A DNA stretch of 64,000 nucleotides from Trueperaceae bacterium. GTDB taxonomy: Bacteria > Deinococcota > Deinococci > Deinococcales > Trueperaceae. The translations under genes and the position numbers were made by a program. How positions within the stretch are numbered: position 1 is the first letter of the stretch; each line of letters starts with the position of its first letter. Location of the stretch: NCBI GenBank assembly GCA_023954415.1, contig JAMLIB010000008.1, positions 105,257 through 169,256 of the forward strand. The letters are read 5' to 3'. This document shows, piece by piece, positions 1 through 64,000 of this stretch. The notes below the pieces were generated by a model. The model worked only from the letters and a program-made list of their open reading frames with translations, was not told the origin of the DNA and made no database searches.

Positions 1-1
1 C

Positions 2-610
2 GTCGGGCTACTGACGTGGGCGCTCGTCGCGGCCATCGGCGTGCGCAGCGCCGCCCGCTTCGCCACGGACGGGCTCGGTTGGCAGTGGCCCGCCGGGTTC
101 GACGCCGTCGCCAGCGCGGTCGCCGCCCTCGCCTGCCTGCTGCTCGTGCGGGCCGTCTGGCCGGTCGCCACCAAGGCGGAGCTGCGTGGCAGCACCTTGT
201 GGCTCCGGCAGCTCGCACTGGCGCTCATCGCGCTCAAGGGGACGGTCGAGCTCACCGGCGCGCTGCCGGCCGTGCGCGCGGAGCTCATGGCCGCACCCTT
301 CCACGTCTTCTTCCTCCACGCCTTCCTGCTCGGCGCCGTAAGCTTCTCGCTCCTGTACGGCGTCCGCACGACCATCGGTCCAACGGCCTTCAAGGGGGCG
401 ACCGCCTTCATCGTCGCGGTGGGGGTGATGGTCGGCGCGCTCGTGACCCTGACGCCTGTCTGGCCTAGCGCCCTGTCCGGCCCCTGGGTGCTCTACGCGA
501 CGGCCGTCACGAGCCTCGGGCCCCTGCTCGTGGCCCTGCAGGCGCTGCTCAGGCTCGACCTCTGGTCCGGCTCCAGAGCCATACGACCGCGAGCAACAGC
601 GCGAAGGTGA
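2..610 (+). CDS. partial membrane protein, function unknown (5' end outside window)
   Basis: The reading frame is open from the window edge, so the true start lies upstream; only the C-terminal ~202 residues are visible. The segment holds about five or six hydrophobic helices separated by short polar loops and ends in an Arg-rich cytoplasmic tail. I do not recognise the family, and no catalytic motif is visible. Its 3' end overlaps the 3' end of the convergent MFS gene by 62 bp. The downstream in-frame GTG at 41 could serve as an internal start but cuts into what looks like a helix, so a longer protein is more likely. Confidence 0.6.
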   Translation, partial: VGLLTWALVAAIGVRSAARFATDGLGWQWPAGFDAVASAVAALACLLLVRAVWPVATKAELRGSTLWLRQLALALIALKGTVELTGALPAVRAELMAAPFHVFFLHAFLLGAVSFSLLYGVRTTIGPTAFKGATAFIVAVGVMVGALVTLTPVWPSALSGPWVLYATAVTSLGPLLVALQALLRLDLWSGSRAIRPRATARR

Positions 611-1706
611 GGGCGGACAGGGCGCTGGGTACCACCTGCACCCCCCACGCGTTCACCACGGTGCCGATGATCGGCGCGCTCAGGGCGGGGCCGAAGTTGG
701 CGGCCGCCACGACGACGGGCGTGACCTGCTCGGCGCGCTGCGGGAAGACCTCCGTCAGCCAGGCCAGGGCGGTCGGGAAGATGGGCGCGAGGCTGAGGCC
801 GACGAGCACGAACGCGATGGGCGCGCTCTCCACGCGGTGCGCGGCCACCATGAAGACGAGCGTGGCGGCGGTGGCGACCAGGACGAGGTGGTGCGTCCGG
901 ATCCTGGCGGAGAGCGGCGCGGCCAGTAGCCGCCCGGCCGTGATGGCGAGCCAGTAGAGCGAGGTGAACGCCCCGGCCCTCGCGCCGAAGCTGGGCGTGA
1001 GGTACTCCGTCTCCCACGACGTGACGCCGACCTCGGCCGAGACGTAGAACACGTAGAGGAGCACGAACGCGACCAGGCTGCCCCAGGCGACGGGAGCGGC
1101 GCCCCGTTCGGGTGGCGCCGTGTCCGGCACGCCCAGCCGGCCGAACCACGGGAGTAGCAGGACGGCCACCGCGGCCGCGGCCGCGAACGCCCAGCCGTAG
1201 TGCGGCGCCATGAACGTGACGAGGAGCGGGCCGGCGACGGCTCCGACGCCGAAGGCGGCGTTGATGTAGTTGAGCGCAGGCGCCGCCTTCGGGCGGAACA
1301 CGACCGCGATCATCAGGTTGCCGCTGACGTTCAGGAGCCCGGTCCCGGCTCCGGCGAGCACGGCCCCCGCCAGGACGGCCAACCAGACGGGGGCAACGGC
1401 GACGACGCCTACGCCGATGGCGAGGGTCACGCACGCGGCGAGGAGCACTCGACGGTAGCCGAGAGCCCTCAGCAGCAGCCCGGACAGGATGATGCCGAGG
1501 AAGGCCCCGAGGAACTGGGCGCTCACGACCATACTCACTCGCTCGAGGCCGATGCCGAAGCGCTCCCTGAGGAGGGGGAAGGCCGGGCCGTACAGGGCCT
1601 GGACCGCCCCGATGAGGAAGAAGGCCGCGATGGCGGCCCAGAGGACGGCCCTGCGGGTGACGGGCCGGGAGGTGACGGGCTTTAGCGCCGCGAGCTGGCT
1701 CGACAT
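549..1706 (-). CDS. MFS transporter
   Basis: The 385-residue product has about twelve hydrophobic segments in two halves, the usual size and layout of a major facilitator superfamily secondary transporter in the inner membrane. The N-terminal half carries a typical glycine-rich first helix region (AVQALYGPAFP) and a basic cytoplasmic loop after helix 2 (LRALGYRR) in the position of the MFS A-motif. The substrate cannot be told from sequence. The ATG start lies 8 nt downstream of a TAGATT -10 box, suggesting a near-leaderless transcript. It is divergent from alaS and overlaps the preceding convergent gene tail to tail. Confidence 0.8.
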   Translation of the reverse strand: MSSQLAALKPVTSRPVTRRAVLWAAIAAFFLIGAVQALYGPAFPLLRERFGIGLERVSMVVSAQFLGAFLGIILSGLLLRALGYRRVLLAACVTLAIGVGVVAVAPVWLAVLAGAVLAGAGTGLLNVSGNLMIAVVFRPKAAPALNYINAAFGVGAVAGPLLVTFMAPHYGWAFAAAAAVAVLLLPWFGRLGVPDTAPPERGAAPVAWGSLVAFVLLYVFYVSAEVGVTSWETEYLTPSFGARAGAFTSLYWLAITAGRLLAAPLSARIRTHHLVLVATAATLVFMVAAHRVESAPIAFVLVGLSLAPIFPTALAWLTEVFPQRAEQVTPVVVAAANFGPALSAPIIGTVVNAWGVQVVPSALSALTFALLLAVVWLWSRTRGRA

Positions 1707-1714
1707 GTCCAGCG

Positions 1715-1720
1715 AATCTA
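1715..1720 (-). promoter_or_regulatory. -10 box (TAGATT) of the MFS gene
   Basis: TAGATT on the minus strand ends 8 nt before the ATG of the MFS gene. It belongs to the recurring start-proximal -10 pattern of this window. No clear -35 box is seen. Confidence 0.4.
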
Positions 1721-1770
1721 CCGCGCCGGAGAGCGCCGGCGCGCCACCCGATGATGCCGGGGCAGGCGGG

Positions 1771-1799
1771 TATACTTACGCCTCGGCTACTCTCGGAGG
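1771..1799 (+). promoter_or_regulatory. alaS promoter -10 and ribosome binding site
   Basis: TATACT (1771-1776) is a good -10 box. GGAGG at 1795-1799 lies 6 nt before the GTG at 1806 and supports that start. Unlike many genes here, alaS therefore has a conventional leader with a Shine-Dalgarno. Confidence 0.6.
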
Positions 1800-1805
1800 C
1801 ACCTC

Positions 1806-4547
1806 GTGGTGAACGGCATCCAACAGATCAACGAACTGCGTGAGAAGTACCTGCGCTTCTTCCAGGACCGCGGGCACCTCATCCACCCGTCCGCGTCGCT
1901 GAAGAGCGACGACCCGACCCTCATGTTCACGAGCGCCGGCATGGTGCAGTTCAAGCCGTACTTCCTCGGCGCCACCCCCAAGTTCGCGGGCGTGAGCGGC
2001 ACGTGGCACCGCGTGACGACCGCGCAGAAGTGCCTGCGCATCAACGACATCGAGAACGTCGGGCGCACCCTGCGCCACCACTCGTTCTTCGAGATGCTCG
2101 GCAACTTCTCGTTCGGCGACTACTTCAAGCCCGAGGCGGCCGCCTGGGCTTGGGAGTTCGCGACCTCCAGCGAGTACCTCGGGCTCGACCCGGAGCGGCT
2201 GTACGTCACCGTCTACCAGGACGACGACGAGGCGTTCCGCATCTGGAGCGAGCAGGTCGGCGTGCCCGAGGCGCGCATCTCCCGCTGGGGCGAGGACGAC
2301 AACTTCTGGCCGGCCAACGCCGTCAGCAAGGGCCCCAACGGCCCGTGCGGGCCGTGCTCCGAGATCTTCTACGATCGCGGCCCCGACTTCGGCTCGGCGG
2401 ACGAGTCCGGCCCGAACACGGGCTCGGGCGACCGCTACATCGAGTTCTGGAACCTCGTCTTCACGCAGTTCGACCGCCGCGACGGCGGGCACCTCGAGCC
2501 CCTGCCCCAGAAGAACATCGACACGGGCCTCGGCTTCGAGCGCCTCGTCGCCGTCATGACGGGCCTGGAGGACGCGTACGCGACCGAGCTCTTCCAGCCG
2601 ACGATCCGGCGCGTCTCCGCGCTCTCCGGCGTGCCGTACGCCGGCAAGGCCTCCGTCTCGCACCGCGTGATCGCCGATCACCTGCGCGCCGTGACGTTCG
2701 CCATCACCGACGGCGTGCTACCCGCCAACGACGGCGCCGGCTACGTCGTGAAGATGCTCGTGCGCAGGGCGTCGCGCCACGCCTGGCTGCTAGGCCTGCG
2801 CGAGCCGGTGCTGCACACGCTCGTCGACCAGGTCGTCGAGGCGATGGGAGAGCCGTACCCGGAGCTGAAGGACGGCGCACGGCGCGTCAAGGGCATCATC
2901 CAGGCCGAGGAGGAGCAGTTCCTTCGCACCCTCGAGGCCGGGATCCAGCGGGTCGGCGTGCTCCTCGACGACCTGCGGGGCGCCGTGCTGCCCGGCGACG
3001 TGGCCTTCGACCTGTGGCAGACCTACGGCTTCCCGCTCGACCTGACGAGCGAGATGGCGGCCGAGCGGGGCGTCGAGGTCGACGCCGACGGCTACGAGGC
3101 CGCCCGGGAACGCGCGCGCGAGCTGTCGCGCGGCGGCACCGCGGGGCGCGAGCTCTTCGCCGCGACCTCGGACGCGCTCGGCAAGGTGGCCGAGCGCGTC
3201 GGCGAGACGGAGTTCCTCGGCTACCGGCAGACGGAGGGGGAGGCCGCGGTCGTGGCGCTCGTTACGCCCGGCGACGCCGCCGAGGAGACGGACGCGCTTG
3301 GCGAAGGCGCGACCGGCACGGTGATCCTCGGTCGCACGCCCTTCTACCCCGAGGGCGGCGGTCAGGTCGGCGACGCCGGCGTGCTCGAGTGGGAGGGCGG
3401 GAAGGCCATCGTGAGCGGCACGAGCAAGTCCCGCCATGGGCTGACCCTCCACCACGCCCGCGTCGTGCGCGGCACCCTCACGCGCGGCCAGAGCGTCGTC
3501 GCACGCGTCGACCCGGCGCGGCGCGAGACGGAGAAGCACCACTCGGCCACCCACCTCCTGCACGCGGCGCTACGCGACGTGCTCGGCGCCCACGTGGCGC
3601 AGGCCGGCTCCCTCGTGGCCCCCGACAGGCTCCGCTTCGACTTCTCGCACCCGCACGCCGTCTCGCCCGCCGAGCAACGGCGCGTCGAGGAGCTGGTGAA
3701 CCGGTGGGTGCAGGACGACCTGCCCGTCGACTGGCGCGTGGTACCGATCGCGGAGGCGCGCGGCGCGGGCGCCATGATGCTCTTCGGGGAGAAGTACGGC
3801 GAGAGGGTGCGCATGGTGAGCATGGGCGAGCTGCCCCACGCCGTGTCGCGCGAGCTGTGCGGCGGCACCCACGTCGCCCGGACGGGCCAGATCGGACCGT
3901 TCGTCATCGTCGCCGAGGAGGCCGTGTCCTCCGGCGTGAGGCGTGTCGAGGCGCGCGTCGGCGCGTCCGCGCTGCGCTACCTCCAAGAGCTCCGCGACAC
4001 CCAGGGGCGCCTCGCCGCGCACCTTGGCGGGCGCCCCTCCGAGCTGGAAGAGCGCCTGACCAAGCTCCAGGCGGATCACAAGGAGGCGTTGAAGGAGGCC
4101 GCGCGCCTGCGCGACCGGCTGGCCGCGGCGCAGACGAACGCGGGTGGGGCCGGCAGCGAGACGCGCGAGGCGGGCGGGTACAAGTACCTTACGGCGCTGC
4201 TCGACGGCCTGGACGCGAACGCGTTGCGCAACGCCGCCGACGCGCTGCTCACGAAGAGCGGGGCCGACGTGGTCGCGGTGGCTTCCGGCAACGCGCTCGT
4301 CGTGAAGGTCTCCCCCGCCGCGCAGGGGCGGGGCGCCGACGCGGGCCGCATCGCGCGGGCCGCCGCGACCAGCGTAGGGGGCAGCGGCGGCGGCCGCGCC
4401 GACATGGCGCAGGCAGGCGTGAAGGACGCCGGTCGGTTGAGCGAGGCGCTGGCCGCGGTCGGTCCTGCTCTCGCCGCGGGCGCCGCCACGTCCGCCGCTC
4501 CGGGAACGACCCCGGTCGCGGCCACGGGCAAGGCCCGGGGCGCCTGA
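1806..4547 (+). CDS. alaS: alanine--tRNA ligase
   Basis: The 913-residue protein charges tRNA-Ala with alanine in the cytoplasm and clears mischarged Ser/Gly. The class II catalytic core occupies about residues 1-460, the editing domain carries the HxxxH zinc motif (THLLHA, near residue 582) and the CGGTHV motif near residue 685, and a coiled coil plus DHHA1-type C-domain follows. The final ~30 residues are an Ala/Thr/Gly-rich tail beyond the usual end. GTG at 1806 is preceded by GGAGG; a second GTG at 1809 could also serve. It is the first gene of an alaS-HAD-ruvX-mltG run with overlapping or closely spaced members. Confidence 0.97.
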   Translation: MVNGIQQINELREKYLRFFQDRGHLIHPSASLKSDDPTLMFTSAGMVQFKPYFLGATPKFAGVSGTWHRVTTAQKCLRINDIENVGRTLRHHSFFEMLGNFSFGDYFKPEAAAWAWEFATSSEYLGLDPERLYVTVYQDDDEAFRIWSEQVGVPEARISRWGEDDNFWPANAVSKGPNGPCGPCSEIFYDRGPDFGSADESGPNTGSGDRYIEFWNLVFTQFDRRDGGHLEPLPQKNIDTGLGFERLVAVMTGLEDAYATELFQPTIRRVSALSGVPYAGKASVSHRVIADHLRAVTFAITDGVLPANDGAGYVVKMLVRRASRHAWLLGLREPVLHTLVDQVVEAMGEPYPELKDGARRVKGIIQAEEEQFLRTLEAGIQRVGVLLDDLRGAVLPGDVAFDLWQTYGFPLDLTSEMAAERGVEVDADGYEAARERARELSRGGTAGRELFAATSDALGKVAERVGETEFLGYRQTEGEAAVVALVTPGDAAEETDALGEGATGTVILGRTPFYPEGGGQVGDAGVLEWEGGKAIVSGTSKSRHGLTLHHARVVRGTLTRGQSVVARVDPARRETEKHHSATHLLHAALRDVLGAHVAQAGSLVAPDRLRFDFSHPHAVSPAEQRRVEELVNRWVQDDLPVDWRVVPIAEARGAGAMMLFGEKYGERVRMVSMGELPHAVSRELCGGTHVARTGQIGPFVIVAEEAVSSGVRRVEARVGASALRYLQELRDTQGRLAAHLGGRPSELEERLTKLQADHKEALKEAARLRDRLAAAQTNAGGAGSETREAGGYKYLTALLDGLDANALRNAADALLTKSGADVVAVASGNALVVKVSPAAQGRGADAGRIARAAATSVGGSGGGRADMAQAGVKDAGRLSEALAAVGPALAAGAATSAAPGTTPVAATGKARGA

Positions 4548-4562
4548 GCAGCCGGCGGCAGC

Positions 4563-5423
4563 ATGCGCACCCCCGCGCCGTTCACCGGCTCACCACCCCC
4601 GCTACCGTCAGGCGCGCCGCTCCCGCGCCTGATCGCGTGCGACATGGATGGCACCCTGCTCACCCCTGACGGCGCCGTGAGCGGGCGTACCGCGGCCGCG
4701 CTGAGGGCGGCGCAGGCGCGCGGCGCACACGTCGTGCTCGCCACGGGCCGCCCCCTGCGCACGTCCGTGCCCATCGCCTCCGAGCTCGGCATCGGCGAAA
4801 CGGTCGTGGCCTACAACGGGGCCGCCATGCTTTGGCGCGGCGAGTTCAAGCTCGTCCGCGAGCTGGGCGCCCTCGCGGCCGCCGACGCCCTGACCAGGCT
4901 GCGCGCGTTCGCGCCGGACGCCAGCCTGGCACTCGAGACGGCCGAGGGCTGGTTCCTGGAACCGGCGGCCGGGGTCGACGCCGCGCTGCCGGCGGGCAAG
5001 CTCGCCCACCTCTACCGCGGCGGCCCGCCCCTGGCTGTCGGGCCTCTCGAGGGGTTCTTCGGCGGGGGGCTCATCAAGCTGAACGTGGTGCACGATGAGC
5101 TCCACCCCTCGCGCCTCGCAGCCGAGCTGGCCGGCCTCGACCTGGTCGGGATGTGGAGCCTCCCGTTCCTCCTGGAGGTGCACGACGCGCAAGTGGACAA
5201 GAGCCTGGCGTTGGCGTGGCTCTGCGCCGAGCTCGGCGTCGCGCCCGGCGAGGTCGCGGCGTTCGGCGACCAGCAGAACGACAGCGGCATGCTCGCCTGG
5301 GCGGGCGTGGGGGTGGCGATGGGCAACGCGGAGCGGGAGGCGCTAGAGGCGGCCGACGTGCTCGGTCCGCCCAACTCCGAGGACGGGCTGGCGCAGGTCG
5401 TCGAGAGCTGGCTGCGTGCCTGA
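4563..5423 (+). CDS. Cof-like HAD-superfamily phosphatase
   Basis: The product has 286 residues and HAD IIB (Cof/YbjI-like) architecture. Motif I DMDGTLL lies near residues 28-34, the Thr of motif II is in LATGRP, and the terminal acidic motif is GDQQNDSGM. Such enzymes dephosphorylate small phosphorylated metabolites such as sugar phosphates or flavin nucleotides; the substrate is not predictable here. The N-terminus carries an extra Pro-rich ~25 residues before the usual start, so translation could in principle begin later, but no better start codon is visible. It sits 15 nt after alaS and overlaps ruvX by 8 nt. Confidence 0.85.
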   Translation: MRTPAPFTGSPPPLPSGAPLPRLIACDMDGTLLTPDGAVSGRTAAALRAAQARGAHVVLATGRPLRTSVPIASELGIGETVVAYNGAAMLWRGEFKLVRELGALAAADALTRLRAFAPDASLALETAEGWFLEPAAGVDAALPAGKLAHLYRGGPPLAVGPLEGFFGGGLIKLNVVHDELHPSRLAAELAGLDLVGMWSLPFLLEVHDAQVDKSLALAWLCAELGVAPGEVAAFGDQQNDSGMLAWAGVGVAMGNAEREALEAADVLGPPNSEDGLAQVVESWLRA

Positions 5424-5916
5424 CGCGCTGGACCGACCGCTCGGGTCTCGAAGCCCGGCAGGCCGGCTTCCTGTCGGCGCCAAGGTCATCGCCCTCGACG
5501 TCGGCGACGCGCGCATCGGCGTGGCCGTAGGCACGGTCGGCTCGCTCCTCGCCTTCGGCAGGGGCGCCATCACGCGTCAGGGCACGCGTAAGGACGTGCC
5601 CGCCGTGCTCGCCAAGGTGGCGGCGGAGGGGGCGGCGGCCGTGGTCGTCGGCATCCCGATCCGGTTGGACGGCAGCGAGTCGCCGCAGACGGAGCGGGTG
5701 CGCCGGTTCGCCACTGCGCTCGGCGAGGCCGGGGCGACCGTGCTCTTCGAGGACGAGCGCCTCACCACGCGTATCGCGCAGAGTCAGCTGAGCGGCTCGG
5801 ACCTGCCCCGGTCGCGCAGGCAGGAGAAGGCGCTCCTCGACGAGGCGGCGGCCGTGCTCATCCTGGAGTCGTACCTGCGCCGGGTGAACGAGCCGGCCGG
5901 GAGCGGGGCCGCATGA
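5416..5916 (+). CDS. ruvX: RuvX/YqgF-family Holliday junction resolvase-like nuclease
   Basis: This 166-residue RNase H-fold protein has the catalytic Asp in ALDVGDARIG, the Glu-containing FEDERLTT motif and the C-terminal Asp in LLDEAAA. The family processes the 5' end of pre-16S rRNA and is also annotated as a putative Holliday junction resolvase. The GTG start overlaps the upstream HAD gene by 8 nt; about 20 residues precede the usual beginning of the family, so they may be a lineage extension. It overlaps mltG by 4 nt (ATGA), the same order ruvX-mltG found in many bacteria. Confidence 0.93.
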   Translation: MPDALDRPLGSRSPAGRLPVGAKVIALDVGDARIGVAVGTVGSLLAFGRGAITRQGTRKDVPAVLAKVAAEGAAAVVVGIPIRLDGSESPQTERVRRFATALGEAGATVLFEDERLTTRIAQSQLSGSDLPRSRRQEKALLDEAAAVLILESYLRRVNEPAGSGAA

Positions 5917-6992
5917 GTGGCGCCGCCACCACCCCACCCGCCCGCCCGCCGAAGCGCAGGGGTCGCGGCCTGGCGCTGGCGCTCCTCGTGCTCGTCGTGC
6001 TGGCCGCGCTAGGGGCGAGCGCAGTGCGCTTCGTCCTCTCGCCCGTGAGCGCAACCGCGACGCCCGTAGAGTTCGAGGTCCTGCCCGGCTGGGGCGGCTC
6101 GCGGATCGCGGACGCCCTGGAGGCGGCCGGGCTCGTGCGCTCCGCGCTGGCGTTCGAGCTCCTCCTGCGCCTCACCGACCTGGACCGCAAGATGGGCGAG
6201 GGGCTCTACGACCTGACGCCGGCCATGAGCAGCCGCGAGATCGCGGCGGCGCTCGCCGCGGGCGGGCGGCCACGCACGGTTCGCATAGTCATCCCCGAGG
6301 GCTGGCGCGCGGAGGCGGTCATCGCCCGCCTGGCGGCCAACGACCTGGGTGAGGAGCTGGAGCTCGCCGCGCTCGTGCGCTCGCCCGGCGAGCTGGCCCC
6401 GCCGGGGCTGCCCGAGGGCGCCTCGCTGGAGGGGTACCTCTTCCCCGCCAGCTACGACCTGCCCGTGCGCACGAGCGCCGCGCAGGCGCTCGGCGCGCTG
6501 GTAGCGCGCTTCGAGGACGAGCTGACGGGCGCCGTCGTGGCCGACCTCGCGGCCAGCGGGTTGCGGGTGCACGAGTGGGTGACGCTCGCGAGCATGGTCC
6601 AGGCCGAGGCCGCGTCGGCCGAGGAGATGCCGATCATCGCCGGGGTGTTCCGTAACCGCCTCGACGACGGGATGCCACTCCAGTCCGACCCGACGGTGGC
6701 GTACGGCCTCGGCAAGGCGCTCCCCGAGCTGGACGCCGTGGCCGGCGACCTGCGCAAGGACACGCCGTGGAACACCTACACGCGCCCGGGCCTGCCCGAG
6801 GGGCCCATCGGCAACCCGGGGCGCGAGGCGCTGCTGGCCGTGCTGCAGCCGCAGCGCCTCGACCCTGAGGGGGTGCCGTACCTCTACTTCCTCCACGGGA
6901 CGGAGGGCGGCCAGCCCATCTTCCGCCCGAACACGAACCTGCAGGCGCATAACCGCGACGTCGACCGCTACCTGCGCAACCCGTCGCGCTGA
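5913..6992 (+). CDS. mltG: endolytic murein transglycosylase MltG
   Basis: The 359-residue protein is membrane anchored. A short basic cytoplasmic segment is followed by one transmembrane helix (about residues 13-37), then a periplasmic LysM-like region and the YceG catalytic domain. The catalytic Glu lies in the motif MVQAEAAS (about residue 232), followed by the family signature FRNRL and SDPTVAYG. MltG cleaves nascent glycan strands and sets their length during peptidoglycan synthesis. Its ATG overlaps the ruvX stop (ATGA), so the two are translationally coupled. Confidence 0.95.
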   Translation: MSGAATTPPARPPKRRGRGLALALLVLVVLAALGASAVRFVLSPVSATATPVEFEVLPGWGGSRIADALEAAGLVRSALAFELLLRLTDLDRKMGEGLYDLTPAMSSREIAAALAAGGRPRTVRIVIPEGWRAEAVIARLAANDLGEELELAALVRSPGELAPPGLPEGASLEGYLFPASYDLPVRTSAAQALGALVARFEDELTGAVVADLAASGLRVHEWVTLASMVQAEAASAEEMPIIAGVFRNRLDDGMPLQSDPTVAYGLGKALPELDAVAGDLRKDTPWNTYTRPGLPEGPIGNPGREALLAVLQPQRLDPEGVPYLYFLHGTEGGQPIFRPNTNLQAHNRDVDRYLRNPSR

Positions 6993-7079
6993 TACCGACG
7001 AGCGGAGAGGATGGCGCCGGCGGTAGCCGCCTTCGCGGCACGGGGCGCTTCGCCGCAGGCGGGGCGGTCGGCGCCGGCG

Positions 7080-7283
7080 CTAGCGGTCGCCCCCCTGCGG
7101 ACGCGGGGCGCCCGCTGCCTCGCGTGCCGGGTCCTCCTTGTAACGACCGGCCCGCTTCAACGCCTCGGTCAGCAGGTACTCGATCTGGGCGTTGAGGCTG
7201 CGCATGTCGTCCGCCGCCCACTTCTCCACGGCAGCGTGCACCTTCTGGTCGAGCCGCAGCAGGAAGCGGTGCTTCTCGGGCAT
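7080..7283 (-). CDS. Arc-like ribbon-helix-helix DNA-binding protein
   Basis: The product is 67 residues: a beta-strand segment (HRFLLRLDQKV) followed by two helices with the Arc-type RSLNAQIEYLL signature, then a disordered Pro/Gly-rich tail. Such proteins dimerise and read palindromic DNA with a two-stranded sheet. It is the third gene of a minus-strand unit behind an SPFH protein and a secreted hydrolase, with an 11-nt gap to the latter. A plausible role is autoregulation of this unit through the tandem TATCAnnnTGATA sites at 10026-10049 upstream of the first gene. That link is an inference from position. It could alternatively be an orphan antitoxin-like RHH. Confidence 0.8.
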   Translation of the reverse strand: MPEKHRFLLRLDQKVHAAVEKWAADDMRSLNAQIEYLLTEALKRAGRYKEDPAREAAGAPRPQGGDR

Positions 7284-7294
7284 CTAGGCCCGCC

Positions 7295-9097
7295 TCACCT
7301 GCCGGGGCGCAGGTTGCCGGCCAAGTAGGTGGCGATGACCTGGACGAGCGTCGGCGAGACCTGCGCTCCGGCGCCCGGCAACGGCAGCGACAGGGCGGGG
7401 CCGCGCGTATCGACGAGGTTATGCGTGAGGTCCGGGAACAGTAAGAGCGTGGACCCGGACGCGGCCCCCGCGATGGCCTCGGCGTCGTTCACGCCGATCT
7501 GGATGTCCTTCTCCCCTTGCAGGACGGCGACGGGCACGCTCACGCGCGCCGCCAGCTCGGCCGGGTCCTGGGCGAACTCGCTGCGCAGCAGCCCGGCGGC
7601 GTTGGCGAAGAGCGGCGTGAGCGGGTTGGCCTGCAGCTCGGGCGTGACCTCCAGCGCAGTGCCGGTCGAGGCGCGAACAGCCGCCACGAGGTCGTCGATC
7701 TGGCCGGCCAGCTCGGCGAGCTGCTCCTGACCGGCGCCCGCCTCGGCGCTGCGGGCGAGGAGCTGCTCCCTGAGGACCACGTCGAGCGGTCGGCCCGGGC
7801 TGGCGAGGAGCACGACGGCCGCCGGCGCGACGTACCCCTCGGCCACGGCGTACAGGGCCACGAGCCCGCCTTCGGAGTGGCCCATCACGCCTAGGCGGGT
7901 CGCGTCGACGCCCGGCTGGTCGGCCAGGAACGCGAACCAGTCGGCGAGGTTCCGGGCGTAGGTCGCGATGGTGACGGCGTTCGCGTCGCCCGTCGAGGGC
8001 GGGATGCCGAGCTTGGAGGCGCGCAGGACCCCGTAGCCGTGGCAGGCGAGGGCGTAGGCGAGCTGCTTGTAGCCCGCGTTGACGAGCACGGGGGGCGTGT
8101 TGCCGTCGAGGTCGACGGGGCCGGAGCCCGGCAGCAGGACGAGCGTCGGTGCGGGGCGTCCGCCGTCCGCGGCGGAGCGCGGCAGGGTGAGCTTGCCCAC
8201 CAGCTGGGCGCCGGCGCTCACGACGGCGGCGTCGCGTTCGACCAGGCACGCGGACTGCTCGGCGAGGCGCGCGTCGAGCGCCGCCTGCTGCGCTGCGAGC
8301 GTCGCGGCGGCGCCCGTGGCCCGCGCGGCGCCCTGGGCGCCCGCGTCCTCCGCGCCTTGCGCTCGCCGCTCGAAGCGGGCCGCGCCGGGGTCGGACGTAA
8401 GCACGAGGATGGTGCCGGCGTCGTCGAGGTAGGCGACGAGCTTGGCCGTCTGCGCGCCGACGCTCATCGAGGCCTCGACGCGCCTGGCCGCCACCTCGGC
8501 GCCCGCGTACCGGACGGTGGCGGCGACGGGCGCCTGCAGCTCCATGCGGCCGAGGACGACGGCCTGGGGCACGATCACGTCGACCTCGAGGTCACCGCCT
8601 GCCGCCACCGCGCGGTCGACGATGAACTGCATGCCGTCGAGGAAGTTGTTGTCCATGACGTAGACGTCGCCCGGAAGGGGCAGGCTCAGCTGCTGCTTCT
8701 GGCCGCCCTGCTCGATGGTGAAGGCGGCGGCGTCCGGCGCGAAGCCGACCGCTATCGAGATCGCCACGCCCTGGAACGTGCCCGTGAGCGCGTAGGCGCG
8801 CGCGGCGCCGTTCTCGGCGGTGACGAGGTGATCCGTGAGGTCGAAGGCGCCCGGCACCTCGAGGTGCGAGCGCGACTCGCCGCCGGCGGCCCCGGCCCTC
8901 GTGAGCGCGACCCCGACCTCGCCGATCGCGGCGCCGCCGACCGACAGGTCGTAGACGACAGCGGGGGCGGGCTCGCCGGTCCCCGCCGCGCCTTGAGCCG
9001 CGGCGAGAGGGGCCAGGAAGGCCGAGAGGCCGGTAAGGCCGACCAGGAGCTTCGTGCGCGGTGCCGGCCGGCGGTGTGCGAACGTCGTGCGGTTCAT
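7295..9097 (-). CDS. secreted alpha/beta hydrolase (serine hydrolase)
   Basis: The product has about 600 residues. A signal peptide (twin basic start, hydrophobic LLVGLTGLSAFLAPLAAAQ) leads into a ~270-residue beta-rich domain of unknown type, then a serine hydrolase domain. The nucleophile elbow is GHSEGG; candidate acid and His residues lie in GEKDIQIG and DLTHNL. This resembles dienelactone hydrolase/acyl-peptidase-like enzymes, but the substrate is unknown. I chose the ATG at 9097 because AGGAGG (9105-9110) lies 7 nt upstream of it; the GTG at 9103 is too close to that site. It is translated just after the SPFH gene, whose stop overlaps the ribosome binding site. Confidence 0.85.
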   Translation of the reverse strand: MNRTTFAHRRPAPRTKLLVGLTGLSAFLAPLAAAQGAAGTGEPAPAVVYDLSVGGAAIGEVGVALTRAGAAGGESRSHLEVPGAFDLTDHLVTAENGAARAYALTGTFQGVAISIAVGFAPDAAAFTIEQGGQKQQLSLPLPGDVYVMDNNFLDGMQFIVDRAVAAGGDLEVDVIVPQAVVLGRMELQAPVAATVRYAGAEVAARRVEASMSVGAQTAKLVAYLDDAGTILVLTSDPGAARFERRAQGAEDAGAQGAARATGAAATLAAQQAALDARLAEQSACLVERDAAVVSAGAQLVGKLTLPRSAADGGRPAPTLVLLPGSGPVDLDGNTPPVLVNAGYKQLAYALACHGYGVLRASKLGIPPSTGDANAVTIATYARNLADWFAFLADQPGVDATRLGVMGHSEGGLVALYAVAEGYVAPAAVVLLASPGRPLDVVLREQLLARSAEAGAGQEQLAELAGQIDDLVAAVRASTGTALEVTPELQANPLTPLFANAAGLLRSEFAQDPAELAARVSVPVAVLQGEKDIQIGVNDAEAIAGAASGSTLLLFPDLTHNLVDTRGPALSLPLPGAGAQVSPTLVQVIATYLAGNLRPGR

Positions 9098-9108
9098 CGC
9101 CACCCCTC

Positions 9109-9987
9109 CTAGCCGCCGTACAGCGTGCCGGCGTTGACCACGGGCGAGACGGACTGCTCGCTCGTCAGCGCGACCATGAGGTTGTTGGCCATGGCTGCGC
9201 GCTTGTCGTCGTCCAGGTCGACCACGCCGCGCTCGGAGAGGCCCCTGAGCGCGTCCTCGACCATGCCGACCGCCGCCTCGACGATGAGGCGCCTGGCGGA
9301 GACGACGGCCTGCGCCTGCTGCCTGCGCAACATGGCCTGGGCGATCTCCGGCGCGTAGGCCAGGTGGGTGAGCCGCGCCTCGATGACGTCCACCCCGGCG
9401 ACCTGGAGGCGCTCCTCCAGCTCGAGCCGCAGCGCGTTGGCGAGCTCCTCGGGGTTCTCACGCAGCGACGGGCGCTCCTCGCCGGCCGAGTCGTACGGGT
9501 AGCGCGTGGCGAGGCCGCGCAGCGCCGTCTCGGACTGGATGCCGACGAACTGCTCGTAGTCGTCGACGTCGAAGACTGCCTTGGCGGACTCCGCCACGCG
9601 CCATACGACCACGGCGGCTATCTCGACGGGGTTGCCGTCGGCATCGTTGACCTTGATGCGCTCGCTCGTGAAGTTGCGGACGCGCAGGCTCACCCTCTTC
9701 TTGGCGGTGAACGGGTTCACGTACCAGAAGCCCGAGCGGCGGACGGACCCGGCGTACGAGCCGAAGAACGTGAGGACGCGGGCCTGGTTGGGCTGGACGG
9801 CCACGAGGCCGTTGGCCCCCAACACGCCTACGAGGACGAGCAGCAAGCCGGCCGCGAAGATGGGCCACACCTCGTAGTAGATGCCGAGGACGAACATGGC
9901 GCCGCCGCCCAGGATGGCGAGCACCATGCTGACAAGCCCGACGAACCCGTTGACGACCCTGGCTTCCTTCTCTACTACCTGGTTCAC
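9109..9987 (-). CDS. SPFH/band 7 domain membrane protein
   Basis: This 292-residue protein has two N-terminal transmembrane helices (about residues 14-36 and 38-58) followed by the SPFH/PHB domain, including the strand region FTSERIKVNDADGNPV and the long helix with ALRLELEERLQVAGVDVIEARLTHLAYAPEIAQ. Family members scaffold membrane microdomains and often partner with proteases or hydrolases. The GTG start is preceded by GGAGG 4 nt away. It is the first gene of the SPFH-hydrolase-RHH unit; the operator-like array at 10026-10049 lies about 40 bp upstream. Confidence 0.9.
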   Translation of the reverse strand: MNQVVEKEARVVNGFVGLVSMVLAILGGGAMFVLGIYYEVWPIFAAGLLLVLVGVLGANGLVAVQPNQARVLTFFGSYAGSVRRSGFWYVNPFTAKKRVSLRVRNFTSERIKVNDADGNPVEIAAVVVWRVAESAKAVFDVDDYEQFVGIQSETALRGLATRYPYDSAGEERPSLRENPEELANALRLELEERLQVAGVDVIEARLTHLAYAPEIAQAMLRRQQAQAVVSARRLIVEAAVGMVEDALRGLSERGVVDLDDDKRAAMANNLMVALTSEQSVSPVVNAGTLYGG

Positions 9988-10025
9988 TTCGCCTCCACCT
10001 GAGGGCTTCGGTCGCGCCCTCTCAG

Positions 10026-10049
10026 TATCATGATGATATCACTTTGATA
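10026..10049. promoter_or_regulatory. tandem 13-bp operator: two TATCAnnnTGATA sites 11 bp apart
   Basis: TATCATGATGATA (10026-10038) and TATCACTTTGATA (10037-10049) are two palindromes of the form TATCAnnnTGATA offset by exactly 11 bp, about one helical turn. They lie in an AT-rich pocket between the divergent SPFH unit and dcd and contain -10-like TATCAT on the minus strand. The layout suits cooperative binding of a ribbon-helix-helix repressor; the RHH gene at the end of the SPFH unit is the obvious candidate. Confidence 0.6.
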
Positions 10050-10088
10050 CCGACGGCGCGCAAGCCCCCCCGGGGCGCGCCGCGTTGG

Positions 10089-10094
10089 TAGAGT
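10089..10094 (+). promoter_or_regulatory. -10 box (TAGAGT) of dcd
   Basis: TAGAGT ends 7 nt before the GTG at 10102, the geometry expected for a leaderless mRNA. This supports 10102 over the upstream GTG at 10093, which would lie inside the -10 box. Confidence 0.5.
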
Positions 10095-10101
10095 GCCGAA
10101 C

Positions 10102-10650
10102 GTGAGCATCCGGCCGGACAGATGGATAAGGGAACGCGCCCGCGCGGGCATGATCACGCCGTTCGAGGAGCGCCTCGTGCGCGAGGGCGTCATCAGCTAC
10201 GGCCTGTCGAGCTTCGGCTACGACCTGCGCGCGGCGCCGGAGTGGCGCATCTTCGTCAACGCTTTCAACACGGTAGTGGACCCGAAGGAGTTCGACACGC
10301 GCAGCCTGGTGGAGTGGGGCGGCGATACCTGCATCATCCCACCGAACTCATTCGTGCTAACCAGATCGGTTGAGTATCTTAAGATACCCGATGATACTAT
10401 GGTCGTAGCACTAGGAAAATCCTCGTACGCTCGGTGTGGCATAGTCGCAAACGTAACGCCTCTAGAGCCGGGTTGGGAAGGCCATGTCACGCTGGAGCTC
10501 AGCAACACCACGCCGCTACCGGCCAAGGTGTACGCCAACGAGGGCATAGTGCAGCTACTGTTCTTCCAGGGAGACAGGCCGGAGACCACCTACGCCGACC
10601 GCCACGGGAAGTACCAGGGGCAGACGGGCGTCACCCTGCCGAAGCTCTAG
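10102..10650 (+). CDS. dcd: dCTP deaminase
   Basis: The 182-residue product deaminates dCTP to dUTP for thymidylate synthesis. It has the family core [10 protein letters not shown], the catalytic Glu in [10 protein letters not shown] and the C-terminal [13 protein letters not shown]. The start at 10102 gives [11 protein letters not shown], matching the usual N-terminus; GTG at 10093 would add three residues. Codons 80-128 (10339-10485) are anomalous: 26 of 49 end in A or T, while the rest of the gene and window almost always end in G or C. That patch covers the active-site region and contains the perfect palindrome GTATCTTAAGATAC (10374-10387). The protein sequence itself remains canonical. 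Confidence 0.95.
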
Positions 10651-10715
10651 CAGGGCCAAGCGGCTCGGCGGTCGACCTCGCAGCCGGCTACCAGGCAGCG
10701 CGGCCTACCGCGCCC

Positions 10716-12068
10716 TCACTCGTCCTCCCCGGCGTCCGCCAACGGCAGGCGCACGCGGAAGACGGTCGTGCCCGGCCGACTCTCGACCGCTATGGAGCCG
10801 GCGTGGTGCTCGGCGACCTGCCGAGCGATGGCGAGGCCGAGGCCGGAGCCGCCGCCCGCGCCCTTGTAGAACTTCTCGAAGATCTTCTGCAGCAGCTCCG
10901 GCGCTATGCCCGGGCCGTCGTCGGAGACGCTCACCGTGGCGTAGCCGTCCTCCGCGTCGAGCCCTAGGGTGACGGCGCCGGGCTCGGACGCCGCGCGCAC
11001 CGCGTTGGCCGTCAGGTTGCGCACCATCTGCGTGAGCCGCAGCGGGTCGCCGAGCACGAGGGCCGGCTGCCCGGAGGCCACCCTGACGCCGGGGAACTCG
11101 CCGGCCACGAGCCCGAGCACGTCGGAGCGGAGCTCGACGAGGTGCGGGTTGGGGTCGACGACGAGCTGGCCGCGGGAGAGTTGGAGGAGGTCCTCCACCA
11201 GGCGCGTCATGCTGCCGGCCACGCGCTGGGCGTCCGCCAGGTCGTCGCGCACCTCGGGCTTGGCGCGCCTCACGGCGCGGTCGAGGAAGCCGCGCAGGCT
11301 CGTGAGCGGTGTCCGCAGCTCGTGGCTCGTCTCGGCGAGGAACACCCTCTGCGCGTCGAGCGCCTGGCGCAGCCGCTCGACCAGCCCGTTGAGCGCGGCC
11401 GTCAGGCGCCCGATCTCGTCGCGCGGGCCGTCGTACTCGATGGCCTCGAGGTGCTCGGGGCCGAGCGTGCCGGCCAGGCGCGCGAGCCGGACGAGGGGCC
11501 TGAGCGATGCCGCGGCCACGACGTAGCCGACGAGCAGGCTGACGACGACGAGGAGCACGGCCGCGATCAGGAGGTTCCGCGACAGGTCGGCGAGCACGGC
11601 CCCGATGTACGCGGGATCGGTCAACACGACCACCACGCCGAGCTCGAAAGGCGCCAGCGCGGCCTCCATGCGCCGGCCGTCGACCGAGCCGCTCCAGGTC
11701 GTTGGGACCCCGTGGCCGGCCACGACGTCGGCGGGCGGCAGCGCGGCGGCGGCGAGCTCGAACTCGGGCCGGCTGGCGACGAGGAGGTTGCCGGCCGGGT
11801 CGTACACCTGCAGCACGACCCCGCCCGTCGCGCCCGTCAGGCTCGTGCGCGCGCTGCCCTCGCCGGAGTTGTACAGCGCGGCGACGACGCTCGCGTCCTC
11901 CTTGAGGGTGCGCCGCAACTCCTGGTAGAGCCCGGCGCGCACGACCTGGTACGTGACCACCATGGTCAGGCCGGCGAGCAGTGCGATGGCGGTGCCGGCG
12001 AGGAGCGCCACGCGCCACGTGAGGGCGAGGCGTGGCGTGGTGAGGCGCAACGCGGGCAGGCGCTTCAC
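10716..12068 (-). CDS. two-component sensor histidine kinase
   Basis: The 450-residue protein has an N-terminal transmembrane helix (about 20-45), an extracytoplasmic sensor region of ~120 residues, a second transmembrane helix (about 168-190), a HAMP-like linker, a HisKA domain with the phospho-acceptor in SHELRTPL (about residue 248) and an HATPase_c domain (DDGPGIAP, GSGLGLAIARQ). It is an orthodox membrane kinase. Its gene follows the response regulator by 19 nt, so the pair is cotranscribed; the signal is unknown. The start is GTG. Confidence 0.93.
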   Translation of the reverse strand: MKRLPALRLTTPRLALTWRVALLAGTAIALLAGLTMVVTYQVVRAGLYQELRRTLKEDASVVAALYNSGEGSARTSLTGATGGVVLQVYDPAGNLLVASRPEFELAAAALPPADVVAGHGVPTTWSGSVDGRRMEAALAPFELGVVVVLTDPAYIGAVLADLSRNLLIAAVLLVVVSLLVGYVVAAASLRPLVRLARLAGTLGPEHLEAIEYDGPRDEIGRLTAALNGLVERLRQALDAQRVFLAETSHELRTPLTSLRGFLDRAVRRAKPEVRDDLADAQRVAGSMTRLVEDLLQLSRGQLVVDPNPHLVELRSDVLGLVAGEFPGVRVASGQPALVLGDPLRLTQMVRNLTANAVRAASEPGAVTLGLDAEDGYATVSVSDDGPGIAPELLQKIFEKFYKGAGGGSGLGLAIARQVAEHHAGSIAVESRPGTTVFRVRLPLADAGEDE

Positions 12069-12087
12069 CGTGGTGCCGCTCCGACCG

Positions 12088-12756
12088 TCAGGACTTCAGG
12101 GCGTAGCCGACGCCGCGCACGGTGCGGATCACTCCGAAGCCGCCCGCGTCGCGGAGCTTGCCTCGGATGTTGGCGATGTGCACGTCGACGACGTTCGACG
12201 ACGGCGGCAGCTCCTCCCCCCAGACGTTGTGCTCGATCTCCTTGCGACTGTAGACCCGGCCCGGCTGGCCGGCGAGGTAGTGCAGGAGCTCGTACTCGCG
12301 GGGGCTGAAGCGCACTTCCTCCGAGGCCCAGAAGACCTGCCTGCGCGCCGGATCGATCGTCAGCTCGCCGATCTTCTGCGTCACGCCGAGGGTGCGCTTG
12401 CGCAGTTGCACGTTGACCCGGGCGAGCAGCTCCTCGACGTGGAACGGCTTCGCCAGGTAGTCGTCCGCGCCCGCGTTGAGCATCTCGACCTTCGTGCCGA
12501 CCTCGTCGGCGGCCGTGAGGATGATGATCGGGATGTTTCCCGTGTGGCGCAGCCGCCTGGCGATCTCCTGACCGCTGATGTCGGGCAGGCCAAGGTCGAG
12601 GATGACCAGGTCCGGGCTGGACTCCCGCACCGCGGACAGGCCGCGCATGCCGCTGTCGAACGCCATGACCTCGAAGCCGGCGTCCTCGAGCTCGCGGCTG
12701 AGCAGCCGCAGGATGTCGACGTCGTCTTCGACTATGAGGATCCGTTTGGCAGACAT
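12088..12756 (-). CDS. OmpR/PhoB-family response regulator
   Basis: The product has 222 residues: an N-terminal receiver domain with the acidic pocket (EDD near residue 10), phospho-acceptor Asp in LVILDLGLPD and Lys in YLAKPF, then a winged-helix effector domain (FSPREYELLHYLA, VDVHIANIRGKL). It is a DNA-binding transcription factor paired with the kinase gene immediately downstream. The ATG at 12756 is chosen because it begins the canonical receiver strand (KRILIVEDD); the frame stays open further upstream but that part is only antisense to the preceding small gene. It begins 2 nt after the end of that gene. Confidence 0.95.
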   Translation of the reverse strand: MSAKRILIVEDDVDILRLLSRELEDAGFEVMAFDSGMRGLSAVRESSPDLVILDLGLPDISGQEIARRLRHTGNIPIIILTAADEVGTKVEMLNAGADDYLAKPFHVEELLARVNVQLRKRTLGVTQKIGELTIDPARRQVFWASEEVRFSPREYELLHYLAGQPGRVYSRKEIEHNVWGEELPPSSNVVDVHIANIRGKLRDAGGFGVIRTVRGVGYALKS

Positions 12757-12758
12757 GC

Positions 12759-13139
12759 TTAGAGGCTCCTTCCTATCGGTAGGTCGAGCCAGATCTCGCG
12801 CTCCTCCAGGAGGATCTCGCGTAAGGACAAGGGTCGGGACCGCCCTTCGACGGCCAGTTGCACGTCGGCGCCGCCTGGCGTGACCGTGCCTTTGTAGGCG
12901 GTCGCGCCCGCGAGCTGCGCCGCCTTGGAGCGTACGTCGTCGTCGGGTGGGAAGATGAGCACTCGTACCTCGGTGCCTGAGGGCGGGAACTCGCCGAACA
13001 CGAGGTGTCCGTCGACGACCTTGGCCGAAGCGTAAACGGTCAGGAGGTCGACGGAGACGATGCGGACCTCCGTCCCCTCGGGCATGGCAGGAAGCTGGAA
13101 GACCGCCTGGCCGAGCATCAGCAAGAACGCGATGCTCAT
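12759..13139 (-). CDS. small secreted protein of unknown function, first gene of two-component operon
   Basis: The product has 126 residues, with a short hydrophobic N-terminus (MSIAFLLMLGQAVFQLPA) that could be a weak signal peptide. The rest is a beta-rich domain with alternating Val/Glu strands and the motif FPPDDDVRSKAAQLAG. I do not recognise a family. Its position 2 nt before the response regulator makes a regulatory or sensor-accessory role possible, but nothing in the sequence proves it. No strong ribosome binding site precedes the ATG. Confidence 0.65.
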   Translation of the reverse strand: MSIAFLLMLGQAVFQLPAMPEGTEVRIVSVDLLTVYASAKVVDGHLVFGEFPPSGTEVRVLIFPPDDDVRSKAAQLAGATAYKGTVTPGGADVQLAVEGRSRPLSLREILLEEREIWLDLPIGRSL

Positions 13140-13343
13140 CCTCGTACCAGGCCACTGCAGCGCCCATGCTCAGCGCACGTCATGCAAGGATGCTATCAGT
13201 GGCGCGTGAACCGCCCGCCGGAGCCGGCTTCAGGGAACCTTAACCGCATCTACGCCGCGCGAGTGAACGAAGTAACCTCTTCGAGGCGGCCGGCCGCTGC
13301 ATGATGAGGTCGGGCTAGACATCGACTAGCGGGAAGGGAACGC

Positions 13344-14984
13344 ATGTCAGGCAACCGGGGAGCCGCACTCGTGAGTATGCGGTCGCGCCCCTTGGCGCTA
13401 CTCGTCGTCGTCCTGGTGTTGGCCGCGGGCGCGGCGCACGCACAGGGGTTCGACGAGAACCGTTACTACCAGCAATGCCTTCGCTTCGAGGCCGGTGGCG
13501 ACCTCGAGACGGGCCGGCAGGCCTGTCTCAACGCCCTCCAGATCCGCCCGGACTTCGCCGCTGCCGAGCTGGCCCTCGCCCGCATCGAGCTGGGCCTCGG
13601 CGAGGTGGCGAGCGCCGAGAACCGCCTGCGCCGCGTGCGCAACCGGATCGACACGGCCGAGCCCATAGTGCTCCTGGCCGAGGCCGCCCTCGCCAACCAC
13701 CGGCCGGGCGACGCGGAAGCGTTACTGCAAGAGGCGAAGGGCCGCCTGGCGACGCAGGGGAACGTCGAGCTGCAGGGGCGGGTCGCGTTCCTGCAAGGCC
13801 GCATCATGCAGAGCCAGGGCCGGTTCGGCGAGGCGCTCGACGCCTACGCCGACGCGATCCTCGGCAACCCCCTCGACGTCGGCTACCGGCTGGCCGACGC
13901 CAGGCTCAGGCTGCGCCTCGGCGAGCCGGCCTCGGCGGAGCAGCAGCTGCAGAGCTACATCAACCTCACGGGCGACGACCGGAACCCCGACGTGCGCTCG
14001 CTGATGGGCCGCGCGCAGTGGGCGAACGGGGAGCTCGACGCCGCCAACGGCAACATCGCCACGGCGCACCAGCTCCGCGGGGTACGCAACGTCTCGGCCC
14101 AGGCCGACGATCTGCGCGCCCTGGCCCTGATCGCCTACGCCCAGGGTGACGTCGACGCGGGCGGGCTCGCCATGCGCGAGTCGTTGAAGCGCGAGAACCT
14201 GACGTCCTTCCTGCGCGGCAACTCGCTCATCTGGCTCCTCCTGCTCGTGCTCCTCGTCGGCGCGCACCTCATCGGCGAGAGCCGCATCGCGTCGTCCTCC
14301 ACCCTCGAGGTGGTCGACGGCCCGCGGAACTGGAGCGTCGGCCAGGTCTACTCGACCCTGTTCGCCGCGCTGCTGCTCGCGCTCCTCGTGACGGTCGTCT
14401 ACGGCCTCGTGCGGTACGACAACTCGTTGGCCATCGTCACGCCGCCGCTGCGGAGCGAGACGCACGCGCTCTTCGTGACGGTGTTCGCCGTGCTGCTGGC
14501 GCTGCTGGCCTGGCGCCGGGTGCAGAGCAACGGCTTCGACGCCATGGAGACGCTCCTCGGCGGCTCGCGCTTCACCTCTTACGGGATCGGGTGGGGTGCG
14601 CTGTTCCTCGCCGCCACCCTCGCCTACCTGCACTACTTCGACGGGGGGCTCGGCCGGTTCTACCTGGACTTCGTGCGCGTCTCGCCCTTCGTAGTGGCCG
14701 CGGCCTTCCTCGTGCCCCTCGCCGAGATCTACTTCCGGCCGTTCGTGATGACGCCGCTCACGCGCAGGTACGACGGGGCCATCGCGGCCGTCGCCTCGGC
14801 CTCCCTGTCGGCCATCGCCTTCGGCACGCCCACCCTGCTGCTCGTCGTAATGGGGCTGCTCCTGGCCGACGCCTACCGGCGCCGGAGGAGCGGCTGGGAA
14901 GTGCTGGTGGCGCAGCTCACCATGCACCTGGGGCTGCTGGCCGCTGCGCTCCTCAGCCCCTGGGTCAGAGCGCTCTTCTACTAG
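13344..14984 (+). CDS. TPR-repeat protein fused to a degenerate CPBP-like membrane domain
   Basis: The product has 546 residues. A signal peptide ends at AAHAQ (about residue 34). Tetratricopeptide-like helical repeats fill about residues 40-280, and the C-terminal half holds seven or eight transmembrane helices. The membrane part resembles CPBP (Abi) intramembrane proteases in layout: LAEIYFRPF stands where EExxxR is expected, and GLLLADAYRRRRSG and TMHLGLL match the following helix signatures. The first Glu is Ala and the motif-2 His is missing (SAIAFGTPT), so proteolysis is doubtful. A scaffold or assembly role is an inference. Confidence 0.7.
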   Translation: MSGNRGAALVSMRSRPLALLVVVLVLAAGAAHAQGFDENRYYQQCLRFEAGGDLETGRQACLNALQIRPDFAAAELALARIELGLGEVASAENRLRRVRNRIDTAEPIVLLAEAALANHRPGDAEALLQEAKGRLATQGNVELQGRVAFLQGRIMQSQGRFGEALDAYADAILGNPLDVGYRLADARLRLRLGEPASAEQQLQSYINLTGDDRNPDVRSLMGRAQWANGELDAANGNIATAHQLRGVRNVSAQADDLRALALIAYAQGDVDAGGLAMRESLKRENLTSFLRGNSLIWLLLLVLLVGAHLIGESRIASSSTLEVVDGPRNWSVGQVYSTLFAALLLALLVTVVYGLVRYDNSLAIVTPPLRSETHALFVTVFAVLLALLAWRRVQSNGFDAMETLLGGSRFTSYGIGWGALFLAATLAYLHYFDGGLGRFYLDFVRVSPFVVAAAFLVPLAEIYFRPFVMTPLTRRYDGAIAAVASASLSAIAFGTPTLLLVVMGLLLADAYRRRRSGWEVLVAQLTMHLGLLAAALLSPWVRALFY

Positions 14985-15015
14985 GCGAGTGCACGGCCTC
15001 CGCCGCGGCTAGCCC

Positions 15016-16065
15016 ATGCCCGTCCACCCCGTCGACAAACCGCTCGGCTCGAGCTCCCACGACGTCGTCGCCCGCGCCCGCCGCCTGCTCGGCACGCGGC
15101 GGGTCGGCCACGCCGGCACGCTCGACCCGCTGGCAACCGGCGTGCTCGTGCTCCTCTCCGAGGAGGCCACAAAGCTGTCGCCGTTCCTCACCGCGAGCGA
15201 CAAGGAGTACCTGGCGTGGGTGGCCTTCGGGCTCGGCACGCCCACGCTCGACGCCGAGCCGCCCGAGGACGAGGGCGCGTTGACCCGCGCGGCGCCCGAC
15301 GCGCTGGCGGCGCTGACGCGAGCGGGCGTCGCGACCGCCGCACGCACCTTCCTCGGCCTCACCGAGCAGCGCCCGCCCGCCTTCTCCGCCATCAAGCAAG
15401 GCGGCACGCGGAGCTACGCCGCCGCGCGCCGCGGCGAGGCGACCGAGCCGCCGGCCCGGCCGGTCGCTTACCGCAGCGTGGAGGTCCTGGCCTTCGCGCC
15501 GCGGCGCGGGGACCTACCTCACGGCTTCGCACCGCGGCGCTGGGACCCGCCTGCCGGCTCCGCGCCCGGACCAGCCGACCCTACCCAGGGCGCCAAGGGT
15601 GCCGGCCGCTCCGCCTGGCGACCGTCCGACGCGCCCGGCGGCCGCGGCTTCGACCTGCCGCCCGAGCTCGCCGAGCTGCCGTGCGCGCTAGTGTCCGTCA
15701 CCGTCGCGGCCGGCACCTACGTGCGCTCGTTCGCGCGCGACCTCGGCGCACGCCTCGGCGTGCCCGCCCACCTCGCCGGCCTCGTCAGGGTGAGGGCCGG
15801 CAAGGTCGACCTGGCGGACTGCTCGCCGCTCGACGCGGTCTCTTCGGCAACGCCCCTCGACCCGGTCGCGCTCCTGCCCTACCCGTGCGCGCATCTCGAC
15901 GACCGCGCGGCGACCGCCGTCCGGCAGGGCAAGCAGGTCGAGTTGGGCCTGACGGGCACCACCGCGCTCGTCGACGGGGAGGGGAACCTCGCCGCCATCG
16001 TCGAGCCCGGCCCGGACGGGCGCGTGCGCTATGCGCGCGTGTGGCAGCGCGGCATGACGCCCTGA
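15016..16065 (+). CDS. truB: tRNA pseudouridine(55) synthase
   Basis: The 349-residue enzyme isomerises U55 in the T-loop of tRNAs. The catalytic Asp is in GHAGTLDPLATG (about residues 35-46); the Tyr/Lys region SDKEYLAWVAFG and the C-terminal YVRSFARDLG signature are present, and a PUA-like tail is likely. It carries a low-complexity insertion of about 55 residues (near 155-212), Pro/Arg/Gly-rich, containing a tandem 11-12-residue duplication beginning FAPRR. This insertion separates two catalytic-domain strands and is not usual for TruB. The start ATG lies 31 nt after the preceding stop. Confidence 0.94.
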   Translation: MPVHPVDKPLGSSSHDVVARARRLLGTRRVGHAGTLDPLATGVLVLLSEEATKLSPFLTASDKEYLAWVAFGLGTPTLDAEPPEDEGALTRAAPDALAALTRAGVATAARTFLGLTEQRPPAFSAIKQGGTRSYAAARRGEATEPPARPVAYRSVEVLAFAPRRGDLPHGFAPRRWDPPAGSAPGPADPTQGAKGAGRSAWRPSDAPGGRGFDLPPELAELPCALVSVTVAAGTYVRSFARDLGARLGVPAHLAGLVRVRAGKVDLADCSPLDAVSSATPLDPVALLPYPCAHLDDRAATAVRQGKQVELGLTGTTALVDGEGNLAAIVEPGPDGRVRYARVWQRGMTP

Positions 16066-16159
16066 CGCCGCCGAGACGGCACGCGTGGTCCGCGCCTCAC
16101 GCCCGTTCCCGTGTCACGACCTGCGCTACTTGCCACTCCGGAGGGGGCGTCCGGCTGGG

Positions 16160-16165
16160 TAGACT
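16160..16165 (+). promoter_or_regulatory. -10 box (TAGACT) of ald
   Basis: GGGTAGACT lies 66 nt upstream of the ald ATG and gives a conventional leader; GGGAG at 16219-16223 serves as ribosome binding site. The same GGGTAGACT string recurs before gltA and mreD. Confidence 0.45.
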
Positions 16166-16231
16166 CGTGAGGTTGTCTCTCAAGAACCACGCGGGGGCCG
16201 CTTCAGCGTCGCCCCCACAGGGAGCTGGAAG

Positions 16232-17356
16232 ATGAACATCGGGATCCCCAAAGAGATCAAGCCGCAGGAGTACCGGGTGGCCGCCACGCCCGGCGCCGTC
16301 CACGCCCTCACCAGCGCCGGCCACCGCGTCGTCGTCGAGACGGGCGCGGGGCTGGGCTCCAGCTTCCCGGACGAGGAGTACCTGGCCGCCGGTGCCGAAC
16401 TGGGCAGCGTGTCGGACGCCTGGGGCCAGCAGCTCGTCCTGAAGGTCAAGGAGCCCATCGAGCGCGAGTACGGCTACTTGCGCCCCGACCTGCTGCTCTT
16501 CACCTACTTGCACCTCGCGGCCGACCGGCCCCTCACGGACGCCCTCGTGACCAGCCGGACCACCGCGGTGGCGTACGAGACCGTCCAGCTCCCCAACGGC
16601 ACCCTGCCCCTCCTCACCCCCATGAGCGAGGTGGCGGGCAGGATGGCGCCCCAGGTCGGTGCGCACTTCCTCGAGCGTGCGCACGGCGGCAAGGGCGTGC
16701 TTCTCGCCGGTGTCCCCGGCGTGCAGACGGGCGTCGTCACCATCATCGGCGCGGGCGTGGTGGGCACGAACGCCGCCAAGATCTCGCTCGGGCTCGGAGC
16801 GCGGGTCAACCTCCTCGACGTCAGCCACGCTCGCCTGCAGTACCTGGACGACGTCTTCGGCGGCCGCGTCCAGACGATGGCGAGCAACCTCGGCAACCTG
16901 CGCGAGCTCCTGCCCGTGACCGACCTGCTCATCGGCGCCGTGCTCATCCCCGGCGCCCGCGCACCGCGGCTCGTCACGCGCGACATGCTCGCCCTGATGA
17001 AGCCCGGCAGCGTGATCGTCGACGTGGCCGTCGACCAGGGCGGCTGCATCGAGACGATCCACGCCACCACGCACGAGAGCCCGACGTACGTCGTCGACGG
17101 CGTCGTGCACTACGGGGTCGCCAACATGCCGGGCGCCGTGCCGAACACGAGCACCCGCGCCCTCTCGAACCAGACGCTGCCGTACGCCCTGCGCCTCGCC
17201 GCCAAGGGCTTGACCGCCCTGCAGGAGGACCCGGCGTTCCTCAAGGGCCTCAACACCCACGCCGGCGCCATCACGTACGGGGCCGTCGGCCAGACGTTCG
17301 GCCTCGAGGTCGTCGACCCCGCGACCGCGCTGCGCTCGGGCGGCGTGCCGGCCTGA
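16232..17356 (+). CDS. ald: alanine dehydrogenase
   Basis: The 374-residue enzyme interconverts L-alanine and pyruvate + ammonia with NAD. The N-terminus MNIGIPKEIKPQEYRVA holds the conserved substrate-binding Arg; the catalytic His is in FTYLHLAAD (about residue 95), and the Rossmann motif is GAGVVGTNAAK (about 173-183). Length and motifs match the family throughout. It is a single gene facing the convergent ruvA, whose stop lies 9 nt away. Confidence 0.97.
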   Translation: MNIGIPKEIKPQEYRVAATPGAVHALTSAGHRVVVETGAGLGSSFPDEEYLAAGAELGSVSDAWGQQLVLKVKEPIEREYGYLRPDLLLFTYLHLAADRPLTDALVTSRTTAVAYETVQLPNGTLPLLTPMSEVAGRMAPQVGAHFLERAHGGKGVLLAGVPGVQTGVVTIIGAGVVGTNAAKISLGLGARVNLLDVSHARLQYLDDVFGGRVQTMASNLGNLRELLPVTDLLIGAVLIPGARAPRLVTRDMLALMKPGSVIVDVAVDQGGCIETIHATTHESPTYVVDGVVHYGVANMPGAVPNTSTRALSNQTLPYALRLAAKGLTALQEDPAFLKGLNTHAGAITYGAVGQTFGLEVVDPATALRSGGVPA

Positions 17357-17365
17357 GGTAGCGCC

Positions 17366-17971
17366 TCAGCGCAGTTGAGCCAGCGCCTTGCGGATGAGCG
17401 CCTCGGCGGCGTCGGCAGGCGCCTTGGCCACCAGCTCCGCGACGGCGGCCCTCACCTGGCCCTCGCGGTACCCGAGGGCGAGCAGGGCGGCCACCGCGTC
17501 CTCCGCCGCAGGGCTCGCGCCGGCCTTGCCGCCCGGCACCGCCCCGCCGCCGGTCGCGAGCGCCACCAGCTCGTCCGGGAGCCGCCCCTTGAGCTCCAGG
17601 ACGATGCGCTCGGCCGTGCGCTTGCCCACCCCCGGCGCGCTCGTCAGCAGGCCCGGGTCGCCGTTCAGGACGGCGGTCACGATCAAGTTGGCGTTCAGGC
17701 TCGAGAGGATGCCGAGCGCGAGCTTGGGGCCGATGCCGCCCACCTCGAGCAGGCGCTTGAACAAGGCGAGCTGCTCGGCCTGATGGAAGCCGTAGAGGCT
17801 GGGCTGTTCCTCCCTGACGACCAGGTGGGTGCGCAGGCGCGCTTCGCGCCCTACGACGCACTTGGCCAGGGTGGAGCTGGGGGCCATGACCTCGAGGCCG
17901 ATGCCCCCGACGGAAACGACGACGCTGGCCTCGCCGACCGCGGCCACGATGCCCTCGACGAAGGCGATCAC
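17366..17971 (-). CDS. ruvA: Holliday junction branch migration protein RuvA
   Basis: The 201-residue subunit binds four-way junctions and recruits RuvB. Domain I is the N-terminal OB fold (VIAFVEGIVAAVG), domain II carries helix-hairpin-helix motifs (LLEVGGIGPKLALGIL and SAPGVGKRTAERIVLELK), and domain III is the C-terminal RuvB-binding bundle after an Ala/Gly linker. The GTG start at 17971 overlaps the upstream stop by 4 nt (GTGA); the frame is open further upstream but only the part from here aligns to RuvA. No ruvB or ruvC is nearby. Confidence 0.96.
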   Translation of the reverse strand: MIAFVEGIVAAVGEASVVVSVGGIGLEVMAPSSTLAKCVVGREARLRTHLVVREEQPSLYGFHQAEQLALFKRLLEVGGIGPKLALGILSSLNANLIVTAVLNGDPGLLTSAPGVGKRTAERIVLELKGRLPDELVALATGGGAVPGGKAGASPAAEDAVAALLALGYREGQVRAAVAELVAKAPADAAEALIRKALAQLR

Positions 17972-18747
17972 GGCTCCTCGAAGGCGGGCGCGAAGAGGAG
18001 GTCGTAACCGATGTCGCCCAGGTTGGCGCAGGCCGTGAGCCGCATCGCGTACGCGAGCTCGGCCGCGATGTCGATGGGGTCGCGGTCGCCCTCGACCACG
18101 ACGACCTCGGCCCCGACGGCGAGGTAACGCATGACGTCGATCCCGTCGCGAACGGGGCCGCCAGCCGCGATGGTGAGCATGCCGCCGGCGGCGTCGACCA
18201 CCTCGGGGAGCAGCTCGATCACGGGCGGGGCCGCCAAGTGAGCGCCGAGCGCGCCGCTCACGACCACGGCGTCGACGCCGGCCTCCGCGGCCACCTCGGC
18301 GTCGGCCGCGGAGGCCACGCCGAAGAGCCACAAGGGGCAGCCGGCGGCGGCCCGGAGCTCCGCGAGGTCCTCGCGGCCGCGCGGGCGCCACTCCTCGACG
18401 CCGAACGGAGCGGTGTCGGCGAGGGGCGCCAGGTCGAGGCCGATGGCGGCCACCCCGAGACCGGCCAGGCGCTTCACCTGGCTCACGAGCTCCGACATCG
18501 CGCGGGGCGGCAGGACGGCCACCGTGTGTACGGCCGGGTGCCGTTCCGCCGCGCCGAGCACGGCCTCGGCCGGCAACGCGGTCAGCTGGCCGCTAGCCAC
18601 GGCGTCGCCACGGCGTCGTCTCGGCACGATGGGAGCCGCGAGCGTGAGCCCGAGGACGGCGGCCGTTGTGTCGGTGTTGGCGACGTCGTGCAGCGCCCGC
18701 GGCAGGAGCTGGTACGCGTCCAACGCGGCTAACTCGCGCTGTGTCAC
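17968..18747 (-). CDS. truncated/divergent FMN alpha-hydroxy-acid dehydrogenase-like protein
   Basis: The product is about 259 residues. The start resembles the LPRxLxDVxxxDT segment of the L-lactate dehydrogenase/glycolate oxidase family, and the C-terminal part keeps the TIM-barrel phosphate-binding region (AAGGPVRDGIDVMRYLAVGAE) and the family's terminal helix. The catalytic SNHGGR motif is replaced by VSGALGAHL and the protein is about 100 residues short, so normal hydroxy-acid oxidation is doubtful. The GTG at 18747 lies 6 nt after a TATCAT -10 box (leaderless). It overlaps ruvA by 4 nt. Confidence 0.6.
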   Translation of the reverse strand: MTQRELAALDAYQLLPRALHDVANTDTTAAVLGLTLAAPIVPRRRRGDAVASGQLTALPAEAVLGAAERHPAVHTVAVLPPRAMSELVSQVKRLAGLGVAAIGLDLAPLADTAPFGVEEWRPRGREDLAELRAAAGCPLWLFGVASAADAEVAAEAGVDAVVVSGALGAHLAAPPVIELLPEVVDAAGGMLTIAAGGPVRDGIDVMRYLAVGAEVVVVEGDRDPIDIAAELAYAMRLTACANLGDIGYDLLFAPAFEEP

Positions 18748-18753
18748 ACCTGG

Positions 18754-18759
18754 ATGATA
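18754..18759 (-). promoter_or_regulatory. -10 box (TATCAT) of the FMN-like gene/ruvA operon
   Basis: TATCAT on the minus strand ends 6 nt before the GTG at 18747, the leaderless geometry. Confidence 0.5.
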
Positions 18760-18891
18760 GCAAGCGCCGGCGGGCGCCGGTCGACCGCCTCTGCCGCCGC
18801 CGGGCGCCCGGCGGCGGCCCCCGCGGCGCACGGGCGCCCGGCCGCGACGCGGGCCATCCGGCCGCCGTCCGGCCCTCACGGAACCGTCTGC

Positions 18892-18897
18892 TAACAT
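18892..18897 (+). promoter_or_regulatory. -10 box (TAACAT) of natA
   Basis: TAACAT ends 7 nt before the GTG at 18905, the leaderless geometry; no Shine-Dalgarno is present. Confidence 0.45.
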
Positions 18898-18904
18898 CGC
18901 GGAT

Positions 18905-19657
18905 GTGAACGAACTCGTCTCCGCCACCGGCCTCAGCAAGGCCTTCGGCTCCGTCAAGGCAGTCGACGACCTGAGCTTCGCCGTGAAGGCATCGGAAGTG
19001 TTCGGCGTGCTCGGGCCCAACGGGGCCGGCAAGACCACCACGCTGCGGATCCTCGCCACCCTGCTCCAGCCCGACGCGGGCACGGCCACGGTCGCCGGTC
19101 ACGACATCGTCAAGGACGCCGAGCTGGTGCGCGCGGCCATCGGCGTGGTCAACGGCGGCATGGGCCTCTACGACCGCCTCACGGGCCGCGAGATCCTCCA
19201 CTACTTCGGCGGCCTCTACGGCATGCGCAGCGCGGCCATCGAGGCGCGGATCGCGGAGCTGGACCAGCTCCTCCAGCTCGGCGACACCCTGTCGCGCCGG
19301 GCCGGCGGCTTCTCGACCGGCATGAAGCAGAAGGTGGTCATCGCGCGCGCCGTTCTGCACGACCCGCAGGTCATCTTCTTCGACGAGGCGACCAGCGGCC
19401 TCGACGTCGTGGCGCGTCGCGCCGTCATCGACTTCGTCAAGGCGTACCCGAGCGCCGGGCGCGCCGTCGTCTACTCGACGCACGTGATGAGCGAGGTCGA
19501 GGAGCTCTGCGACCGCGCGTGCATCATCTACCGGGGCCGCAAGATCGCCGAGGGGACCGTCGCCGAGCTCGCCGCGCAGGGCGACGGCAAGGGCTTGGAG
19601 GAGGCGTTCTTCCGCCTGGTCAACCGCTACGACACGTCGCGGGGGGTGGCCGCGTGA
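18905..19657 (+). CDS. natA: ABC transporter ATP-binding protein, NatA type
   Basis: The 250-residue nucleotide-binding subunit has Walker A GPNGAGKTT (about residues 38-46), a degenerate signature GFSTGMKQK, Walker B VIFFDEATSGLD and the switch His in STHVMSEVEE. It pairs with the next gene to form an exporter of the NatAB/ABC-2 class (Na+ or small-molecule efflux). The natB start overlaps its stop by 4 nt (GTGA). The gene symbol reflects family resemblance; the substrate is not proven. Confidence 0.88.
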   Translation: MNELVSATGLSKAFGSVKAVDDLSFAVKASEVFGVLGPNGAGKTTTLRILATLLQPDAGTATVAGHDIVKDAELVRAAIGVVNGGMGLYDRLTGREILHYFGGLYGMRSAAIEARIAELDQLLQLGDTLSRRAGGFSTGMKQKVVIARAVLHDPQVIFFDEATSGLDVVARRAVIDFVKAYPSAGRAVVYSTHVMSEVEELCDRACIIYRGRKIAEGTVAELAAQGDGKGLEEAFFRLVNRYDTSRGVAA

Positions 19658-20880
19658 GACCGGCCGTCATCCTGCGCCTCGCCCGCAAGGAGATCGTCTC
19701 CACCCTGCGCGACACGCGGGCCATCGTCTCCAACCTCGTCATCCCGCTCGTGCTCGTGCCCGTGATGATGATCGGCATGCCGCTCCTGCTCGGCAGCCTG
19801 TTCGAGCGCGAACAGGTCACGGTGACGAGCGTCGGCGTGGTCGGCGAGGCGAACGTCCCGGCGGAGCTGCGCGCCGCCTTCACGGCCGCCAACCTCGCGC
19901 TCGAGCCCGTGGCGGACGCCGATGAGGCCGTGCGGGGCGGCACGGTGGACGTGGCCGTCGTCATCCCGACCGGCTTCGAGGACGCGCTCGCGGACGGCGG
20001 CAGCGCCATCGTGCAGGTGCATAGCAAGGTCGGGAACATGAAGAGCGAGCTGAACGCGTCGAAGGTGCAGCAGGCCTTCGCCGACTACCAGGCCGGGGTC
20101 GTCGCCGCGCGCCTGAGCGCCGCCGGGCTAGACGCGAGCGTCCTGCAGCCCGTTACGGTGCAGACCGTCGACGCCAGCAGCCAGGCCGAGCGCAGCAGCG
20201 GGCAGCTCTCGTGGCTCATCCCGTTCTTCATCGCCATCTGGACCCTAACGGGCGGCCAGATGACGGCGATCGACGCGACGGCGGGTGAGAAGGAGCGCGG
20301 CACCCTCGAAGTGCTGCTCGTGGCGCCCGTGCGCCGCGCCGAGGTCGTGGCGGGCAAGTTCATCGCGACCATGACCTTCGGGCTCAGCGCCGCGCTGATG
20401 GCCATCCTCGGCATCATCATCGGCGGCACGGTCATGGCGAAGCTCATCGTGCCCCGCCTGGGCGAGGGCGCGAGCGGGATGGTGAACATCATGGGCGGCA
20501 GCATCACCCTCACGCCCGCCACGGTGCTCACCCTCGTCGTGAGCGCGCTGCTCCTCTCCGCCTTCGTCTCGGCGCTGCTCCTAGGGATCGCCATGTTCGC
20601 GCGCTCGTTCAAGGAAGCGCAGAGCTACGTGGCGCCGCTCTCGTTCCTGTTCGTCATCCCCGCCGTCGCCCTGCAGTTCAAGGACCTGATCGGCCTCTCC
20701 GACTCCGTGTACTACGTGCCCGTCCTCAACGTCCTCGTCCTGATGGACAACGTCGTGCGCGGCGTGGGCGGTGGCCGGGAGGTCCTCATCACGTGGGCGG
20801 TGATGCTGGCGGCCGTCGTGCTCCTGCTGCGCTTCGCCCTGCGCAACTTCAAGCGCGAGTCCGTCATCTTCAGGAGCTGA
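19654..20880 (+). CDS. natB: ABC-2 type permease, NatB type
   Basis: The 408-residue membrane subunit has one N-terminal helix (VIPLVLVPVMMIGMPLLLG), a large extracytoplasmic domain of ~150 residues, then five or six C-terminal helices. The conserved cytoplasmic segment GEKERGTLEVLLVAPVRRAEVV precedes the helix bundle, as in NatB. The GTG start overlaps natA and is the only start that preserves the amphipathic coupling helix. Confidence 0.88.
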   Translation: MRPAVILRLARKEIVSTLRDTRAIVSNLVIPLVLVPVMMIGMPLLLGSLFEREQVTVTSVGVVGEANVPAELRAAFTAANLALEPVADADEAVRGGTVDVAVVIPTGFEDALADGGSAIVQVHSKVGNMKSELNASKVQQAFADYQAGVVAARLSAAGLDASVLQPVTVQTVDASSQAERSSGQLSWLIPFFIAIWTLTGGQMTAIDATAGEKERGTLEVLLVAPVRRAEVVAGKFIATMTFGLSAALMAILGIIIGGTVMAKLIVPRLGEGASGMVNIMGGSITLTPATVLTLVVSALLLSAFVSALLLGIAMFARSFKEAQSYVAPLSFLFVIPAVALQFKDLIGLSDSVYYVPVLNVLVLMDNVVRGVGGGREVLITWAVMLAAVVLLLRFALRNFKRESVIFRS

Positions 20881-20984
20881 GCGGACCGGCGGTCACGGGG
20901 CCGCGCGAGCCGGCGGCGCTCCGTGGCCGCGGCGGACCGCCGGCGCCGCGGCACCCTCACGCGGCACCCTCGCGCGGCGCGCGC

Positions 20985-22535
20985 TCAGGCGTCGCTCGTG
21001 GTGGACTGGCGGTACGGGGTGTCGACCGGCCCGCGGCCCGGCAGGCGGCCGAACAGCACCGCCAGCTCGCGGAGCTGCGGCGCCACCCAGTAGGGCACGT
21101 CCTGCCACTCGAAGCGCCAGCTCCAGTTGCCGGTAGCGACGCCCGGGGTGTTCATGCGGGCCTCGCCACCGAGCCCCAGCGCGTCCTGCAGGGTGACTAC
21201 GGCCGTCCTCGCGACGGACGCCATGGCGAGGCGCAGGAGCGCCCACGGCACTTCCGCGTCGTCGCACGCCAGGTAGCGCCGCACGAGGTCGCGCTCGGCG
21301 TCCGGCGCGCTCGCGAACCAGCCGGCCGTCGTGTCGTTGTCGTGCGTGCCGGTGTAGACGACGCAGTCAGCGTCGTAGTTGTGGGGCAGGTACGGGTCGT
21401 CCGCGTCGCCGGCGAAGGCGAACTGGAGGACCTTCATGCCGGGCAGACCGTTGGCTGTGCGCAGCGCGTCGACGTCGGGCGTGATGACGCCCAGGTCCTC
21501 CGCCACGAGCGGGAGCTCGCCGAGGGCCGCTCGGAGCGCGTCGAAGAGCGCCTGGCCCGGCCCGGCGACCCAGCGGCCCTTCACGGCCGTCGGCTCCGAT
21601 GCCGGGATCTCCCAGTAGGCCGCGAAACCCCGGAAGTGGTCGATGCGCACCATGTCGACCAGGCCGAGGGTGGCGCGCACGCGCTCCACCCACCACGCGT
21701 AGCCGTCTCGCGCCATGACGTCCCAGCGGTACAGGGGGTTGCCCCAGCGCTGGCCGGTGGCCGAGAAGTAGTCGGGGGGCACGCCGGCCACCACGGTGGG
21801 CCTGCCGGTAGCGTCAAGGTGGAACTGGTCCGGGCGCGCCCACGTGTCGGCCGAGTCGTGGGCGACGAAGATCGGGATGTCGCCGAGGATGACGATGTCG
21901 CGCGCGCCGGCGTAGGCATGGAGCGCGTCCCACTGCTCGCGGAACCAGTACTGCCAGACGGTGTGCCTGGCTACGGCGGCCGCCAGGTCGGTCCTCGCGC
22001 GCGCCAACGCCGCCGGATCGCGGTCGCGCACAGGTGCTTCCCACTCGTTCCACGCCTTGCCGCCGTTCGCCTCCTTGAGGGCCATGAAGAGGGCGTAGTC
22101 GGCCAGCCAGGCGGAGTTCGCGCGCGTGAACGCGTCCAGCGCGGCGCGCTCGGCCGCGCCGGCGGACGCGAGGAAGCTCTCGGCCGCCTTGGCGAGGAGC
22201 GTGAGCTTGCGCGGGATGACGCTCCCGAAGTCGGCGCGCTCCGGCGGCAACGCCCGCAGGTCGGCCAGGTCGGCCGCGCTCAGGTGACCGGCGCGCTCGA
22301 GCGCCTCCAGGTCGATGAGGTAGTGGTTGCCCGCGAAGGCGCTGAAGCACTGGTACGGGCTGTCGCCGTAGCCCGTCGGGCCGAGGGGCATGACCTGCCA
22401 CAGGCGCTGGCCGGCGGACTCGAGGAAGTCGAGCCACGCGAAGGCCTCGCGCCCCAGCTCGCCGATGCCGTGCGGACCGGGCAAGGACGTCGGGTGCAAC
22501 AGGACGCCCGCGCGGCGCGGCGCCGACGCGCTCAC
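20985..22535 (-). CDS. malQ: 4-alpha-glucanotransferase (amylomaltase)
   Basis: The ~516-residue GH77 enzyme transfers glucan segments between maltodextrins. The N-terminal motif LLHPTSLPGPHGIG, the nucleophile Asp in VRIDHFRGF, the general acid Glu in LVAEDLGVI and the Asp in GTHDNDT are all present, and the length is typical of the Thermus amylomaltase type. The GTG at 22535 overlaps the upstream permease stop by 4 nt (GTGA); the frame continues upstream only as a shadow of that permease. It is last in a unit with two BMP-type permeases. Confidence 0.95.
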   Translation of the reverse strand: MSASAPRRAGVLLHPTSLPGPHGIGELGREAFAWLDFLESAGQRLWQVMPLGPTGYGDSPYQCFSAFAGNHYLIDLEALERAGHLSAADLADLRALPPERADFGSVIPRKLTLLAKAAESFLASAGAAERAALDAFTRANSAWLADYALFMALKEANGGKAWNEWEAPVRDRDPAALARARTDLAAAVARHTVWQYWFREQWDALHAYAGARDIVILGDIPIFVAHDSADTWARPDQFHLDATGRPTVVAGVPPDYFSATGQRWGNPLYRWDVMARDGYAWWVERVRATLGLVDMVRIDHFRGFAAYWEIPASEPTAVKGRWVAGPGQALFDALRAALGELPLVAEDLGVITPDVDALRTANGLPGMKVLQFAFAGDADDPYLPHNYDADCVVYTGTHDNDTTAGWFASAPDAERDLVRRYLACDDAEVPWALLRLAMASVARTAVVTLQDALGLGGEARMNTPGVATGNWSWRFEWQDVPYWVAPQLRELAVLFGRLPGRGPVDTPYRQSTTSDA

Positions 22536-23473
22536 TTGTTCCACGCCTTGCCGATGGCCTTGGGAGCCACCGAGCGCCCGACGAAACCCGCAAGGACGAG
22601 CATGGTCAGGACGTAAGGGAGGCTCTGCACGACCGTGGGAGGCAGCAGCTTGCCGCCGCCGAGGAGGACCTCGGTGGCCTGGAACGCGCCGAACAGGAGC
22701 GTGGCGCCGAGCACCCCGAGCGGGTGCCACTTCCCGAAGATCAGGGCCGCGAGGGCGATGAAGCCGCGCCCGCCGGACATCTCGCTGATGAACTGGTTGA
22801 GGTTGCCGATAGAGAGGTAGGCCCCGCCCAGGCCGGCGAGCACCCCGGAGAGCATGACCCCCGTGTAGCGCATGCGCGTGACGCTGATGCCCAGCGAGTC
22901 GGCCGCCTCGGGGTGCTCGCCGACGGAGCGCAGCCGCAGGCCGAAGGGGGTGCGGAACACCACGAACCAGACGACGGGCACGAGCAGGAAGGCGACGTAG
23001 ACGAGGACGTTGAAGCTCAGGCCCGGGATGCCGAACAGCGAGAGCTCCGGCAGGCGCGAGCGGATGGGGTCGCTGATCGACGTGTTGTGGTAGAGCCCGG
23101 CGAGGACGACGGCGGGGATGCCGAGGCCCATGAGGTTGATGGCGGTGCCGGAGATGATCTGGTCGGCCTTGTAGCGGATGGACACGAGCGCGTGGACGCC
23201 GGCCACGAGCGCGCCGAGGACCATGGCGGCGAGGAGGCCGAGCCACGGGGCGAACCAGACCCTGGCCGTCGGGTCGGCGCGCAGGTAGGGCGCCTCGACG
23301 AGCTGGGTGGTGACGGCGGCCGCCATGGCGCCGAAGAGGATGATGCCTTCGAGCGCGATGTTGACGACGCCGGAGCGCTCGGAGAAGAGCCCGCCGAGGG
23401 CGGCGAACAGGAGCGGCGTCGTGGCGCGCAGCATCGAGGAGGCGAGGGCGAGCAGGATGACGGTGTTCTCCAC
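22532..23473 (-). CDS. ABC transporter permease, BMP/nucleoside type (second permease)
   Basis: The 313-residue product has about eight transmembrane helices and the family signature ERSGVVNIALEGIILFGA near the N-terminus, with the cytoplasmic coupling region RSVGEHPEAADSLGI. It resembles NupQ/YufQ permeases that import purine nucleosides together with a BMP-family lipoprotein. Neither the ATPase nor the binding protein is in this window. It begins 3 nt after the larger permease and overlaps malQ. Confidence 0.9.
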   Translation of the reverse strand: MENTVILLALASSMLRATTPLLFAALGGLFSERSGVVNIALEGIILFGAMAAAVTTQLVEAPYLRADPTARVWFAPWLGLLAAMVLGALVAGVHALVSIRYKADQIISGTAINLMGLGIPAVVLAGLYHNTSISDPIRSRLPELSLFGIPGLSFNVLVYVAFLLVPVVWFVVFRTPFGLRLRSVGEHPEAADSLGISVTRMRYTGVMLSGVLAGLGGAYLSIGNLNQFISEMSGGRGFIALAALIFGKWHPLGVLGATLLFGAFQATEVLLGGGKLLPPTVVQSLPYVLTMLVLAGFVGRSVAPKAIGKAWNK

Positions 23474-23476
23474 GGT

Positions 23477-25765
23477 TCAGCCCTCGCCTTCATGGTCGCG
23501 GTGGCGCGCGGTCGATGTCCGGGGCTCCGTCCCGGTCGCAACTGGCGCTCCCGCTGCGACTCCGTTGGCCGCAGCGGTCCCCGCACCCGCCGCGGCCTCG
23601 GCCGCCTCCTGCCTAGCCCCCCACTTGAGCGGGTTAGTGAGGCGCTCGGGCAGGAAACCCTTGGCCGCGATGAACAGCACGACGAGGGCGAGGATCATGC
23701 TCACGACGTCGCGCGTGAGGTCGGGGAACGTGATGTTGAGCACCGAGCCGCCGTACTTCAGGATCCCGAACAGGAACGCCGAGGCGACGATGAACGCGGG
23801 TTGGTTGGCCCCGAGGAGCGCGACCGCGATGCCGTCGAAGCCGTCGCTCGTCGGGATGGACTGGCGCAGGGCGTAGTCCTCGAGGGCGCCGCCAAGCACG
23901 TAGTGCGTGGCCGTGAGGCCGGCCAGCGCGCCGCTGATCGCCATGGCCATGATCGTGTTGCGGCCGATGCGCGCGCCGCCGTACTCGGCGGCGCGAGGCG
24001 AGAGCCCGACGGCGCGCAGCTCGTACCCCCAGCGTGTCTTGAAGAGGAACACATGCACGAACACGGCCATGAGGAGGGCGATGAGGAAGGAGAGGTTGAG
24101 CTTCGTCGGCGGGATGGCGGTGTTCACGCCCGCTATGCCGACGAGCGCGCCCAGGCCGTACAGGGCGCCGCCCACCAGGAGCGCTCCCACGAGGCGGGCG
24201 GTCCACCCCTTTAGCCGCCTGCCGAGGCGCCCGACGCGGAAGGCGGCCACCACGGCGCCGAGCAGCGCGAGGACGGCGGCGTAGTCGATGCGCACGACGT
24301 TGACCCCACCGCGCGAGACGCCGAGCACGGCCGGGAGCTGCGGTAGCCGCGCGCCCGCGTTGAGCGGCCGCGACTTCGGCTCGTTGCCGGGCACCTTGAA
24401 CGGCATGTTCACCGTGATCGGCTGGTCGCCCGCGCGCGGCAGGCCCGCCACGACGCAGCCGGCCAGCAGGACCACTGCCCCTACTGCGAACGCGGCGCGC
24501 GGCGCGCGCTTGCTCGCGCGCCTCACGGCGGGGACGAGGAGGGCGGCGATCACGAGGACGAGGAAGACGCCGATGGCCACGAAGATGCGCACCGCAGCGG
24601 CGGCGAACACGTTGCCGGCGGAGAGGATGAAGAGCAGGACGGAGGCGGCGACGAAGTTGAGGAGGATCGTGTTGATGACCTCGTTGGCGCCGAACCGCGC
24701 CTTGAGCCACCCGGGGAGTGCGCCCCAGAGGCCGCCGCCGAGCGCGGCGGACAGGACGGCGACGGGCAGCACGACGAGGCGCGGTCCCGGCATGTAGATG
24801 CCGGCGAGCATGGCGAAGATGGCGCCCATGACCATCTGGCCCGGGGCGCCGATGTTGAAGAGGCCCGCCTGGAAGCCGAACGCCACCGCCAACCCGGTGA
24901 AGATGAGCGGGGTGGCGAACTTGAGCGACTCGGCGAAGCCGTTCACCGTGCCGAGCGAGTCGTGGAACATGGAGTAGTAGGCGTACCAGAGCGTGTCAAG
25001 GCGCCCGACGAGCGCGTCGAACGCCCCGCCCACTTGCGCGCCGGCTCCGACGGGGGTGGCCTGGAGGGCGAGGATAACGACGGCAGCCGCGAGCAGCGCC
25101 AGGAGGATGGCCGTGGCCGGCACGGCTGCGGCGCGCAGCAGCCGGTCCAGCACTTGGCTGAAGCCCTTGAAGATCCTGGCACCGAAGAAGAGCGCGAAGG
25201 CGCCCGTCACGACGGCGAGGAAGGCGCTGAAGCCCACGCCGGCGTTCGTGTACGGCAGGCGCCGGATGACGAGGCCGGCGGCGTCGGCTTCTGCCAGCCC
25301 GGCCGTGAGGTCACGTTCGCCCGAGGCGGCGAGCAGCGCCTCGAGCTTGTCGACGTCGTATGCGGACCGCGGCCTTTCGATGGCGCCGCGCACCTCGCTC
25401 AAGAAGGCATCGAACCTGGCCGCATCGACGGAGGCGGTGAGGCGCTGCATGCCCCAGGCCGTGCCGACGACGAGGACGAGGCCGCCGGCCAGCCAGGCGA
25501 GGCGCCGCGCCTTGACGGGCAGCGCACCTCCGGCGACCACGGCCGCCAGGCCCATGAGCGTGAGCACGAAGACCGCGCCCTGCTGCGGGAGTTCGACGGG
25601 CTGGGTGCGACCTGTGAAGTCCACGTACCGCTCGGGGAGGAGGACGACGGCGCTGCGTGCGCCCGTCTCGCGGTTGATGGCGGCCCAGGGCGCGAAGACG
25701 ACCGCCAGCGCCGTCACCAACGCCAGCACGATCAGTGCCACACGTTCGTTCACGCTGGTCATCAT
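23477..25765 (-). CDS. oversized ABC transporter permease, BMP/nucleoside type (first permease)
   Basis: The product has 762 residues, about twice the usual ~350. The canonical permease begins near residue 275 (FATPLIFTGLAVAFGFQAGLFNIGAPGQ) and its coupling loop is RAVGLSPRAAEYGG. Two additions stand out: an N-terminal membrane region of ~270 residues with several helices and an extracytoplasmic stretch, and a central insertion (about 390-545) with further helices and a loop containing VNMPFKVPGNEPKSRP. The tail is Ala/Gly-rich. The start may be either of two adjacent ATGs (25765 or 25762). It probably imports nucleosides or a related solute with its partner permease. Confidence 0.85.
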   Translation of the reverse strand: MMTSVNERVALIVLALVTALAVVFAPWAAINRETGARSAVVLLPERYVDFTGRTQPVELPQQGAVFVLTLMGLAAVVAGGALPVKARRLAWLAGGLVLVVGTAWGMQRLTASVDAARFDAFLSEVRGAIERPRSAYDVDKLEALLAASGERDLTAGLAEADAAGLVIRRLPYTNAGVGFSAFLAVVTGAFALFFGARIFKGFSQVLDRLLRAAAVPATAILLALLAAAVVILALQATPVGAGAQVGGAFDALVGRLDTLWYAYYSMFHDSLGTVNGFAESLKFATPLIFTGLAVAFGFQAGLFNIGAPGQMVMGAIFAMLAGIYMPGPRLVVLPVAVLSAALGGGLWGALPGWLKARFGANEVINTILLNFVAASVLLFILSAGNVFAAAAVRIFVAIGVFLVLVIAALLVPAVRRASKRAPRAAFAVGAVVLLAGCVVAGLPRAGDQPITVNMPFKVPGNEPKSRPLNAGARLPQLPAVLGVSRGGVNVVRIDYAAVLALLGAVVAAFRVGRLGRRLKGWTARLVGALLVGGALYGLGALVGIAGVNTAIPPTKLNLSFLIALLMAVFVHVFLFKTRWGYELRAVGLSPRAAEYGGARIGRNTIMAMAISGALAGLTATHYVLGGALEDYALRQSIPTSDGFDGIAVALLGANQPAFIVASAFLFGILKYGGSVLNITFPDLTRDVVSMILALVVLFIAAKGFLPERLTNPLKWGARQEAAEAAAGAGTAAANGVAAGAPVATGTEPRTSTARHRDHEGEG

Positions 25766-25890
25766 ACGTAGTGCGGGACAGGCACGGGCCGCGTCGCCAC
25801 GAGCCCGGGTGCGGGGTCGGGCAGCCGGCCGTCTCGGGGCCGTCGGATCCGGCGCCGACAGTGCCTAGACTCGGGCCCCTTGGCCGACCG

Positions 25891-26304
25891 CTACTGCTTC
25901 AGGGCAGATCTAACGTCTGTTAGCCCGAAGTCGTCGCCAACGTAGAGGAGCCGGGCGGAATGTCGTTTCGCGAGGGCGTAGGCGAAGCTATCGCCGAAGT
26001 TCAGGCCACCTCGCGTCCCGAAACCCTTGCCGTACTCGAGGCGTGCCTTCAAGGCAGCGCGCGCCAGGCCCTCGTCGATCGGGTCGATGCCGATGCTGAA
26101 GTCGGACAGGAGCGCATCCAGATCGGCGACCGCCTCGTGCCGGTCCGCGCTCTTGATCCTGCCCGCCAGAACGGTCCCGGCCTCGACATAGTTCACCGCC
26201 GATATGCGGCGCGAAGTGTCTCGCTGGAGAGCGGCCATGCAGCCGGACGCTTCCGCCTCCTCGAACATGATCGCGATGATGGCGGACGTATCGACGATCA
26301 CCAT
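25891..26304 (-). CDS. vapC: VapC-type PIN-domain toxin ribonuclease
   Basis: The 137-residue PIN-domain nuclease has the N-terminal acidic VIVDTSAI (Asp5), the Glu in NYVEAGTVL and the acidic pair in [13 protein letters not shown], which together form the metal site. VapC toxins cleave specific tRNA or rRNA sites. Its start overlaps the vapB 3' end by 7 nt, the usual antitoxin-first arrangement. Confidence 0.93.
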
Positions 26305-26573
26305 CGGGGGTGCCCAAGCTCTTCCGGCGTGTCGCCTACGGCTTCATCCCATTCCTGTTTCGTGAGCGGGCGGCGGTCATAGCGTAGTCTGCGCTCGCTG
26401 ACGAACGCCTTCATCCGGGAAACGTAATCCCCCTGCGCCTCTCGCTCGGCGCGTAGCCGTTCCAACCTCTCACGCATGGCTTGCGTGATGGCTTCGGTCA
26501 TGGTCTCGCCGGTCAGGCGGGACAGTTCCCGCGCGAGTCGGTCCGCCTCCTCCGTTTTGATACTCAAGGCCAT
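26298..26573 (-). CDS. vapB: VapB-type antitoxin
   Basis: The 91-residue protein has an N-terminal short strand ([11 protein letters not shown]) followed by helices ([21 protein letters not shown]) of the VapB/PSK-type DNA-binding domain, and a basic-to-acidic C-terminal tail that would wrap VapC. AAGGAGG lies 5 nt before the ATG. Autoregulation is likely through the inverted repeat at 26585-26603. Base composition is less GC-biased than the neighbours. Confidence 0.9.
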
Positions 26574-26584
26574 ACCCGCCTCCT

Positions 26585-26610
26585 TCTAGATACACCATCT
26601 AGATATCATA
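26585..26610 (-). promoter_or_regulatory. vapBC operator and -10 box
   Basis: TCTAGAT (26585-26591) and ATCTAGA (26597-26603) form a perfect 7-bp inverted repeat around ACACC. A TATGAT -10 box on the minus strand (26605-26610) abuts it, so transcription would start inside the repeat. This is the classic layout for repression by the VapBC complex. Confidence 0.7.
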
Positions 26611-26767
26611 CTCGCCTACTGCCTTCCATAACCGGGCCTCGCGATGCCCCTTCGACACTCGCGAAGCGCCCCCAGGGGCATCACGTGGTGACGAGCATGG
26701 GGTAGCCCTCTCGTTTCGCGACCTCGTTCGACTCTCCTGCTGCACAAGACCACGAACCGAAAGGCTC

Positions 26768-26784
26768 CCTAGCCGGCGGCTAGG
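26768..26784 (-). terminator. candidate hairpin terminator after the MoxR-DUF58 unit
   Basis: CCTAGCCG and CGGCTAGG flank a single base, giving a stable hairpin about 39 nt downstream of the DUF58 stop on the minus strand. It is followed by CTTTC rather than a long T-run, so termination is plausible but not certain. Confidence 0.4.
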
Positions 26785-26822
26785 CGTTTGCCAGCCCAAC
26801 CCTGCCGGCAGCGACCGATCAC

Positions 26823-27881
26823 CTAACGCTTGACGAGTAGCCCGAGCTTGATGAGCTCCGTAAGCGCCGCGCGCTCGGTGGCCGAGGCGGCGGAGGCGGC
26901 AGGGCCGGCGGGAGCGCCAGATGCGGCAGGCGCGACCCGCGAGGCAGTGGTGGCAGGGGCGCCAGGGGCATCCGGAGCGCGAGCGGCCTCGGCACCCATC
27001 GCGGGCGCCGTCAACAACTGATGGCGGTACCCGGCCCGCAGGATGGCCTCGCGCGTACGCCTCACGTGGGCGCGGACCTCTTCGCGGTACGCGTGCGCCT
27101 CGTCGGGCCCCGCGGGCAGCTTCTCGCCGGACTCGACGTCGTGCAGCTCCAGCAGCGCGGCGGGCGGGTCCAGCTCGGCGGGCGAGAGGAGCTGCAGGAA
27201 GCCGACGTCCACGCCGCGCGAGCGCAAGGCCGCCAGGCCGGGCTCGATGGAGGCGTCCTCCAGCAGGTCGGAGACGACGATGACGAGCGCGCGCCCGCGC
27301 GCAGCCGGCAGCCCCATGGCGAACGGCACGAGGCCCGTGAGGGGCCCCGCCCCCGCTCCGGGGGTAGCGCCGGCTCGGAGGGCGCCCGCGCCGTTCGCAA
27401 GCCCGTCCTTCACGAGCGCGCCGTTCACCAGCGTGCCGTCGCCCTTCAGCAGCGGAGCGTCGTCTATGAACCGCCAGGTCTCGAGCATGCCGGCGCGGCC
27501 GCGCAGGCGCGGGGTGGCGCCGCCGAAGAGGAGGTGGACCTGGGTGGGCGCGTCGCGCTGCGCCACGTAGCTCAGCAGCCGCACGACCGTGCGCGCGTGC
27601 TCGAGCTTGCCGCCGAGGCCCATGCTCGCGCTGTTGTCGAGGACGAGGTGCAGCTCAACGGCTCGCTCGGCCTGGTAGAGACGCGTGTAGAGGCGGCCCG
27701 TGCGGGCGTACACGCGCCAGTCGACGTACCTGAGCTCGTCGCCAGGCTGGTACGGCCTGAAGTCGTGGAACTCGACGCTCTGCCCCGCCTCGACGGCGCT
27801 GCGGTCGCCCCCTACGCGCGCCAGGGCGCGGGAAGCGACGGCGTAGCGGTCGAGCAGCGCCCGCGTGCCGGAGGCGAGCAC
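26823..27881 (-). CDS. DUF58 domain protein
   Basis: The 352-residue cytoplasmic protein contains the DUF58 signature FHDFRPYQPGDELRYVDWR (about residues 38-56) followed by a von Willebrand A-like fold with the metal-site motif DNSASM. A long Ala/Pro/Gly-rich disordered stretch precedes the short C-terminal helix. DUF58 proteins are partners of MoxR AAA+ ATPases, acting in maturation of other complexes. The GTG start lies 2 nt after the end of the moxR gene. Confidence 0.9.
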   Translation of the reverse strand: MLASGTRALLDRYAVASRALARVGGDRSAVEAGQSVEFHDFRPYQPGDELRYVDWRVYARTGRLYTRLYQAERAVELHLVLDNSASMGLGGKLEHARTVVRLLSYVAQRDAPTQVHLLFGGATPRLRGRAGMLETWRFIDDAPLLKGDGTLVNGALVKDGLANGAGALRAGATPGAGAGPLTGLVPFAMGLPAARGRALVIVVSDLLEDASIEPGLAALRSRGVDVGFLQLLSPAELDPPAALLELHDVESGEKLPAGPDEAHAYREEVRAHVRRTREAILRAGYRHQLLTAPAMGAEAARAPDAPGAPATTASRVAPAASGAPAGPAASAASATERAALTELIKLGLLVKR

Positions 27882-27883
27882 GG

Positions 27884-28879
27884 TCAGCGGCCCTTGTCCA
27901 CCTGCTCGAGCACCTGGGCGAGCACCTGGTCCTGGGTCATGCCCTCCACCTCGGCCTCGAAGCTGAGGAGGAGGCGGTGGCGCAGCGCGGGCAGCGCTGC
28001 GCGGCGCAGGTCCTCGAACTCGACGTTCGGCCGACCCGCCGCGAGGGCGTACCCCTTCGCCGCCAGGGTGATGGCCTGGGCGCCGCGCGGGCTAGCGCCC
28101 AGACGCACGAGCGGGTGCGCGTGCGTGGCCTCGACGAGGCGCACAACGTAGGCGATCGCCGCCTCGGCGATGGGCACGGCCCGGAGCATGGCCTGGAGCG
28201 TGAGGAGGCGGTCCCTGTCGACGACCGCGCTCGCCTTGGCCTCGGTCGTGCCCGTCGTGACGATGAGGATGCGCTGCAGCGTGGCCGCGTCCGGCCGCGG
28301 GATGACCACCTTGAAGAGGAAGCGGTCGAGCTGCGCCTCCGGCAGGGGGTACGTGCCCTCCATCTCGAGGGGGTTCTGCGTGGCGAGGACCATGAACGGC
28401 TCGTCGAGCGCATAACGCCTGCCGGCCACGGTGACCGCGCGCTCCTGCATGGCCTCGAGGAGCGCCGACTGTGTCTTCGGCGTGGCCCGGTTGATCTCGT
28501 CCGCCAGCAGCACGTTCGTGAAGACGGGCCCCGGCTGGAACTCGAAGCGGCTCTGCGCCGCGGCCTCGATGAAGACGTTCGTGCCCGTGACGTCGGCCGG
28601 CATCAGGTCCGGCGTGAACTGGATGCGCGAGAACTGGAGCGCGGAGACGTCCGCGAACGTGTGCACGAGCCGCGTCTTGCCGAGGCCCGGCACGCCCTCC
28701 AGGAGCACGTGGCCGCGCGCGAGCGCCGCCACCAACAGCTCCTCGACGACTCGCTCCTGGCCGACCACGACGCCGGAGATGGCGTTACGCATGGCGGCGA
28801 AGTCCTTGGCGAACTGCTCCGGTGTGGCCGCTGGGCGGCCGCCGGTGGCGTGGGTGTTGCTCGCGTTGTCGTTCGGCAC
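27884..28879 (-). CDS. MoxR-family AAA+ ATPase
   Basis: The ~331-residue protein has Walker A GVPGLGKT (about residues 61-68), Walker B LLADEINR and sensor 1 in VLATQNP, the hallmarks of the MoxR branch of AAA+ chaperone-like ATPases. I place the start at GTG 28879 (PNDNAS), preceded by AGAGGT; longer in-frame extension upstream is low-complexity and crosses the probable promoter. It forms an operon with the DUF58 gene. Confidence 0.93.
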   Translation of the reverse strand: MPNDNASNTHATGGRPAATPEQFAKDFAAMRNAISGVVVGQERVVEELLVAALARGHVLLEGVPGLGKTRLVHTFADVSALQFSRIQFTPDLMPADVTGTNVFIEAAAQSRFEFQPGPVFTNVLLADEINRATPKTQSALLEAMQERAVTVAGRRYALDEPFMVLATQNPLEMEGTYPLPEAQLDRFLFKVVIPRPDAATLQRILIVTTGTTEAKASAVVDRDRLLTLQAMLRAVPIAEAAIAYVVRLVEATHAHPLVRLGASPRGAQAITLAAKGYALAAGRPNVEFEDLRRAALPALRHRLLLSFEAEVEGMTQDQVLAQVLEQVDKGR

Positions 28880-28935
28880 CTTTACACCTCTGGTTCGGGC
28901 GGGCGCGCACCCTGGGCGGCGCTTGGAGTACGGGG

Positions 28936-28941
28936 AGTATA
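28936..28941 (-). promoter_or_regulatory. -10 box (TATACT) of moxR
   Basis: TATACT on the minus strand lies 56 nt upstream of the preferred GTG start, giving a leader with the AGAGGT ribosome binding site. Confidence 0.45.
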
Positions 28942-29006
28942 GCCGTGGTGCGAGGCGACCGGCCGTCGCACTCACCGTTGAAGAGTAGGGTGGCTAGGCA
29001 AATATG

Positions 29007-29012
29007 TAGACT
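29007..29012 (+). promoter_or_regulatory. -10 box (TAGACT) of the GNAT gene
   Basis: TAGACT lies 9 nt before the ATG at 29022, implying a leader of only a few nucleotides. Confidence 0.45.
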
Positions 29013-29021
29013 GAAACCCGT

Positions 29022-29660
29022 ATGAGACCGGCCTACGGGCGCGTGACGCTGCGGCCGCTGGAGGAGTTCTCCGACGCCGACTGGCGCCGCTTGCAGAGCC
29101 ACTTCCGCGACCCGGAGATCGCCTACTTGAACGGCACCCCGCCGAACCGGATGCCGCTATGGCTGCTGAAGCGCCTCCTCAAGACGGACTCCAAGCGCTC
29201 CGACAGGGCCACGTTCGGCATCTTCGATGAGCGCGACGACTTCATCGGCACTACCGAGCTCTACGACGTGCGCGGCGATGTCGGCACGCTAGGCATCATC
29301 ATCGGCGAGCGCACCCACTGGGCGGGCGGCTACGGGCCCGAGGCCATGCACGCCCTCCTCGGCTACGCGTTCGATGTCCTCGGCCTGCGTACCGTCAAGC
29401 TCAACACGTTCGGCGACAACCTGCGCGCCCAACGCGCTTTCCGCAAGGTGGGCTTCCACGAGGTGGGCCGGCGCCCCGACGCGGACGGGCGCATGGACGT
29501 GCGGATGGAGCTGCCGCGCGCGGAGTGGCAACCGGGGCCGAGCAGCCGAGCGGGGGTCGCGTCCGCCGGGGCGCCGCCGACCGTGCTGTCGACCGCGCAC
29601 GACGAGGCGGCCGCCGGACCAGGCGAAGCCGTCCGTCAGTCGTCGGACCCCTCGAAGTAG
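29022..29660 (+). CDS. GNAT-family N-acetyltransferase (RimJ/RimL-like)
   Basis: The 212-residue protein has a GNAT fold: the strand pair FGIFDERDDFIGTTELYDV, the acetyl-CoA region IIIGERTHWAGGYGPEAM and the C-terminal LNTFGDNLRAQRAFRKVGF typical of RimJ/RimL-type acetyltransferases acting on protein N-termini or small molecules. The last ~45 residues are low-complexity. Its 3' end overlaps the convergent uvrC gene by 25 bp. Confidence 0.88.
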   Translation: MRPAYGRVTLRPLEEFSDADWRRLQSHFRDPEIAYLNGTPPNRMPLWLLKRLLKTDSKRSDRATFGIFDERDDFIGTTELYDVRGDVGTLGIIIGERTHWAGGYGPEAMHALLGYAFDVLGLRTVKLNTFGDNLRAQRAFRKVGFHEVGRRPDADGRMDVRMELPRAEWQPGPSSRAGVASAGAPPTVLSTAHDEAAAGPGEAVRQSSDPSK

Positions 29661-31429
29661 CTCTTCACGGCCTGCGCGGCCGCCTGCCCAACGCCCGGGA
29701 TGGCCGCGAGCACGCCGATGTCCGCGCCCTTGAGCTCCTCCAGGCTCGAGAAGTGGGCGAGCAGCGCATCGCGCCTCTTCGGTCCGATGCCGGGCACGTC
29801 GTCGAGTAGCGAGCGCGTCGCGGACTTGCCGCGCCGCTGCCGGTTGTAGCCGACGGCCGTGCGGTGCGCCTCGTCGCGCACGTTGATGAGCAGGCGCAGG
29901 GCAGGGTGGCTGTGCGGCACGAGTACCTCCTCGCCACGCTCGGTGATGAGCGTCTCCTGCTTCTTGGCGAGCCCGACGAGCGGCACCGAGATGCCCGCAT
30001 CATCGAGCGCGCGCTTGGCGGCGCTCAATTGCCCCTTGCCGCCGTCTATGAGGAGCAGGTCGGGGTGAGGCAGCCTGTCGGCCAACGCGCCGGTGAAGCG
30101 CCGGTAGACGACCTGGTGCATGCTGTAGAAGTCGTCGGGCTTGTCGAGCTCCCGCACCCGCACGCGCCGGTAGTCGCTCCGCTTGGCCCTGCCGCCCTCG
30201 AACGACACGATGCTGGCGACCGTGTGCGTGCCCATCAGGTTCGAGATGTCGTAGCCCTCGATGCGCCACGGCGGGTTCTCGAGCCCGAGCAGGCGTTGGA
30301 GCTCGCCGACGCCGGGCGCCTCGCCGCGGCGCTCCAGCAGCGCGATCTCGGCCTCGACGCCCGAGACGGCGTTGCGCTTCGCCAGCCCGAGCAGTTCGAC
30401 CTTGTCGCCCCGCTGCGGCGTGCGCACCTCCACCTTGCGGCCCGCGCGCGCGGTCAGGAACCGTTGCCATACGTCCTGATCCAGCTCCGTCTGGGGCACG
30501 AGGACGAGCGGCGGTAGCTGCGTCGCGAGCCCGTAGTACTCGCTCATGAAGCGCTCGAGCACCTCGGCGTCCGAGGCGCTCTCGGCGTTCGTCATGAGGC
30601 GCTTGTCGCGCCCGACGACGCGGCCGGAGCGCATCTGGAAGAGCTGCACCATGGCGTGGTCGCCCGCTTTCGCCACGCCTAGGAAGTCGAGGTCGTCCGT
30701 GCCCGCCATCACGACGCTGCTGTCGTAGCCGGTGAGCCTTTTGAGGGCGTCCAGGCGGTCGCGGTACGTGGCGGCCAGCTCGAAGTCGCGGCGCACGGCC
30801 GCCTCGCGCATCTGCACCTCGAGCTTCTCGACGATCTCCCCGACCCGCCCTTCGAGGAACGCCTTCACGTCGGACACGACGTCGGCGTACTCCGCCCTGT
30901 CGGCCCAACCGACGCAGGGGGCGAGGCAGCGGCCCATGTGGTAGCGCAGGCACGGCTTCTTGCGCGTCTCCATGGGCACACCGCTGTTCTTCCTCAGCTT
31001 GAAGACGCTGTACACGAGCTCGAGGACGCGCCTCACGGCGCCGGCGTTCGGGTACGGACCGTAGTACGTGCCGCCGTCCTTGACGACGCGGCGCGTGAAG
31101 ACCAGCGTCGGGTACTCCTCGTTCGTCAGCTTGAGGAAGGGGTAGCTCTTGTCGTCCTTCAGGAGGACGTTGTAGTGCGGCTGGTGCCGCTTGATGAGGT
31201 TGGATTCGAGGATCAGCGCCTCGATCTCGTCGTGCGTGACGATGAAGTCGAGGCGGCTCGCCGCGGCGGTGAGCAGCCGCGCCTTGTGACCCGCCTGGCG
31301 GCCGAAGTAGCTGCCGACGCGGCTGCGGAGGTTGACCGCCTTGCCGACGTAGAGGACCGCGTCGTCCTCGCCGTGGAACAGGTAGCAGCCGCTCTGCGTC
31401 GGGATTACGGGCAGGTCGCCGCGCTTCAC
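29636..31429 (-). CDS. uvrC: excinuclease ABC subunit C
   Basis: The ~597-residue nuclease makes both incisions in nucleotide excision repair. Domains in order: GIY-YIG nuclease (GCYLFHGEDDAVLYVGKAVNLRSRV), Cys-containing region (KKPCLRYHMGRCLAPCVG), UVR motif, RNase H-like domain (IEGYDISNLMGTH, LLIDGGKGQL) and C-terminal tandem HhH. The GTG at 31429 lies 7 nt after TACAAT, supporting this start over an upstream one that adds 23 unlike residues. uvrA and uvrB are not in the window. Confidence 0.97.
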   Translation of the reverse strand: MKRGDLPVIPTQSGCYLFHGEDDAVLYVGKAVNLRSRVGSYFGRQAGHKARLLTAAASRLDFIVTHDEIEALILESNLIKRHQPHYNVLLKDDKSYPFLKLTNEEYPTLVFTRRVVKDGGTYYGPYPNAGAVRRVLELVYSVFKLRKNSGVPMETRKKPCLRYHMGRCLAPCVGWADRAEYADVVSDVKAFLEGRVGEIVEKLEVQMREAAVRRDFELAATYRDRLDALKRLTGYDSSVVMAGTDDLDFLGVAKAGDHAMVQLFQMRSGRVVGRDKRLMTNAESASDAEVLERFMSEYYGLATQLPPLVLVPQTELDQDVWQRFLTARAGRKVEVRTPQRGDKVELLGLAKRNAVSGVEAEIALLERRGEAPGVGELQRLLGLENPPWRIEGYDISNLMGTHTVASIVSFEGGRAKRSDYRRVRVRELDKPDDFYSMHQVVYRRFTGALADRLPHPDLLLIDGGKGQLSAAKRALDDAGISVPLVGLAKKQETLITERGEEVLVPHSHPALRLLINVRDEAHRTAVGYNRQRRGKSATRSLLDDVPGIGPKRRDALLAHFSSLEELKGADIGVLAAIPGVGQAAAQAVKSYFEGSDD

Positions 31430-31436
31430 GCCGGAG

Positions 31437-31442
31437 ATTGTA
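31437..31442 (-). promoter_or_regulatory. -10 box (TACAAT) of uvrC
   Basis: TACAAT on the minus strand ends 7 nt before the GTG start, the leaderless geometry; it is one of the best -10 matches in the window. Confidence 0.5.
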
Positions 31443-31593
31443 CGGCGGGGCGGGGCGTTCGCCCGTTCCGGGGGCGGCCCGCCGGCCGGCGAGCGCATCC
31501 CCGACCGGGCGCGCCGGCAACGCCGCGCACCGGCTCGCCGCGATCACGTCGAGCCGGCGAGCGCAGCCGCCGGCCCCCGGCGCAGCCTGCGCG

Positions 31594-33117
31594 CTACAGG
31601 TCGAGCAGCAGCGCCACCGGGTTCTCGAGCAGCCCTATGACCTTCGAGGTGAACAGGGCCCCTTCAGCGCCGTCGACGAGCCGGTGGTCGAAGGAGAGGC
31701 TCAGGTAGAGCATCTGCCGCGCCCTGATGCTGTCGTCCGCCATCACGACCGGCCGCTTCTTGATGGAGTGGACGCCCAGGATGGCCGCCTCCGGCGAGTT
31801 GATGATGGGGAACGAGAAGAGGCCGCCGAGGCTGCCGATGTTGGTGACGGAGAACGTGCCGCCCTTGAGGTCGTCAGGCGCGAGCTTGCCGCTGCGCGCC
31901 AGGTCGGCCAGGCGCCCCACCTCGGCGGCCAACTCCATGATGCTGCGCTCGTCGACGTCCCGGATGACGGGCACGACCAGCCCGGCGTCCGTAGCCGTCG
32001 CCATCCCGATGTTGTAGTAGCGCTTCGTGACGATCTCGCCCTTGGCCTCGTCGAAGCTCGAGTTGAGCGCCGGGAACTCGGCGAGAGCCACGGCCACGGC
32101 CTTCATCACGAACGGCAGGTACGACAGCCGCACGCCCTTGGCCGCGAAGCCGGGCTTGAGCTTCTCGCGCAAGGCGACGAGGTCCGTGACGTCCGCCTCG
32201 TCGACGTGGAGCGCTCGCACCGTGTGGAGGTGAGAGGTGACCATCTGGTTGGCGATGAGCCGGCGCAGGCCACGCATGGGCGCGCGCTCCTCGCGCCCCT
32301 CGTAGCCGGCGGGGGTCTTGTAGGCGATGGGGCTGCCCTGCGGCCCCGCGTGGCCTTGGCCGGCGGGGGTCGTGTGCTCCCTCACGTCGTCGACGCGCAC
32401 CCGGCCGTGCGGGCCGCTGCCGAGGACCTCCTCGATGCTCACGCCGAGCTCCCGCGCCAGCCGCCGGGCCGCCGGGACGGCCAGGACGCGGCCGAACGCG
32501 CCGCGTGCGGGCTCCCGGGGCGCCTGGGCGGCACCGTTCGCCGCCTGCGCGCCGCCCCCGGCCACCGTCTGCCGAGCCTTGGCGGCCTGGCCGGGAACCG
32601 CGCGCGCGCCACCGGACCGGTCCACCGGCCGCCGCACCTGCGGGAGCGCCTCGGCCTCGCCGCCTGCCGACGGCTTGAAGAGGCTGAGCTTGTCCCCGTC
32701 GTCGCCGCTCTCGGCAGCGGGCGAGCGCTTCCCGGACGCCTTGTCCTCACCGGTGCCGGACGGCGCGCCGCTCGCCGAGGCGGAGCCGGGACCGGCGGTG
32801 GCGCCCTCGCCGCTGCCCCCGGCGGAGCCGCCGGCCGCCGGGGCGGCCGTGCTCGCGGTGGCGCCGGCCCCGGAGCCGCCCCCCTCCTCGATGAGCGCGA
32901 TCACGGCGTTCACCTGCACGACGTCGCCTTCCGCGGCGAGGTGCTTGACGAGCCTGCCGGCGAAGGGGCTGGGGAGCTCGACGGTCGCCTTGTCGGTGAG
33001 GACCTCGGCGACGGGCTGATCGAGCGCCACGCTGTCGCCCTCGGCGACGAGCCAACGGATGATCTCACCCTCGACGACGGACTCGGCCAGTTCGGGTAGG
33101 CGTAGCTCTCGCGCCAT
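31594..33117 (-). CDS. 2-oxo acid dehydrogenase dihydrolipoamide acyltransferase (E2)
   Basis: The 507-residue E2 core has an N-terminal lipoyl domain with the lipoylated Lys in TDKATVELP (about residue 43), an Ala/Pro/Gly-rich linker, a peripheral subunit-binding domain (PAARRLARELGV) and the catalytic domain ending in the HRLVDG active-site motif. It transfers the acyl group to CoA. AAGGAG lies 7 nt before the ATG. It follows E1beta by 87 nt on the same strand. Branched-chain oxo acids or pyruvate are both possible substrates; the separate E1alpha and E1beta chains favour the BCKDH/PDH heterotetramer type. Confidence 0.93.
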   Translation of the reverse strand: MARELRLPELAESVVEGEIIRWLVAEGDSVALDQPVAEVLTDKATVELPSPFAGRLVKHLAAEGDVVQVNAVIALIEEGGGSGAGATASTAAPAAGGSAGGSGEGATAGPGSASASGAPSGTGEDKASGKRSPAAESGDDGDKLSLFKPSAGGEAEALPQVRRPVDRSGGARAVPGQAAKARQTVAGGGAQAANGAAQAPREPARGAFGRVLAVPAARRLARELGVSIEEVLGSGPHGRVRVDDVREHTTPAGQGHAGPQGSPIAYKTPAGYEGREERAPMRGLRRLIANQMVTSHLHTVRALHVDEADVTDLVALREKLKPGFAAKGVRLSYLPFVMKAVAVALAEFPALNSSFDEAKGEIVTKRYYNIGMATATDAGLVVPVIRDVDERSIMELAAEVGRLADLARSGKLAPDDLKGGTFSVTNIGSLGGLFSFPIINSPEAAILGVHSIKKRPVVMADDSIRARQMLYLSLSFDHRLVDGAEGALFTSKVIGLLENPVALLLDL

Positions 33118-33204
33118 TCTCCAGCTCCTTTAACGTGCGCCCGGCGCCAGACCATGGCGAGGCGTCCGCCCCGCGGCTCGGCGACCCGGAGCGGGGATCG
33201 ACAC

Positions 33205-34191
33205 TCAGTAGTCGAGCACGCGCTGCACGGCCCGCATGATGCGAGCTGGGCCCGGCAGGTACTCGCGGTCTTGCGCGTACGGGTAAGGGGTATCGAAACC
33301 GCTCACCCTCAGTGGCGGCGCCAGCAGTTGGTCGAGCAGCTCCTCGGCGATGGTGGCGGCCACCTCGCTCATCACGCTCGCGCTCTTCGGCGCCTCGCTC
33401 ACGAGCACCACGCGGCCGACGCGGGCGACGGCCGCGAGCACGGTGTCCTCGTCCCACGGCGCCAGCGAGCGCAGGTCGATGACGTGGGGCGAGAGACCCT
33501 GCTCCACGAGCGCCTCTGCCGCCCGCGCCGTCTCGGCCATCGAGCCGCCGTAGCTGACGAGCACGACATCGTCGCCCACGCGCCGCACGGCCGCCTCCCC
33601 GATGGGGACGAGCGTGTCCGGGTCGTCGGGCAGCTCCTCCTTGACGGCGCGGTAGAGCCGTTTCGGCTCCATGAACACGACGGGGTCGTCGTCGCGGATG
33701 GCGCTCTTCAGCAGCCCGCGCGCGTCGGCCGGCGTGCTCGGGAACACGACCTTGAGTCCGGCCGTGTGCACGAAGTGCGCCTCGGGGCTCTGGGAGTGGT
33801 GGTGGCCCCCCTTGACGCCCCCGCCGGCCGGCATGCGCACCACGAGGGGCGCCGTGAACTGCCCGCCGGAGCGGTAACGGAGCTTCGCGACCTGCGAGAC
33901 GAGCTGGTCGAAGCCGGGGTAGACGTAGTCGGCGAACTGGATCTCCGCGACGGGGCGCAAGCCGTGCGCCGCCATGCCGACGGCGGCCCCGATGATGGCG
34001 GCCTCCGAGAGCGGCGAGTCGATCACCCGGTCGGGGCCGTACTTGTCGAAGAGCTTCTCGGTGGCGAGGAAGACGCCGCCGCGCTTGCCGACGTCCTCGC
34101 CGAGCACGACCACGCGCTCGTCGCGCGCCATCTCCTCGTCGAGGGTGCGCGCGATGGTCTGCACCATCGTCAGCGCGCTCACGCGGTCCAC
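33205..34191 (-). CDS. 2-oxo acid dehydrogenase E1 component, beta subunit
   Basis: The 328-residue subunit is a transketolase-type pyrimidine-binding domain ([31 protein letters not shown]) followed by a transketolase C-terminal domain. It forms an alpha2beta2 thiamine diphosphate enzyme with the preceding gene. The active-site stretch [13 protein letters not shown] carries the conserved His residues. The GTG start is 4 nt after the E1alpha stop; a second in-frame GTG nine bases later is an alternative. Confidence 0.93.
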
Positions 34192-34195
34192 CCGG

Positions 34196-35293
34196 TCATC
34201 CCAGGAGCTCCGAGCGCTGCTTGACGAGGCGCTCGGGGACGTCGGCCAGGACGTCCTCGAACATCGCCTCGACGGCGACGTCGCCCGCCGCCTGGGCCTG
34301 CGCGATGGCGTCGTCGACCTGCGCCCTCACGTCGGCCTCCGCTTCCTTCTCGGCGGCGTCGTCCCAGAGGCCCCTGCGCGTCAGGAAGCGGCGCAGCCTG
34401 GCGAGCGGGTCGCGCTTGCGCCACGCCTCGACCTCCGCGCGGGGGCGGTAGCGCGAGTCGTCGTCGGCCGACGAGTGCCCGCCGTAGCGGTACACGAGGA
34501 GCTCGACCAGGGCGGGGCCGAAGCCGTCGCGCGCGCGTTGGACGGCCTCCCGCATGACGTAGTAGGAGGCGAGCGCGTCCATGCCGTCGACGAAGTAGCC
34601 GGGCATGCCGTAGGCGTGTGCCTTCGTGTAGATGCTGTCCGACCCCGTCTGCTTCTCGAACCCCACGCTGATGGCGTAGCGGTTGTTCTGGCAGGCGAAG
34701 ACGACGGGCGCACCCTGGGCGCCCGCGAAGTTGACGCCCGCGTGCCAGTCGCCCTCGCTCGTGGAGCCGTCGCCGAACGTGCAGACGGTCACCTGATCGG
34801 TGCCGCGCAGCTTCATGCTTATCGCGCAGCCCGCCGCGGGCGGGATGTGCGACGCGATGGGCGAAGCGGCCGAGAAGACGTTGAGCTCCTTGGAGGAGGC
34901 GTGGTAAGGCATCTGCCTGGCCCGGCTCGGGTCGGCCGCCGTGCCCATGGCCTGCGCCACGAACTCGACGACGGGCACGCCCATGGCCAGCGGCAGCGTG
35001 ACGTCGCGGTAGTAGGGGAAGAGCCAGTCGTGACCGGCGCGCAGAGCGTGCGCGATGCCGACCTGGGCCCCCTCGTGTCCGCCGGAGGGGGCCACGAAGC
35101 TCACCTTGCCCTGGCGCTGGAGGCGGCTCATGCGCTCGTCGACCGCTCGGCCGAGGAGCATGTCCTGATACATGCGGCGCAGCTTGTCCGGACCCAGGTC
35201 GAGCTCGAACGGGGCGATCCACTCGCCAGACTCGCTCGTCACGGCGATGGGCTCGTCGGTGAACGGTTGGAAGAGTTGCGACTCTAGGATCAC
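34196..35293 (-). CDS. 2-oxo acid dehydrogenase E1 component, alpha subunit
   Basis: The ~365-residue subunit carries the thiamine diphosphate motif [11 protein letters not shown]...CQNNRYAIS and the phosphorylation-loop-like [10 protein letters not shown] region. The GTG start at 35293 has GGGAGG 6 nt upstream. It is the first gene of the E1alpha-E1beta-E2 operon; no dihydrolipoamide dehydrogenase (E3) gene follows, so E3 must be supplied from elsewhere. The long acidic/basic reading frame continuing upstream of 35293 is not part of the gene. Confidence 0.93.
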
Positions 35294-35563
35294 GCTGGCC
35301 TCCCTTCGTTCGCGTATAGCGCTCTCCCGGTGGCGTTGTGACCCGCAGCGCGCGGCGGCTCGGATGTGGCTAGGCTCTGAACCATGGCTGGTCGGTAAGC
35401 TCGACCGGATCGTCGGTTGCCCGGCCCTGTGCCTAGCGGACCGGCATGAACGCCCCAGTCGTCCCTTCGAGCGTTGGCCGCAGGATAGCACTTGGCTGGA
35501 TGAGGAGCCGTAGCGTATTCCCCACCGCCGGCGCCGGGCGCGGTGGTATGAGGGAGTCCGATC

Positions 35564-36004
35564 GTGACGACCCTGACCCGAGTCCTCCTCGCAGCGGCGA
35601 CCCTGGCCGCACTGCTCCTGTTGGCGGCGTCCGTGGCGAGCAAGGCGTGGCTCTGGCTCGTCTGCGCCGCTGTGGTCTTCCTGTTCGTGTACGCCCGCAA
35701 CGGCACCTACGCCACGCTGATGCTGGGGGCGCTCCTGGCCGGCGCCGCCGTCGGCAGCCTGCTCGAGGTGGCCCTGCGGTGGCAGGGCGCCTTCCTCATG
35801 AGCATCGGCGCCGCGGCCATCACGGTCGAGGCCATCGAAGAGCGGCCCGGCAACTGGGCGTTCGTGTTCGGCGTCGCGTTCGTCGGGATCGGTACGGCGG
35901 TGGCTCTGGCGAGCGCCGGCACGCGCGGGTACCTCGCGTTCGTGCTCCTCGTCGCGACCGCGGCGGCCGTCGTGGCGCTCCGACAACGCCGCCACGGTGC
36001 ATGA
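35564..36004 (+). CDS. small multi-pass membrane protein of unknown function
   Basis: The 146-residue protein has four or five predicted transmembrane helices and a short basic C-terminus (LRQRRHGA). No catalytic or binding motif is visible. The GTG start has GGGAG upstream. It stands alone between the divergent oxo-acid dehydrogenase operon and citrate synthase. Confidence 0.65.
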   Translation: MTTLTRVLLAAATLAALLLLAASVASKAWLWLVCAAVVFLFVYARNGTYATLMLGALLAGAAVGSLLEVALRWQGAFLMSIGAAAITVEAIEERPGNWAFVFGVAFVGIGTAVALASAGTRGYLAFVLLVATAAAVVALRQRRHGA

Positions 36005-36358
36005 CGGGGTCGAGACCCCCGGTCGCTTAGCGGTGCCGCTGCCGACACGGCCGTCTCCGCGGCTGGGCGCCGCACCCAAGCGGGCCGCGTAGCGTTCGCC
36101 CGTTTCGGCCCGCCGAAGCGCGCGCCGCCAGCCCCTGCCGGGTAGACTGGACCCCGACTTGCGACCGCGGTAGCGGTCAAGCCGCGCGCGTGGCACCACT
36201 AGGCGTTCAGGCCCGGCCCCGCACGCGACCACGGAGTCGGCGGTTCCCGGTGAAGCCGAAGGCAGCACCCGCTTGCAGGCCAGCGCCGTCACGCCGCCGC
36301 GCACCCTTTAGGAAGCGAACCGCGAGTTCACGCCTCGCGGTGGACACGCGGAGGATTC
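36005..36358 (+). promoter_or_regulatory. gene-free region: gltA promoter and ~205-nt leader with hairpin
   Basis: No convincing gene lies here. GGGTAGACT (-10 TAGACT at 36143-36148) probably starts the gltA transcript, leaving a leader of about 205 nt. Near its end ACCGCGAG (36319-36326) and CTCGCGGT (36334-36341) form a perfect 8-bp hairpin with a 7-nt loop, ending 8 nt before the ribosome binding site GGAGG (36350-36354). I could not match the leader to a known riboswitch class. Confidence 0.5.
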
Positions 36359-37501
36359 ATGGAGCAGACGATCAACCGAGGTCTAGATGGCGTCTACATC
36401 GATACTAGCGCCATCTCTTTCATCGACGGCGGCAAGGGCCAGCTCGTCTACAGCGGTTACGACATCACCGAACTCGCCGACAAGGCCAGCTACGAAGAGG
36501 TCGTCTACCTGCTCTGGAACGGCAACCTGCCCAACCGACAGCAGCTCGAGGACTTCAAGGCCGAGATCGCCCCGCACTACGCCGTGCCGGACGCCGTGTA
36601 CGACCTCTACCGCAACCTGCCTCACGGGCACTCGCCGATGCACGCCATCCGCACGGCCGCGTCCATGCTCGGCGCCTACGACGATGACCCGGACGGCGTC
36701 GACCTACCTAACGTCCGCCGCATCGGCCTCAAGCTCCTCGCCCAGTTCCAGACCATCACGGCGGCCTACGAGCGCATCCGCCGGGGTCTCCAGCCGGTCG
36801 CCCCACGCCCCGACCTCAGCCTGGCCGGCAACTTCCTCTACACCCTTACCGGCGAGGTCCCGTCGGAGGCCGCCACGCGCGTGATGGACGTGGCGCTGGT
36901 GCTGCACGCGGAGCACGGCTCCAACGCGAGCACCTTCGTGGCGCGCGCCACCGCCTCGACCCTCACGGACGTCTACAGCGCCATCACCGCGGCCATCGGC
37001 GCCTTGAAGGGGCCGCTACACGGCGGCGCCAACACGGCGGTCATGCAGGCGCTCGAAGGGATCGGGGACGTGGCGGGCGTGGAGCCGTACGTGCTCGGCG
37101 TGCTCGCGAAGCCGGGCGGCCGCGTCATGGGCTTCGGCCACCGCGTCTACAAGGTCCTCGACCCGCGCGCCCAGGTGCTGAAGGAGGTCAGCCGCAAGCT
37201 CGCGCTGGAGTCCGGCGACTCGAAGTGGTTCGACATGAGCCTCGAGATGGAGCGCGTGATGGACCGCGAGATGGCCAAGGAGGGCAAAGAGGTCAAGCCC
37301 AACGTGGACTTCTTCTCCGCCTCCGTCTACCGCATGCTCGGCTTCCCGTCCGACATGTACACGCCCATCTTCGCCGTCGCCCGCATCAGCGGCTGGATGG
37401 CGCACCTCTTCGAGCAGTACGCCGACAACCGGCTCATGCGGCCGCGCCTCGCCTACTCGGGCACCATGGGGCTCGAGTTCGTGCCCATCGAGCAGCGCTG
37501 A
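36359..37501 (+). CDS. gltA: citrate synthase (short, Gram-positive-type)
   Basis: The 380-residue enzyme condenses acetyl-CoA and oxaloacetate. Catalytic residues are in GPLHGGAN (His), MGFGHRVYK (His) and KPNVDFFSASVY (Asp). The size matches the small dimeric citrate synthases that lack the N-terminal regulatory domain of E. coli GltA, so strong NADH control is not expected. 2-Methylcitrate synthases look similar, but no prp genes are adjacent. GGAGG lies 4 nt before the ATG. Confidence 0.93.
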   Translation: MEQTINRGLDGVYIDTSAISFIDGGKGQLVYSGYDITELADKASYEEVVYLLWNGNLPNRQQLEDFKAEIAPHYAVPDAVYDLYRNLPHGHSPMHAIRTAASMLGAYDDDPDGVDLPNVRRIGLKLLAQFQTITAAYERIRRGLQPVAPRPDLSLAGNFLYTLTGEVPSEAATRVMDVALVLHAEHGSNASTFVARATASTLTDVYSAITAAIGALKGPLHGGANTAVMQALEGIGDVAGVEPYVLGVLAKPGGRVMGFGHRVYKVLDPRAQVLKEVSRKLALESGDSKWFDMSLEMERVMDREMAKEGKEVKPNVDFFSASVYRMLGFPSDMYTPIFAVARISGWMAHLFEQYADNRLMRPRLAYSGTMGLEFVPIEQR

Positions 37502-37543
37502 TCGGCCACTGAGCGCCGGACGCTAGCGACGCCGTAACGACGA

Positions 37544-37580
37544 CGGTCGGGCCCTGTCAGCGAGTGACCGGCCCCGACCG
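37544..37580. terminator. candidate bidirectional terminator between gltA and hydrolase
   Basis: CGGTCGGGCC (37544-37553) and GGCCCCGACCG (37570-37580) form a near-perfect hairpin with one bulged base between two convergent genes. T-runs are absent, as for most candidates here. Confidence 0.4.
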
Positions 37581-37599
37581 CTTGGGCGGCGCGCTTGTC

Positions 37600-38825
37600 T
37601 CAGTCGACCGCGGCGCGCACCTGCAAACCGGCGAGGAACTCGCGCAACCAGAGCGCGTAGCGCGCGGGGTCGTGGTTCCACGCTTCCACGTGCTCGACGC
37701 CCGGCAGGCGCAAATAGGTCAGGGGCGAGCGCACGGCGGCCGCGAAGGCGTCCACGGCGGCGATGGGCACGGTCGAGTCGTCCTCGCCGGCGATCAGTAG
37801 CACGGGCACGCCGATGGCGGGCGCGTAGGCCGCCTGCTCCAAACCCCCGAAGTCGACGCCCGTACGCAAGCGCGCGGTGAGCAACGCCAGGCGGGTGAGG
37901 GTGGCGGGGAGGGGCATGCCGGCCTTCTCGGCCCCGAGCTCCACCACGGCCGAGACGCTCACGAGCGGCGAGTCGAGCACCAGGCCGACGACCTCGGGCG
38001 CCGCCTGCGGCCAGCGCTCGAGCGCCTCGAGCGCTACTGCCCCGCCCATCGAGAGACCGTAGAGGACGACGCGGTCGTGCCCGCGCCTGGCGAGCTCGAG
38101 CGCTCCCACGAGGGCGTCCTGCCACTCGCTGGCGCCGTAGTGGTAGAGGCCATCCGGGCTCGGGTCGCTGGCGTCGTGGTTGCGGTAGGCCAGTGCCAGC
38201 ACCGGCAGCCCCGCCTCGTGTAGCGCCTGGGTGAAGCGCAGCGTCTCGATCAGCTCGCCGCGCCGCCGCCCGTGAAGGAGGAGCACGGCCGTGCGCTGCT
38301 CACCGGGCACGTACCAGGCGCGCAGCTTGCCGACCGGCCCCTGCAACGTCAGGTCCTCGAAGGGCAGCCCCAGGTCCGTCAGCGGGTCGTGGCGGTAGTA
38401 GAAGTTGTCCATCCGCGCCGGGGCGCCCGCCGCCGGCGGTGTGCCACCAAGCAACTCGACCGCGCGGGTCACGACTCCACCCGCGTCGGAGAGCGTCTCG
38501 CCCAGCGCGGCGTAGCCGCCTTCCCACATGACGGCGTAGGTGCCTTGGAGCCGCGGGTTGGCGTGCTGCGCGGGTCGCGCCGCGCCATCCGCCGCGGTGT
38601 GACCGGCATCGTCACCGGCGGCGTGCCCCGGCAGCTCCGGCGCCGGGATCCCGACGGCGTAACGCCCGCCCCCCAGCTCCGCCACGGCCGTGAGCTCGAA
38701 CTCCGGCATCAGCCCATAGGGGCTTGGCACGATCACGCGGCTGGAGAGGACCCAGCCGACGGCCGCCACGGCGGCGACCGCCAGGACGACCAGACCGACG
38801 AGCGACCAGGCGAGCACGGCGCGCC

Positions 38826-38829
<4 letters not shown>
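37600..38829 (-). CDS. membrane-anchored alpha/beta hydrolase
   Basis: The 409-residue protein begins with one transmembrane helix (about residues 5-30), a ~160-residue extracytoplasmic region and an alpha/beta hydrolase domain. Nucleophile Ser is in GLSMGG, the acid in AGEDDSTVP and the His in PGVEHVEAW. The GTG start overlaps the purA stop by 4 nt (GTGA). The substrate is unknown; a lipid or peptide ester is possible. Confidence 0.85.
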
Positions 38830-40037
<1,208 letters not shown>

Positions 40038-40207
40038 CCGCCCTCCACGGCCGGCGCGCCCGCCCGCGTCTCGCATGGGCGCCTCGAGCCTCGGGCAGCC
40101 TACCAGGCCCCAGCCTGGGGAGAAGAGGCCGCGCGGGGCGAGGGGCGAGCGCGGGGCTACCGCGGCGCGTTGGCCGCCGCCGCTAGCGCGAGGCGCGGCC
40201 GCGGGAG

Positions 40208-40213
40208 TACTCT
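40208..40213 (+). promoter_or_regulatory. -10 box (TACTCT) of the PuuD-like gene
   Basis: TACTCT ends 6 nt before the ATG at 40220, implying a leaderless transcript. Confidence 0.5.
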
Positions 40214-40219
40214 GGCACG

Positions 40220-40957
40220 ATGTCCGACCATAGACCGCGCGTCCTGCTCAGCACCGGAATCAGCGTTCGCACCACGGGCCTCCTACGCGAGGACTCCGGC
40301 ACCGGACGCAACTACTCGCAGGCCGTCGCGCTGGCGGGCGGTCTGCCGACCATGGTGGCCGTGCTGGACGAGCAGCTCGTCGGGGAGTACGCGGCCGTGA
40401 ACGACGCCCTCCTCCTCACGGGCGGCGTCGACGTCGACCCCGCCCTCTTCGGCGCCACCCCGCACCCCGACCTCGGCAGCGTCGACGAACGCCGCGACGC
40501 CTTCGAGATCGCGCTCTACCACGCGTTCCGCAAGCTGGGTAAGCCGGTGCTGGGCATCTGCCGCGGTCACCAGGTCATCAACGTGGCCGAGGGCGGCACC
40601 CTGCACCAGCACGTCCCCGCGCTGCCGGAAGCGTGGCAGCACGAGCAGCACGACCTGCGCGGCTCGCCCCTCCACCCGGTGAAGCTCGCGCCCGGCAGCC
40701 GTTTGGCGAGCGCCTTCGGCAAGACGGACGTACGCACGAACAGCTACCATCATCAGGCCGTCGATGTCGTCGGAGCCGGCCTCAAGGCCGTGGCGCACTC
40801 GGGCGACGGGCTCGTCGAGGCCGTCGAGGAGCGCCACGGCTCCTGGGTCCTTGGCGTCCAGTGGCACCCGGAGATGGCCTACAGGGAGCACCCGGAGCAC
40901 CTCGCCCCGTTCCGGCTCCTGCTCGAAGCCCTCAAGGCGGTGGGCGCCAGGGCCTGA
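40220..40957 (+). CDS. gamma-glutamyl-gamma-aminobutyrate hydrolase family (class I glutamine amidotransferase-like)
   Basis: The 245-residue cytosolic enzyme has the catalytic Cys in GICRGHQ and the His-Glu pair in VQWHPEM, with LLTGGVDVDP typical of the peptidase C26/PuuD family. It would hydrolyse a gamma-glutamyl amide, for example in polyamine catabolism. No other puu genes are nearby, so the substrate is inferred from family only. It ends 2 nt from the convergent fRMsr gene. Confidence 0.88.
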   Translation: MSDHRPRVLLSTGISVRTTGLLREDSGTGRNYSQAVALAGGLPTMVAVLDEQLVGEYAAVNDALLLTGGVDVDPALFGATPHPDLGSVDERRDAFEIALYHAFRKLGKPVLGICRGHQVINVAEGGTLHQHVPALPEAWQHEQHDLRGSPLHPVKLAPGSRLASAFGKTDVRTNSYHHQAVDVVGAGLKAVAHSGDGLVEAVEERHGSWVLGVQWHPEMAYREHPEHLAPFRLLLEALKAVGARA

Positions 40958-40959
40958 GT

Positions 40960-41487
40960 TCAGCCGCGGGTCGCCGCCCGCCAGTCGACGACCGGCGTGA
41001 TGTCCTTGACGATCGTCTCGAGGGCGCGCCTGTCCTCGATGTCGAAGTTGGCCACCCTGGCGCTGTCGAGGTCGAGCACGCCAACCACCTGAGCGTCGAC
41101 GACGATCGGCACGACGATCTCGGAGCGCGAGCGCGCGTCGCAGGCGATGTGGCCGGGGAACGCGGTCACGTCCGGCACGACCTGGGTGCGGCGCTCGGCG
41201 ACGGCCGCGCCGCACACCCCCCGGCCCACGGCGATGCGCACGCAGGCCGGTCGGCCCTGGAACGGCCCGAGGACGAGCTCGCCGCCCTTCATCAGGTAGA
41301 AGCCGGCCCAGTTGAGCCCTGGGACGTGCTCGAAGACGGCTCCCGCGACGTTGGCGAGGTTCGCCAGCCAGTCCGTCTCGCCCTCGACGAGCGCGAGGAC
41401 GTAGCGGCGCAGTTCGATGTAGCGGTCGTTCTTGCTGGCGCCCTCGGCGAGGGGCGGCACGTAGTCGACCTCGTGACGAGTGAGCAT
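40960..41487 (-). CDS. msrC: free methionine-(R)-sulfoxide reductase (GAF-type)
   Basis: The 175-residue single-GAF-domain enzyme reduces free Met-R-sulfoxide. The three redox cysteines are placed as in the family: GRPACVRIAVGRGVCG (two) and GHIACDARS. The SEIVVPIV stretch completes the signature. It lies 3 nt after the VOC gene and is probably cotranscribed with it; an oxidative-stress repair role is consistent. Confidence 0.93.
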   Translation of the reverse strand: MLTRHEVDYVPPLAEGASKNDRYIELRRYVLALVEGETDWLANLANVAGAVFEHVPGLNWAGFYLMKGGELVLGPFQGRPACVRIAVGRGVCGAAVAERRTQVVPDVTAFPGHIACDARSRSEIVVPIVVDAQVVGVLDLDSARVANFDIEDRRALETIVKDITPVVDWRAATRG

Positions 41488-41490
41488 CGC

Positions 41491-41928
41491 TCAGTTGCCA
41501 CCGGAGCGGTTGCCCGCGAAGTAGACCATCCAGTGGATGCCGTAGCGGTCCTTGAGCGCGGCGTAGAGCTCCGCGAAGCCGGCGTCGCCGAGGGGCATGA
41601 CGACCTGCTGAGCGCCGGCGCTCAGGCCGGCGTACAGCCGCCGCGCCTCGTCCGCGTTGTCCACGCCGATCATGACGTGGGTCGAGGTGCCGAACTCGAC
41701 CTTCCCCATGCGCTGCGGGGCGTCGCTCGCCATCAGGACCCGCCCGTCGGCAAGGCTGAGCGACGCATGCATGACCTGGTCGAGCTCGTCCTCCGACACG
41801 CCAGCGTCGCCCCCGGGGAAGTCCTTGAAGCGGATGACCTCCAACTCGCCGCCGAACACCGACTGGTAGAACTTCATGGCTTCCTCGGCGTTGCCGGAGA
41901 AGTTCAGGTAAGGATCGAACCGCGCCAT
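41491..41928 (-). CDS. VOC-superfamily protein (PhnB/glyoxalase-like)
   Basis: The 145-residue protein has the two beta-alpha-beta-beta-beta modules of the vicinal oxygen chelate fold, opening with FDPYLNFSGNAEEAMKFY, the usual PhnB-like start. Reaction and substrate are not predictable. AGGAG lies 5 nt before the ATG. Confidence 0.88.
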   Translation of the reverse strand: MARFDPYLNFSGNAEEAMKFYQSVFGGELEVIRFKDFPGGDAGVSEDELDQVMHASLSLADGRVLMASDAPQRMGKVEFGTSTHVMIGVDNADEARRLYAGLSAGAQQVVMPLGDAGFAELYAALKDRYGIHWMVYFAGNRSGGN

Positions 41929-41992
41929 GGTGCTCCTCGTTTCCGGGCGACCGACTCGGCGCCCAGGGCTGGGCGTCCACGATACACGCAGT

Positions 41993-42475
41993 TCAGCCCT
42001 CCAGTTTGCGCCAGCCCCAGATCCTCATCGTGACATCGCCGGGGAGCTTGTAGCCGTACTCCGAGAGCTGGCGCGTGACCTGCCCGCGGTGGTGCGCGTC
42101 GTGCTGCATCAGGTACGCCATCATCATCGCCGTGCGTCTGGGCATGCCGGGTATGCGCCCATCGCCACGCAGGACGGCGCCCGTGAACAGGTCGACAAGG
42201 ACCTTGCGGTTCTCGGCCAAAGCGGCGACCGCCTCGGCCTTGCTGACCGTCTTGGAAGGCAGCGAGTCACCCACGGGCGCCTTCGCCATCTTGGTGAACG
42301 TGCGCCTGAGCCCGTAGCTGTGCGCCACGATGGCCGCGATGGTGCGCCCCTTCTGCAAGGGCGGGGCGTGCCAGTACTCGTCCGGCACGGCCGCCACGAG
42401 CACCTCGGTGACCTCGAGGGCGTGAGCGAACGCCTCCAGCAGCTCGCGCTCCAGGTCGAGCGGGTTCCTCGCCAT
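41993..42475 (-). CDS. DinB-like four-helix metalloprotein
   Basis: The product has about 160 residues and the DinB/YfiT fold: His in VAHSYGLRR and the His cluster in QHDAHHRGQV would bind a divalent metal. Family members include thiol-dependent S-transferases and stress proteins; Deinococcota carry many. The ATG at 42475 is preferred to an upstream TTG because it starts the first helix and lies 9 nt after a TACCTT -10 box. Confidence 0.82.
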   Translation of the reverse strand: MARNPLDLERELLEAFAHALEVTEVLVAAVPDEYWHAPPLQKGRTIAAIVAHSYGLRRTFTKMAKAPVGDSLPSKTVSKAEAVAALAENRKVLVDLFTGAVLRGDGRIPGMPRRTAMMMAYLMQHDAHHRGQVTRQLSEYGYKLPGDVTMRIWGWRKLEG

Positions 42476-42484
42476 CTCATGCGT

Positions 42485-42490
42485 AAGGTA
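42485..42490 (-). promoter_or_regulatory. -10 box (TACCTT) of the DinB-like gene
   Basis: TACCTT on the minus strand lies 9 nt before the ATG at 42475, near-leaderless geometry. Confidence 0.35.
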
Positions 42491-42575
42491 GAGGCGCCGC
42501 GGCGCTGCCGTCAAGCGCGCCGCCCCAACGCGAACCTCGGCACCGACCCGCGCGCTCCCTGGCGAGCCACCCCGG

Positions 42576-42603
42576 TTGACACGCGGCTCTCACCTGTTAC
42601 ACT
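42576..42603 (+). promoter_or_regulatory. strong sigma70-type promoter of the aroF-tyrA operon
   Basis: TTGACA (42576-42581) is a perfect -35 box, followed by 16 nt and TACACT (42598-42603) as -10, with the extended TG at 42595-42596. This is the best promoter in the window. Transcription would start near 42610, next to the ATG of the leader peptide at 42611. Confidence 0.75.
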
Positions 42604-42610
42604 CTCCGCC

Positions 42611-42718
42611 ATGACCAGACCGCTCTCGGGAGGTGGTGCCGTGGACGATGGCTATGACTATAGCTACGCGTATCCGCTCGACGTCGCCACCCTAGCGGTC
42701 GTGGACGTCACCCCGTAA
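42611..42718 (+). CDS. Tyr-rich leader peptide of the aroF-tyrA operon
   Basis: A short reading frame of 35 codons (ATG 42611) or 25 codons (GTG 42641, preceded by GGGAGG at 42628-42633) ends with TAA at 42716. It contains the heptapeptide YDYSYAY with Tyr codons at 42653, 42659, 42665 and 42671; three are TAT, rare in this genome. It lies directly downstream of a strong promoter and 202 nt upstream of DAHP synthase. I infer a translated leader that senses Tyr-tRNA charging. It is not homologous to any protein I know, and the downstream RNA folding is not computed. Confidence 0.6.
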   Translation: MTRPLSGGGAVDDGYDYSYAYPLDVATLAVVDVTP

Positions 42719-42746
42719 GCGCTCGCGGCAGCACGGATGCCAACCG

Positions 42747-42801
42747 CCCGGACAGTGCCTGACTGCCCGGGTCGCGCCAAGCGGAGCGCCCACACGGGCT
42801 C
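42747..42801 (+). terminator. candidate attenuator hairpins in the aroF leader
   Basis: CCCGG-A-CAGT (42747-42756) and ACTG-C-CCGGG (42762-42771) pair around a 5-nt loop with one mismatch. A second hairpin joins GAG/CTC and CCC/GGG around ACAC (42784-42801). No T-run follows either, so whether they terminate, or need Rho, is open. They sit between the Tyr-rich leader and aroF. Confidence 0.4.
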
Positions 42802-42920
42802 GCAGACCCACACGTAACCGAACCCGCCGGCCAAGCCAGCGCCGCCGTGGCGCCGCGACCGCCGACCCGCACCGTGAACTCAACGCGCGCCACGGATGGC
42901 GCAACCCAAGGAGAACAGCC

Positions 42921-43952
42921 ATGGTCATCGTCATGACCAAGAACGCCGCGAAAGAGTCCCTAGAGCGAGTTCTCTCCGAGGTGAGGGCCCGCGGCTTCAC
43001 GCCCCATGTCAGCGAGGGCGAGTCACGCACCCTCATCGGCGCCATCGGCCCGGCCCCGACGGAGGAGGTCAGGGAGCAGTTCGCGGCCCTGCCCGGCGTC
43101 GACACCGTCATGCGCATCTCCAAGCCGTACAAGCTCGCCTCGCGCGAGTTCAGGCACGACGACTCGACGGTAACGATCGGCACGCCAGGCAGGGGCGGCG
43201 TCCAGACGGGCAACGGCACCTTCGTCGTGGCCGCCGGGCCGTGCGGTGTCGAGACCCGCGAGCAGCTGACCGCCGCCGCCGCCATCGTCAAGAAGCACGG
43301 CGCGGCCGTCTTGCGCGGCGGCGCCTACAAGCCGCGCACGAGCCCGTACTCGTTCCAGGGGCTCGGCCAGGAGGGCCTGAGGATCCTCGAGGACGCCCGG
43401 GCGGCTACCGGCCTCCCGATCGTCACGGAGGTCACGGCGCCCGAGCTCGTCGAGACGGTGGCGAGCAGCGCAGACATGCTCCAGATAGGGGCGCGCAACA
43501 CGCAGAACTTCGCCCTCCTCGCTGAGGTCGGCAAGGCCGGTAAGCCCGTGCTCTTCAAGCGCGGCATGAGCACGTCGATCAGCGAGTTCCTGCAGGCCGC
43601 CGAGTACGTGCTCAGCCAAGGCAACCCGAACGTCGTGCTGTGCGAGCGCGGCATCAGGACGTTCGAGACGAGCACGCGCTTCACCCTCGACGTGAGCGCC
43701 GTGCCCGTGCTCAAGGAGCTCTCCCACCTCCCCGTGTGGGTGGACCCGAGCCACGCCGCCGGCCGGCGCGGGCTCGTGCCGTCCTTGGCGCTGGCCAGCG
43801 CGGCCGCAGGCGCGGACGGCCTCATCGTCGAGGTGCACGCCAAGCCGGAGGAGGCCAAGTCCGACGCGGCGCAGCAGCTCGACGACGCCGAGTTCGGGCA
43901 GCTCATGGCGCGCTTGCGCGGCGTGGTGGCCGCGCTCGGCAAGAGCCTGTAA
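42921..43952 (+). CDS. aroF: 3-deoxy-7-phosphoheptulonate (DAHP) synthase, class I beta with regulatory N-domain
   Basis: The 343-residue enzyme condenses PEP and erythrose 4-phosphate, the entry step to aromatic amino acids. Residues 1-~75 form a ferredoxin-like/ACT-like domain, as in the Thermotoga enzyme where it mediates Tyr feedback; the (beta/alpha)8 catalytic domain follows, with metal ligands in AGPCGVET (Cys) and VDPSHA (His) and the substrate loop RGGAYKPRTSPYSFQG. AAGGAG lies 7 nt before the ATG. It is followed 5 nt later by prephenate dehydrogenase. Tyr probably acts both on the enzyme and on the leader. Confidence 0.95.
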   Translation: MVIVMTKNAAKESLERVLSEVRARGFTPHVSEGESRTLIGAIGPAPTEEVREQFAALPGVDTVMRISKPYKLASREFRHDDSTVTIGTPGRGGVQTGNGTFVVAAGPCGVETREQLTAAAAIVKKHGAAVLRGGAYKPRTSPYSFQGLGQEGLRILEDARAATGLPIVTEVTAPELVETVASSADMLQIGARNTQNFALLAEVGKAGKPVLFKRGMSTSISEFLQAAEYVLSQGNPNVVLCERGIRTFETSTRFTLDVSAVPVLKELSHLPVWVDPSHAAGRRGLVPSLALASAAAGADGLIVEVHAKPEEAKSDAAQQLDDAEFGQLMARLRGVVAALGKSL

Positions 43953-43957
43953 GCCGC

Positions 43958-45058
43958 ATGGAGGAGCCCCCGCTCTTCGGCACCGTCGTGATCGCCGGCG
44001 TCGGCCTCATCGGCGGCTCCATCGCGCTCGGCACGCGGCGGCGGCGGCTCGCTCGCCGCGTGATCGGCTTCGACCGCGACCCCGGCGTGCTCGACGCCGC
44101 CAGGGGCCTCGGCGCCATCGACGAGGCCCAGTTGGCGCCCGGGCCGTGGCTGCGCGAGGCCGACCTGGTGATCCTCGCCGCGCCGGCCCGCGCCCTCGTG
44201 ACCATGGGCGAGGCGTTGCTGCCACACCTGAATGAGCGCGCGATCGTCACGGACGTCGGCAGCGTCAAAGGACCGGTGGTCGCCGGGATGAGGCGAGCGC
44301 GCTTCGTAGGCGGGCACCCCATGGCGGGCAGCGAGCGGGGCGGCATCCTCAACGCCGATGCCGCGCTCATCGAGAACGCCGTCTGGGTCCTGACGCCGGA
44401 GCCCGATGTCACCGACCCGGCCGCGTTGTCCGCCGTCCGTGAGTACGTGACGGCCCTCGGCGCCAGGCCCATCGAGGTGAGCCCCGCTCTGCACGACCGC
44501 CTGGTGGCGACCGTCAGCCATCTCCCCTACCTCGCCTCCGTGGCGTTGACGGCGCTCGTCGCGGAGGGCGAGGAGCGCTCGCTCAAGATGCTCCTGGCTG
44601 CCGGCGGCTTCCGCGACCTCACGCGCGTCGCGAGCGGCGACCCGCTAATGAGCCGCGACATGGTCGCCGGCAACCGCGCGGCCGTGCGCGACGCGCTGCA
44701 CGCGTTCCGGGCGCAGCTCGACCGTCTCGAGGGCCTGCTGGACGACCCCGACGGGCTGCTCACCGCCGGCGAGACGGCCAAGTTGACCCGCGACGGCATC
44801 CCCATCGTGCGGCGCAGCCTCCTGCCCGCCAGGCACGAGGTCGTCCTCGCCGTGCCCGACCGGCCGGGTGAGCTGGCGCGCATCACGCACGCGCTCGGCG
44901 AGGCCGGTGTGAACGTGAAGGACATCGAGGTCCTCGGCATCCGCGAGACGGGCGGCGCCATCCGGCTCGCCTTCGAGACGAGTGAGGAGCTCGTACTGGG
45001 CGGAGAGGCGCTGCGCGCCGCCGGCTACGAGGTGCATAGCCGCAACGGTGCCGCGTAG
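43958..45058 (+). CDS. tyrA: prephenate dehydrogenase with C-terminal ACT domain
   Basis: The ~366-residue enzyme converts prephenate to 4-hydroxyphenylpyruvate. The NAD-binding motif is GVGLIGGS (about 15-22), the catalytic His region is GGHPMAGSERGG, and the second conserved His is in TVSHLPY. Residues from about 288 form an ACT domain (VPDRPGELARITHALGEAGVNV), likely for Tyr feedback. It is in an operon with aroF and a small downstream gene. Confidence 0.95.
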   Translation: MEEPPLFGTVVIAGVGLIGGSIALGTRRRRLARRVIGFDRDPGVLDAARGLGAIDEAQLAPGPWLREADLVILAAPARALVTMGEALLPHLNERAIVTDVGSVKGPVVAGMRRARFVGGHPMAGSERGGILNADAALIENAVWVLTPEPDVTDPAALSAVREYVTALGARPIEVSPALHDRLVATVSHLPYLASVALTALVAEGEERSLKMLLAAGGFRDLTRVASGDPLMSRDMVAGNRAAVRDALHAFRAQLDRLEGLLDDPDGLLTAGETAKLTRDGIPIVRRSLLPARHEVVLAVPDRPGELARITHALGEAGVNVKDIEVLGIRETGGAIRLAFETSEELVLGGEALRAAGYEVHSRNGAA

Positions 45059-45060
45059 CC

Positions 45061-45303
45061 ATGCAGCGCGGGGAGCTGTTCGAGCTGGCGGTGAAGCGGG
45101 CGACTACCTACCTGGACCGCGTGCTGCCTGCCTGGCGGCGGGAGCCACACCAGCCCTCGGAACTGCGTGCGGCCCTGGAGCTCTGGTACCTGCGCACGCG
45201 CTTCGCGTACCGCGTGCCGCTAGAGGAGGTCGTGGCGGCCCTCGTGGCGCCGCGCGCGGCCGATGAGCCCGGCGTAGCCGACGGCAGCAGCGGCAAGGAC
45301 TAG
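45061..45303 (+). CDS. small helical protein of unknown function
   Basis: The 80-residue product starts 2 nt after the tyrA stop. It is mostly helical, with a conserved-looking core (YLDRVLPAWRREPHQPSELRAALELWYLRTRFAY) and a disordered acidic tail. I do not recognise it. Tight spacing suggests cotranslation with tyrA; no function is implied by sequence. Confidence 0.55.
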   Translation: MQRGELFELAVKRATTYLDRVLPAWRREPHQPSELRAALELWYLRTRFAYRVPLEEVVAALVAPRAADEPGVADGSSGKD

Positions 45304-45447
45304 CTGGGCTTTGCACCCGCCCCAGCGCACCCTTGGCGCCTATCTAGCCCGCGTGCGCGACCCTGGCTGAGGGTATGTCGGGGCGGTGGGGCGCGGCGTT
45401 GGAGGCCAGGACCATGGGCCTCCGTCGCGGTGCCGCGCAAGTCAACC

Positions 45448-45509
45448 AAAGTTGTCGCTCAACCTCAGTTACCGGCTAGCGCTAGCGAAGGTTGGTCGCT
45501 AACCTTAGT
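45448..45509. repeat. pair of ~22-bp repeats, each an inverted repeat around TCGCT
   Basis: The units at 45448-45469 and 45488-45509 agree at most positions. Each folds on itself: GTTG/CAAC around TCGCT in the first and AAGGTT/AACCTT around a 7-nt loop in the second. CAAC at 45443-45446 can alternatively pair with GTTG at 45451-45454. CTAGCGCTAG lies between the units. Start-to-start spacing is 40 bp. Confidence 0.55.
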
Positions 45510-45520
45510 CGAGACCCACA

Positions 45521-45538
45521 GGGGGCTCGAGAGCCCCC
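45521..45538. terminator. GC-rich hairpin, candidate bidirectional terminator
   Basis: GGGGGCT and AGCCCCC pair around CGAG, a very stable 7-bp stem between convergent genes. No T-run follows on either strand. Confidence 0.45.
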
Positions 45539-45694
45539 AACCTCACCTCTCCACCCGACGCCCGCCGGCACCGGCCCGGCCGGCCGCCACTCCGGCTAGC
45601 CCGGCCGCGGGCGAGCACGGCTCTTGACGGGACCGCCACCACCATCGCCACCGCCACCGACATCGGCCCAGCACTGGCATGACCCGCGGGCGGC

Positions 45695-46867
45695 CTAGGC
45701 CAGCCTGAACAGCGCCGCCATCCCCTGTCCGCCCCCGACGCACATGGAGACGATCCCGTGCTCGGCGTCGCGGCGGCGCATCTCGGCGAAGAGGTCGGCG
45801 GCTATGCGCGCACCTGTGGCCCCGAGCGGGTGGCCGATGGCGATGGCGCCGCCGTTAACGTTCAGCTTCTCGTCCGGGATGCCGAGTTCCTGCTGGCAGT
45901 AGTACGCCTGGCTGGCGAACGCCTCGTTGATCTCGACGAGGTCGACGTCGGCCAGGGTCATCCCCACCTTGGTGAGGAGCTTGCGGATGGCCGGCACCGG
46001 ACCGATGCCCATGACCTCGGGGTCGACCCCGACGACGGCCGCCTGCACGAGCCGCGCCAGCGGCCGCAGGCCGAGCGCGGACGCCTCCGAGGCGCGCATG
46101 ATCACGCTCATGGCCGCCCCGTCGTTGAGAGGGCTAGAGTTCCCGGCCGTGACGGTGGCCGCGGCGTCCTGCGCGAACACCGTCGGGAGCGTGGCGAGCT
46201 TCTCGAGGGTCGAGCCGGCGCGCGGGCCCTCGTCCTGCGCGAGCACCACGTCGTGCCACGCGCCCGCCTCGTCCTTGACACGAGTGGGGACGGGCACGAC
46301 CTGCTCGGCGAAGCGCCCGGCGGCGCGCGCCGCCAACGCCTTCTCGTGGCTGCTCAGCGCGAAGCGGTCCTGCTGCTCGCGGGTGACGCCGTAGCGCCGC
46401 GCCACGGCCTCGGCCGTCTGACCCATGGGGTGGTAGGCGCCAGGCCGGCGCCCCGCCAGCTCGCGGTTGAGCGGGAGGTCGCGGCCGCCCATCGGGACAC
46501 GGCTCGTACAGTCGGAGCCGCCCGCGAGCACGACCTCGTTCATGCCGGCCGACACCGAGTGGACGCCCTGCACGATCGTCTGGAGGCCGGAGGCGCAGAA
46601 GCGGTTGATGGTGGCGCCCGCCGCCTCGTCGGGCAGCCCCGCTATCAGGCTCGCGATGCGCGCCAGGTTGTAACCGGCCTCGCCCTCGGGGTGGGCGTTG
46701 CCGACGAGCACGTCGTCCACGCGTTCGGGGGCCAGCCCGGGCGTGCGGGCCAGGGCCTCGCGGATGACGAGCGCCGCGAGGTCGTCCGGGCGCGTGTCCT
46801 TCAGGAGCCCCTTATGGGCCCTGCCGACCGGGGTGCGGATGGCCGTCGTGATGACTACGTCGTGCAC
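45695..46867 (-). CDS. acetyl-CoA C-acyltransferase (thiolase)
   Basis: The 390-residue enzyme has the nucleophilic Cys in [10 protein letters not shown] (about residue 91), the His in [16 protein letters not shown] and the second catalytic Cys in SMCVGGGQG. It makes or cleaves acetoacetyl-CoA or longer 3-ketoacyl-CoA; chain length is not predictable. The GTG at 46867 has GGGAG upstream and begins the canonical strand ([16 protein letters not shown]). It stands alone after minC. Confidence 0.94.
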
Positions 46868-46943
46868 GTGGTTCTCCCGTGTCTCGGCTCGTCCGGGCCT
46901 TCCTCGGCTCGCCGCCGCCGGCGCCCGGTCCGCTCGCCTCTTC

Positions 46944-47510
46944 TCAGTTAGTGTGCCAGGGACGGATGACGATGGCGCCGTCCTTGAGGTGCGCGACCTC
47001 GGGCCCGTTCTCCTCCGCGCCGTCCTCGCCACCGGCCTGCGCCAGGGCGTTGCCTATCCGGAGCTGCGGGCTCGAGATGCGCCTGGCCCAGATCACGGCG
47101 CGGTCGTTGCCGCTCGCGCCGGCGTGTGCGAGGCCCCGCAGGGTGCCGACAACGATGATGTCGTCGTTGGCGATGATCTCGGCGCCCGCGTTGACGTCGC
47201 CCAGCACGACGACGGAGCCGGTCGAATCGACCTTGCCCCCGCTCCGCACGGTGCGGGCGACTATGACGGTCTCGCCGCGCGCCTGCATGACGGCGGTGGG
47301 CGGCCGCACGTCGACGAGCGTGCCTCCGGCCGCCGCGACCTGCCCCGCGATCGCCTCGATGAGCGCGTGGGGCGTGCGCTCGGCGATCTCGACGGACACC
47401 TTGTCCTCCAGTAGCTCGGCATGCGCCTCGAGCATGGCCGAGACGCCGGCCGCTTCGTCGCCGGGCTCGAGGCTCAGCAGGATCCCTCCACGAATCCCTC
47501 TAGCTTTCAT
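46944..47510 (-). CDS. minC: septum site-determining protein MinC
   Basis: The ~188-residue FtsZ inhibitor has an N-terminal domain and a C-terminal right-handed beta-helix with repeated turns (GSVVVLGDVNAGAEIIANDDIIVVGTLRG). The canonical RSGQ MinD-contact motif reads RSGG here. The ATG overlaps the mrdA stop by 3 nt. minD and minE are not in the window, so the partner is elsewhere. Confidence 0.9.
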   Translation of the reverse strand: MKARGIRGGILLSLEPGDEAAGVSAMLEAHAELLEDKVSVEIAERTPHALIEAIAGQVAAAGGTLVDVRPPTAVMQARGETVIVARTVRSGGKVDSTGSVVVLGDVNAGAEIIANDDIIVVGTLRGLAHAGASGNDRAVIWARRISSPQLRIGNALAQAGGEDGAEENGPEVAHLKDGAIVIRPWHTN

Positions 47511-49309
47511 GGTTTTACCGGCACCTCCACGCCGCGCAGCCTCCAGTACCCTGCCAGGAAGTCCCGCGCGATGGGGACCGACACGCGTGAACTGGAGCCG
47601 CCGTACTCGATGAATACCACGACCGCGACCTCCGGGGCCTCGTAAGGTGAGAACCCCATGAACCAGGCGTGGGTGTAGTCGCCGCCGCGCGACGTCTGCG
47701 CCGTGCCCGTCTTGCCCGCCACGCTCACGGGGAACGCGCCGGGCCCGAGGAGGCTGCGCGACGGGAAGTCCGTGAGCATCATGCGCATGCCCTCGCGCAA
47801 GGTGCCGTAGAAGTCGCCGGGGATGTCGGCAACGCGCGGCTCGAAGACCTCGTCGCCGACGCGGGCTATGAGGTGCGGCTCGACCTGGTGCCCGCTCAGG
47901 GCCACGGTGGAGATGAGCTGCGCGATCTGCAGCGGGGTGGCCAGCGTGTCGCCCTGGCCGATGATGGTGTTGAGCGTGAAGCCCGGGAGCCACCCGTGCT
48001 CGTACTGGGGCTGCGACCTCACCCAGTCGCGGTCCGGCACGCGGCCGTTCTTCTCCTCCGGGAGCCCGACGTCCAGCTTGACGCCGAAGCCGAGCTCGTG
48101 CGCGCGCTCGACGACGTCGGCGATGAGCGGCGCCCAGCCGACGCCGAAGCTCGGCGTGACGGCGGCGGCGTGCCAGAAGAACGTGTTGCAGCTGTCGGCG
48201 ATGGCCTGCTTGACCGTGTAGCCGCCCTTGCCGTAGGTGTCCCAGTTCCGCCAGGTGCCACCGCCGAAGCTGAAAGAGGCAGAGCACTGGTACACGGAGT
48301 TCGGCCCGATGTAGCCGTTCTCGAGGAGGGCGGAGGACGTGACGATCTTGAAGGTCGAGGCCGGCGGGTAGGCCTCCACCGCCCGGTTCGCGAGCGGCAC
48401 GTGCTTCGAGTCGGAGAGGATGGCGGTGACGGCCTCGGGGTCCGACGGGCGGCGCGTGAACACGTTCTGGTCGAACGTGGGCGCGCTGGCCATGGCGAGG
48501 ATCTCGCCCGTGCGGGGGTCGAGCGCGATGATGGCGCCGCGCACCACGTCCTCCGTCGGCAGGCCGACGCGGCGGCGGTCGGTGTTCACGTACTGCAAGG
48601 AGCCGGCCAGGACGTCCTCCGCCAGCCGCTGGACCTGCGGGTCGAGCGTGAGGACCACATCCTGACCCGGTTGGGCTGTTAGCACGACCTGCGAGGCCAC
48701 CTCGGTGCCGCGGTTGTCGACCTCGACCTGGCGCGTGCCCGGGGCCCCGAAGAGGACGTCGTTCAGGCCCGCCTCGAGACCCATCACCCCGACCAGGTCG
48801 TTGTTCGAGAGCCCCGGGTTGCGCACCGGGTCGGCCTGCGCCGTGTAACCGATCGTCTGGGCGGCGAGGTTCGTCGGGTAGGTGCGCTCCAGGCGCTCGC
48901 GCAAGTAGAGGTTGGCGCTGCCCGCGACGCGCTCCTCGACGGCGCCCACGAGCTGGTCCGGGATGTTCCACGCGACCACGGCTCCGTTCTGCACCTCGTC
49001 CGCCTTCGTACGATCCGGCTGGCGCGGCTCGCCGCTCAGCCCGAGGAGGGCGGCGAGGTGGTCCCAGTCGGGCACCGGGCCGCCGCGGTAGAGCAGGTCG
49101 TACGCCACGCGGTCGTCGGCGAGCACGGTGCCGTCGCGCGCGAGGATGCGCCCCCGCAAGGGCACGATGTGGCGCTGCTGCGTGGCGTTCTGCACGGAGC
49201 GCTCCGTGTACTCCTCGACCATGACGAGCTGCAGGTACATGAGCCGCGCCGTGTACAGCGCGAGGACCGTCAGCATCCCCGCCAGCAGCACGCGCATGCG
49301 CCCCTGCAT
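47507..49309 (-). CDS. mrdA: penicillin-binding protein 2 (elongasome transpeptidase)
   Basis: The ~600-residue class B PBP has a short cytoplasmic tail, one transmembrane helix (about residues 6-25), a dimerisation domain and a transpeptidase domain with SxxK in PASTFK, SxN in DSCNTF and KTGT in AGKTGTAQ. It crosslinks lateral wall peptidoglycan together with RodA and MreBCD. ATG at 49309 overlaps the mreD stop by 1 nt and is preferred to an upstream GTG inside mreD. Confidence 0.95.
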   Translation of the reverse strand: MQGRMRVLLAGMLTVLALYTARLMYLQLVMVEEYTERSVQNATQQRHIVPLRGRILARDGTVLADDRVAYDLLYRGGPVPDWDHLAALLGLSGEPRQPDRTKADEVQNGAVVAWNIPDQLVGAVEERVAGSANLYLRERLERTYPTNLAAQTIGYTAQADPVRNPGLSNNDLVGVMGLEAGLNDVLFGAPGTRQVEVDNRGTEVASQVVLTAQPGQDVVLTLDPQVQRLAEDVLAGSLQYVNTDRRRVGLPTEDVVRGAIIALDPRTGEILAMASAPTFDQNVFTRRPSDPEAVTAILSDSKHVPLANRAVEAYPPASTFKIVTSSALLENGYIGPNSVYQCSASFSFGGGTWRNWDTYGKGGYTVKQAIADSCNTFFWHAAAVTPSFGVGWAPLIADVVERAHELGFGVKLDVGLPEEKNGRVPDRDWVRSQPQYEHGWLPGFTLNTIIGQGDTLATPLQIAQLISTVALSGHQVEPHLIARVGDEVFEPRVADIPGDFYGTLREGMRMMLTDFPSRSLLGPGAFPVSVAGKTGTAQTSRGGDYTHAWFMGFSPYEAPEVAVVVFIEYGGSSSRVSVPIARDFLAGYWRLRGVEVPVKP

Positions 49310-49800
49310 CAGAGGAGCTCCTTCTGCAGGACGCGACTCCGCTCGAGCAGGGCGGCGCTCCACGGGAGCACGAGGAGGCCGGCCGCCACGGTCAGCACGC
49401 TCTCGACGAGGCCCACCATGGCGGCCCTACCCAAGCCGAGCGCGCCGCCTGAGAGCCACACGACGACGCCGAGCATGACGGCCCATTTGCCGAGGCTGGC
49501 GACGAACACGACGAGCACGCGCTCGAGCACGCCCGTGTTGGAGAGCTGCGCGCGCACCATCGAGCCGGCCAGCGCGGCGGCCGCGAGGGCGAAAGCGTGC
49601 GCCCCGAGCACGCCGCTGCCGACGACGTCCTGCAGCAGGCCGACGCCGTACGCCACGAGCACGAGCTGCCACGGCTGGATGCGCCAGAGGAGCGTGAGCA
49701 CGGCGAGGAGGAAGAGGTCGGGCGCGGGGATGGGCGCCAGCATGGAAGACAGGAAGCCTTGCGCCACCAGCAGTATCAGGTAGAAGACCACGAGGCGCAC
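49309..49800 (-). CDS. mreD: rod shape-determining protein MreD
   Basis: The 163-residue integral membrane protein has five or six helices and the PDLFLLAVLTLLW and GLLQDVVGSG signatures of MreD. It is the first gene of mreD-mrdA-minC; mreB and mreC are not adjacent. The GTG at 49800 lies 6 nt after TAGACT, so it is probably leaderless. Confidence 0.92.
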   Translation of the reverse strand: MRLVVFYLILLVAQGFLSSMLAPIPAPDLFLLAVLTLLWRIQPWQLVLVAYGVGLLQDVVGSGVLGAHAFALAAAALAGSMVRAQLSNTGVLERVLVVFVASLGKWAVMLGVVVWLSGGALGLGRAAMVGLVESVLTVAAGLLVLPWSAALLERSRVLQKELL

Positions 49801-49806
49801 GGTGCG

Positions 49807-49812
49807 AGTCTA
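49807..49812 (-). promoter_or_regulatory. -10 box (TAGACT) of mreD
   Basis: GGGTAGACT on the minus strand ends 6 nt before the GTG start at 49800, the leaderless geometry; it lies in the 24-bp gap after ftsK. Confidence 0.5.
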
Positions 49813-49824
49813 CCCGACCCTCTT

Positions 49825-53079
<3,255 letters not shown>

Positions 53080-53086
53080 GTCCGTA

Positions 53087-53092
53087 AGTGTA
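53087..53092 (-). promoter_or_regulatory. -10 box (TACACT) of ftsK
   Basis: TACACT on the minus strand ends 7 nt before the GTG at 53079, the leaderless geometry. Confidence 0.5.
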
Positions 53093-53275
53093 CCGCCCCC
53101 GCCGCGGAGCCCCGATAGAGCTTTCCCACGTGCGCCCGCCGGGCAAGCTCGGTGCGCCGGAGCGGCGGCCCGGCGCCGAAGGCACTCCGGCGCCCCCTGG
53201 GACGCCGGCGATCGGAACGCAGTCGACCCCGCCGGGTAATTCGGCCGTAAGAGCGGGAGTGGGATGATCGGGTAG

Positions 53276-55660
53276 ATGAAGCCAGCGAAGCCGAGGACGG
53301 AGTGGCGCGGCCGCGGGTTGGGGCCGACGGCGGGAGCGGTGGCGTGGGCGCTGCTCCCCGTCGGCGTGTTCCTGGCCAGCTACCCGCTCGGCACGGCGGG
53401 GCTCTGGCACGGCTTCCTCCTCGCCACCCCCTTCCTGGTCGCGACCTCGGGGCTCGGCTGGCGCGCCGGCCTCGTCCTCGCGCCGCTCGGGCTCGCACTG
53501 CTCTGGCTGCGCACGACCCTCGACGGCGCCGGCGCCACGCTCGGCGACTACTCCATGCTGCTCGCCGTCATGGCATTGGCCACCCTGGCCGGCGACCGCC
53601 TCTACCGGGCGTGGCGCGGAGCCCAGCGCCTCGCCGTGCAGGCCGGGCGCCGCGCGAAGCTGCTCCAGGAAGCCACCTTCGACCTCAACCATTCGGCGGA
53701 CGTCGACGCCCTGTTCGCCTCGGCGCCACGGCTCCTCTCGGACATCCTGTCGTTCGCGCACGCCTCCGTGTTCGTTCCTCGCGGCCAAGCTCTCGAGGTC
53801 CACACGACCTTGCGCTGGGGGGCGGAGCCCGGCTTCACCGTGCCGCTACAGAGCGTGATGGGCAGGGCCTACACGACGGCGCAGCCCCAGTACGTCGTGA
53901 ACACGGCGACCGACCCGGACTTCATCCAGGCCCCGGGCGCCGAGCTGACGCGCAGCGAGCTCGCCCTGCCCGTGATCGTGGAGGGCGAGGTGCGCGCCGT
54001 GCTGAACCTCGAGCACCGCACGACCGGCGCGTTCCCGCCCGGGGACCACGCTACGCTCAAGGCGTTCGTGCGGATGATGGAGGAGGTCCTGGCGCGCCTC
54101 GACGCCACCGAGGCGCTCAACCAGACGACGAAGGAGCAGCAGTTCATGGCGCGGCTGAACGAGCGGCTGCTGCTCGCCGAGGGCCTGCCGGAGGCGGCCG
54201 ACGTCGCGCTCGACGAGGTCATGACCTGGTTCGGCCTCGACCTCGGCGCGGTCCTCGAGATGCATAGGGCGCGCTTGCGGCCTGTCGCGCTGCGCGGGAC
54301 CCCGCCGCCCGTGCTGGCGCAGCGGCTGCGCGACGGCTTCGAGTTCGTCGGCGTGCTGCAACACGCGTGGCAGACGCGGCAGATCGTGCTCGTCGACGAC
54401 CTGGCGCTAGAGGGGGCGTGGACGACCACGACGGAGGCGCGCGCACTGGCGGCCGTGCCCATCGTCAACCCGAGCGGGCAGGTCCAGGCGCTGCTCGTGG
54501 TGGCGCGCTACCGGGAGCCCCTGCCGACGTGGGGCGAGCGCGACCGCGCGCTGCTCTCGACCATCTCGGCTCCGCTGGGCGCCGCCTTCAGCCGCATGAC
54601 GCTCAACCGCCAGCTGCTCGCCACCCTGGAGGTCATCCGGCAGCTCCGATCGGCGGCCGGCCCGGACGCGCTCTACCACCACGCCGCCCAGGCGGCGCTC
54701 GACCTCGTCCCGAACGCCGAGGCGGCCTCGATCCTCGTACGCCACGGCGACCACTACTACTACGAGGCCGCCGTCGGCTACGACCTGGAAACGCTCCAGA
54801 CGCACGCCGGACCCTTCAGTTACGACGAGCAGTTGGCCTGGTACCAGGGATCGCGCGAAGAGTTCGACGCCGGTCGCGGCCGGGTCCTGCGCGGGCCGCG
54901 CATCGCCACCGCCAGCTTGACCTCGCGCCGGACGCCCGTGGGCTTCATGCCGGCCCGCATGGCCGAGATGCGGTGCCAGCTCGCCGTGCCGATCGTCGAC
55001 GGCGACCAGGTCGTCGCACTACTGAACCTCGACAACTTCTCGACGGAGGACGCCTTCAGCGTGGCGGCGCTCCGCATCGCCGAAGCGTTCGCGCAGCACA
55101 TCACCGTCGTGGTGCGCCAGGCGGAGGAGCTCGTGCTGCTGGAACGCTCGGCCGTAACGGACGCCCTGACCGGCCTGGGGAACCGCGAGGGGTTCGAGCG
55201 CACGTTCAAGCAGGAGCTCGCGCGGGCGCGCCGCCTGGAACGCCATCTCACCCTCATGCTCATCGACCTCGACGATTTCAAGCAGATCAACGACCGGTTC
55301 GGACACGCCGAAGGCGACAGCGCGCTCGTCGCCGTCGCGGGGGCCCTGGCCGCCACGGCTCGCGCCGGCGACCACGTCTTCCGCTGGGGCGGCGACGAGT
55401 TCGCCCTCATCCTCCCGGAGACGCAGCCGCAGGAGGCGGTGGCAGCCGCGGCCCGCTTCCGGGACGTGCTCGCCGGGCTGGACGTGAACGGGGTCAGGGT
55501 GCTAGGGAGCTTCGGCCTCGCCGGCTACCCCGTCGACGGCATCGAATGCGCGTCCCTGATGGCAACGGCCGACCACCGCATGTACGCCGACAAGCGCAAG
55601 AAGGCCAAGGCGAGCGAACGAGCGCGGCGCCTGCCGCCGACGGCCGGCGTGGCCGGCTAG
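53276..55660 (+). CDS. membrane-associated GAF-GGDEF diguanylate cyclase
   Basis: The 794-residue protein has three or four N-terminal transmembrane helices (about residues 15-105), three GAF-like sensor domains in series (about 120-280, 290-440 and 450-620) and a C-terminal GGDEF domain. The active site GGDEF (about 704-708) is intact and the inhibitory RxxD site (RAGD) lies five residues before RWGGDEF's glycines, so the enzyme should make c-di-GMP with product inhibition. No EAL domain is present. It is divergent from ftsK. Confidence 0.92.
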
Positions 55661-55678
55661 GCAGTCAGGGCTTCCGGC

Positions 55679-56962
55679 TCAGCGCTTGCGCCTCCGCCCG
55701 GGCGGGGGCGTCCGCCGCTTCGGGGGCTCCTTGCGCCCCTTCGCCGCCTTAGGCTCGGGCGCCTCCTCGGCTGGGGCCGCCCCGCCGGCGAAGGCGGGAC
55801 GCGTGAGCAGGTAGTCCTCGGCGACGACCTTGATGAGCGCGACCGTAGGCACGGCGAGCAGGGCGCCCAGGAGCCCCATGAGACCGACGCCCGCCATGAT
55901 GGCGAGCATCACCGTGACGGGGTGCAGGTTCGTGTTGCGCGACAAGATCAGGGGCGACAGGACGTGCGCCTCCAGCTGGTTCGCCACGAGGAAGACGAGC
56001 GCGGCCAGCACCGCGGCGAGCGGGCTTACGGTGAAGCCGAGCAGGATCGCGGGGATCACGCCGAGGATGGGGCCGAGGTAGGGCACGAGGTTGAAGACCG
56101 CGGCGAGGAAGCCGATCGCGGTGGCGAGCGGGATGCCGATCAGGCTCAAGCCGGCCCAGATCATGACGCCGAGCAGCATGGTAATGAGCAGCTGCCCGCG
56201 GAGGTAGCCGCCGACGGCCAGATCGGCCTTGGCACCGAGGTCGCTCGCCAGCCCGCGGTAGCGGACGGGCACGAAGCGCCTGAAGTTGGCGATGAAGCGG
56301 GGGAAGTCGTAGAGGAAGTAGGCGCCGGCAAGGAACACGAGGAAGACCTGGAAGGTCGTCGAGATGACGGCGGTGGCGCCCGTGAGGAGCAGGCCCGGGC
56401 CGCCCGTGACGACGGTCTCGAGCAGGCGGCGCAGGCCCTCGCCGAACTGCTGGAGGAACGAGGCGACCTGTTCCCTGACCTGGATGCTGATCGCGCCGGT
56501 GTCGTCCGACACCCCGAGGCGATCGGAGAGGAAGGACGGCAAGCGGTCCGAGATGCTCACGAGCCATTCCTGGAACTGGCCGGTCCACTGCGTGAGCCGC
56601 TCGATGGCGGTCGGCACGAGCTGGACGAACCTGCCGAGCTCCATGAGGACCTGGCTGATGATGACGGAGCCGAAGGCCAGCAGCAGCAGCAGGAGTCCGT
56701 AGGTGATGACAACGGCCAGGCTCCGCCTGAGCCGCAACCTGGTCAGCCAGTCGACGACGGGGTTGAGGATGTAGGCGATCAGGAACCCGATGAGGCCGAC
56801 CTGCAGCGCGAAGGCGTAGCCATGCCTCAGTCGCCACAGCACGGCCACCAGGAGGACGGTGAGCACGATGTAGCTCACCGCGCGCACCCAGACGTTCTGC
56901 CACACGGTCTCGAGCGCGGTCGCCTCGTTGGCGTTCTTGGCTTGCGGGCGTTCAGGCTGCAC
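55679..56962 (-). CDS. AI-2E family transporter (PerM-like)
   Basis: The 427-residue protein has about eight transmembrane helices with a large loop between helices 3 and 4, as in the AI-2E/PerM family of putative exporters. A Pro/Lys/Arg-rich tail ends the protein (PPKRRTPPPGRRRKR). GTG at 56962 is the only plausible start; AGGAGG is 12 nt upstream, unusually far. It follows the M23-like gene by 24 nt and is probably cotranscribed. Confidence 0.88.
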   Translation of the reverse strand: MQPERPQAKNANEATALETVWQNVWVRAVSYIVLTVLLVAVLWRLRHGYAFALQVGLIGFLIAYILNPVVDWLTRLRLRRSLAVVITYGLLLLLLAFGSVIISQVLMELGRFVQLVPTAIERLTQWTGQFQEWLVSISDRLPSFLSDRLGVSDDTGAISIQVREQVASFLQQFGEGLRRLLETVVTGGPGLLLTGATAVISTTFQVFLVFLAGAYFLYDFPRFIANFRRFVPVRYRGLASDLGAKADLAVGGYLRGQLLITMLLGVMIWAGLSLIGIPLATAIGFLAAVFNLVPYLGPILGVIPAILLGFTVSPLAAVLAALVFLVANQLEAHVLSPLILSRNTNLHPVTVMLAIMAGVGLMGLLGALLAVPTVALIKVVAEDYLLTRPAFAGGAAPAEEAPEPKAAKGRKEPPKRRTPPPGRRRKR

Positions 56963-56986
56963 CGGTCGCGTAAGCCTCCTCTACCA

Positions 56987-57748
56987 TCATGGTCCGACGA
57001 ACAGCGATGCCGCCGCTATGCGAACGGCCTCAGCGTCCATGCCGGCGCCGAAGAACTCGTCCGGGGCCGGCCAGATCTCGAAACGCAGGCGCGCCTGGTC
57101 GGTGCGTCCCGCCACGGCCACGTCCGTGCCCGAGTTCCCTACGAACCCGATAACCTGGCCGCGGTAGACGTTGACGCCGGTCCGGATGCCGTCGCGAACG
57201 GCCGCCAGGTGGCCGTAGCGGAGGACCGTGCCGTCGGCCAGGCGCAGCCACACCTGCCTGCCCCGCAACTGGTCGAGCTGCCCCTCATCGGCCCCGGCCT
57301 CCCCCACGTCGGCCAGCAGCACGTCCCACGCCCGCGGGTCGATCTCGGTGTAGGCGACGTCCGCCCGCACGACCTGGCCGCTCTGGGCCGCCACGACCGG
57401 CGTGCCGGTCGTGATGGGCACACCCGCGTCCTGGTCGAAGAAGTCGAAGCCCTGGCTGACCCCGTGGCGGTAGGCGCGCGGCGCCCCCGGGAGGTGATCG
57501 TCCTGGGCGGGCAACCGCGCTCCCGGGATGGGGAACCAGAGCCCGGCGGCGCTCGCCACGGGCGGCGCGCCGCCCTCGTCGGCCGCGACAGGAGCGCCCG
57601 AAGCGGCGACGCCGGTCGGGCGTCTGGCGATCAGCAGGCCGGTGACGACGAGCGCGTAGAGGGTCAGGGCTGTGAGGACGTACCAACCGGGTCGCAGGCC
57701 CCGCAGCGACGCGGTGATGGACGAGGGAACCGAGCGCTTGCCGCTCAT
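56987..57748 (-). CDS. degenerate M23/LytM-domain protein
   Basis: The 253-residue protein has one N-terminal membrane helix (about residues 23-42) and a LytM/peptidase M23 fold (GTPVVAAQSGQVV, YRGQVIGFVGNSGTD). Key zinc residues are lost: the HxxxD His is replaced (SQGFDF) and the HxH motif reads RLRFE. Catalysis is therefore unlikely; like EnvC it may regulate an amidase. ATG at 57748 is 8 nt after a TAGACT -10 box. Confidence 0.8.
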   Translation of the reverse strand: MSGKRSVPSSITASLRGLRPGWYVLTALTLYALVVTGLLIARRPTGVAASGAPVAADEGGAPPVASAAGLWFPIPGARLPAQDDHLPGAPRAYRHGVSQGFDFFDQDAGVPITTGTPVVAAQSGQVVRADVAYTEIDPRAWDVLLADVGEAGADEGQLDQLRGRQVWLRLADGTVLRYGHLAAVRDGIRTGVNVYRGQVIGFVGNSGTDVAVAGRTDQARLRFEIWPAPDEFFGAGMDAEAVRIAAASLFVGP

Positions 57749-57756
57749 GGAGGGGA

Positions 57757-57762
57757 AGTCTA
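57757..57762 (-). promoter_or_regulatory. -10 box (TAGACT) of the M23-like gene
   Basis: TAGACT on the minus strand lies 8 nt before the ATG at 57748. Confidence 0.45.
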
Positions 57763-57788
57763 GCACGCCTCCGTTGGCGCCCAGGACG

Positions 57789-58823
57789 TCACTCCTGGGC
57801 GCGCGACATGAGTAGGACGAGCGGGTGGTGGCCACCGTGCGCCACCCGCGATTCGTGCTCGACCCGCCACCACGGCTGGTCGAGCACTACGGAGCGCAGG
57901 AGCCTCAGCTCGTGGCTCAGGAGGCAGAACCGGGCGTCCGGCGCGGCGAGCGCGGCGGCGGCGGCGAACAGCTTCGGGTAGAGGGCCCGGTTGGCGGCGT
58001 GCGCGCCGACCGCGTCGCCCCACGGGGCGTCGGCCGTCAGGACGTCGAACCGACCGGCGGTCCCGAGCCACTCGACGAAGCGCGGGTCCGTCAGGTCGCC
58101 GACGCCCAGCTCGCACCGTTTCGCCACGCCGGCCGCGCTTGCGTTCGTCTCGGCGCAACGCACCGCGTCCGGGTCGACGTCGAAGCCGACGAGCTTCCGC
58201 GCGGGCGCGCGCAGTGCTCGTTCGATCAGCAGTGTGCCCGAGCCGCACATGAGGTTCAGGTAGGCGTCGCGCGCGTCGACGCCGGCGAGCTCGTTCATGG
58301 CGGCCGCGACGGCCGCGTTGAGGCCGCCGGGCCGGTTGCACACCCGCCAGGCGCGCGTCGAGCTGGGCCGTGGCGTCAGCCTGACGAGGACCTCCCAGCC
58401 CGCGCCGGCCGGGTCCGGGCGCAACCGCACGAGCAGCTCGCCGTCGTCCTGCCGCCACGGGAGACCGACGGCGGCGGCAAGTGAGCTCGCGAGGCGCGTC
58501 ATGGTCGGCGAGTCCGCGCCGGCCGCCGAGAAGCGCAACCCGCCGTACTCGCCCCGCGCGGCGACGCCCTTCACGGCGGCGACTAGGGCCCTGAAGCTCG
58601 CGTCGCCGAGAAGCGCCTTCGGGCGCGGCACGGGGAAGGTCATGGACAGGTACGCGGCGGCGAGGGTACGGGCGCGCAGCGCCTTGGCCAAGTCGGCGTC
58701 CTGCACCAGGCGGAAGCCGCCGGGGAACTCGGCGAGGCGCTTGGCGCCGAGGCGCTGGAGCTCGGCGCGCGCCACCACCTCGGTGCCGGCCGGCACTTCC
58801 AGGAAGTAACGCGACGCCGGCAT
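57789..58823 (-). CDS. THUMP-domain class I RNA methyltransferase (TrmN/RlmL-like)
   Basis: The 344-residue protein has an N-terminal THUMP-like region (about residues 5-150) and a Rossmann methyltransferase domain with the SAM motif NLMCGSGTLLIE and motif IV DAPWGD (related to NPPYG). It resembles tRNA m2G6 methyltransferase TrmN and the RlmL N-domain; the exact RNA target is not certain. ATG at 58823 is 6 nt after TAGCAT. Confidence 0.85.
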   Translation of the reverse strand: MPASRYFLEVPAGTEVVARAELQRLGAKRLAEFPGGFRLVQDADLAKALRARTLAAAYLSMTFPVPRPKALLGDASFRALVAAVKGVAARGEYGGLRFSAAGADSPTMTRLASSLAAAVGLPWRQDDGELLVRLRPDPAGAGWEVLVRLTPRPSSTRAWRVCNRPGGLNAAVAAAMNELAGVDARDAYLNLMCGSGTLLIERALRAPARKLVGFDVDPDAVRCAETNASAAGVAKRCELGVGDLTDPRFVEWLGTAGRFDVLTADAPWGDAVGAHAANRALYPKLFAAAAALAAPDARFCLLSHELRLLRSVVLDQPWWRVEHESRVAHGGHHPLVLLMSRAQE

Positions 58824-58829
58824 CGGCCC

Positions 58830-58835
58830 ATGCTA
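58830..58835 (-). promoter_or_regulatory. -10 box (TAGCAT) of the methyltransferase gene
   Basis: TAGCAT on the minus strand ends 6 nt before the ATG at 58823, the leaderless geometry. Confidence 0.45.
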
Positions 58836-58878
58836 ACAAGGCGACCAGGCGGGGCAGCAGCCGCCGACGGGTCTCGGC

Positions 58879-58884
58879 TATAGT
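58879..58884 (+). promoter_or_regulatory. -10 box (TATAGT) of the sugar ABC permease operon
   Basis: TATAGT ends 6 nt before the GTG at 58891, the leaderless geometry. Confidence 0.5.
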
Positions 58885-58890
58885 TGGGGC

Positions 58891-60078
58891 GTGAAGCTCG
58901 TGACGGCCGGCAACGACAACCGTTCCGTCCGGCGGGGTCCGTCGCGCCAGGAACGGCTCGACTGGCTCACGGCGTACCTCTTCATCCTCCCGGCCACGCT
59001 GCTCATCGCCGTCTTCGGGCTCTTCCCGATCGGTTACTCCGTCTACATGAGCCTGCACAACTGGCGCGTGCGCAAGGGCGATTTCATCGGCCTGCGCAAC
59101 TACGAGGCCACCCTCGGCGACTGGTGGGGCGCGCTCGCCTTCTTCGGCGGGATCGTGCTCATCATCGTCGCGCACTGGCTGTGGACGGACGCGTTCAAGG
59201 GGGAGCGCGCCAGGGCGCCGCAGGCCGCCAGGATCGTGGGCGCGGTGGTGCTGCTCGGCGCGGGGGTGTTCATGGCGCTCGGCTGGCGCCTCATGATGGA
59301 CGCGGGCAGCAAGGTCTACCTGAAGGGCCTCGTGCGCACCGTGTACTACGGCTTCGGCTCCGTACCCATCCAGATCGTCCTCGCGCTGGTCCTCGCCACC
59401 CTCCTGTTCCAGCGCATCCGGGGCCAGGAGCTCTTCCGCATGATCTACTTCCTGCCGTACATCACGCCGTCCGTTGCGGGCGCCGCCATCTTCCGCAGCC
59501 TGTTCAGCCCGCGCGAGGAGCGCCTGGCCAACCAGATCCTCGACTGGTTCGGCATCGCGCCGCAGCGGTGGCTGTTCGAGACGAAGCCCGTGACGCAGCT
59601 CCTGTTCGGCAACCTCTTCCCCAACGCCGACTGGAGCGGCTTCTGGGCGGGTCCGTCGCTCGCCCTCGTCACCATCATCATCTTCGGCATCTGGACCTTC
59701 GTCGGCTACAACGCGGTGATCTTCCTGGCCGGCCTCGGCGGCATCTCCAAGGAGCTCTACGACGCCGCGGCCATCGACGGCGCGAACCGCGTGCAGCAGT
59801 TCCGCTTCATCACCGTGCCGCTCCTCTCGCCCGTGACCTTCTACCTGACGGTGCTCGGGTTCATCGGCACGTTCCAGGCGTTCACGCACGTCTACGTCAT
59901 GCGCGAGCGCGCCACGCGCGACGCCGTCGATACGGCCAGCATCGTCATCTTCGACACCTTCTACAAGAACAACAACTTCAGCTTGGCCGCTGCCCAGTCC
60001 GTGATCCTGTTCGTGATCATCCTGCTGCTCACCCTGCTGCAGAACCGGCTGTTCGGCAGGAGGGCGCTGGGTGGCTGA
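58891..60078 (+). CDS. sugar ABC transporter permease (MalF/UgpA type)
   Basis: The 395-residue protein has the MalF-type layout with an extra pair of helices and a ~60-residue loop between helices 1 and 2 (GALAFFGGIVLIIVAHWLW). The EAA coupling motif is ELYDAAAIDGANRVQQF followed by PLLSP. It forms a heterodimer with the next permease to import a carbohydrate (CUT1 class). The ATPase is not in the window and is probably a shared MsmX-type subunit. Confidence 0.92.
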   Translation: MKLVTAGNDNRSVRRGPSRQERLDWLTAYLFILPATLLIAVFGLFPIGYSVYMSLHNWRVRKGDFIGLRNYEATLGDWWGALAFFGGIVLIIVAHWLWTDAFKGERARAPQAARIVGAVVLLGAGVFMALGWRLMMDAGSKVYLKGLVRTVYYGFGSVPIQIVLALVLATLLFQRIRGQELFRMIYFLPYITPSVAGAAIFRSLFSPREERLANQILDWFGIAPQRWLFETKPVTQLLFGNLFPNADWSGFWAGPSLALVTIIIFGIWTFVGYNAVIFLAGLGGISKELYDAAAIDGANRVQQFRFITVPLLSPVTFYLTVLGFIGTFQAFTHVYVMRERATRDAVDTASIVIFDTFYKNNNFSLAAAQSVILFVIILLLTLLQNRLFGRRALGG

Positions 60079-61003
60079 GCGTCGGAAGGGCCGCAAGGGC
60101 GAGGCCGCGCCCGCCACCCAGGTGATCGGCGGGGTCGAGCGCGTCGTGCGGCCCACCAGCTTGCGGCAGCCCTACCACTTCGAGCTCTCGCACATCCCCA
60201 TCTACTTCCTGCTCGTAGTGGGGGCGGTCATCAGCATCACACCCTTCTTCTACATGGTCTCGACATCGCTGATGACGCTCGGGGAGACCATCAACCGCGT
60301 TCTCCTGCCGGCCGCGCCGCAATGGGTCAACTACGAGGTGGCGTGGAGCGAGTCCAACTTCGCGCTCTACTTCCGCAACAGCGTGATCATCACCGCCATC
60401 GTGATCCTCGGCGTGCTGGTCACGTGCACCCTCGCCGGCTACGCCTTCGCGCGCATCCGCTTCCCCGGCCGCGAGCTGATCTTCACGGTGCTGCTCGCCA
60501 CGCTGATGATCCCCGGCACCGTCACGTTCATCCCCAACCTGCTCCTGATCAGGGGCCAGATCGTCCCTTGGGGCTCGTGGATGAACTCGCTGCCGGCCCT
60601 CACGGTGCCGTTCATGGCGACGGCGTTCACCATCTTCCTGCTGAGGCAGTTCTTCGTCGGCATCCCGGGCGAGCTCTACGACGCCGCCAGGATCGACGGT
60701 GCGGGCCACCTGCGCTTCCTGACCGCCGTCGTCATCCCGATGAGCAAGCCCGTCATGATGACGGCCACGCTCCTGACGTTCGTCTCGACCTGGAACGAGT
60801 TCTTGTGGCCGCTGCTCGTCACGACGACCCCCAGGTGGCGCCCCCTCGGCGTCGGCCTGTACACCTTCATCTCCGAGGCCGGCCCGGAGACGCAGCTCCT
60901 GATGGCCGGCACCGTCATCACCGTCATCCCCGTCCTCGTGGTCTACTTCTTCACCCAGAAGCAGTTCACGGAAGGCATCGCCACCTCCGGGCTCAAGGGG
61001 TGA
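60071..61003 (+). CDS. sugar ABC transporter permease (MalG/UgpE type)
   Basis: The 310-residue protein has six transmembrane helices and the EAA motif ELYDAARIDGAGHLRF followed by PMSKP. A basic/Ala-rich N-terminal ~40 residues precede helix 1. The GTG start overlaps the previous gene by 8 nt. Confidence 0.93.
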   Translation: MAERRKGRKGEAAPATQVIGGVERVVRPTSLRQPYHFELSHIPIYFLLVVGAVISITPFFYMVSTSLMTLGETINRVLLPAAPQWVNYEVAWSESNFALYFRNSVIITAIVILGVLVTCTLAGYAFARIRFPGRELIFTVLLATLMIPGTVTFIPNLLLIRGQIVPWGSWMNSLPALTVPFMATAFTIFLLRQFFVGIPGELYDAARIDGAGHLRFLTAVVIPMSKPVMMTATLLTFVSTWNEFLWPLLVTTTPRWRPLGVGLYTFISEAGPETQLLMAGTVITVIPVLVVYFFTQKQFTEGIATSGLKG

Positions 61004-61087
61004 GGCTCACGGCCGCCGCGCAGGCATCCGCTGCCCGCCGGCGCAGACCACGGAGTAACACCTGGCCGGGGCCGCCTCGAGCTCTCG

Positions 61088-61171
61088 AATGGTGAAGCTT
61101 ACGTGACCATGACCGTCCTCGGTAATGGTGACGGCACCGGGCCGGCGCGCTACGCTTGATGACGTAGCGCG
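61088..61171 (+). promoter_or_regulatory. promoter and operator-like repeats before the sugar-binding protein gene
   Basis: GTGACG (61128-61133) and TACGCT (61151-61156) are 17 bp apart and could form a dedicated promoter. An imperfect inverted repeat (GTGACCATGACC at 61103-61114 and GGTAATGGTGAC at 61121-61132, 10 of 12 pairs) overlaps the -35. A further AATGGTGA lies at 61088-61095. A 9-bp hairpin (CGCGCTACG 61146-61154, CGTAGCGCG 61163-61171) overlaps the -10. These suggest sugar-dependent repression and higher expression of the binding protein. Confidence 0.5.
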
Positions 61172-61203
61172 GGTCTGCTGCCCGCCGTCGAAAGGAGTCG
61201 TGC

Positions 61204-62553
61204 ATGAGAAGAGTCACGCCACTACTGGGGGTCCTGTTAGCGTTGATGCTCGCTGTCCCGGCGTTCGCGCAGGACTGGGACGACGTCGACCCGAGCGGCC
61301 AGACCGTCACGTTCTGGCACCAGCACACGCGCGAGCGGGAGACGGCCCTCCAGGAGATCGTCGCGGAGTTCAACGCCACCAACCCTTACGGCATCACGGT
61401 CGTCGCCGAGTACCAGGGCGGCTACAACGACATCTACCAGAAGATGGTGGCGCTGCTCGGCACGTCCGACACGCCCAACATCGTCGTCGCGTACCAGAAC
61501 CAGGCCGCCACGTACGAGCTCGTCGACGGGCTCGTCGACATGAACCCCCTCGTCGACTCGGCGAAGTGGGGCATCTCGGCCGAGGACCAGGCCGACTTCT
61601 TCCCCGGCTTCTGGAGCTCCGACGTCTTCCCGAGCTTCGGCGGCAAGCGCCTCGGCCTCGCCCCCAACCGCTCCATGGAAGTGCTGTACTACAACGCCGA
61701 CTGGCTCAAGGAGCTCCGTAGCGCCGGTCTGATCGACTTCGACGGCCCGCCCACCACGCCCGAGCAGTTCGAGGCCGCGGCCTGCGCCGCTTCGCAGACG
61801 CCGTTCTCTGGCGCCACCGTCTCGGGCACGCCGTTCGGCTACGAGCTCTCCATCGATGCGAGCCGCTTCGCCTCCTTCACCTTCGCCTTCGGCGGCAACG
61901 TGTACGACGCGGCCGAGAACCGCTACACGCTCGACTCCGACGCGGCCGTCGCAGCCATGACCTGGATCCAGGGCATGTTCGAGAAGGGCTGCGCCACCAT
62001 GGTCAGCGAGGCGTACGGCGACCAGACCGACTTCGGCAACGGCCGCCTGCTCTTCGCCGTCTCCTCCAGCTCGGGCCTGCCGTTCTACCAGACGGCCATC
62101 GACTCGGGCGCCGGCTTCGACTGGAACGTCGCCGCCATCCCCCACACCACGGCCGAGCCCGTCATGAACATCTACGGCGCCTCCGTGAGCCTGCCCGCCG
62201 GGCACAGCGCCGAGTCCACCCTCGCCGCCTGGCTGTTCCTCAAGTACTACACGGGCACGGAAGCCCAGACCGAGTGGGCCATCGCGAGCCAGTACTTCCC
62301 CGTCCGCCAGAGCGTGGCCGCGGGCCTCGGCGAGTTCTTCGACTCGCTGCCCCCTTTCAAGAGCGCCTTCGAGCTCCTGCCGTACGGCATCGCCGAGCCC
62401 AACGTGCCCGGCTACGACCCGGTGCGCGAGAGCATCAACTCCGCGATGGCGGCCATCACCGACGGTGACGACGTCACCGAAGCGTTGCAGCTCCTCAACG
62501 GCGAGGCGAACCTGATCCTCGACGACCAGCTCTCTCAGCTCCCCACGAACTGA
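61204..62553 (+). CDS. sugar ABC transporter substrate-binding protein
   Basis: The 449-residue periplasmic protein has a cleavable signal peptide (LLALMLAVPAFAQ) without lipobox Cys and a CUT1-type (UgpB/MalE) binding fold with VTFWHQHTRERETALQEIV and the hinge PNRSMEVLYYNADWLKE. The solute is probably an oligosaccharide or glycerol-phosphate diester. AAGGAG lies 6 nt before the ATG. It follows the two permeases after a 200-bp spacer with its own promoter. Confidence 0.93.
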   Translation: MRRVTPLLGVLLALMLAVPAFAQDWDDVDPSGQTVTFWHQHTRERETALQEIVAEFNATNPYGITVVAEYQGGYNDIYQKMVALLGTSDTPNIVVAYQNQAATYELVDGLVDMNPLVDSAKWGISAEDQADFFPGFWSSDVFPSFGGKRLGLAPNRSMEVLYYNADWLKELRSAGLIDFDGPPTTPEQFEAAACAASQTPFSGATVSGTPFGYELSIDASRFASFTFAFGGNVYDAAENRYTLDSDAAVAAMTWIQGMFEKGCATMVSEAYGDQTDFGNGRLLFAVSSSSGLPFYQTAIDSGAGFDWNVAAIPHTTAEPVMNIYGASVSLPAGHSAESTLAAWLFLKYYTGTEAQTEWAIASQYFPVRQSVAAGLGEFFDSLPPFKSAFELLPYGIAEPNVPGYDPVRESINSAMAAITDGDDVTEALQLLNGEANLILDDQLSQLPTN

Positions 62554-62587
62554 GCCGGGTTCCGGCCCTCAGGGGCTAGGCCCAATG

Positions 62588-62624
62588 GTGGGCGGCGCGA
62601 CGGTCGCGCCGCCCACTCCTTTGT
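62588..62624 (+). terminator. intrinsic terminator after the sugar-binding protein gene
   Basis: GTGGGCGGCGCGA (62588-62600) and TCGCGCCGCCCAC (62604-62616) form a perfect 13-bp stem with a 3-nt loop, followed by TCCTTTGT. It is the clearest terminator in the window. Confidence 0.8.
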
Positions 62625-62645
62625 GAGCCGCGCGCCGAAGTGGCG

Positions 62646-62651
62646 TAGCCT
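62646..62651 (+). promoter_or_regulatory. -10 box (TAGCCT) of hemW
   Basis: TAGCCT ends 6 nt before the GTG at 62658, the leaderless geometry. Confidence 0.45.
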
Positions 62652-62657
62652 TGGCTC

Positions 62658-63791
62658 GTGGCCGCGCCAGCCCTCTACGTGCACGTCCCGTTCTGCCCGA
62701 GCATCTGCCCGTACTGCGACTTCCACAAGATGCTGCGCAATGAGGGGCTGGTGGCCCGCTACGTCGAGCGCCTCGAGGCGGAGGCCGCCGCCGTCGCGGC
62801 CGCCTTCCCCGAGAGCCCGGAGACCGTCTACCTGGGCGGCGGCACGCCGTCACACCTCACCGACGCCGAGCTGACGCGCGTGTTCGCGGCGCTGCGCCGC
62901 GGCTGGGGCGCCGGCGCCGGCCGGGCGGAGACGACGCTCGAGGCCGACCCCCTAACGTTCGGCGAGGCGCGCCTCGCCGCCTTCCGCGAGCTGGGCGTCA
63001 CGCGCCTCTCGATCGGCCTGCAGTCGGCGGACGACGCCACGTTGCGCTACCTCGGCCGCGTTCACGACGCCGCGGCGGGGCTCGAGGCCGTCGCGCTCGC
63101 CCTGAAGGCGGGCCTCCGGCCGAACGTCGACGTCATCATGGCCGTGCCAGGCCAGGACCTCGCGGCGGACCTCCGCCGGGTGGCCGACCTCGGCGCGCGC
63201 CACGTCAGCGTGTACAGCCTGACGGTCGAGCCGGGCACGCCGTTCGCGCGCCGCGGCGTCAGGATCGACCCGGATGCGGACGCGGACGCCTTCGAGCTGG
63301 CCGGCGACGTCCTGGCCGAGTACGGCCTCCGGCGCTACGAGGTGAGCAACTTCGCCGCCCCCGGCGAGGAGTCACTGCACAACCTGACCTACTGGCGCGG
63401 CGAACCGTACCTGGGCATAGGACCGTCGGCGTCCGCGTACCTGCCGGTAGGCGGCGAGTTCGGCACCCGCTACAAGAACCCGCCCATCAAGGCGTGGCTC
63501 GCGGGCGAGGCGCCGGAAGCCGAGACGCTGAGCGCGGACGACTACCTGCTGGAGCGCCTGCTGACGGGCCTGCGCACCCGCGCTGGCGTCGACCTCGCAC
63601 CGCTCGAGGGCCGGCTGGGCACCAAGCTGGCCGACGTGGCCCCGGCCTGGCTGCGCGACGTGACGCGCCACGGCTTGCTGGAACTGGCCGGCGGCCGCCT
63701 ACGCGCCACCCCGGCCGGGCTGGAACGCCTGGACGGGGTCCTGAGGGCCTTCGTGAACAGCAGGACGCCGCTAGGCTCAACACCAAGCTGA
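62658..63791 (+). CDS. hemW: radical SAM heme chaperone HemW-like protein
   Basis: The 377-residue protein has the radical SAM motif CPSICPYC (about residues 13-20) and the HemW-type HNLTYW motif near residue 236, which separates heme chaperones from coproporphyrinogen dehydrogenase HemN. A C-terminal HemN_C-like region ends the protein. It would deliver heme to respiratory enzymes. It is the last gene before the contig end. Confidence 0.9.
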   Translation: MAAPALYVHVPFCPSICPYCDFHKMLRNEGLVARYVERLEAEAAAVAAAFPESPETVYLGGGTPSHLTDAELTRVFAALRRGWGAGAGRAETTLEADPLTFGEARLAAFRELGVTRLSIGLQSADDATLRYLGRVHDAAAGLEAVALALKAGLRPNVDVIMAVPGQDLAADLRRVADLGARHVSVYSLTVEPGTPFARRGVRIDPDADADAFELAGDVLAEYGLRRYEVSNFAAPGEESLHNLTYWRGEPYLGIGPSASAYLPVGGEFGTRYKNPPIKAWLAGEAPEAETLSADDYLLERLLTGLRTRAGVDLAPLEGRLGTKLADVAPAWLRDVTRHGLLELAGGRLRATPAGLERLDGVLRAFVNSRTPLGSTPS

Positions 63792-63800
63792 GGAGTCAGG

Positions 63801-63884
63801 CCACTAGCCTCGCGCACAAACCATCCTCGACGAGGACTGACGTTCGCATCCGCGGCCGCCCACTAGCCTCGCGCGCACAAGCCA
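63801..63884. repeat. two ~23-25-bp direct repeats near the contig end
   Basis: CCACTAGCCTCGCGC followed by ACAA and CCA occurs at 63801-63823 and again, with a 2-nt insertion, at 63860-63884. The units are 59 bp apart. A repeat of this kind may have stopped the assembly. Confidence 0.6.
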
Positions 63885-63926
63885 CCGGCCCCCATACCTC
63901 TGCCAAGGACGAGTGAGTCGAGTAGC

Positions 63927-64000
63927 GGGGGGGGGGGGGGGGGGGGGGGGGGCGGGGGGGCCCCGCCCCCCCCCCCCCGGGGGGGGGGGGGGGGGGGGGG
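63927..64000. other. G/C homopolymer tail, probable sequencing or assembly artefact
   Basis: The last ~74 bases are runs of G and C only, arranged as G-run, C-run, G-run. This resembles no-signal poly-G reads and their reverse complement from two-colour sequencing rather than genomic DNA. Confidence 0.85.

Follow-up and report, generated by a model that had tools for sequence, protein, structure and literature searches.

In the attenuators of the trp, phe and his operons, a short leader frame ahead of the biosynthetic genes contains codons for the end product, and these codons have a regulatory role. Passages of PMC11802643 mention the leaders trpL and pheL, and from the same source comes AroR, the leader of the aroF gene of Corynebacterium glutamicum, which is the closest known case that we found to the locus analyzed here. 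According to the parts of these papers at hand, AroR contains the codons Phe-Tyr-Phe and responds to Phe, not to Tyr (PMC11802643, reporting Neshat 2014; PMC4046766). It resembles our locus in being a short leader with aromatic codons placed before a DAHP synthase gene, and it is described as working by ribosome stalling (PMC11802643, in the portion available). A second relevant system is MgtL, the leader of mgtA in Escherichia coli. As excerpts of PMC11282234 describe it, ribosomes drop off at the acidic residues of MgtL and the Rho terminator is then hidden. The likeness to our locus lies in the early acidic residues of the leader peptide and in a Rho-dependent terminator as the readout. The difference is that MgtL senses Mg2+ through ribosome dissociation, whereas in our leader the acidic pair leads into Tyr codons. 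No leader recognised as Tyr-only was found in the literature that we covered on Tyr, Phe or aroF leaders, with most subscription journals lying outside that coverage.

The locus lies in a stretch of 64,000 nucleotides, the whole of which was analyzed and is referred to as the window. Its features, from the promoter to the second gene of the operon, are the following:

42576..42603, + strand: promoter, with TTGACA at 42576-42581, a 16-nt spacer and TACACT at 42598-42603, with a TG before the -10 box (extended, TGT-TACACT)
42611..42718, + strand: leader frame of 35 codons, from a leaderless-type ATG at 42611 to a TAA at 42716-42718
42628..42636, + strand: Shine-Dalgarno-like sequence GGGAGGTGG of an internal start (21 of the 111 genomes searched in the class match GGRGGTG plus core without a mismatch)
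42641..42661, + strand: conserved core GTG-GAC-GAT-GGC-TAT-GAC-TAT, which includes the internal start (V/M-D-D-G-Y-x-Y)
42653..42673, + strand: Tyr codons at every second position, TAT at 42653, TAT at 42659, TAC at 42665 and TAT at 42671
42674..42906, + strand: rest of the leader and spacer, with C over G; candidate region of Rho-dependent termination
42908..42913, + strand: Shine-Dalgarno sequence AAGGAG of aroF
42921..43952, + strand: aroF, DAHP synthase, matching PRK08673.1 above its cut-off
43958..45058, + strand: tyrA, prephenate dehydrogenase, whose best profile matches are prephenate dehydrogenase models, none above the curated cut-off

A preliminary description of this DNA had pointed out the promoter, the alternating Tyr codons, the rarity of TAT, the distance to the DAHP synthase gene and the tyrosine-biosynthetic nature of the operon, and our analysis bears out each of these observations. 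The 64 kb contain two TTGACN-15..19-TANNNT sites, of which this strong promoter is one, and the leader frame, with the peptide MTRPLSGGGAVDDGYDYSYAYPLDVATLAVVDVTP, begins with its ATG 7 nt past the promoter. A second in-frame start, the GTG at 42641 behind the Shine-Dalgarno-like sequence, opens the conserved part of the leader. TAT is rare in the window, where a rough set of 51 predicted genes uses it for 10 of 442 Tyr codons, and 202 nt separate the leader stop from the aroF ATG at 42921. The product of aroF presumably has an N-terminal regulatory domain. The order aroF followed by tyrA was examined at two loci, being confirmed in the window and observed in one relative (G047). Directly 3' of tyrA there is an 80-codon frame (45061-45303, + strand) that gave no NCBIfam match. 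In the window's own genome, a 3.2 Mb assembly, the core pattern occurs a single time.

The preliminary description had proposed an alignment of the region upstream of aroF in relatives, in search of conserved Tyr codons with varying flanks, and 25 genomes from two families show this arrangement, 23 times before aroF and twice before tyrS, although counts over related genomes are not independent. The window's own family (f1) is titled Trueperaceae in the records; core-bearing records are also titled Deinococcales, Deinococci or Deinococcota, and four records of the second family (f4) that appeared in our genome-wide scan are titled Thermaceae bacterium. DAHP synthase matches were found in 38 of 39 f1 genomes. 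We read the region upstream of the window's aroF type in 22 f1 loci, leaving out G030 as split over contigs, and the core SD-RTG-[DE][DE]GY preceded the same aroF in 12 of the 22. A further locus (G038) shows the variant MDGDVYGY. Five others (G003, G006, G008, G009 and G029; L015-L019) have a diverged frame upstream of aroF with a single TAT, which lies in an Arg-rich RRY[PT]R stretch; these RRYPR or RRYTR frames are probably a remnant or a variant of the leader. By eye, no leader frame was visible upstream of aroF in the remaining four of the 22 loci (G013-G016). Among the 14 f4 genomes searched, 11 have this aroF type, and the core is present in all 11.

Both f1 genomes with the core before tyrS (G024 and G025) are without this aroF type. 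They were the only carriers when the region upstream of tyrS (up to 260 nt, in some cases less) was searched at 29 loci of the 36 f1 genomes with tyrS. Frames with at least two Tyr codons before tyrS in L099, L110 and L111 were set aside as not leader-like in appearance. Before the second DAHP synthase, a Tyr leader was absent from the six loci viewed. Across the 111 genomes of the class, the 21 matches to the pattern SD+RTG+[DE][DE]GY at 0 mismatches all belong to f1 or f4 (19 before aroF, two before tyrS). At 1 mismatch, the pattern was matched by the core-bearing genome G051 and by nine others (G006, G063, G068, G089, G099, G101, G103, G107 and G109), which we regard as chance matches; with the pattern reversed as a control, 2 of the 111 genomes matched. 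Scanned against about 85,000 species genomes, the pattern gave 19 stretches, 13 of them from Deinococcota (11 before aroF and two before tyrS). The six from outside Deinococcota (four Bacteroidales, one Phaeomarinobacter and one Rhizobium) lay inside longer frames or looked like chance.

Several features suggest that the conserved stretch is read by ribosomes. At 23 of the 25 loci TAT encodes the first Tyr, and TAT makes up 49 of 60 leader Tyr codons versus 17 of 133 in the downstream genes. The internal start is GTG in 15 loci and ATG in 10, at a position where the pattern itself demands RTG; GTC and GTG are about equally frequent among the Val codons of the downstream genes (342 vs 339), and searches upstream of aroF without the RTG requirement found no [DE][DE]GY frame lacking it. 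A TANNNT -10 box lies 6-10 nt before an ATG in all 25 core-bearing loci, and 24 of these upstream ATGs share the frame of the core, at six distances (30, 33, 39, 45, 51 and 123 nt). These data fit two starts in one frame, one leaderless and one led by a Shine-Dalgarno sequence. The exception is G020 (L005), where, 231-259 nt upstream of aroF, the leaderless-type ATG and the core are in different frames and the Tyr codons would be read from the SD-led GTG alone. According to passages of PMC12340547, a -10 box next to a frame is often seen in this phylum, and leaderless transcripts are common there. In eight of the 11 f4 leaders one additional codon separates the first Tyr codons (GYPGY), a change of length that preserves the frame; [DE][DE]GY is kept, as the pattern requires, and the residues past the Tyr codons vary between genera among the 25 loci.

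Two acidic residues precede the Tyr codons in all 25 loci, as the pattern requires, and G038 has Asp-Gly-Asp; by analogy, the acidic pair recalls motifs that destabilise ribosomes early in translation. In the conserved core stretch only the Tyr codons are conserved, and Phe codons of the AroR type are not among them. The leader differs from AroR, as far as the latter is described in the available parts of its sources, in these Tyr-only conserved codons, in the fixed [DE][DE]GY core and in its position before tyrS in two genomes. The short, putatively translated frame contains codons for the end product both in the window, where aroF-tyrA follows it, and in the relatives, where aroF or tyrS does. 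On this comparative evidence, we consider it highly probable that a conserved tyrosine-codon leader lies upstream of aroF-tyrA, and, as a prediction from sequence, a response of this leader to tyrosine is well supported. Since the core is conserved in relatives and stands before tyrS in two of them, a ribosome awaiting tyrosine likely switches the genes on.

A different leader precedes the same gene in a third family of the same order (f5), presumably Thermus and Meiothermus. We searched 31 of its 50 genomes, of which 27 have this aroF type, and a Phe/Tyr leader was found within about 270 nt upstream of aroF in all 27 loci read (L052-L059 and L162-L180). Its peptides are of the types FGFYYPAGGALRSA (FGFYYP) or FGYFYWP. 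The folds of these loci are strong, with a mean z of -2.99 (range -6.02 to -0.79, 27 loci), and T runs of at least 4 occur in 25 of the 27, so the f5 leader is apparently a classical attenuator. It shares with the leader of the DGY type the gene downstream, a short ATG-started frame and a preference for TAT among its Tyr codons (46 of 70). It differs in its peptide, its stronger folds, its T runs and the lack of a C over G bias, C exceeding G in 11 of 27 loci (mean -0.001). Another aromatic leader was seen in G025 and G024 (L028 and L029), where a Phe-rich short frame (MRFFRFTLYFVF and MRFFRFTRYFVF) lies about 330-376 nt upstream of the second DAHP synthase match and is followed, by eye, by a CTAAGTTT...AAACTTAG hairpin and a T-rich tail. 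The second DAHP synthase frame begins chorismate mutase-like, also by eye, and from its sequence the Phe-rich frame is likely a Phe leader.

In the region between the Tyr codons and the gene, C exceeds G in all 25 DGY-type loci, with a mean excess of 0.146 and a minimum of 0.005 (G012). In the window, positions 42662-42906 contain 104 C and 74 G in 245 nucleotides, an excess of +0.12, compared with a mean of -0.008 (sd 0.071) for 24 control spacers of the window, divergent ones being counted in both directions; one of the 24, before 20985-23246, has a larger excess of +0.16. In the 80 nt upstream of the promoter region C exceeds G in 12 of 25 loci, and in the 100 nt upstream of tyrS in 0 of 21, which is a weak control as part of it is possibly not transcribed. 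In f1 aroF loci without the DGY core, C exceeds G in 8 of 10 (mean 0.072), so that the bias is possibly a trait of the 5' region rather than of the leader. Sites for Rho (rut) are unstructured, YC-rich RNA with a high C:G ratio, as stated in parts of PMC12121999. Such C-rich, G-poor and unstructured RNA is present after the leader, as in Rho-dependent leaders of the tnaC and mgtL kind, and the genome has a rho gene above the family cut-off. In f4 only 38-72 nt extend from the core to 12 nt before the gene, which is short for a full rut site. The excess of C over G in 25 of 25 spacers suggests that the readout of DGY-type leaders is Rho-dependent termination.

The preliminary description had read the locus as amino-acid attenuation of the trp, phe and his kind. 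In classical attenuation a stalled ribosome would lead to an antiterminator and a released one to an intrinsic terminator before aroF. One half of that proposal, a Tyr-codon leader of a Tyr operon, is supported, but the terminator and antiterminator half is not. The segments at 42747-42801 that it named can indeed pair, yet the region folds no better than shuffled sequences (z of -0.90 in one shuffle test and -0.21 in another), and no intrinsic terminator was found there or elsewhere in the leader and spacer of the window. The fold computation that it had recommended, done from the Tyr core to the gene against dinucleotide shuffles, gave energies equal to those of the shuffles over 25 loci (mean z -0.16, median -0.21, range -3.00 to 1.74), with two outliers at G010 (-3.00) and G049 (-2.16). 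The terminator search, like the analyses of Shine-Dalgarno access and pairing below, covered 21 loci, without G049, G055, G058 and G060. It returned terminator-like or weak sites in eight, those of G020, G012, G011, G054 and G024 being weak or partial and those of G051, G047 and G027 terminator-like and inside the leader frame. The latter three sites speak for classical attenuation, as does the classical layout of the same gene in f5, with leaders such as RYFGFYYPAGGALRSA and folds that are strong on average. Against it, no terminator was found in the five same-genus relatives of the window apart from the weak site in G020. DGY-type leaders show no stable alternative structures beyond those of shuffles and no consistent terminator, in which they differ from the trp, phe and his attenuators, and classical attenuation, not supported for this leader type, is unlikely here. 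No T-box or other Rfam element matched at gathering score in the window. Under translational attenuation, translation of the leader would determine how accessible the ribosome-binding site of aroF is or, in G047, the ribosome on the leader would run across the start of aroF. The G047 leader frame does overlap that start by 16 nt, and placing a ribosome at the Tyr codons raises the predicted accessibility of the Shine-Dalgarno sequence there from 0.04 to 0.34. Over the 21 loci, however, predicted access to the gene's Shine-Dalgarno sequence had no consistent dependence on ribosome position, and masking of this site was rejected as a mechanism. A switch pairing the leader's own Shine-Dalgarno sequence with downstream RNA looked promising by eye and was likewise discarded, its duplex energies equalling those of shuffles (mean z -0.05, 21 loci). 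The leader-to-gene spacing, moreover, varies from -16 to 204 nt among the 25 loci, and we regard control of this kind as improbable.

The ribosome parked near the 5' end might instead act on the stability of the message, shielding it from RNase J and other 5' nucleases, and Tyr shortage would then stabilise the mRNA; erm leaders are a precedent for such protection. The position of the core suits this idea, since it starts 28-51 nt past the promoter-proximal ATG at all but one of the 25 loci (123 nt at the exception), and so do the lack of conserved structure further downstream and the RNase J family gene of this genome. However, protection leaves the C over G bias without a reason, and judged from these sequence features it is a rather doubtful explanation. 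Finally, the conserved stretch might be no codon sensor at all, but a functional micropeptide or a protein-binding site in DNA or RNA, given that nucleotide conservation of the core is high and exceeds what the Tyr codons alone would need. This is hard to reconcile with the in-frame changes of length between the Tyr codons and upstream of them, with a V/M position that occurs solely as GTG or ATG in the loci found, with the scant conservation past the Tyr codons outside close relatives, and with two different Tyr-related genes downstream. We consider it very improbable.

The reading that we favour, although we hold it at somewhat under an even chance, is a readout linked to Rho and free of RNA structure. 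That the leader is a ribosome-mediated tyrosine sensor predicted to act on Rho-dependent termination and not on a terminator hairpin appears, from the data above, about evenly balanced. When Tyr-tRNA is short, the ribosome would halt at the TAT codons. Parked near the 5' end, it could shield the C-rich RNA that follows or hold NusG, RNA polymerase would then not be stopped by Rho, and aroF-tyrA would be made. With plentiful Tyr-tRNA the leader would be finished and the ribosome would leave at the stop codon, whereupon Rho may end the transcript in the spacer. Plain polarity has the wrong sign for this scheme, since a stalled ribosome bares more RNA, and therefore shielding or the holding of NusG must be assumed.

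In a tree of 61 aroF proteins, f5 forms one clade (98/95) nested among f4, and f4 plus f5 are split from f1 at 100/100, with a root that is unsure because of a very long outgroup row. The simplest reading suggests that the DGY leader predates the f1/f4 split and was replaced once, by a hairpin-type leader, in f5. Taken to its full extent, the proposal would be a structure-free tyrosine attenuator in which a ribosome parked at rare UAU codons near the 5' end, just past the acidic pair, remains bound and in this way blocks Rho over a C-rich spacer of any length, its sensor core being ancestral in Deinococci and portable to tyrS, and its readout having been exchanged for a terminator hairpin in one family of descendants; as a whole, this picture is possible but on the unlikely side. 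If true, it would provide a ribosome sensor for Tyr only. It would also offer, for one gene, a natural pair of leaders, one based on a hairpin and the other apparently free of structure, raising the question of how stalling prevents termination without RNA switching. For this phylum, which is rich in leaderless transcripts according to the parts of PMC12340547 at hand, it would add control by a leader peptide.
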